From Gallionellales bacterium RIFCSPLOWO2_02_FULL_59_110 (GTDB lineage Bacteria > Pseudomonadota > Gammaproteobacteria > Burkholderiales > Gallionellaceae): 33,942 bases of DNA. Positions 1-33,942 of this stretch are shown here, in pieces. Under the pieces are notes generated by a model. The model searched no databases. It saw only the letters and a list, made by a program, of their open reading frames with translations, and had not been told where the DNA came from. Each line of letters opens with the position of its first letter. Position 1 is the stretch's first letter. The translations under genes and the position numbers were made by a program. The DNA is taken from positions 1 to 33,942 of the forward strand of contig MGXA01000104.1 in assembly GCA_001801215.1 (NCBI GenBank), given 5' to 3'.

Positions 1-139
1 GGCGAAAGACAGTGATCTGGAATAACCGAACAGCCCTCATAGCAGCGCCTTGCCCTGGCAAAAGAAGATGGCCGCGCCGTGCGCATATGGATTGCTTGCG
101 CTCGTCGCAACGGGGTGTTGAACCAACTTCGCATCGGTT

Positions 140-1087
140 ATGAAAATACCGCTCATTTCTTCATTGTTCGGGACGCGAGGCCGCGCTGGTGGCCGGTTCG
201 CCATCGGCCTGGGTGCGCACGGCATTTATCTGGCGAAGGTCAAATTTAGCGGGGCGTTGCCGCATGTGGTGCGCTGCGAATATCACGAGACCGGCGCGGT
301 GTCGGCGGCTGCGCTGGCAAAGCTGTGCCGCGAGGCGGGTATCGGCGGCCACCATTTCACCACGCTGCTGATGCCGGGCGAATATCAGCTATTGCTGGTC
401 GAGGCGCCGAATGTGCCCGCCGAGGAACTGAAGACGGCGATCCGCTGGAAGATCAAGGATGGCTTGAGTTACAGCGTCGATGATGCCACGGTGGATGTGT
501 TGCAGATTCCCGCCAGCAATTCCGGCCCGGAGCGCGCGCAATCCCTGTATGCCGTCGCGGCATCCAACGATGTCATCAGGAAGCACATGGCGTTATTCGA
601 GCAGGCAAAAATCGATTTTGACGTGATCGACATTCCGGAAATGGCGCAGCGCAACATCGCCGCGCTGTTCGAACAGGAAGAACGCGCGCTGGCCATGCTG
701 GTTTTCGACGACTACGGCGGCCTGCTGACGTTTACTTCCGGCGGCGAGCTGTACCTGACGCGGCGCATCGAAATCAGCGCGGGGCAGTTGCAGGACGCCA
801 ACGAGAATCTGCGCGAACAATCCCGCGACCGCGTCGAGCTGGAGTTGCAGCGTTCGCTGGATTATTTCGACCGCCAGTTCAATCACCTGACGGTCAGCCG
901 CATCCTGGTATGCGCACCCGAAAGCACGGGCCTGGTGGAGTTCCTGAGTTCGACGATGGGCGCGAATATAGAAAAGCTGGACTTGTCGCAGGTGCTGGAC
1001 ATCAGCGCGGTTCCGGCGCTGGCCGACTGCGAATTCGCCTCATACGCGTTGACGGCGCTGGGCGCGGCATTGCGCCGGGTAGAGTGA
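140..1087 (+). CDS. mshI: MSHA biogenesis protein MshI (PilM-like)
   Basis: 315-aa ORF starting MKIPLISSLFG, first gene of a run of overlapping msh-like genes; actin-like PilM/MshI-type sequence. Confidence 0.8.
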   Translation: MKIPLISSLFGTRGRAGGRFAIGLGAHGIYLAKVKFSGALPHVVRCEYHETGAVSAAALAKLCREAGIGGHHFTTLLMPGEYQLLLVEAPNVPAEELKTAIRWKIKDGLSYSVDDATVDVLQIPASNSGPERAQSLYAVAASNDVIRKHMALFEQAKIDFDVIDIPEMAQRNIAALFEQEERALAMLVFDDYGGLLTFTSGGELYLTRRIEISAGQLQDANENLREQSRDRVELELQRSLDYFDRQFNHLTVSRILVCAPESTGLVEFLSSTMGANIEKLDLSQVLDISAVPALADCEFASYALTALGAALRRVE

Positions 1088-1092
1088 GCGCG

Positions 1093-1722
1093 ATGAGCCA
1101 GCAGATCAACCTGTTCAACCCGGCCTTCGTCAAGCAGAGCGAACATTTTTCGCTGCTGAATATCGTGCAGTCGCTGGGCCTGATTATTGCGGGCTCGTTG
1201 CTGTTTTACGGCTATGCGGTTTATCAGGTCGGCCAGATCGAGAAGCAGGCGGAAGCAAGCGCGAAGCTCTACAACACCGAGCAGGCGCGCCTGGCGCGCT
1301 TCGCCGCCGAATTCTCGCCGCAACAGGCCAACCAGGCGTTGCAGGACGAGGTGCAGCGGCTGGAAAAGCGGGCCGCCGGCCAGTCCGAATTGATCGAAGT
1401 CATGAAGTCCGGCGCGGTGGGCAATACCACCGGTTACTCGGAATACATGCGCGCCTTCGCGCGCCAGGTGGCGCAGGGATTGTGGTTGACCGGCTTCAGG
1501 ATAACCGGCGATGCGGCGCAAATCAGCCTGAGCGGCGCGGTGCTCGCCCCGGAATTGTTGCCCGCCTATATTCAGCGCCTGAGCAAGGAAAGCGCCATGC
1601 GCGGCAAGACTTTCACCACCCTGCAAATGCAACAGCCGAAGCCCGATGCAAGCCGGGGCGCAGTCCCGCGTTATGTCGAATTTCTCCTGCACTCCAGCCC
1701 GGATGCCGGGGCCGGAAAATGA
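1093..1722 (+). CDS. PilN-domain MSHA/type IV pilus biogenesis protein
   Basis: MSQQINLFNPAF... start motif typical of PilN/MshI2-like proteins, one N-terminal TM segment; stop overlaps the next ATG (ATGA). Confidence 0.75.
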   Translation: MSQQINLFNPAFVKQSEHFSLLNIVQSLGLIIAGSLLFYGYAVYQVGQIEKQAEASAKLYNTEQARLARFAAEFSPQQANQALQDEVQRLEKRAAGQSELIEVMKSGAVGNTTGYSEYMRAFARQVAQGLWLTGFRITGDAAQISLSGAVLAPELLPAYIQRLSKESAMRGKTFTTLQMQQPKPDASRGAVPRYVEFLLHSSPDAGAGK

Positions 1723-2420
1723 AGCGCTACTGGGAATTGGCGCGCAACAGGATCGACGGGATGTCGCTGCGCGAGCGCGCGATAATTTTTCTGGCCGCGG
1801 CATTTGTGGTGATCGCGCTGATCGACAAGTTCTTGCTCGAAGCTTCGCTGGCGAAACAAAAAACCTTGTCGGCGCAAGTGGTGCAGCAGCAGGAAAAAAT
1901 GAAGGAGTTGCAGGCCCAGATACAGGCCTTGCTGCAAGCCAGAAGCGACGACGAACGTTCGCCGCTGCGCGCCCGGCTGGCGCAACTCAAGCTCCAGTTG
2001 CAGGAACAGGACGGCTATCTGCAAAGCCGCAGCGAGCGGCTGGTCGAACCCGACAAGATGGCCGGTTTGCTGGAGCAGGTGCTGAACAAGAACGACAGGC
2101 TGCAACTGATCGAACTGAAAACCCTGCCGGCCAGCCCGCTGATCGAAAAACCCAAGACAGCCGCAGCGCAATCTCCCGATGCGGAGCCGCAGGCCGGAGA
2201 AAATCAGCCTGATCCGCAAAAACAAATCTTCAAACACGGCATTCGGATTACCGTGCGTGGCGGCTATCTGGATATGTTGCGTTACCTTGCCGCTCTGGAA
2301 GAACTGCCGTCGCGAATGTTCTGGGGGGAGGTCGCCCTGAGCGTGGAGAAATATCCCGATGCGGTGCTGACGCTGACCCTGTACACCTTGAGTCTGGACA
2401 AGACATGGCTGACGGTGTGA
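1719..2420 (+). CDS. mshJ: MSHA biogenesis protein MshJ (PilO-like)
   Basis: MKRYWELARNRIDGMSLRERAIIF...: N-terminal TM plus coiled coil, position in msh order. Confidence 0.75.
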   Translation: MKRYWELARNRIDGMSLRERAIIFLAAAFVVIALIDKFLLEASLAKQKTLSAQVVQQQEKMKELQAQIQALLQARSDDERSPLRARLAQLKLQLQEQDGYLQSRSERLVEPDKMAGLLEQVLNKNDRLQLIELKTLPASPLIEKPKTAAAQSPDAEPQAGENQPDPQKQIFKHGIRITVRGGYLDMLRYLAALEELPSRMFWGEVALSVEKYPDAVLTLTLYTLSLDKTWLTV

Positions 2421-2971
2421 TGCGGGAGTCAGAAGTTCATGGGGCGGGTGAGCGTGGCGTTAACCGGCAGCTTATGACACCGTATTTTGGCGGCTTAGCC
2501 GAATGGCTATGCAAAGCTATCCGCCGGGTGTTATGCATACGGCGGAAGGCGTTGCGCTTTTCCGCCCTGCACGCCGCCTTCTACCTTCTACCTTCTGCTT
2601 TCTGTTGTGCCGAGGAGCTGCCCGACCCGACCCGCCCGCCGCCGGGCATCCTCGCGCCTCTCGCGGAGGGTGAAGCGCCGCCCGCTCCCGCCGGCCTGCA
2701 ATCCACCATCATTTCCAAAACGCGCCGTGCGGCGATTATCGACGGCGAAACCGTCGAATTGGGCGGGAAACATGGCGCTGCAAAACTGATCGAAGTGAAC
2801 GAAGGCAACGTAGTATTGCGCGGAGCGCAGGGGAGACAGGTGATGTCGCTGTTTCCCGGAATAACGATGAGGAGCGGGACGGAAGTGAAGGAGAAGCAGC
2901 GACCGGCGGCAAGCGAGGTGCAGACCGGCAAGCAGGTAAATAAGCCTGTCGCACGCGAGGAGAAGAAATGA
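2405..2971 (+). CDS. mshK: MSHA biogenesis protein MshK; true start uncertain (GTG at 2528 gives the most signal-peptide-like N-terminus)
   Basis: EELPDPTRPPPG... MshK-like core, ends 4 nt into mshL; the N-terminal part overlaps dispersed repeats. Confidence 0.65.
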   Translation: MADGVMRESEVHGAGERGVNRQLMTPYFGGLAEWLCKAIRRVLCIRRKALRFSALHAAFYLLPSAFCCAEELPDPTRPPPGILAPLAEGEAPPAPAGLQSTIISKTRRAAIIDGETVELGGKHGAAKLIEVNEGNVVLRGAQGRQVMSLFPGITMRSGTEVKEKQRPAASEVQTGKQVNKPVAREEKK

Positions 2972-4665
2972 AGAATTTGTTATGGCTGTGGGCGCTGCTG
3001 TTATTGGCAGGTTGCGCCGCGCCGGGCGGTAAAAACACCACGGCAGAAGCCATCCAGCGCGAAATGTACCAGGCCGCGCGAAACGGCGTGCAACCGGGCC
3101 ACCTCGACGCGGTGAATAACGCGTTGCTGCCGCCGCTGTCAGCGGCTTTGCAGGATGTGGACAGCAAGCCGCTGGAAACGAAATTCGATATGACGGTGAA
3201 CAATACGCCGGTCACCCAGGTATTCATGGCTATCGTTTCGGGCACCCGTTACAGCATGTTGCTGCACCCGGAAGTCGGCGGCAACATTTCGCTCAACCTC
3301 AAGGATGTTACGGTGTTCGAGGCGCTGGAGGCGGTCCGCGAGCTGTATGGCTACGAATACAAGGTCGATGGCACCCGTATTTACATTCATCCGATTTCGC
3401 TGCAGACGCGGCTTTTTCAGGTGAATTATCTGACCGGCCAGCGCAAGGGGGAATCGCTGCTGCGCGTATCGGGCGGATCGGTGGGGGAAGCTCCGGCCAG
3501 CACGGCGGGCACCACGACGGCGGTTCAGTCGTCGCCGACCGGCGCGGGGCGTTCGGATAGCAGCAAGGTCACCATGAGTTCCAGCGCGGATTTCTGGGAT
3601 GAGTTGAGCAAGTCGCTCACCGCTATTGTCGGAAACGACAAGGGGCGCAGCGTGGTGATCAGCCCGATGTCCGGCGTGATCGTGGTGCGCGCGATGCCGG
3701 ATGAGTTGAGGAACGTCGCGGCTTACCTCAAGGCTTCGCAGGTTTCAATCGAGCGGCAGGTGATCCTCGAGGCGAAAATAATCGAGGTGCAGCTGAACGA
3801 CGGGTACCAATCCGGGATCAATTGGGGCGGGTTCGGTTATTTGAAATCCAGCCCGGAGAGCAGGGGGTCGTTCGGGCAAATTAGCCCCGGAGCATCGCTT
3901 AACCCCAATACGGCGGACGGCGCGGCAACCCTGATTTCCAATGCGGTGCTCTCGGCAATTCCGGGCGCCACGCTGATCAGCAGCGCCGAAAATGCGGGGG
4001 CGATGTTCGGTCTCGCGTTCCAGACCAGCAATTTTGCCGCGCTACTCAATTTCCTCGAATCGCAGGGCAACGTGCATGTGCTGTCCAGTCCGCGCATTGC
4101 CACGTTGAACAACCAGAAGGCGGTGCTCAAAGTCGGCACGGATGAGTTTTTTGTGACTAATGTATCCTCAACCACAACTGCCACCGGTGGTGCTGGTTCC
4201 GTTACGACACCGAGCGTGACGCTGCAACCGTTCTTTTCCGGCATCGCGCTGGACGTGACGCCGCGCATCGACCAGAACAACGAAATCATCCTGCATATCC
4301 ATCCTTCGGTGAGCCAGGTCAGCACCGTGAACAAGACGGTTAACACGGGTACGGGCGGCACGTTGAATTTGCCGCTTGCCTCCAGTTCGGTTTCCGAGAC
4401 CGACAGTGTCGTGCGGGTGCGCGACGGGCAGATTGTCGCCATCGGCGGGCTGATGCGCCAGGCAACCTTCGACGACCGCTCCGGTCTGCCGGGGTTGTCC
4501 AGAACCAGCCCGTTGTTCGGCCAGACTAGCCTGCGCAGCGAAAAACGCGAACTGGTGATCCTGCTGAAGCCCACGGTGGTGGATAACGACAAGGACTGGT
4601 CGCAGGACATCACGCAAAGCCGCAACCGGTTTAGCAGGCTGAACGGGCAGGGCGCCAGGCCATAA
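2968..4665 (+). CDS. mshL: MSHA secretin MshL (PilQ/GspD family)
   Basis: Lipoprotein signal (LLLLAGCAAP), secretin domain VLSSPRIATLNNQKAVLKVG...IGGLMRQ. Confidence 0.92.
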   Translation: MKNLLWLWALLLLAGCAAPGGKNTTAEAIQREMYQAARNGVQPGHLDAVNNALLPPLSAALQDVDSKPLETKFDMTVNNTPVTQVFMAIVSGTRYSMLLHPEVGGNISLNLKDVTVFEALEAVRELYGYEYKVDGTRIYIHPISLQTRLFQVNYLTGQRKGESLLRVSGGSVGEAPASTAGTTTAVQSSPTGAGRSDSSKVTMSSSADFWDELSKSLTAIVGNDKGRSVVISPMSGVIVVRAMPDELRNVAAYLKASQVSIERQVILEAKIIEVQLNDGYQSGINWGGFGYLKSSPESRGSFGQISPGASLNPNTADGAATLISNAVLSAIPGATLISSAENAGAMFGLAFQTSNFAALLNFLESQGNVHVLSSPRIATLNNQKAVLKVGTDEFFVTNVSSTTTATGGAGSVTTPSVTLQPFFSGIALDVTPRIDQNNEIILHIHPSVSQVSTVNKTVNTGTGGTLNLPLASSSVSETDSVVRVRDGQIVAIGGLMRQATFDDRSGLPGLSRTSPLFGQTSLRSEKRELVILLKPTVVDNDKDWSQDITQSRNRFSRLNGQGARP

Positions 4666-5621
4666 TGTACCTGCAACACTTCGGGCTGCGCGAACCGCCT
4701 TTCAGCCTGACTCCCGACACCAGTTTCTTTTTCTCCTGTTCCAGTTATCAGGAGGCGCTCAATACGCTGCTGGTGGCCGCGCGCAACGGTGAGGGTTTTA
4801 TCAAGATTACCGGCGAAGTGGGAACCGGCAAGACGCTGCTGTGCCGCAAATTTCTCGCCACGCTGAATCAGGGATGCCAATCCACCACGCTGATCGGCAC
4901 GCAGGATCAGGCGGTCGATGCACCGTCCGCACCGCGTTTCATTACCGCCTACATCCCCAACCCCTATCTCGAGCCGCGCAGCCTGTTGCTGGCATTGGCG
5001 GGAGAATTCCGCGTGCCGCTGGACAAGGATACCGACCAGCACCAGTTGCTGAAGGGCTTGACGCGCGCGCTGCTGGATTGCGCGCGCAACGGGCAGCGCG
5101 CGCTGGTGTGCCTGGACGAGGCGCAGGCGATGCCGCTGGAAAGCATGGAAGTGCTGCGCCTGCTCACCAATCTCGAAACCGAGAAACGCAAGCTGTTGCA
5201 GGTGGTGTTGTTCGGCCAGCCGGAATTGAATGAACGTTTGCGGCACCACTCGATACGCCAGTTACGCCAGCGCATCAGCTTTCAATACAACCTCCAGGGG
5301 GTGCGCAAGGACGAGATGGAGCGCTATCTGCGCCATCGCTTGGCGGTGGCGCAATATCCCGGCGAAACGCTGTTCGGCAGGGGCGCGGTGGGCAAGCTGC
5401 ACCGCATCACCGGCGGCACGCCCCGGCTGGTCAACATCGTTGCGCACAAGGCGTTGATGCTGGCGTTCGGCGAGGGCAGGCAGCAGGTGTCGCCCAAACA
5501 TATCCGCGATGCGGCAGCCGATACCCCGGAAACGCGCCGCGACTGGCTGCCCTGGGCGCTGGCCTTGACCGGCGCGGCACTGATCGCCTCCCTGGGAAGC
5601 GCGTGGGTGGCTCTACAATGA
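4665..5621 (+). CDS. mshM: MshM, ExeA/GspA-like AAA ATPase
   Basis: MYLQHFGLREPPFSLTPDTSFFF, Walker A GEVGTGKT, Walker B LVCLDEAQ. Confidence 0.92.
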   Translation: MYLQHFGLREPPFSLTPDTSFFFSCSSYQEALNTLLVAARNGEGFIKITGEVGTGKTLLCRKFLATLNQGCQSTTLIGTQDQAVDAPSAPRFITAYIPNPYLEPRSLLLALAGEFRVPLDKDTDQHQLLKGLTRALLDCARNGQRALVCLDEAQAMPLESMEVLRLLTNLETEKRKLLQVVLFGQPELNERLRHHSIRQLRQRISFQYNLQGVRKDEMERYLRHRLAVAQYPGETLFGRGAVGKLHRITGGTPRLVNIVAHKALMLAFGEGRQQVSPKHIRDAAADTPETRRDWLPWALALTGAALIASLGSAWVALQ

Positions 5622-6760
5622 GCGTCATCAACGAGGTGCTCAACCAGCTCGAACAGCGCGGCGCGCCTGCCGCGCCGGAGCAGACCTTGGTGCGCGCCGT
5701 GCCGCAGGGCAAACGCAACCTTGTCCTGCCTTTGCTCGCGGTGGCGCTGGCGCTGGCGGGCGGGGTCGGCGCATGGCAATGGATCCAGATGCGCAAGCCC
5801 AAGGTTGTTGCGGCGAATGCCATGCGGCCTCCGCTTGCCATAGCTGTGCCGGCTCCCGTGTCTGAACCTGTGTCCGCACCGGAGCCGGTCTCCGCCGTCC
5901 CGGCGTCTGTCGATGTTGTGGCCGCTCCGGCCAGCGCCATTGCCGGAAGTGCAGCCCCGCCGGCAGAAATGCTCCCGCCGGCCTCGCGCCTGAGTTCTGA
6001 ATTGAGTTCGGTGCCGCTGCCATCCAGCCTCAGGGAACTAAAGCACGACGCCGGGCCGGGCAGAATGGATGCAGCCACGGTAATGGCGAAGCCATCGGCG
6101 CTTTCCGCCAAGCCGCAGCCGGCCGCCGCTCCGCCAGATGCGCCCGCCTCAGCCCGGCCGTCAAGCGGAACGCCGCCGATGAAGCGGGTCAGCCCGGCGC
6201 AACGCGCCGATGCCGAATTCCGCCAGGCGTTCGCGGCCATGCAGCAGGGGCATAGCGCCGACGCCATCGCGGGATACGAATCGGTGTTGCGTCTAGATGA
6301 GAGTCATGACGCGGCGCGCCAGGCGTTGGTGGCATTGCTGCTGGAAAATAAACGCGGCGCGGAAGCCGAGCGCGTGTTGCAGGAGCGGCTGAACGCCAGA
6401 CCGGGGCATACCGGTTTCGCCATGCTGCTGGCGCGTTTGCAGGTGGAACACGGCGCCGTCGAAGCGGCGCTGGCGACGCTGGAAAAATCCCTGCCGCACG
6501 CCGATGCGCAGGCCGGTTACCAGGCATTTTTCGCGGCATTGCTGCAACGCCTGAACCGCCACAAGGAAGCGATCACGCATTACCAGGCCGCATTACGGCT
6601 TGCTCCAGACAATGGCGTCTGGCTGATGGGTTACGGCATTTCGTTGCAGGCGGTGCAGCGCAATGAGGATGCCGGGGATGCGTTCTGGCGCGCGCTGGAA
6701 TCGAAAACGCTCAACCCGGAATTGCAGGCGTTCGTGCAGTCGAAAATCAAAGAGTTTTGA
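5618..6760 (+). CDS. mshN: MSHA biogenesis protein MshN, TPR repeats
   Basis: MSVINEVLNQLEQRG N-terminus, TM, Pro/Ala-rich linker, C-terminal TPRs; ATGA overlap with mshM. Confidence 0.85.
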   Translation: MSVINEVLNQLEQRGAPAAPEQTLVRAVPQGKRNLVLPLLAVALALAGGVGAWQWIQMRKPKVVAANAMRPPLAIAVPAPVSEPVSAPEPVSAVPASVDVVAAPASAIAGSAAPPAEMLPPASRLSSELSSVPLPSSLRELKHDAGPGRMDAATVMAKPSALSAKPQPAAAPPDAPASARPSSGTPPMKRVSPAQRADAEFRQAFAAMQQGHSADAIAGYESVLRLDESHDAARQALVALLLENKRGAEAERVLQERLNARPGHTGFAMLLARLQVEHGAVEAALATLEKSLPHADAQAGYQAFFAALLQRLNRHKEAITHYQAALRLAPDNGVWLMGYGISLQAVQRNEDAGDAFWRALESKTLNPELQAFVQSKIKEF

Positions 6761-6779
6761 AGTAGGAACGAGTAAAGCT

Positions 6780-6899
6780 AAACCCCCTCCAACTCCCCCT
6801 TGTGCGAGCATCCGCTGCGCGGATTGCCTGCTTGACCCGCTTCAGGGGAAGAGTAAAGCAACTGCTCCTCCCCTGATAAGGGGAGGTTGGGAGGGGTTA
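6780..6899. repeat. BIME-like C/G-rich palindromic repeat, copy A (no nested insert)
   Basis: AACCCCCTCCAACTCCCCCTTG ... CTCCTCCCCTGATAAGGGGAGGTTGGGAGGGGTT; outer C-rich/G-rich inverted arms; comF stop codon TAA lies in its last 3 nt. Confidence 0.8.
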
Positions 6900-7610
6900 G
6901 TGCTTATGCGGCAGCGTTCGCGCCACCACCCACGCCTCGATTTGGGCCGCGCCGCGTTTCTGCACCGCCTCGGCGAGCGCGTTCAGGCTGGCGCCGGTTG
7001 TCAGCACGTCGTCCACCAGCGCGACGCGCCTGCCGTTCAAGTCCATGTCGCAGCAGAACGCATCGCGCATGTTCTTCTTGCGCTCCTTCCAAGGCAGTGC
7101 AGATTGTGGCGGGGTGTCGCGTACGCGACGGCAGGCATGAGTGAGCAGTTCGAGTTCAAGCCTGCGAGCGACTCCGGCAGCGAGGAGTTGCGACTGGTTG
7201 AAGCCGCGTTCGCGCAGTTTCGTCGGATGCAGCGGCATCGGGACGACGCAGTCGGGCAGGCTGTCGATACGGCGCGCCAGCTTGCCCGCGAAGGCATGCG
7301 CCAGCGCGAGCTGTTCGCGGTATTTCATGGCATGGATCAGCTTGTCGAGCGGAAAGGCATAGCCGAATACCGCGGTGGTGCGGGAAAACAGCGGCGGGCG
7401 TTTCAGGCACTGCCCGCATATTTCTCCGCCCGGCGTCGGCAGCGCGCAGCCCGGGCAATGTGCCGCATCGAGCCAGGGCAGAGCACGGTCGCAGGCCGCG
7501 CACCACAGCCCGTCGCGGCTCATGCTGCCGCACAGCACGCAGGGTTGCGTCGGCGCGAATTGCCTGATTTTTGCGCCGATGTTCAAAAAATACCTGCGTA
7601 TAATAGACAA
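6897..7610 (-). CDS. comF: ComF family phosphoribosyltransferase (start codon uncertain, TTG candidates)
   Basis: CVLCG...CPGCALP...CGQC zinc-finger region and PRTase motif VALVDDVLTTGAS. Confidence 0.88.
   Translation of the reverse strand: MSIIRRYFLNIGAKIRQFAPTQPCVLCGSMSRDGLWCAACDRALPWLDAAHCPGCALPTPGGEICGQCLKRPPLFSRTTAVFGYAFPLDKLIHAMKYREQLALAHAFAGKLARRIDSLPDCVVPMPLHPTKLRERGFNQSQLLAAGVARRLELELLTHACRRVRDTPPQSALPWKERKKNMRDAFCCDMDLNGRRVALVDDVLTTGASLNALAEAVQKRGAAQIEAWVVARTLPHKH
7599..7604 (+). promoter_or_regulatory. Candidate -10 box (TATAAT) upstream of bioB
   Basis: Perfect TATAAT 64 nt upstream of the bioB ATG; no convincing -35 seen. Confidence 0.3.
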
Positions 7611-7667
7611 GCTTTCGCCCTTTCCGGGATGGAGCGCCGTTTATTAATCATACCCGCTTAATTTTCC

Positions 7668-8666
7668 ATGAGTACACAGACTCTCAGATTCATGCGTCAC
7701 GCCGACAAGCGACCCGCGAACCAGCAACGCTGGAGCGTGGAGGAGGTGGAGGCCCTGTTCAAACTGCCGTTCGCCGATCTGCTGTATCGTGCGCAGCAGG
7801 TGCACCGCGAGCATTTCGACCCGAACGCGGTGCAGCTTTCCACTTTGTTATCGATCAAGACCGGCGGCTGCTCGGAAGACTGCGGCTATTGCCCGCAGTC
7901 GACGTTCAACTCGACCGGCGTGGAAGACCGCAAGATGCTCGACGTGGAAGAGGTGCTCGCCGCCGCAGAATTTGCCAAACAGAACGGTGCGGACCGCTTC
8001 TGCATGGGCGCGGCCTGGCGCGAACCCAGCGACGAAGACATGGCGAGCGTGGTGGAAATGGTCAGGGCGGTGCGCGGGCTGGGCTTGGAAACCTGCGCCA
8101 CGCTGGGCATGCTCAACGACGAGCAGACCGAGCAGTTGCGCGCCGCCGGGCTGGACTACTACAACCATAATCTGGATACCGCGCCGGAGTTCTATGGCGA
8201 GATCATCGGCACACGCGACTACCAGGATCGCCTCGACACGCTGGAACGGGTGCGCAAGGCGGGCATGAACATATGCAGCGGCGGCATCGTCGGCATGGGG
8301 GAAAACCTCACGCAGCGCGCCGGTCTGATCGCGCAACTCGCCAACATGGAGCCCTATCCTGAGAGCGTGCCGATCAACAACCTGGTGAAGGTCGAAGGCA
8401 CGCCGCTGGCGAACGCGGAAGACCTCGATCCGCTGGATTTCGTGCGCACCGTCGCGGTGGTGCGCATCGCCATGCCGACCGCGCGCGTGCGCCTTTCCGC
8501 AGGAAGGCAGCAGATGTCCGATGCGGTGCAGGCCTTGTGCTTCCTCGCCGGCGCGAATTCCATCTTCTACGGCGAGCAACTGCTCACCACCGGCAATCCG
8601 GACGTGGAGAAGGATAGAGCGTTGCTCGACAAGCTGGGCATGTATCCGCTTGCGGAAAAACATTGA
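7668..8666 (+). CDS. bioB: Biotin synthase BioB (radical SAM)
   Basis: [17 protein letters not shown] (CxxxCxxC), [13 protein letters not shown]. Confidence 0.97.
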
Positions 8667-8705
8667 GTCGCATTGGTACGTGGAAGACAAGGCGAATAGA
8701 AACTC

Positions 8706-8904
8706 AAACCCCCCTCAATCCCCCCTTGTCAGGGGGGAGGCCAAATCCGGCTCCAGCAATCAGACAAAGCAAACGGAACCGCCGCTAAGACTTGCCCAAG
8801 GCGCGAATACTCCTCCCCTGATGAAACAACTAGCCATTCGACTAGGCTATCAAAAGACGATAGCCAAGTCGCTGGTTATGATAAGGGGAGGCCGGGAGGG
8901 GTTT
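8706..8904. repeat. BIME-like C/G-rich palindromic repeat, copy B, carrying a nested 60-bp hairpin insert
   Basis: AACCCCCCTCAATCCCCCCTTGTCAGGGGGGAGG ... CTCCTCCCCTGAT[60 bp]AAGGGGAGGCCGGGAGGGGTTT. Confidence 0.8.
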
Positions 8905-9255
8905 GCTTTTCTGCCTTACGACAAAAAACTTACTGCGCTTGCCAGAGAAAACCGGAAAAATCCGACACCCGCAGAACAAAAAATGTGGCTTGAGGTATTA
9001 AGCCGCCGCCAATTTTCCAGCTATAAGTTTCTGCGCCAGAAACCCATTGAACATTTCATCGTCGATTTTTACTGTGCAAAACTGGGTTGGGTAATTGAAA
9101 TCGACGGCGACAGCCATGCAGAGCAGCCAAGGTATGACGAAAATCGCACCGCCTTGCTTGAACGTCATGGGTTGACGGTGATTCGATATGGCAATCGTGA
9201 TGTGCTGAATAATATTGCCGGCGTCTACGATGATTTGGCGGGGCGGCTCGGCTGA
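8821..9255 (+). CDS. DUF559 (VSR-like/PD-(D/E)XK-type) endonuclease domain protein; N-terminus runs into repeat B so the start is uncertain (ATG 8821 or 8878)
   Basis: LPYDKKLTALARENRKNPTPAEQKMWLEVL...KPIEHFIVDFYCAKLGWVIEIDGDSHAEQPRYDENRTALLERHGLTVIRY is characteristic of DUF559; TGATG junction with bioF. Confidence 0.85.
   Translation: MKQLAIRLGYQKTIAKSLVMIRGGREGFAFLPYDKKLTALARENRKNPTPAEQKMWLEVLSRRQFSSYKFLRQKPIEHFIVDFYCAKLGWVIEIDGDSHAEQPRYDENRTALLERHGLTVIRYGNRDVLNNIAGVYDDLAGRLG
8823..8882 (-). mobile_element. 60-bp hairpin element, copy 1, nested in repeat B with TGAT at both edges
   Basis: GAAACAACTAGCCATTCGACTAGGCTATCaaaagacGATAGCCAAGTCGCTGGTTATGAT; perfect GGCTATC/GATAGCC tip; repeat A is the matching empty site. 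Confidence 0.7.
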
Positions 9256-10502
9256 TGTTTTCCGATTTGCAAAGAGACTTGAACCAGTGCGCCGCACTTG
9301 GCCTGCTGCGCCAGCGGCGCACGCTGTCCAGCCCGCAGTCGCCGCATATCGTGGTGGACGGGAAGCATTATCTTTCTTTTTGCAGCAACGATTACCTCGG
9401 TCTGGCGAACCACCCGCAGCTCGTCGCCGCGCTGCAACAGGGTGCAGCGCAGTGGGGCGCGGGTGCGGGCGCGGCGCATCTGGTGTGCGGGCATATCGAG
9501 CCGCATCACCGGCTCGAACAGGAACTGGCGGCCTTTGTCGGCAAGCCCGCCGCGCTGCTGTTCTCCACCGGCTACATGGCGAATCTCGGTACGGTGCAGG
9601 CTTTGGTAGGCAAGGGCGACACGGTGTTCGCCGACAAGCTCAACCACGCCTCGCTGAACGACGCGATGCTGCTGTCGCGCGCCGAGGTGAAACGCTATCG
9701 CCATAGCGACATGGCGCAGCTCGCGGCACTGCTCGAACAAACAAAATCCGGGCGGAAGCTGGTCATTACAGATGCGGTGTTCAGCATGGACGGCGACCTC
9801 GCGCCGCTACCTGAATTGCTGGCGCTGTGCGAACAACACGATGCGTGGCTGCTGGCCGACGATGCGCACGGCTTCGGCGTGCTGGGCGAGCAGGGGCGGG
9901 GGTCATTGTTCAACAGCATGCCTCCCATTGGCCAAAAAGAGAAGGGAGAAGGGGGAAGGGAGAAGGGTAACAACAGTGCGCCTTCGCCCTCCCCCCTTCC
10001 CCCTTCCCCCTTCCCGGCGGATTCACCGCGCATCATCTACATGGCGACGCTGGGCAAGGCAGCCGGGGTGTTCGGCGCATTCGTCGCGGCAGAGCGGGTC
10101 GTGATCGATACCATGGTCAATCACGCGCGCAGCTATGTCTACACTACGGCCACACCGCCCGCCTTGGCATGTGCGGTACTGGAGAGCCTGCAACTTATAG
10201 GGCAAGGCGATGCGTTGCGCGAACATCTGTACAAACTGATCGCGCGCCTGCGCGGCGGGCTGGCAGGTTTGCGCTGGGAGCTGATGCCGTCGGATACCGC
10301 GATCCAGCCGTTGCTGGTCGGCGACAATCAGGCGGCGCTGGCATTGAGCGAGGGACTGCGCGAGCGCGGCATCCGGGTTGCGGCGATCCGCCCGCCCACC
10401 GTGCCGCAGGGTACGGCACGCCTGCGCATCACCCTGTCCGCCGCGCATAGCGAAAACGATGTGGAGCAATTGATCGGGGCGTTGCATGAGCTTGCACAGT
10501 AA
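9255..10502 (+). CDS. bioF: 8-amino-7-oxononanoate synthase BioF with a repeat-encoded internal insertion
   Basis: FCSNDYLGLANHP, GAGAAHLVCGH, DDAHGFGVLGEQGRG, ATLGKAAGVFGAF. Confidence 0.95.
   Translation: MFSDLQRDLNQCAALGLLRQRRTLSSPQSPHIVVDGKHYLSFCSNDYLGLANHPQLVAALQQGAAQWGAGAGAAHLVCGHIEPHHRLEQELAAFVGKPAALLFSTGYMANLGTVQALVGKGDTVFADKLNHASLNDAMLLSRAEVKRYRHSDMAQLAALLEQTKSGRKLVITDAVFSMDGDLAPLPELLALCEQHDAWLLADDAHGFGVLGEQGRGSLFNSMPPIGQKEKGEGGREKGNNSAPSPSPLPPSPFPADSPRIIYMATLGKAAGVFGAFVAAERVVIDTMVNHARSYVYTTATPPALACAVLESLQLIGQGDALREHLYKLIARLRGGLAGLRWELMPSDTAIQPLLVGDNQAALALSEGLRERGIRVAAIRPPTVPQGTARLRITLSAAHSENDVEQLIGALHELAQ
9939..10015 (+). repeat. GA/CT palindromic element, copy 1 (inside bioF, in frame)
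   Basis: GAGAAGGGAGAAGGGGGAAGGGAGAAGGG-loop-CCCTCCCCCCTTCCCCCTTCCCCCTTCCC. Confidence 0.85.
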
Positions 10503-10529
10503 CAATAAATTCGCGCAGCGATTCGTTTG

Positions 10530-10629
10530 TTCCCTCTCCCGCCTGCGGGGGATAACCAGCGACTTGGCTGGCGTTGTTTGCCAGGCTAGTCGAATGGCTA
10601 GTAGTTCCATCAGGGTTGGGGAGGGGGAA
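10530..10629. repeat. C/G-rich palindromic repeat, copy C, with hairpin element inside
   Basis: TTCCCTCTCCCGCCTGCGGGGG ... TTGGGGAGGGGGAA flanking hairpin copy 2. Confidence 0.65.
10547..10615 (+). repeat. Hairpin element, copy 2
   Basis: GGGGATAACCAGCGACTTGGCTGGCGTTGTTTGCCAGGCTAGTCGAATGGCTAGTAGTTCCATCAGGG, homologous to the reverse complement of 8815-8888. Confidence 0.8.
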
Positions 10630-10672
10630 ACGTGCATGGCGAAGTTCATTAGTGAGGATGTAAGTGGTCGCC

Positions 10673-11548
10673 ATGCACGTTGACGGTTACGGCAGCGGCG
10701 CGCCGCTGCTGCTGATCCACGGCTGGGGGATGCACGGCGGCATGTGGGGCGGCATCGCGGAACGGTTGGCCGAGCATTTCCGCGTGCTGGCGGTGGATTT
10801 GCCGGGGCACGGCTGGAGCAAGACGGGGAAGGGGCAAGAGGGAAGGGGGAAGGGGAAAGACCAGGTTTTACCCTTCTCGCTTCTCCCTTCCCCCTTCTCC
10901 CTCGATGCCATCGTCGATGAATTGTCCTCGCAGTTCGGTGAACCGCTCGCCGTATGCGGCTGGTCGCTCGGCGGGCAGATCGCACTGCGCTGGGCAGCGC
11001 GCGAACCGGAGAAGATAAAACGCCTGGTGCTGGTGGCGAGCACACCGTGCTTCGTGCGCCGGCCGGGCTGGGAATGCGCGATGGCGCAAGAGACGTTGGC
11101 GGAATTTGCCGCCGCGCTGCAACAGGATTATGCGCTGACGTTGCGGCGCTTCCTCGCGCTACAGGTGCGCGGCAGCGATAATGAGCGCGAGCTGCTGGCG
11201 GCGTTGCGCAGTGCGTTATTCAGCCGTGGCGAGCCGGATCTGGGCGCATTACAAGCTGGGCTGGATATTCTGCGCGACTGCGACCTGCGCAGCGCATTGC
11301 CGGGTATCAGGCAACCCGCACTGGTAGTTTGCGGCGAACGTGATACGCTCACGCCGCCGCAGGCCTCGCATTACTTGGCGGCGCAACTGCCGGATGCGCG
11401 GCTGGCTATCATCAAGGGGGCGGCGCATGCGCCGTTCCTGTCGCACCCGGATGAATTTGTGGTGCATGTGGTGAGTTTCATGCGTGATGCGAACTTAAAC
11501 CCCTCCCAGCCTCCCCTTGTCAGGGGAGGAGAATTGGCTTCCCCCTGA
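10673..11548 (+). CDS. bioH: Pimeloyl-ACP methyl ester esterase BioH with internal and C-terminal repeat-encoded segments
   Basis: LLLIHGWGMHGGMW, VCGWSLGGQIAL, GAAHAPFLSHPDEF (alpha/beta hydrolase), position before bioC. Confidence 0.9.
   Translation: MHVDGYGSGAPLLLIHGWGMHGGMWGGIAERLAEHFRVLAVDLPGHGWSKTGKGQEGRGKGKDQVLPFSLLPSPFSLDAIVDELSSQFGEPLAVCGWSLGGQIALRWAAREPEKIKRLVLVASTPCFVRRPGWECAMAQETLAEFAAALQQDYALTLRRFLALQVRGSDNERELLAALRSALFSRGEPDLGALQAGLDILRDCDLRSALPGIRQPALVVCGERDTLTPPQASHYLAAQLPDARLAIIKGAAHAPFLSHPDEFVVHVVSFMRDANLNPSQPPLVRGGELASP
10825..10903 (+). repeat. GA/CT palindromic element, copy 2 (inside bioH, in frame)
   Basis: GGGGAAGGGGCAAGAGGGAAGGGGGAAGGGGAAAGACCAGGTTTTACCCTTCTCGCTTCTCCCTTCCCCCTTCTCCCTC. 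Confidence 0.85.
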
Positions 11549-11568
11549 TAAGGGGGATTGAGGGGGTT
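11497..11568. repeat. BIME-like C/G-rich palindromic repeat, copy D
   Basis: AAACCCCTCCCAGCCTCCCCTTGTCAGGGGAGGAGAATTGGCTTCCCCCTGATAAGGGGGATTGAGGGGGTT; contains the bioH stop codon. Confidence 0.8.
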
Positions 11569-11594
11569 GAGCGGGATGAATAAAGGGCAGTAAA

Positions 11595-12467
11595 TTGAAC
11601 GAATTTGAAATAGACAAAAAACAAATGCGCCGCGCCTTCAATCGCGCGGCGGCAGACTACGACGAAGCGGCGGTGTTGCAACGCGAGGTGTGCAAACGCA
11701 TGTTGGAGCGGCTGGAGTACATCAAGCTGCACCCGGCACGCATCCTTGATGCGGGCAGCGGCACTGGCTGGGGCGCGCGCCAGCTCGCGGAGAAATATCC
11801 GGCGGCGCAGATCGCCTCGCTGGATATCGCGATCGGCATGTTGCATGCGGCGCGCAGCCGCTCCGGCTGGTGGCGCAAACTGTTCAGCGGCGCACAGCAG
11901 ATGCAGGTATGCGGCGACATCGAGGCGCTGCCCTTGGCCGCCAGCAGTGTCGAGATGGTGTGGTCGAATCTGGCGCTACAGTGGTGCAACGACCTTCCCG
12001 CAGCCTTCGTCGGGTTGCACCGCGTGCTGAAAGCGGATGGGCTGCTGATGTTCAGCACCTTCGGCCCGGACACGCTGAAGGAATTAAGGCTGGCTTTCGG
12101 CGGCGTAGACAGCCACAATCACCTGAACCGTTTCGCCGACATGCACGACATCGGCGACATGCTGGTGGATGCCGGTTTTGCCGAGCCGGTGATGGACATG
12201 GAATATCTGACCCTGACTTACGACGACGTGCGCGGCGTGTTGCTTGACCTGAAGCGCATCGGCGCGCACAACGCCACCGCCGGGCGTGGCCGGGGACTGA
12301 TGGGGAAAAATGCCTGGGCGCGTTTGCTGGAAAATTACGAGCGGTTGCGCCGCGACGGCAAACTGCCCGCCACCTACGAGGTGGTGTACGGCCATGCGTG
12401 GAAGCCGCAGCCGCGCACGACGCAGGATGGCGCGGCGATCATCCATACTTCATTCAAAATGAAATGA
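11595..12467 (+). CDS. bioC: Malonyl-ACP O-methyltransferase BioC (TTG start)
   Basis: FNRAAADYDEAAVLQREV, ILDAGSGTGWGARQLAEKYP (SAM motif), cluster context. Confidence 0.92.
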   Translation: MNEFEIDKKQMRRAFNRAAADYDEAAVLQREVCKRMLERLEYIKLHPARILDAGSGTGWGARQLAEKYPAAQIASLDIAIGMLHAARSRSGWWRKLFSGAQQMQVCGDIEALPLAASSVEMVWSNLALQWCNDLPAAFVGLHRVLKADGLLMFSTFGPDTLKELRLAFGGVDSHNHLNRFADMHDIGDMLVDAGFAEPVMDMEYLTLTYDDVRGVLLDLKRIGAHNATAGRGRGLMGKNAWARLLENYERLRRDGKLPATYEVVYGHAWKPQPRTTQDGAAIIHTSFKMK

Positions 12468-13144
12468 ACTACTTCATCACCGGCACCGATACGGGCGTGG
12501 GCAAGACGCTGATCAGCTGCGCGCTGCTGCACGGCTTTGCCGCGCGGGGCAAGAGCGTGGTCGGCATGAAGCCGGTGGCGGCGGGTTGCGATGAGCGCGG
12601 CCAGCACGAGGACGTCAGGCAACTGCGCGCCGCCAGCAACATTCTGGCCAGCGGCGGGCAGATCAACCCGTATTGCCTCGCGCAGCCCGTCGCGCCGCTG
12701 CTGGCCGCGCGCTTCGCCGGCATCCGCATCAACTTCGCGCGCATCGAGGAATCGTTCTCCGAGCTGAACGCGCAGGCAGAGGTGGTGATCGTGGAAGGCG
12801 CGGGCGGTTTTTGCGTGCCGTTGAACGACGAGCAGGACAGCGCGGATCTGGCGCAGCAGTTGGGGTTGCCGGTTGTGTTGGTGGTGGGGATGCGGCTGGG
12901 CTGTCTGAACCACGCGCTGCTCACGGTCGGGGCGATTGCCGCGCGCGGCCTGACGCTGGCTGGCTGGGTGGCGAACATGCTGGATGCGGATATGGCGATG
13001 CCGCAGGAAAATATCGCCGCGTTGCGCCAGCGCATTCATGCGCCCCTGCTGGGCATCGTGCCGCATCTGGAACATCCGGATGCGCGCGAGGTCGCCTCGT
13101 TCCTGAATCTGGCATCGCTGGAGCAGGCGGATCTGCATGACTGA
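12464..13144 (+). CDS. bioD: Dethiobiotin synthetase BioD
   Basis: MNYFITGTDTGVGKTLISCALL P-loop, KPVAAGC, VEGAGGFCVPL; ATGA overlap with bioC. Confidence 0.95.
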   Translation: MNYFITGTDTGVGKTLISCALLHGFAARGKSVVGMKPVAAGCDERGQHEDVRQLRAASNILASGGQINPYCLAQPVAPLLAARFAGIRINFARIEESFSELNAQAEVVIVEGAGGFCVPLNDEQDSADLAQQLGLPVVLVVGMRLGCLNHALLTVGAIAARGLTLAGWVANMLDADMAMPQENIAALRQRIHAPLLGIVPHLEHPDAREVASFLNLASLEQADLHD

Positions 13145-13156
13145 GTCCAACATCGT

Positions 13157-13235
13157 AGCCCGCATGAAGCGTAGCGTAATGCGGGGGGCAGGTGAAAAAA
13201 TTGTTTCCCGGATCCCACCCCGTTTCATCCGGGCA
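13157..13235. repeat. REP-like pair in inverted orientation
   Basis: AGCCCGCATGAAGCGTAGCGTAATGCGGG and reverse-oriented CCCGGATCCCACCCCGTTTCATCCGGGC. Confidence 0.65.
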
Positions 13236-13257
13236 CAAAGTGGGCAGGCGGGCGGAT

Positions 13258-13968
13258 ATGACTGAATTCGGCATCGTCGCGGTATTCTTCGTCGGGCTGC
13301 TCGGCGGTGTGCATTGCCTCGGCATGTGCGGCAGCATCGTCGGCATGTTTGCCGCGCAACTGCCCAACAAAATAACCCGCTGGCCGTTCCATCTGGCGTA
13401 TAACGGCGGGCGGCTGGCGAGCTACATGGTGGCCGGCGCGCTGGTCGGCGCGATAGGGCAGGCCGGGCTGCTGCTGCGCGATGCGGTGCCGGTGCAGCAT
13501 CTGTTGTTCGCGCTGTCCAGCCTGATGCTGATCGCGCTGGGGCTGTATCTTGCCGGCATCTGGAGCGTGGTGCGGCGCATCGAACGGATCGGCGGCGCGC
13601 TGTGGCGGCATCTCCAGCCGCTCACGCGCGGCCTGCTGCCGGTCGCCACGCCCACGCGCGCCCTGCTGCTCGGCATGTTGTGGGGCTGGTTGCCGTGCGG
13701 CCTGGTGTACAGCGTGCTGGTCACCGCGCTGGCGAGCGGAAGCGCGCAAAGCGGGGCGCTGACGATGCTAGCGTTCGGCCTCGGCACCCTGCCGAATTTG
13801 CTGGCGATCGGGCTGTTCTGGGAGAATGCACGGCGCTGGGCGCAGTCGCCGCGCGTGCGGCTGGCCGCCGGGCTGCTGGTGGCCGGATTCGGCGTGTATG
13901 GCCTGATCAAAGTAGGGTACACTTTTTATTTTTACGGATGGACGGGAAGTTGTCATGTTGATGCGTAA
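13258..13968 (+). CDS. Sulfite exporter TauE/SafE-like (UreH-type) membrane protein
   Basis: FFVGLLGGVHCLGMCGSIVGMF, multiple TM segments, GWLPCGLVYSVL. Confidence 0.8.
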   Translation: MTEFGIVAVFFVGLLGGVHCLGMCGSIVGMFAAQLPNKITRWPFHLAYNGGRLASYMVAGALVGAIGQAGLLLRDAVPVQHLLFALSSLMLIALGLYLAGIWSVVRRIERIGGALWRHLQPLTRGLLPVATPTRALLLGMLWGWLPCGLVYSVLVTALASGSAQSGALTMLAFGLGTLPNLLAIGLFWENARRWAQSPRVRLAAGLLVAGFGVYGLIKVGYTFYFYGWTGSCHVDA

Positions 13969-14124
13969 AATCCAAAACTTCGTCGCCATACGGCGTTGCG
14001 CTCAAAAAATCTTGCTTGCATATAACCCATATGCGGCGCGGCGATTTTTATGCGAGCAGCCTTTGCAAGGCTTGCCTGCTTACCCCACTTCGCGCGCCTT
14101 GTCTGGCTTAGAAGTTTTGAATTT
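13968..14124. repeat. 157-bp segment bounded by a near-perfect inverted repeat
   Basis: AAATCCAAAACTTC (13968-13981) and GAAGTTTTGAATTT (14111-14124), 13/14 complementary; inner palindrome AGCCTTTGCAAGGCT. Confidence 0.5.
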
Positions 14125-14138
14125 GATAGGTACCCTTG

Positions 14139-14717
14139 ATGCGTAAATTATTTATTTTGTTGTTGGTTGCGCTGCTGGCCGGTTGCGAAAAACCCAAACT
14201 GCCTTCGCCGTTCCATGCCAGCGACATTGGCGCGATGTTTACGCAAGCCGATTTCCGCCTGACCGACCATAACGGCAAGACGCGCACGCTGGCGGATTTT
14301 CGCGGCAAGGCGGTGGCGCTGTTCTTCGGTTACACCCAATGCCCGGATGTGTGCCCCACCACGTTGGCCGATCTCGCGCAGGCGATGCGTTTGCTCGGAA
14401 AAGATGCCGACAAGGTGCAGGTGCTGTTCATCACCGTCGATCCGGAGCGCGATACGCCGGAGTTGCTGGCGCAATATGTTCCCGCCTTCCACCCGTCGTT
14501 CCTCGGGCTGTACGGCGATGCGCAGGCCACGGCGCAGGCCGCCAAGGCGTTTTACGTGGGTTACGACAAGCGGCCTACGGCATCGGGCTACAATATGGAT
14601 CACAGCGTCGGCACGTTCCTTGTCGACCCGAGCGGCAAGGTGCGTCTGCGCGCGCCTCATGCGCAAAGCGCCGACAGGTTCGCCGACGATATCCGGCTGC
14701 TGCTCGGCGGGGCGTGA
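14139..14717 (+). CDS. SCO1/SenC family copper-binding lipoprotein
   Basis: Lipobox LLAGCEK, FGYTQCPDVCPTTL (CxxxC), TVDPERDTPELL. Confidence 0.92.
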   Translation: MRKLFILLLVALLAGCEKPKLPSPFHASDIGAMFTQADFRLTDHNGKTRTLADFRGKAVALFFGYTQCPDVCPTTLADLAQAMRLLGKDADKVQVLFITVDPERDTPELLAQYVPAFHPSFLGLYGDAQATAQAAKAFYVGYDKRPTASGYNMDHSVGTFLVDPSGKVRLRAPHAQSADRFADDIRLLLGGA

Positions 14718-14765
14718 TACCGGGCCTTCGGATACAATAAAGCCCAAGCTCAGGGAGTACGTACA

Positions 14766-15440
14766 ATGAAAATGCTGCTGGTTGACGATCACGTATTGTT
14801 CCGCGAAGGAATGCGTTATGTGCTGCAACAGCTGGATGGTGAGGAAACTGAGATTCTCGAGGCGGGGAATTTTCAGGACGGCCTGAAGATCGCCGCACAG
14901 CACCCCGAGCTGGATCTGGCGCTGCTGGACTTGAACATGCCGGGCAGCGAAGGGCCGGTTTCCATCCGGTATTTTCATCAGTGTTACCCGCATATTCCGG
15001 TCGTGGTGGTTTCCGGCGAAGATGGCTGCGGCTATATGGAAAAGGTGATGAGTTACGGCGCACTGGGCTTTATACACAAGAGCTCGACCGCCCACGTGAT
15101 GCTGGGCGCGCTGAATCTGGTGCTTTCCGGCGGAGTGTACATCCCGCCGGAAATATTGCGGCAGCATAGCTTGCTGATGCAGGATAAAGAAGCGGATCAC
15201 CTGGATAAGCGCTGTCAGAATACCAACGAATATGGCCTGACGCCGCGCCAGATGCAGGTGCTGACGCATATCGCGGCAGGGCTGTCCAATAAGGAAATCG
15301 CCGAAGCGGTCTGCCTCGCCGAGGGAACCGTCAAGATTCACGTGGCGGGAATTTTCAATACCCTGCGTGTGGGCAACCGCATTGAAGCGGTGCGTGTGGC
15401 CGAGAAACTCGGGTTGCTCGATAAGCCTTCTCATGGCTGA
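14766..15440 (+). CDS. NarL/FixJ-type response regulator (REC + LuxR HTH)
   Basis: [60 protein letters not shown]. Confidence 0.92.
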
Positions 15441-17700
15441 AGCCGATAACATCCAGCCCGGCGGCAAAGTGTTCGGCCTGTTGCGCGAATCGCGCTGGTT
15501 GTTGCTGGTGGCATGCGCGCTGTATTTTACCGTGGCGCTGTATGGCTATGATCGCGCCGATCCGGCCTGGTCGCATAGCGCCAGCGGCGCCCTGACCGCC
15601 AATCCCGGCGGGGCGCTGGGCGCATATCTCTCCGATCTGCTGTTTTACCTATTCGGTTTTTCCGCCTGGTGGTGGGTGCTGTTCATGCTGCAACGCGTCT
15701 GGGCGGGGTATCACGAACTGCGTCCCGGCAGCATCTTCGACAAGCGCGCCTTGTGGATATCGGTTGCGGGGTTTGCGGTGCTGCTGCTGGCCAGCAGCGC
15801 GCTCGAGGCGATCCGCATGTACACGCTGGAGGCCGCGTTGCCGCAGGCGCCCGGCGGAATGTTCGGCGCGCTGATCGGCGACGCGCTGACGCGCCTGCTC
15901 GGGTTTACCGGCGCGACCCTGCTGCTGCTGGCGCTGATTGCCGCCGGCTTCAGCGTATTCAGCGGCTTGTCCTGGCTGCGCTTCATGGACTGGCTGGGCG
16001 CAACGCTGGAAAATACCTACCAGCGCGCACGCCTTGCCTGGCAGACGCGGCAGGATCGGCGCATCGGCGCGCAGGCGATGAGCGAGCGCGTCGCCGTGGT
16101 CGAGGAAGAAAAAAAACGCGTCGAGGAGCATCAGCCGATCCATATCGAGATGGCGGTCACCGAAGTGGCGAAGTCGTCGCGGGTGATCGAGGAGAGGCAG
16201 GTGCCGCTGTTCTCTGATATGCCGGATTCGCCTTTGCCGCCGCTGCATTTGCTGGATCAGGCGACGCAGCAGGTCGAGGCGGTGTCTGCCGACACACTGG
16301 AATTCACCTCGCGTCTCATCGAGCGCAAGCTCAAAGATTTCGGTGTGGAAGTGAAAGTGGTCGCCGCCTATCCCGGTCCGGTAATCACGCGCTACGAGAT
16401 CGATCCGGCGGTCGGCGTGAAGGGCAGCCAGATCACCAATCTGGTGAAGGATCTGGCGCGCGCGCTGTCGGTGGTGAGCATCCGGCTGGTGGAGACCATT
16501 CCGGGCAAGACCTACATGGCGCTGGAGCTGCCCAATCCGAAACGTCAGATGGTGCACCTGTCGGAAATCCTCGGCTCGCAGGTGTATGCCGACATGAGTT
16601 CGGCGCTGACCATGGCGATGGGCAAGGATATTTCCGGCAAGCCGGTGGTCGCCGATCTGGCCAAAATGCCCCATGTGCTGGTCGCGGGCACCACCGGCTC
16701 GGGCAAGTCGGTGGCGATCAACGCGATGATCCTGAGCCTGCTGTACAAGAGCACGCCGCAACAGGTGCGCCTGCTGCTGGTCGATCCGAAGATGCTCGAA
16801 TTGTCGGTGTATGAGGGCATTCCGCACCTGCTCTGCCCGGTGGTCACCGACATGCGCCAGGCCGCCTCTGGGCTCAACTGGTGCGTGCAGGAAATGGACC
16901 GGCGCTACCGGCTGATGTCGCATTTTGGCGTGCGCAACATCGCCGGATTCAACCAGAAATTCCGCGATGCGGCCAAAGCCGGGCAGCCGCTGACCAACCC
17001 GTTCACGCTGACGCCGGAGAGCCCGGAGCCGCTCGAAGAATTGCCGCTGATCGTGGTGTTTATCGACGAGCTCGCCGACCTGATGATGGTGGTCGGCAAG
17101 AAAATCGAGGAGCTGATCGCGCGCCTCGCGCAGAAGGCGCGCGCCTCCGGCATCCACCTCGTGCTTGCGACGCAGCGCCCCTCGGTGGATGTGATCACCG
17201 GGCTTATAAAAGCCAACGTGCCGACGCGCGTGGCGTTCCAGGTGTCGAGCAAAATCGACTCGCGCACCATCCTCGACCAGATGGGCGCGGAAGCGCTGCT
17301 CGGGCAGGGCGACATGCTCTATCTGCCGCCCGGCACCGGCTATCCGCAGCGCGTCCACGGCGCGTTCGTCTCCGACCAGGAAGTGCACCGCGTCGCCGAA
17401 TACCTCAAGGCGCTCGGCGAACCGAATTACATCGACGGCGTGCTGAATTCGCTGGAAGAAGCGGATGAGGGCGGCGAAGGCGGTCCAAGCCTGGATGCCG
17501 AAGCCGATCCGCTGTATGACCAGGCGGTTGAAATCGTGGTCAAAAACCGCCGCGCCTCGATCTCCCTGGTGCAGCGCCATTTACGGATAGGATACAACCG
17601 CGCCGCGCGGCTGGTCGAACAGATGGAAGCGGCCGGGATAGTCTCTGCGATGCAGAGCAACGGCAACCGCGAAGTGATCGCGCCTAATCGGGAAGGGTGA
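15433..17700 (+). CDS. ftsK: DNA translocase FtsK
   Basis: N-terminal TM helices, [21 protein letters not shown] Walker A, C-terminal gamma winged helix. Confidence 0.95.
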
Positions 17701-17707
17701 AGAAAGC

Positions 17708-17791
17708 AAGGGGAAGGGATAAGGGGGAAGAGGGAAGGGTAAAACCTTCGGGTCGCAGTTACCCTTCTCCCTTCACTCTTCTCCCTTCTCC
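17708..17791 (+). repeat. GA/CT palindromic element, copy 3 (ftsK-lolA intergenic)
   Basis: AAGGGGAAGGGATAAGGGGGAAGAGGGAAGGGTAAAACCTTCGGGTCGCAGTTACCCTTCTCCCTTCACTCTTCTCCCTTCTCC. Confidence 0.85.
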
Positions 17792-17807
17792 AACTCAGGT
17801 ATAAAGC

Positions 17808-18422
17808 ATGTTAAAAAAACTTTTCATCAGCCTCTCAATTTTCATGTGCGCGGCAAGCGCCCATGCCGGCGGCATCGACAAGCTGAAGGAATTCATTACC
17901 GCGACGCGTTCCGCGCAGGCGGATTTTACGCAGGTGGTGCTCGACCAGAACGGCAAGCGCATCCAGAGCGCCTCCGGCGTCATGCAGTTCCAGCGTCCCG
18001 GCAAGTTCCGCTGGACTTACCAGAAACCCTATGAACAAATCATCGTCGGCGATGGGGAGAAATTCTGGCTGTATGACGTGGACCTGAATCAGGTGACGGT
18101 CAAGAAACTCGACGCGGCGCTGGGCAGCAGCCCCGCCGCGCTGCTCTCCGGCAGTAACGAGATCGAGCGCGATTTCACGCTCAAGGAAAGCGGCAGCCAG
18201 GATGGGCTGGATTGGCTGCTGGCGACGCCTAAATCCATAGACAGCAGCTTCGAGAAAATCCTGATGGCGTTCAACACGCAGGCCGAACTGGTCACAATGG
18301 AATTGAACGACGCGTTCGGGCACAAGACCGTGCTGCGCTTCTCCGCGATGCAGCACAACCCGAAATTTTCCGCGCAGCAGTTCCAGTTCACGCCGCCCAA
18401 GGGCGCGGATGTGCTGGAGTAG
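17808..18422 (+). CDS. lolA: Outer-membrane lipoprotein carrier protein LolA
   Basis: Signal peptide, ADFTQVVLDQNGK...SGVMQFQRPGKFRWTYQKPYEQIIVGDGEKFWLYD. Confidence 0.92.
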   Translation: MLKKLFISLSIFMCAASAHAGGIDKLKEFITATRSAQADFTQVVLDQNGKRIQSASGVMQFQRPGKFRWTYQKPYEQIIVGDGEKFWLYDVDLNQVTVKKLDAALGSSPAALLSGSNEIERDFTLKESGSQDGLDWLLATPKSIDSSFEKILMAFNTQAELVTMELNDAFGHKTVLRFSAMQHNPKFSAQQFQFTPPKGADVLE

Positions 18423-18489
18423 GGGCGTGATTCATCACGCCCTGAGATATTCCTCTGTCAGGAAAGGGCGCGATAAATCGCGCCTCTAC
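18420..18489. repeat. Two-hairpin palindromic element starting at the lolA stop codon
   Basis: GGGCGTGAttcaTCACGCCC (18423-18442) and GGCGCGATaaATCGCGCC (18467-18484), outer GTAGGGGCG/CGCCTCTAC pairing. Confidence 0.7.
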
Positions 18490-18496
18490 AATAATT

Positions 18497-19813
18497 ATGT
18501 CAACCGGTAGCCTGTTCGATGCGTCTTCCCCCGCTGCGCCGCTCGCCGAGCGCCTGCGCCCGAAGCATATCGACGAGGTGATCGGGCAGTCGCATCTGCT
18601 GGGCGAGGGCAGGCCGTTGCGCCTGGCGTTCCAGTCCGGCAAGCTGCATTCGATGATCCTTTGGGGGCCGCCGGGCGTGGGCAAGACCACCCTTGCAAGG
18701 CTCATGGCGCAGGCCTTCGATGCCGAGTTCGTGCCGCTGTCGGCGGTGCTGTCCGGTGTGAAGGATATCCGCGAGGCCATCGCGCAGGCGCAGCAGGCGC
18801 TGCAACAGCATGGCCGCCACACCATACTGTTCGTCGACGAGGTGCACCGCTTCAACAAGTCGCAGCAGGATGCCTTTTTGCCGTTCGTCGAGCAGGGCCT
18901 GGTGACCTTCATCGGCGCGACCACCGAAAACCCGTCCTTCGAGGTGAACAACGCGCTGCTGTCGCGCGCCCAAGTGTATGTGCTGCATGCACTGTCGGCG
19001 GAAGAGCTGGGTGCCCTGTTCGAGCGCGCGAAGCAGACTGCACTGGCAGATTTGCAGTTTGATGATGATGCGCGCGAGCGCATCACCGGCTACGCCGACG
19101 GCGACGCGCGCCGCCTGCTGAACGTGCTGGAACAGGTGCAGACCGCCGCGCAGACTGCCGGCGTGAGCAGCATCGACACCAAATTTCTCGACAACACGCT
19201 GGCGCAAAATCTGCGCCGTTTCGACAAGGGCGGCGAGGCGTTCTACGACCAGATTTCCGCGCTGCACAAGTCGGTGCGCGGCTCCAACCCCGATGCCGCG
19301 CTGTACTGGCTGGTACGCATGCTCGATGGCGGCGCCGATCCGCGCTACCTCGCGCGGCGCATCGTGCGCATGGCGTGGGAGGACATCGGCCTGGCCGACC
19401 CGCGCGCGATCCAGCTCACGCAGGATGCCGCGCTGACCTACGAGCGCCTCGGCTCGCCCGAAGGCGAGCTGGCGCTGGCGCAGGCGATCCTCTATCTGGC
19501 CTGTGCGCCGAAGTCGAACGCGGGTTACGTCGCGTATAATGCCGCGCGCGCCTTCGTCGCCCGTGATGGCTCGCGCGAAGTGCCGCTGCACCTGCGCAAC
19601 GCGCCGACCAAATTGATGAAGCAGCTCGATTACGGCAAGGATTACCGTTATGCGCATGACGAGACGGGAGGCTATGCGGTAGGCGAAAATTATTTCCCCG
19701 ACGGCATGCCGGAAGTAAATTTCTATCAGCCGACCGAACGCGGGTTGGAGGCGAAGATTGCGGAGAAGCTGGCGTACTTGCGCGAGCTGGATAAAAAACA
19801 AAAGAAAAATTAG
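18497..19813 (+). CDS. rarA: Replication-associated recombination protein RarA/MgsA
   Basis: [53 protein letters not shown]. Confidence 0.93.
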
Positions 19814-19840
19814 CCACAGAGAACACAGAGATCACAGAGA
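19812..19840 (+). repeat. CACAGAG repeat, left copy
   Basis: AGCCACAGAGAACACAGAGATCACAGAGA, inverted relative to 20277-20307. Confidence 0.75.
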
Positions 19841-19845
19841 AGATC

Positions 19846-20211
19846 GTGGCAGATCAACTGACAGAGAAGATAATTGCGGCAGCGATTGAGGTTCATAAAA
19901 CACTCGGGCCGGGATTACTGGAATCGATCTACGAAGAAGCGTTGTGTATTGAGCTGGGCTTGATGGGGCTGGCCTTTCAAAGGCAGCTGGCGGTTGATGT
20001 AATTTACAAAGGTCACGTGATCGAAGGCTAACGCCTCGACTTGCTGGTTGGAAATGATGTTGTGGCCGAAATAAAGTCATTGCGATCCCTGCCTGAAGCA
20101 GCTACCGCACAATTGCTTTCTTACCTGAAGGCAACTGGACTGAAACGTGGGTTGTTACTGAATTTTGGAGAGAAGCAGATGATCAGTGGTGTTAAACGAA
20201 TCTCTCTTTAA
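19846..20211 (+). pseudogene. GxxExxY protein (PDDEXK_3 nuclease family), interrupted by an in-frame TAA at 20029-20031
   Basis: [24 protein letters not shown]...VIEG*RLDLLVGNDVVAEIKSLRSLPEAATAQLLSYLKATGLKRGLLLNFG; same frame before and after the stop. Confidence 0.85.
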
Positions 20212-20233
20212 TAAAGCGAATAAAACATTATTT

Positions 20234-20307
20234 GCCACAGAGAACACAGAGAGAGGCAAAGGCATATGTGATTGGTTTTCTCTGTGATCTCTGTGTTCTC
20301 TGTGGCT
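20234..20307 (-). repeat. CACAGAG repeat, right copy (itself an inverted pair)
   Basis: GCCACAGAGAACACAGAGAGAGG ... TTCTCTGTGATCTCTGTGTTCTCTGTGGC. Confidence 0.75.
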
Positions 20308-20309
20308 AA

Positions 20310-23116
<2,807 letters not shown>

Positions 23117-23182
23117 GCAGTCATTCTGCACGAAATCGAAGGTTGCTGGTAAAATGCGTGCCGCTGTTCGTCGACTTGCTTG

Positions 23183-23273
<91 letters not shown>

Positions 23274-23330
23274 ATGCAGTGTTTTACCCCGCCCGAAGAC
23301 GAACGCGAAACCCGTTTAAGGAGAGATACC

Positions 23331-23405
23331 ATGGGAAGCAAAGACAAGAAAAAAGAATCGAAGGGCAAGAAACCGCAGCCAAAGCCAACACCCGCAGGCA
23401 AGTAA
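23331..23405 (+). CDS. Small Lys-rich protein, 24 aa (MGSKDKKKESKGKKPQPKPTPAGK)
   Basis: Strong RBS AAGGAGAG about 7 nt upstream of the ATG; short complete ORF. Confidence 0.55.
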   Translation: MGSKDKKKESKGKKPQPKPTPAGK

Positions 23406-23477
23406 CACTTTTGAATTAACGGCGGCGCTCGTTGGCCGATTCCTGCCAAGCGAGCAAACAATCCCCGGTCCAGCGAT

Positions 23478-25805
23478 ATGACCGAACAGCGTCATCGTAA
23501 AGATTCCCCGTTCGCTGCACAGTGGCTGATTTTTGGCGTCGCCGCCTCGCTACTCGGGGCTTTGCTCGCCTGGAATATTTATCGGGGATACGCCGAAACC
23601 GGCGCTATGGAGCGGGAGCGTCTGTCCATACGCGCCAAAATCGCCGCCGAGAATATGGCGCGCCAGCTTGATTCGGTCGGCCGGATGCTGTCGGGCTTGC
23701 GCGACGACTGGGCGCGTTGGGAGAAGCTGGAGGACGGCTCGGATCGCGCGAACCGCCGCATGGCGGCAATGGCGGACGTCATGACGGGCGTGCGTTTCAT
23801 CGCCGTGTTTGATGCGCGAGGCAGGATTTCCGCCACCAGCCAGAAGGAATTCATCGGGCAGGATTTCAGCCACCGGGATTATTTCCAGGCGCCGCTGCGC
23901 AATCCGGATCCGGACACGCTGTATGTCAGCCCGCCATACAGGAACGTGTCTGGGGTTTATACCATCAGCATGTCGCGTGCGATCATCGCGCCGGACGGCA
24001 GGTTTGCCGGGGCTGTCATGGCATCGCTGGAACCGGAAGAGTTCAGGATGCTGATGAACTCGGTACGCTATGCGCCGGATATGCGGGCTTACCTGATCCA
24101 TGGCGATGGCGTGGTGTTCATGGCGGTGCCGGAACAGGAGGGCTTGACCGGCAAGAACGTTGCAGCCGAGCCGGGTTCCTTCTTCAATCGCCACATCGCG
24201 AGCGGGCTGGCCGGCAGTGTCATCAGCGGCATGGCGCCGGTTGTCGGCGAAGAGCGCATGATGGTGCTGCGCACCTCGCAGCCCGCGGCGCAGCGCATGA
24301 ACAAATCGATGGTGATTGCCGTTTCGCGCAATTTGCCGGAGATTTTCGCTGGCTGGCGCCGGGAGGCAGGGTTGGAAGGCGGATTGTTCGGCGTGCTGGT
24401 GCTGGTTTCGGGCACGGGCTTGTTTGCCTATCAGCGGCGCCAGCGCAATTTCAACCGGCTTGTCGCCGTCTATCAAGCCGAGCAGCGGAAGGTCGCCGAA
24501 CGTCTCAAACTGGCAACCGAGGCCGCCAGCGTGGGGGTGTGGGAACACGACCTGGTAAGCGGAAAGCTGTTCTGGGATGATTCCATGTTCGCCATCTATG
24601 GCGTGAGGCCGGAGAGTTTTTCGGCCGACTACACGGCATGGCGCAACAGCCTGCTGCCGGAGGATGTCGCGGAGGCCGAAGCCGCAACCAAACCGGCCCT
24701 CGAAGGCAAGTCTTACGACATCTGTTTCCGCATCCGGCGCGGCGATGGGCAGGTGCGTACCATCCGCGCGCTGGCGCGGGCGTATTTCGACGAATCCGGC
24801 AAGGCGGTGCGGATGGTCGGCATCAACGAGGACATCACCGAGCGCAAGCGGACCGAGGAGGCTTTACAGGAGAGCGAAGCGATGTTGCAGGCCACCATGA
24901 AGATCCTGCCGGTGGGGCTATGGATTATGAACGCGGAAGGAAAGATCATTTTCGGCAATGCTGCGGGGCAGCGGATCTGGGCAGGCGCGCATTACGTGGG
25001 CGTCGAGCAATTCGGCGAATACAAAGGCTGGTGGCTGGATAACGGGAAACCGGTCGGGCCGCACGATTGGGCGGCGGCGCGGGCCATCGAGAAGGGCGAG
25101 ACTTCCATCGAAGAAGAAATCGAGATCGAGTGTTTCGATGGCACGCACAAGATCATTTTCAACTCCGCCCTGCCGCTGCGCAAAAGCGACGGCAGCATCA
25201 GCGGCGCGGTCATCGTCAACCAGGACATTACCGAGCGCAAGCAGGCCGAGGAGCAGGTTCGCACTCTGGCTTTTTACGATACCTTGACGCATCTCCCCAA
25301 CCGCCGCCTGCTCGACGACCGTCTCAGGCAGGCCATGGCGGCGAGCAAGCGCAGCGGCATGTATTGCGCGGCGATGTTCCTCGATCTGGATAACTTCAAG
25401 CCGCTCAACGATACGCATGGGCACGATGTGGGCGATTTGCTGCTGGTGGAGGCGGCGCGCCGTATCGCCAGTTGCGTGCGCGAAGCGGATACCGTCGCGC
25501 GTTTCGGCGGCGATGAATTTGTGGTGATGCTGGGCGAGCTCGATGCGGATAAAGCCGAATCTGCGGCGCAGGCGGGCGCTGTTGCCGAAAAAATCCGTTC
25601 CGCCCTGGCCGAACCTTACGAGCTGAAGTTTCAGCGGGATGGGAGCGCGGAAGCCACTGTCGTGCACCGTTGCACGTCGAGTGTCGGCGTGGTGCTGTTC
25701 ATCAACCACGAAGCCGGCCCGGACGAGGTTCTCAAGTGGGCCGATATGGCAATGTACCGGGCGAAAGAGGGCGGGCGCAACCGGGTGCATTTCCACGGTT
25801 CGTGA
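23478..25805 (+). CDS. Diguanylate cyclase with extracytoplasmic PDC/Cache-like sensor, PAS domains and GGDEF
   Basis: Two TM regions flanking a sensor domain, ITERKRTEEALQESE and ITERKQAEEQVRTLAFYDTLTHLPNRRLL, FGGDEFVVMLGEL. Confidence 0.92.
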   Translation: MTEQRHRKDSPFAAQWLIFGVAASLLGALLAWNIYRGYAETGAMERERLSIRAKIAAENMARQLDSVGRMLSGLRDDWARWEKLEDGSDRANRRMAAMADVMTGVRFIAVFDARGRISATSQKEFIGQDFSHRDYFQAPLRNPDPDTLYVSPPYRNVSGVYTISMSRAIIAPDGRFAGAVMASLEPEEFRMLMNSVRYAPDMRAYLIHGDGVVFMAVPEQEGLTGKNVAAEPGSFFNRHIASGLAGSVISGMAPVVGEERMMVLRTSQPAAQRMNKSMVIAVSRNLPEIFAGWRREAGLEGGLFGVLVLVSGTGLFAYQRRQRNFNRLVAVYQAEQRKVAERLKLATEAASVGVWEHDLVSGKLFWDDSMFAIYGVRPESFSADYTAWRNSLLPEDVAEAEAATKPALEGKSYDICFRIRRGDGQVRTIRALARAYFDESGKAVRMVGINEDITERKRTEEALQESEAMLQATMKILPVGLWIMNAEGKIIFGNAAGQRIWAGAHYVGVEQFGEYKGWWLDNGKPVGPHDWAAARAIEKGETSIEEEIEIECFDGTHKIIFNSALPLRKSDGSISGAVIVNQDITERKQAEEQVRTLAFYDTLTHLPNRRLLDDRLRQAMAASKRSGMYCAAMFLDLDNFKPLNDTHGHDVGDLLLVEAARRIASCVREADTVARFGGDEFVVMLGELDADKAESAAQAGAVAEKIRSALAEPYELKFQRDGSAEATVVHRCTSSVGVVLFINHEAGPDEVLKWADMAMYRAKEGGRNRVHFHGS

Positions 25806-25907
25806 TCCCCCGCATTTTGCGCTTCCGCATATCCTGCGCCGCCTCTTGAAAATCCCCAAACAGCCCCCAAATGGCGAGCTGCCCTTTATCAACAAACCGG
25901 AGACAAC

Positions 25908-27812
25908 ATGACTGAAAACGCAACCACCAACCGCGAGACTCTGGGTTTCCAGGCCGAGGTGAAGCAACTGCTGCAACTGATGATCCATTCGCTGTATTCC
26001 AACCGCGAGATTTTCCTGCGCGAACTGGTTTCCAACGCTTCCGATGCGTGCGACAAGCTGCGCTTCGAGGGGCTGCACAACGCGGCCTTGTTCGAAAACG
26101 GCCCGGAGATGAGCATCAGCATCGGCTACGACAAAGAGGCGCGCACGCTGACCGTGAGCGACAACGGCATCGGCATGAGCCGCGACGAGGCGATCAACAA
26201 CCTCGGCACCATCGCCAAATCCGGCACGCGCGAATTTTTCTCGCGCCTGTCCGGCGACCAGCAGAAAGACGCGCACCTGATCGGCCAGTTCGGCGTGGGC
26301 TTCTATTCCTCGTTCATCGTCGCCGACAGGGTGACGGTGCTGACGCGCCGCGCCGGCGAGAACGCCGACCAGGGCGTGCGCTGGGAGTCGGACGGCGGCG
26401 GCGAATTCTCCATCGAGATGGTGGACAAGCCGGCGCGCGGCACCGAGATCACGCTGCATCTGCGCGACGGGCAGGACGACCTGCTGGAAGGCTACAAGCT
26501 GCGCGAGATCATCCGCAAATATTCCAACCATATCGTCCAGCCGATCCTGATGAAAAAGGAAGAGTGGAAAGACGACAAGCAGCAGATCACCGATGAGGAC
26601 GAGACCATCAACCAGGCCTCGGCACTGTGGGCGCGCAGCAAGAACGAGATCAGCGAAGAGCAGTACAAGGAATTCTACAAGCATGTCGGGCACGACTACG
26701 ACGACCCGCTGGCCTGGACGCACGCACGCGTCGAGGGGCGCCAGGAATACACCCAGCTGCTGTATATCCCGGCGCATGCGCCGTTCGACATGTGGGACCG
26801 CAACGCCCGCCACGGCATCAAACTATACGTGCGGCGCGTGTTCATCATGGACGACGCCGAACAGCTGATGCCGTCCTATCTGCGCTTTGTGCGCGGGGTG
26901 GTCGATTCGGCGGAACTGCCGCTCAACGTGTCGCGCGAGATATTGCAGGAGTCCAAGGATATCGAGACGATCCGCAAGGGCTGCACCGGCAAGGTGCTAG
27001 GCCTGCTCGCCGACCTTGCCGGGAAGGACAAAGAAAAATATGCGACCTTCTGGCAGGAATTCGGCAAGGTGCTGAAAGAGGGCGTCGGCGAGGATTTTGC
27101 CAACAAGGACAAGATCGCCGCGCTGCTGCGTTTTGCCTCGACCTATGCCGACACGCCGGACGAGACCGTGTCGCTGGAGGATTACATAGCCCGCATGAAG
27201 GAAGGGCAGGAGAAGATTTACTACGTCACCGCCGAGACTTTCAACGCGGCGAAGAACAGCCCGCATCTGGAAGTGTTCCGCAAGAAGGGTATCGAAGTGT
27301 TGTTAATGTCGGATCGCGTGGACGAGTGGGCGATCACCTATCTCTCCGAATTCGGCGGCAAACCGCTGGCCTCGGTGGCGAAGGGCGGACTCGATCTGGG
27401 CAAGCTGGAGGACGAGGCGGAGAAGCAGGCGCAGGAAAAGGAGGCGGACGAATTCAAACCGCTGACCGACAAGATCAAGGCCAGTCTCGCCGAGCGCGTC
27501 AAGGAAGTGCGCGTCACGCACCGCCTGACCGACTCGCCGGCCTGCCTGGTGGCCGACGAGCACGACCTGAGCGGCAACCTCGCGCGCATGCTCAAGGCCG
27601 CCGGACAAGCGGCGCCGACCTCGCAGCCGATCCTCGAGATCAATCCGCAGCATCCGGTGGTGCTGCGCCTGAAATCCGAGGAGAAGCGCTTCGACGACTG
27701 GGCGGCGGTGCTGTTCGACCAGGCCCTGCTCGCCGAAGGCGGGCAGCTCGACGACCCGGCGACCTTCGTCAGGCGCGTCAATCAGTTGATGCTGGAGATG
27801 GGCGGCAACTGA
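25908..27812 (+). CDS. htpG: Chaperone HtpG (Hsp90)
   Basis: [66 protein letters not shown]. Confidence 0.97.
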
Positions 27813-27875
27813 CCGGCTTTCCGGAAATGGGCTAGCCCGGATATTTCGCCGGATCGCATCAGGGGACGCTCCGCA

Positions 27876-27946
27876 ACTTATGTCAACCGCAAGAGTTGCA
27901 TTGCAGGTCGGGCTCCGACCGACCTGCAATGGGTTGTCCATAAGTA
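27876..27946. repeat. Nested hairpin with GTCGG-type tip
   Basis: ATTGCAGGTCGGgctccgaCCGACCTGCAAT (27900-27930, perfect 12-bp arms) inside ACTTATG..CAACC/GGGTTG..CATAAGT outer arms. Confidence 0.7.
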
Positions 27947-28014
27947 TCGCCAAGAGCGCAACACTACACTAGTGTCGCGTCACGCATGATTTGCCGTACG
28001 CATGGCGCCATTCG

Positions 28015-28225
28015 CCCCCATCCCCCTCCTAACCTCCCCCTTGAAGGGGGAGGAACCTGGAAGCTAACGCATTAACGAAGCTCGGCATACCCTTCCTAAC
28101 CTCCCCCTTGAAGGGGGAGGAACCTGGCTCCCTCCCCTTCAAGGGGAGGGTTGGGGTTAACCAGCGACTTGGCCGCTGTTTTTTAGCGGCTTAGTCGAAT
28201 GGCTAGTTGTTTCATCAGGGGATGG
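28015..28225. repeat. C/G-rich palindromic repeat cluster, copy E, with 34-bp direct repeats
   Basis: TCCTAACCTCCCCCTTGAAGGGGGAGGAACCTGG at 28027-28060 and 28094-28127, third partial palindrome and hairpin copy 3. Confidence 0.8.
28153..28221 (+). repeat. Hairpin element, copy 3
   Basis: GGGGTTAACCAGCGACTTGGCCGCTGTTTTTTAGCGGCTTAGTCGAATGGCTAGTTGTTTCATCAGGGG. Confidence 0.85.
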
Positions 28226-28286
28226 GGCAGTTTTCGGTTTTGGTATAGTGAAACATTGCTTCCGTCATTTTATACGTGACGCGACA

Positions 28287-28454
28287 CTAGCAGCCTGTCT
28301 GACTTAAAGGAAATCGGCTGCAAATCCGCCTGGCCGGGCCATATTTCACCGATTTTTTGGTCAATAGAACGACTATTGACCTGCAAAACCGGCAAAATCT
28401 GTCCTCGCCCAGCCGAATTTTCGCTTCGATTCTTCAAGTCAGACAGGCTGCTAG
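28287..28454. mobile_element. MITE-like element 2 with terminal inverted repeats
   Basis: CTAGCAGCCTGTCTGACTT (28287-28305) and AAGTCAGACAGGCTGCTAG (28436-28454), perfect 19-bp TIRs; central hairpin GGTCAATAGaacgaCTATTGACC (28359-28381). Confidence 0.8.
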
Positions 28455-29146
28455 GCCATTTCGCTCAACGCGATCAGCCGCAGGATCGGCTTTCCGGACG
28501 GGTCGTTGATGGCGGTGTGCCTGGCTTTCAGGGGGGTGCAGGAGTGCAGTCGAAAGTCGGAGAGCTCTTCTCCGGAGGCGAGCAGGTTTTTTTCGGCCTG
28601 TTCCAATAACTGCGTGAAGTCGAATTGCATGATGCCGTGCGGGGGGATGTCCAGGAATGCCGCGGACAAAGGCGACATCGCAAGAATTTTCCAGGAAGGA
28701 TCTGCGATCAATACGGCGCCTGGCAGTTGGGGAATGACGCCGTTGCGGCAGTACTTCGACATGGCGAGGCTGGCGCGCACCCGCGCCAGCAGCTCGTTTT
28801 TGCTGAACGGCTTGCTGATGAAATCGGTCGCCCCGGCTTCGATGCCCATGATGCGTTCCTCGGCAAGCGGCAGGGATGTCACCATAATCACCGGCAGGGA
28901 GGCGAATTCGGGGTATTCCCTGATTTTTCGGCACACTTCATACCCCGTCATGCCGGGCATGCGCACGTCCAGCAGTATCGCGTCCGGCTTGTCCCGGTGC
29001 AATGTTTCGAGGGCTTCGGCGCCGCTGAAAGTTTCGAGCACACGGTAGCCGGCGGCTTCCAGGATGAGGCGCAGCAACTTCACGTTGTGCGGCGAATCGT
29101 CCACCACCAGGATGGTCGCATCAGCGGGAATGTCATTGTCAGGCAT
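28451..29146 (-). CDS. Response regulator: REC domain plus C-terminal PAS-like region
   Basis: ATILVVDDSPHNVKLLRLILEAAGYRV, ILLDVRMPGMTGYEV, DFISKPFSKNELLARVR. Confidence 0.85.
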   Translation of the reverse strand: MPDNDIPADATILVVDDSPHNVKLLRLILEAAGYRVLETFSGAEALETLHRDKPDAILLDVRMPGMTGYEVCRKIREYPEFASLPVIMVTSLPLAEERIMGIEAGATDFISKPFSKNELLARVRASLAMSKYCRNGVIPQLPGAVLIADPSWKILAMSPLSAAFLDIPPHGIMQFDFTQLLEQAEKNLLASGEELSDFRLHSCTPLKARHTAINDPSGKPILRLIALSEMA

Positions 29147-29531
29147 ACGCCGCCTTCCTGCCTTCATTGATGAAGCGTTCCACCATTTCCTGCAGGCGCC
29201 GGATATCCACGGGTTTGCTCAGATAGCCATCGAAGCCCGCGGCAAGAAATCGCTTTTCGTCGTTCTTCATCGCCTCGGCTGTGATTGCCACGGCCGGAAC
29301 CTCATCGCAGGGCCGGTCGCTTCTGGCGACTCTGATCACCTCCATGCCATTTCCCTCGTCGAGGCGGATATCGAGCAGCAGCAGGTCCGGCTTCATGCTC
29401 CCGAGTTGTTCCATTGCCTCGCCGGCATTCGCCGCCTCCAGGATGCGATAGCGCTTCTTGTCGCCCAGCACGACCCGCACCAGCTTGCGGTTGGTGGCGT
29501 CGCCCTCGACCAATAGTATGGTTTTCATCAT
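29139..29531 (-). CDS. Single-domain response regulator (CheY-like)
   Basis: KTILLVEGDATNRKLVRVVL, LLLLDIRLDEGNGMEV, GYLSKPVDIRRLQEMV. Confidence 0.88.
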   Translation of the reverse strand: MMKTILLVEGDATNRKLVRVVLGDKKRYRILEAANAGEAMEQLGSMKPDLLLLDIRLDEGNGMEVIRVARSDRPCDEVPAVAITAEAMKNDEKRFLAAGFDGYLSKPVDIRRLQEMVERFINEGRKAAYA

Positions 29532-29541
29532 GATCGGTACC

Positions 29542-30354
29542 TCATTTTTTTCCGGCGGGGAGAGCCGTTTTCCTGAAACGCATGGTTATGGCCGCCAGCA
29601 GGCGCTCTTCGATCAACTCGTTTTCCTGCAACAGCACAAACTCGATCCGGCCTTCCTTCGGCACCGGTTCCACGGAGCCGGATATTTTGCTGGTCAAGGC
29701 CAGCACGGGGATATGGGCGGTTTCAGATGTCGCCTTCAGGCTCTCCAGCAAAGCGAATAAATCCGGTTCTCCCGCCAGCAGGTTGGTGACCACCAGATCC
29801 GGATGGGCGCATTTCGCCAGGTTGACGGCTTCCTCTTTGCCCAGCGCCTGAATCACTTCATATTCTTCCTGCGCCAGCATCATGGCCAGCAGCTTCAGCT
29901 CATCCTGATCGGTATGCACCACCATCACCTTGCGGTGCGCCCCGTTTTCGCCTTCGCGGGGGATGCAGCGCCGCAAGGCATGGAGCAATTCCGCGCGTTC
30001 CACCGGTTTGACCAGATAATCTGCGGCTCCCAGGCGAAAGCCCAGCGCCTGACGATCCAGCACCGAAACGATCACCACGGGGATGTCGCGGGTGCGGGGG
30101 ATGGCCTTCAGTTCGGTCAATACCTGCCAGCCATCCATGTCGGGCAGCAGCAGGTCCAGCGTGATGGCCATCGGGCGGCACTGCGCCGCAAGCTCCAGGG
30201 CCTGGCTGCCGCTTTGCGCAATCAATGTCTGATAACCCGCCTTGATGAGATGCAGGGACAGCAGTTTCGCCGCCTGCGGGTTGTCTTCCACCACCAGGAC
30301 GGTGTTGCCCGCCTCCGGGCAGATTTCCTTTTTGTTGTCGGCTGAATTGTCCAT
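29542..30354 (-). CDS. Response regulator with two REC domains (second degenerate)
   Basis: REC1 TVLVVEDNPQAAKLLSL...ITLDLLLPDMDGW...YLVKPVERAELL; REC2 lacks phospho-Asp (DLVVTNLL). Confidence 0.85.
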   Translation of the reverse strand: MDNSADNKKEICPEAGNTVLVVEDNPQAAKLLSLHLIKAGYQTLIAQSGSQALELAAQCRPMAITLDLLLPDMDGWQVLTELKAIPRTRDIPVVIVSVLDRQALGFRLGAADYLVKPVERAELLHALRRCIPREGENGAHRKVMVVHTDQDELKLLAMMLAQEEYEVIQALGKEEAVNLAKCAHPDLVVTNLLAGEPDLFALLESLKATSETAHIPVLALTSKISGSVEPVPKEGRIEFVLLQENELIEERLLAAITMRFRKTALPAGKK

Positions 30355-30369
30355 AAGGGCTTCCCCTGA

Positions 30370-31644
30370 TTATGGCGAACTGTTCTTCCCATTTTCGCCG
30401 GGTTGCAAGGGCAGCGTGACATGGAAGGTGCTGCCCGTACCGAAGATGCTGTCGACCCAGATGCGCCCACCATGCGCTTCCACCAGCCGTTTGGAAAGTG
30501 CGAGCCCCAGCCCGGTCCCCTCGTGGCGCCGGGCATGCGAATCGTCCACCTGGCCGAATTCGATAAATATGCGATCCATGTCTTCCGCGCGTATGCCGAT
30601 GCCGGTGTCGGCAACCGCCACATGCAACTGCTGGCCCTCCAGCGTGGCGGATACCGTCACGCTTCCGTGGTCGGTGAACTTCAGCGCATTCGACAGCAGG
30701 TTGTACAGCACCTGCTTGAAGCGGATATGGTCGGCAGTGATCAGCCCCAGATCAGGGGGCAGCTCCCACTGGATGCTGAGCCCCTTCTTTTCAGCCAGGC
30801 CGCGCAGGGCGGTGATGGTTTCGCGCATCATCTGGGCGATAGGGAAGGTCTCGTAAAACAGCTCCAGCCGCCCCGCTTCCACTTTCGCCAGATCCAGCAC
30901 CTCGTTGATCAGGCGCAGCAACAGTTGCCCGCCATCGTGGATGTCTCCCAGATATTCCCGTTGCTCGGCGTTGAGCGTTCCGGGAATCTGATCCTGCAAC
31001 ACCTCGGTGAAGCCGATGATGGCATTCAGCGGGGTGCGGAATTCGTGCGACATATTGGCCAGGAACTGGCTCTTGGCGGCGCTCGCCGCCCCGATCTTCC
31101 GGTTCAATTCGCGCAGCTTGTCCATGGTGCCCTCGTAATGGACGTAGTAGCTCTGGATGCCGAGCTGCATATCCAGGTTCATGATCTTGTCCAGGGCCAG
31201 AATGTGCTCCACCACTGCCTGCGCATCATCCTTGTAGCGCTCCAGAATAATGGGGTAGATGATGCGGTGATAGAGCTGGAATGCGCCGACGAACCAGTGC
31301 GGCTCCACCATGACGGCGTTGTGGATGTAGCCGATGCGCCAGCGGCGCTCGAAGTAGGCGGCATCGTATGGGCCGCTTACCGCCTGCATCAAATAGATTT
31401 TCTGCGCCTCGGCCAGGAGCCTGATCATCGCCTCGTCCCGGAACACCTTGCGGGTTTCTGCAAAGGCGAGCAGGTGCCGGTAGAACTGCTCGGTGATGAT
31501 GTCCAGCCGCTCCTGGAACAGGTCTTGCAGGTCGCGCAGCAGTGCGACATCGCGTTCGCCGAACTGGAGGAACGCCAGCCGCTGGTTGCGGGCGGCTTCG
31601 TCAAACACCGGCATGATTATCTCGCCTTGAGGTTGTTCCGTCAT
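30370..31644 (-). CDS. Globin-coupled histidine kinase (protoglobin sensor + HisKA + HATPase_c)
   Basis: RRWRIGYIHNAVMVEPHWFVGAFQLYHRI globin-sensor motif; FLANMSHEFRTPLNAIIGF H-box; ADTGIGIRAEDMDRIF, GTGLGLALSKRLVEAHGG. Confidence 0.92.
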   Translation of the reverse strand: MTEQPQGEIIMPVFDEAARNQRLAFLQFGERDVALLRDLQDLFQERLDIITEQFYRHLLAFAETRKVFRDEAMIRLLAEAQKIYLMQAVSGPYDAAYFERRWRIGYIHNAVMVEPHWFVGAFQLYHRIIYPIILERYKDDAQAVVEHILALDKIMNLDMQLGIQSYYVHYEGTMDKLRELNRKIGAASAAKSQFLANMSHEFRTPLNAIIGFTEVLQDQIPGTLNAEQREYLGDIHDGGQLLLRLINEVLDLAKVEAGRLELFYETFPIAQMMRETITALRGLAEKKGLSIQWELPPDLGLITADHIRFKQVLYNLLSNALKFTDHGSVTVSATLEGQQLHVAVADTGIGIRAEDMDRIFIEFGQVDDSHARRHEGTGLGLALSKRLVEAHGGRIWVDSIFGTGSTFHVTLPLQPGENGKNSSP

Positions 31645-33686
31645 GCCATCACCTCATAGCCAATCGGGTCGTGTGCCTGGGCTGGTCGCGTTTTCAGGCC
31701 GCCCAGCAACTGTGCCTTTTCGGCATAATCCAGCATTGCCGCCACCAACGTGCCGTGGCTCCAGGTGAGCGGTGAAACCGAAAGGAATTCCCCGGTTTCC
31801 GGGTGAACCTGCTCCGGCAGCACGCCGGATGGCAGCGCCCTTTCAGCCGCCCACCTCAGCAGGGGCAGGGCCTGTTCCAGCGATTCGATGCTGCGCGCTG
31901 CGGCGATGCGGTACTGGGCCAGCCACAGGGTACAGATCACCCAGGGATTGCCGGGCACATCGTTGTGCGGCTCCGTCCGCTGATAATCGTCCCCCTGGTA
32001 ACGCGCCAGCCCGCCGATGCCGGTTTTTACCCACAGATGTTGCTCCACCGCCTGGGCGGTCTTGACCATGCGCTCGTCGAGCGGGTCATAGCCGCCGAAC
32101 ATCACCAGCCCGAGCAGGCTGGCATCCACGGTCATGTCCTTGATCTGTTGGCCATCCTTGAACAGGATGCCGCGCGCGAAGCGGCCATCGTCGCTGCTGT
32201 ACAGATGGCGTTCCATGGCTGCGGTGATCTCCAGCGCAGCCTCTGTGTAGGCGCGGGCGCGTTCGTTTTCCTGGAACAGGCCGGCAAGGTTGGCGGCCGC
32301 TTTCAGCCCGCCGATCACGGTGGCGGTGGTGTAGGTGAAAATGCCGCGCCGTTCTTCCCACAGGTCGAAGGAAGGCAGCGGCAACCCGGTCTTGTCGTCG
32401 CGGAAGGCCAGCAGGAAATCCGCCGCCTGCTCCACGAACGGGCTGAAAAAGGGCCGGATCGCCTCGATGTCGCGGTGGATCAGGTAATGATTCCAGATTG
32501 CCCAGATGACCAGCGCGGTTTCGTCTTCCTGGATGGGCAACAGCATTTCCTCGTTCTCCAGCCAGGGTTGCCAGGAGCTTCCCACCGAGCCGTCCGGGTT
32601 GTACTTGTGCATGAGGAAGCCGGTCTCGTTCAGAATGCTGGCGGAATAATTGAAGCCGACCGCCTTGTGCGTGCAGAATTTCAGGAAGCGCCGGCTCAGG
32701 CTGCCGTAGCCGGCGCGATCCAGCGCCTGCGCAACCACCGCGCCGTCGCGCGGCCACATGTAGCTGTAGGTGTCCTGGTTGAACTGGCGGATGTCGGTGT
32801 CATTGGCGGCGATCACCGCACCGCCATTGTCGATCTGGGTGCGCAGCACCAGCAGGCTGCGCTTGTACAGCGCCACCAGCCTGGGCGGCAGCCCGGCGAA
32901 TTCCTGTTCTCCGGCAGAAGCCCAGCGCCTCCAGTAATCGGCATTGCGTTCGATCAGGCGGCCCGGCCCGATTTGCACCACCAGCCGGTGCAGATCCTCG
33001 ACCTCGCTGTATCTGTCTCCCACGGTCATCCAATAATGGCAAACGGTTTCCTGTTCCGGGGCTAGCGCAAGATGCATGCCGATGACCGAATCCACCGAAC
33101 CCTGGGAGATGGGGTTGCCGCCCAGTTCGCCGTTTTCCGCATCGCGCCAGGTGCCTTCCAATCCGCGGTGGCGCTTGGTGCCAATGGAGAAATGCGCGAC
33201 GCCGAGCGTGGTTTCCGTGGCGCAACTCATCAGGAAATAGCGCGGGCCCTTGTAATGGATCAGGCAGGCATTTTTGGGATCGAAGAAAACCGTGTCGCCG
33301 GTCTCGTTCTCCATCACGTTGATGTCGGCATGAAAAAACAGGCGCGGCGCCAGCGGCCTGGCGGACAGGTTTTTCACCGTTACCTGCCGGATCAGGATGT
33401 TTTTTTCATAATCGATGGTGTCGCTGAAGCTCAGGCGCAGCGGCAGGCGCGCATGGGTAGCAGTCACATCCGTCACCAGGGCATCCGTAACGTAATCCAG
33501 ATGAAGCTGCCAGTTCTGGCGGTTGAGCCAGGAAAATTCGCCATCCAGCCAGACGCCGAAACGCCAGGGATAGCCGAGCGCATGGTTCTCCTTGCCGACG
33601 CGCGGATAATAGAATTCGCGCAACTGGTAGTCGAAATCGAAAGCGGCGAGCAGGGTGCCATTTCCGATGGGAAGATCGCGCGGCAT
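31641..33686 (-). CDS. Glycoside hydrolase family 15 (glucoamylase-like) protein
   Basis: MPRDLPIGNGTLLAAFDFDYQLREFYYPRVGKENH, SYMWPRDGAVVAQALDRAGY, GVLPEQVHPETGEFLSVSPLTWSHGTLVAAMLDY. Confidence 0.92.
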   Translation of the reverse strand: MPRDLPIGNGTLLAAFDFDYQLREFYYPRVGKENHALGYPWRFGVWLDGEFSWLNRQNWQLHLDYVTDALVTDVTATHARLPLRLSFSDTIDYEKNILIRQVTVKNLSARPLAPRLFFHADINVMENETGDTVFFDPKNACLIHYKGPRYFLMSCATETTLGVAHFSIGTKRHRGLEGTWRDAENGELGGNPISQGSVDSVIGMHLALAPEQETVCHYWMTVGDRYSEVEDLHRLVVQIGPGRLIERNADYWRRWASAGEQEFAGLPPRLVALYKRSLLVLRTQIDNGGAVIAANDTDIRQFNQDTYSYMWPRDGAVVAQALDRAGYGSLSRRFLKFCTHKAVGFNYSASILNETGFLMHKYNPDGSVGSSWQPWLENEEMLLPIQEDETALVIWAIWNHYLIHRDIEAIRPFFSPFVEQAADFLLAFRDDKTGLPLPSFDLWEERRGIFTYTTATVIGGLKAAANLAGLFQENERARAYTEAALEITAAMERHLYSSDDGRFARGILFKDGQQIKDMTVDASLLGLVMFGGYDPLDERMVKTAQAVEQHLWVKTGIGGLARYQGDDYQRTEPHNDVPGNPWVICTLWLAQYRIAAARSIESLEQALPLLRWAAERALPSGVLPEQVHPETGEFLSVSPLTWSHGTLVAAMLDYAEKAQLLGGLKTRPAQAHDPIGYEVMA

Positions 33687-33869
33687 GAGATGAATCCCCA
33701 AGTTGAAGTTATGACGCTATTGTCCAGGCAAAGAATAAACCGCATGGCCTGCCGCTTCCCATGGGCGGCATGCTGTATTCGCGGCTACCGGGTACTGCGT
33801 ATTGTTGTCTTGAGGGAAATATGTAGCGGCCCGCATCGGGCGAATACTCTAATTTGACTGTGTCAATAA

Positions 33870-33942
33870 ATGCCAAATACTGCCGATAACCCGGTCATCT
33901 TCTTTCATGAGGGCGATGTCATGGCTATCGACGACGAACTGG
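33870..33942 (+). CDS. Start of a divergent CDS running off the window (MPNTADNPVIFFHEGDVMAIDDEL...)
   Basis: Open frame from ATG to window end, 24 codons only. Confidence 0.4.
   Translation, partial: MPNTADNPVIFFHEGDVMAIDDEL

Follow-up and report, generated by a model that had tools for sequence, protein, structure and literature searches.

An in-frame palindrome in bioF belongs to a dispersed family of paired heptamer arrays found in core genes of a Gallionellaceae bacterium

Introduction

How does the gene for 8-amino-7-oxononanoate synthase come to carry a GA/CT palindrome inside its reading frame? The gene, bioF, lies in a 33,942-nucleotide stretch of DNA (the window) from a member of the Gallionellaceae whose nearest named relatives include Gallionella and Sideroxydans. 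An original prediction, made from the letters of the window, held that the palindrome is a mobile element tolerated within the enzyme. Protein-coding palindromes are described as a peculiarity of Rickettsia in the title of Ogata 2002, as listed in PMC10969869. A search that mostly covered literature outside subscription journals found no paper on such elements in Gallionella.

Results

The palindrome lengthens BioF without breaking its frame

The identity of BioF is supported by the NCBIfam equivalog TIGR00858 bioF (475.7 bits; cut-off 426.5) and by its AlphaFold model, which matches the BioF structures 5vnx, 5jay and 1dje with TM-scores of up to 0.94 on the target. BioF structures are the best solved relatives of the query, and their alignments break at query residues 219-256. 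It is the sole BioF found in the genome, the one other enzyme-like match being a homologue at 37% identity. A single open reading frame runs unbroken across the palindrome (9939-10016, 78 nt), in which a 29-nt purine arm and a 29-nt pyrimidine arm enclose a 19-nt loop (Table 1). The arms and loop of the predicted ∼77-bp element are both present, within an open frame of 415 residues. The arms show 89% complementarity across 27 nt, and the predicted RNA fold reaches -50.3 kcal/mol, with a z-score of -3.9 relative to shuffles that keep dinucleotide content.

Table 1. Coordinates of the genes and GA/CT palindrome copies in the window
Feature	Position	Strand	Remarks
bioF, 8-amino-7-oxononanoate synthase, 415 aa	9255..10502	+	TIGR00858 over cut-off; fold match
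Extra BioF segment F219-D256, 38 residues	9909..10022	+	Same-genus BioF comparison; 6-residue connector in relatives
bioF palindrome, left arm	9939..9967	+	Pure purine; 4 imperfect 7-bp units GAAGGGA/GAAGGGG
bioF palindrome, loop	9968..9986	+	TAACAACAGTGCGCCTTCG; family core elsewhere GGGTAAAACC...GGTTTTACCC
bioF palindrome, right arm	9987..10016	+	Inverted pyrimidine heptamer array; pure pyrimidine 9987-10015
bioH, pimeloyl-ACP methyl ester esterase, 294 aa	10664..11548	+	TIGR01738, 235.8 bits (cut-off 206.95)
Second palindrome copy, in frame in bioH	10826..10902	+	Encodes approximately KTGKGQEGRGKGKDQVLPFSLLPSPFS
Third palindrome copy, intergenic, ftsK-lolA spacer	17710..17791	+	RNA fold z = -4.9 (dinucleotide shuffles)

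The insert falls, as predicted, where related proteins have a short connector: the distance from GRGSL to SPRII is 38 residues here and 6 in empty relatives, with a clean gap in most relatives on alignment. The net gain is ∼96 nt or ∼32 residues, the palindrome making up the 9939-10016 part. An ordinary BioF loop was rejected, since most relatives have short connectors. The 30 nt immediately 5' of the palindrome (9909-9938, FNSMPPIGQK) are also missing in short-connector relatives and are possibly the leftover of an older insert.

The two further copies predicted in the window are also present, one in bioH, in the loop after DLPGHGWS (RNA fold z = -3.8 against dinucleotide shuffles), and one in the ftsK-lolA spacer. 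A search of the window for known RNA families found one tRNA and nothing else. In the AlphaFold model of BioF, pLDDT drops below 50 solely at residues 221-246, exactly at the insert, which fits a surface loop; in BioH, low confidence is limited to residues ∼51-79 and the C-terminus, the remainder being confident. These models suggest that both inserts form disordered loops. Compared with the nearest named relative, which itself carries other inserts at the BioF and BioH sites, dN/dS is ∼0.19 for bioF (dN 0.107, dS 0.56) and ∼0.28 for bioH (dN 0.155, dS 0.54); both genes are therefore under constraint (purifying selection). The BioF of another locus (L128) looks frameshifted, but the underlying DNA includes consecutive Ns as well as a stretch that is duplicated.

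The GA family consists of facing heptamer arrays

The element is repeated elsewhere, as expected: 52 BLAST matches resolve to ∼22 places in the 2.8-Mb genome. Its architecture is that of two facing tandem arrays of a 7-bp unit around a short core, with a total length of ∼70-95 bp. Many GA copies have in common arms of 3-5 imperfect units (GGGAGAA/GGGGGAA) and the inner pattern GGGTAAAACC...GGTTTTACCC, the centre of which varies. The 31 paired elements listed are convergent and inverted, GA copies having the purine arm first, and the encoded peptide changes with frame and family. Heptamer units include GGGAGAA, GATTGAG, GGGAAGT and others. Three features go beyond the original prediction: the building of the arms from heptamers, the presence of other families at the BioF site in other species, and the copies that lie in frame in BioH, DnaE, MurB and MutL.

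A strict period scan of 412 kb of this genome gives 17 arrays of period 7, 4 of period 14 and 0-1 at any other period, against 0 arrays in shuffled DNA; the arrays are therefore not due to chance. At a looser threshold, the same 412 kb yields 20 period-7 arrays, and 392 kb of bio regions from 20 relatives, taken as 20-kb stretches, yields 22; the complete genome G063 has 2, together with 3 of period 9. No period-7 array was found in two outgroup genomes from other families of the order (200 kb each). In the Gallionella DNA sampled, 7 is the sole period that is enriched. The GA family occurs in 26 of the 61 sampled genomes of the genus. Outside the genus it is sporadic: at a stricter cut-off, 8 of 250 order genomes match, including this genome and one more of the same genus.

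The AAAACC/GGTTTT core occurs in 7 of 34 non-GA inserts, compared with 0-3 for words of the same composition; this is suggestive at most, and a universal core for all families was rejected. Strong selection for stop-free elements was likewise rejected: noncoding GA copies have 2.9 of 6 frames open against 2.3 in shuffled sequence, a weak effect explained by the TAA that the core often carries. DNA of this type is easily tolerated because a 7-bp unit gives the same heptapeptide in three frames and because purine-only arms are stop-free on both strands.

Five core proteins of one genome carry the family in frame

Pfam analysis of the ORFs spanning copies places the GA family in frame in BioF, BioH, DnaE, MurB and MutL of this single genome, with domains on both sides of the copy in the last three. 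The MurB copy lies between FAD_binding_4 and MurB_C, the MutL copy between the DNA_mis_repair and MutL_C domains, and the DnaE copy between the NTPase and finger domains. Genome-wide searches return one full-length match each for DnaE, MurB and MutL, and the insert-bearing genes therefore seem to be the working copies. With inserted frames open and enzyme motifs intact, the inserts appear to be translated. About 5 of the 22 copies lie in conserved genes, the remainder being in spacers or doubtful ORFs. A stop in the MutL match of G009 lies outside the element, which in that genome can be read through without interruption.

The same sites hold other families in sister species

Across sister species, the corresponding positions are either empty or occupied by other palindrome families, mostly other heptamers; the closest genomes compared are different species, and most are MAGs. 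At the BioF site, most species retain the 6-residue connector and four (G018, G023, G032 and G003) hold inserts of unrelated sequence; further named relatives have inserts at this site or near residues 39 or 170. Near residue 170 these are other inserted sequences in L087, L089 and L096, and near residue 39 in L098 and L107, all from other Gallionellaceae. The BioH loop is the busiest site, spanning at least 78 residues in 24 of 30 same-genus loci (the shortest being 68). Its units include GGGAGAA, GGGAAGT, GATCGAG, ACAAGAG, GAGGACA and TTACGTC, and it also holds non-heptamer palindromes (for example GTCGGGATTTATCCCGAC, VGWVERSDTH repeat). The DnaE site is filled in 12 species of the genus (GA, GATTGAG and other types) and empty in 15. 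At the MurB site almost every species differs, as it does at the MutL linker, and the ftsK-lolA spacer contains different heptamer elements among relatives. Nested elements occur in BioH of L037 and L044 and in MurB of L281, and the original connector at filled sites is usually replaced and not split.

On a tree built from BioF, DnaE and MurB with insert columns removed, the DnaE site requires at least 9 changes between filled and empty states. Near neighbours are unlike: G016 is filled and its sister G017 empty, G024 and G025 also differ, and G003 differs from G011 and G015. Within a genome, family labels set by eye agree across sites in 29 of 62 comparisons, where permutation gives 11.3; the p-value of ∼2e-4 is optimistic because the permutation ignores relatedness.

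Discussion

Origin of the inserts

The bioF insert probably belongs to a palindromic repeat, non-autonomous and dispersed, that spreads within Gallionella genomes and persists inside a gene when a copy keeps the frame and falls in a linker or a loop at the protein surface. Under this explanation, copies would be made from palindromes elsewhere in the genome and would enter sites that can accommodate such an element or are already occupied by one. Copying may be host-assisted, through template switching during replication or repair via heptamer microhomology, at times overwriting an older element; a dedicated transposase is somewhat less likely. The reuse of sites, the nesting and the agreement of families within a genome are consistent with elements being copied from one another, whether by transposition or by template switching. 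Of the mobility originally proposed, dispersal and turnover are well supported, while a transposition step is not: comparisons of copies and sites between species tied no target-site duplication, fixed end or matching transposase to the elements.

The strongest competing view, plausible if on the doubtful side, is that the elements are old residents at fixed positions, among which heptamer sequence spreads by gene conversion, slippage or template switching between dispersed arrays, so that one family is overwritten by another and no transposition takes place. It accounts for the occupation of the same positions across the genus and for the tendency of one family to prevail per genome. It is also consistent with the left flank of the lolA element, common to different families in G015 and G027, with a GTAAGTG array nested within a GATTGAG element of G011, and with the recurrence of the AAAACC/GGTTTT core in some non-GA families. 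However, close relatives of filled species have nothing inserted at the DnaE and BioF sites, and the filled species are scattered on the tree, which argues that whole elements come and go; the inner core common to dispersed GA copies, and the many GA copies at places with no known older element, also speak against fixed residence.

A selected function for the hairpin or the encoded loop, such as mRNA stability, a folding pause or a protein contact, is unlikely. The RNA hairpins are very stable and the same sites recur, but sequence, length and peptide are wholly different between species at one site, sisters lack the insert, and the loops are predicted to be disordered.

Mobilization as REP-like palindromes by a RAYT (Y1 transposase, PF01797) is most improbable, even though 34 of the 41 genus members sampled have Y1_Tnp proteins. 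This genome has many copies and one borderline Y1 match (23.6 bits against a cut-off of 23), the complete genome G063 has GA elements and no Y1 match, and G006 and G036, which also have none, carry other heptamer elements in BioH. Moreover, neither a conserved 5' tag nor fixed ends were found among the copies.

An equally small chance attaches to purely local, non-mobile expansion of a chance heptamer by polymerase slippage. Unit numbers do vary, and among long repeat units heptamers rank first in most bacterial genomes surveyed, slippage having been proposed (a genome survey cited in PMC4679880), but slippage leaves the inverted second arm unexplained and is disfavoured because the copies are dispersed and the same inner core stands at unlinked loci. 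That the insert is removed by splicing or skipped by translational bypass before the protein is finished is the least probable reading: the stable hairpins and the tolerance of the insert by apparently sole copies of essential genes would suit it, but the alleles read keep the frame and are stop-free across the insert, neither of which bypass would need, and although an open frame was required at allele extraction, so that this result is partly built in, the genome searches too list almost every same-genus match as free of stops.

An extension of the preferred explanation, copying of a dispersed repeat, can be put forward tentatively. Gallionella may harbor arm-swapping palindromes, in which a common AAAACC...GGTTTT core is flanked by lineage-specific paired 7-bp arrays; an undescribed mechanism would copy them time and again into a small, fixed set of loops in essential proteins. 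If this doubtful reading were true, core enzymes would bear a fast-changing family tag.

Comparison with known repeat systems

The Rickettsia palindromic elements, to which the bioF insert had been likened in concept, are ∼150 bp long and encode a conserved peptide (Ogata 2000, 2002, as summarized in PMC10969869). The likeness is borne out by the five core proteins: in both systems repeated palindromes lie in frame in unrelated housekeeping genes, with several families per genome and inserts predicted to be compatible with fold and function. Unlike these elements as that source describes them, the Gallionella elements are ∼70-95 bp long, have heptamer-array arms and encode no conserved peptide; their hosts are free-living betaproteobacteria, and families differ between species at the same positions.

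The GGGAATC repeats of Xanthomonas (Rehm 2015, PMC4692102) resemble the Gallionella elements: G-rich units of 7 bp stand in tandem, many arrays face each other as convergent inverted pairs (70-75 per genome), and the repeats are dispersed over the genome, with no linked mobile elements found. They have been studied mainly as G-quadruplex repeats and are under-represented in coding regions (intragenic 7-11%). The Gallionella unit, however, is not GGGAATC, and that paper does not report the Xanthomonas repeats as inserts that keep the frame of core proteins and replace one another at set positions. On this comparison the Rickettsia elements (PMC10969869) are the functional analogue and the Xanthomonas repeats the structural one.

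Other systems are more distant. The TAACTGA repeats of Beggiatoaceae (PMC4679880) share a dispersed heptamer unit but are direct repeats upstream of start codons, with one unit sequence that is almost never inverted. REP/REPIN-RAYT palindromes and MITEs are likewise small and non-autonomous, whereas the Gallionella elements were found without fixed ends, target duplication or a matching transposase. The whole Gallionella unit is an inverted repeat, and the absence of visible ends or duplication is to be read from sites with no close empty counterpart. The tandem repeats of Borgs (PMC9879509) also create disordered protein regions but are direct tandem repeats of archaeal extrachromosomal elements and not dispersed palindromes.

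Protein-coding palindromes thus extend to free-living bacteria, with at least five core enzymes affected in one genome and turnover among sister species at the same positions. DnaE, MurB, MutL, BioF and BioH provide a natural insertion series in which the spread of such elements, their tolerance and the effect of the peptide are testable. Odd loops in metagenome proteins, such as EKGEGRREKG or PLPPSPFS, can be repeat DNA.

Other repeats in the window

Several further repeats were observed. A second dispersed repeat of ∼68 nt (AACCAGCGACTTGGCTGGCG...GGCTAGTAGTTCCATCAGGG) lies at 10548-10615, 28153-28220 and, on the minus strand, 8814-8878; the BioH insert of G016 (L044) has a related repeat nested within it, and another is present in the ftsK-lolA spacer of G007 (L184). 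A third palindromic family, of the type CCCCCTTGTCAGGGGG, occurs at 6775-6909, 8701-8914, 11492-11540 and 28019-28155; the PPLxKGGRGDL inserts that other species carry in BioF are of a related kind. Upstream of serS, a perfect 32-nt inverted repeat (TTAGCCACAGAGAACACAGAGATCACAGAGAA) occupies 19810-19841 and 20278-20309, with a 436-nt spacer. Inserts in other genes of the window were examined by alignments, the gap-based tblastn scan being insensitive. In L176, L177 and L184, the gene matching 5603-6760 of the window has a repeat-like coding insert with the repeat peptide SGQATSTRPLVLSEVEGSGQ. Finally, a CCTTCTA heptamer array (2577-2604) lies within the ORF at 2405-2971, where it reads AFYLLPSAFC near an N-terminal signal-like segment.
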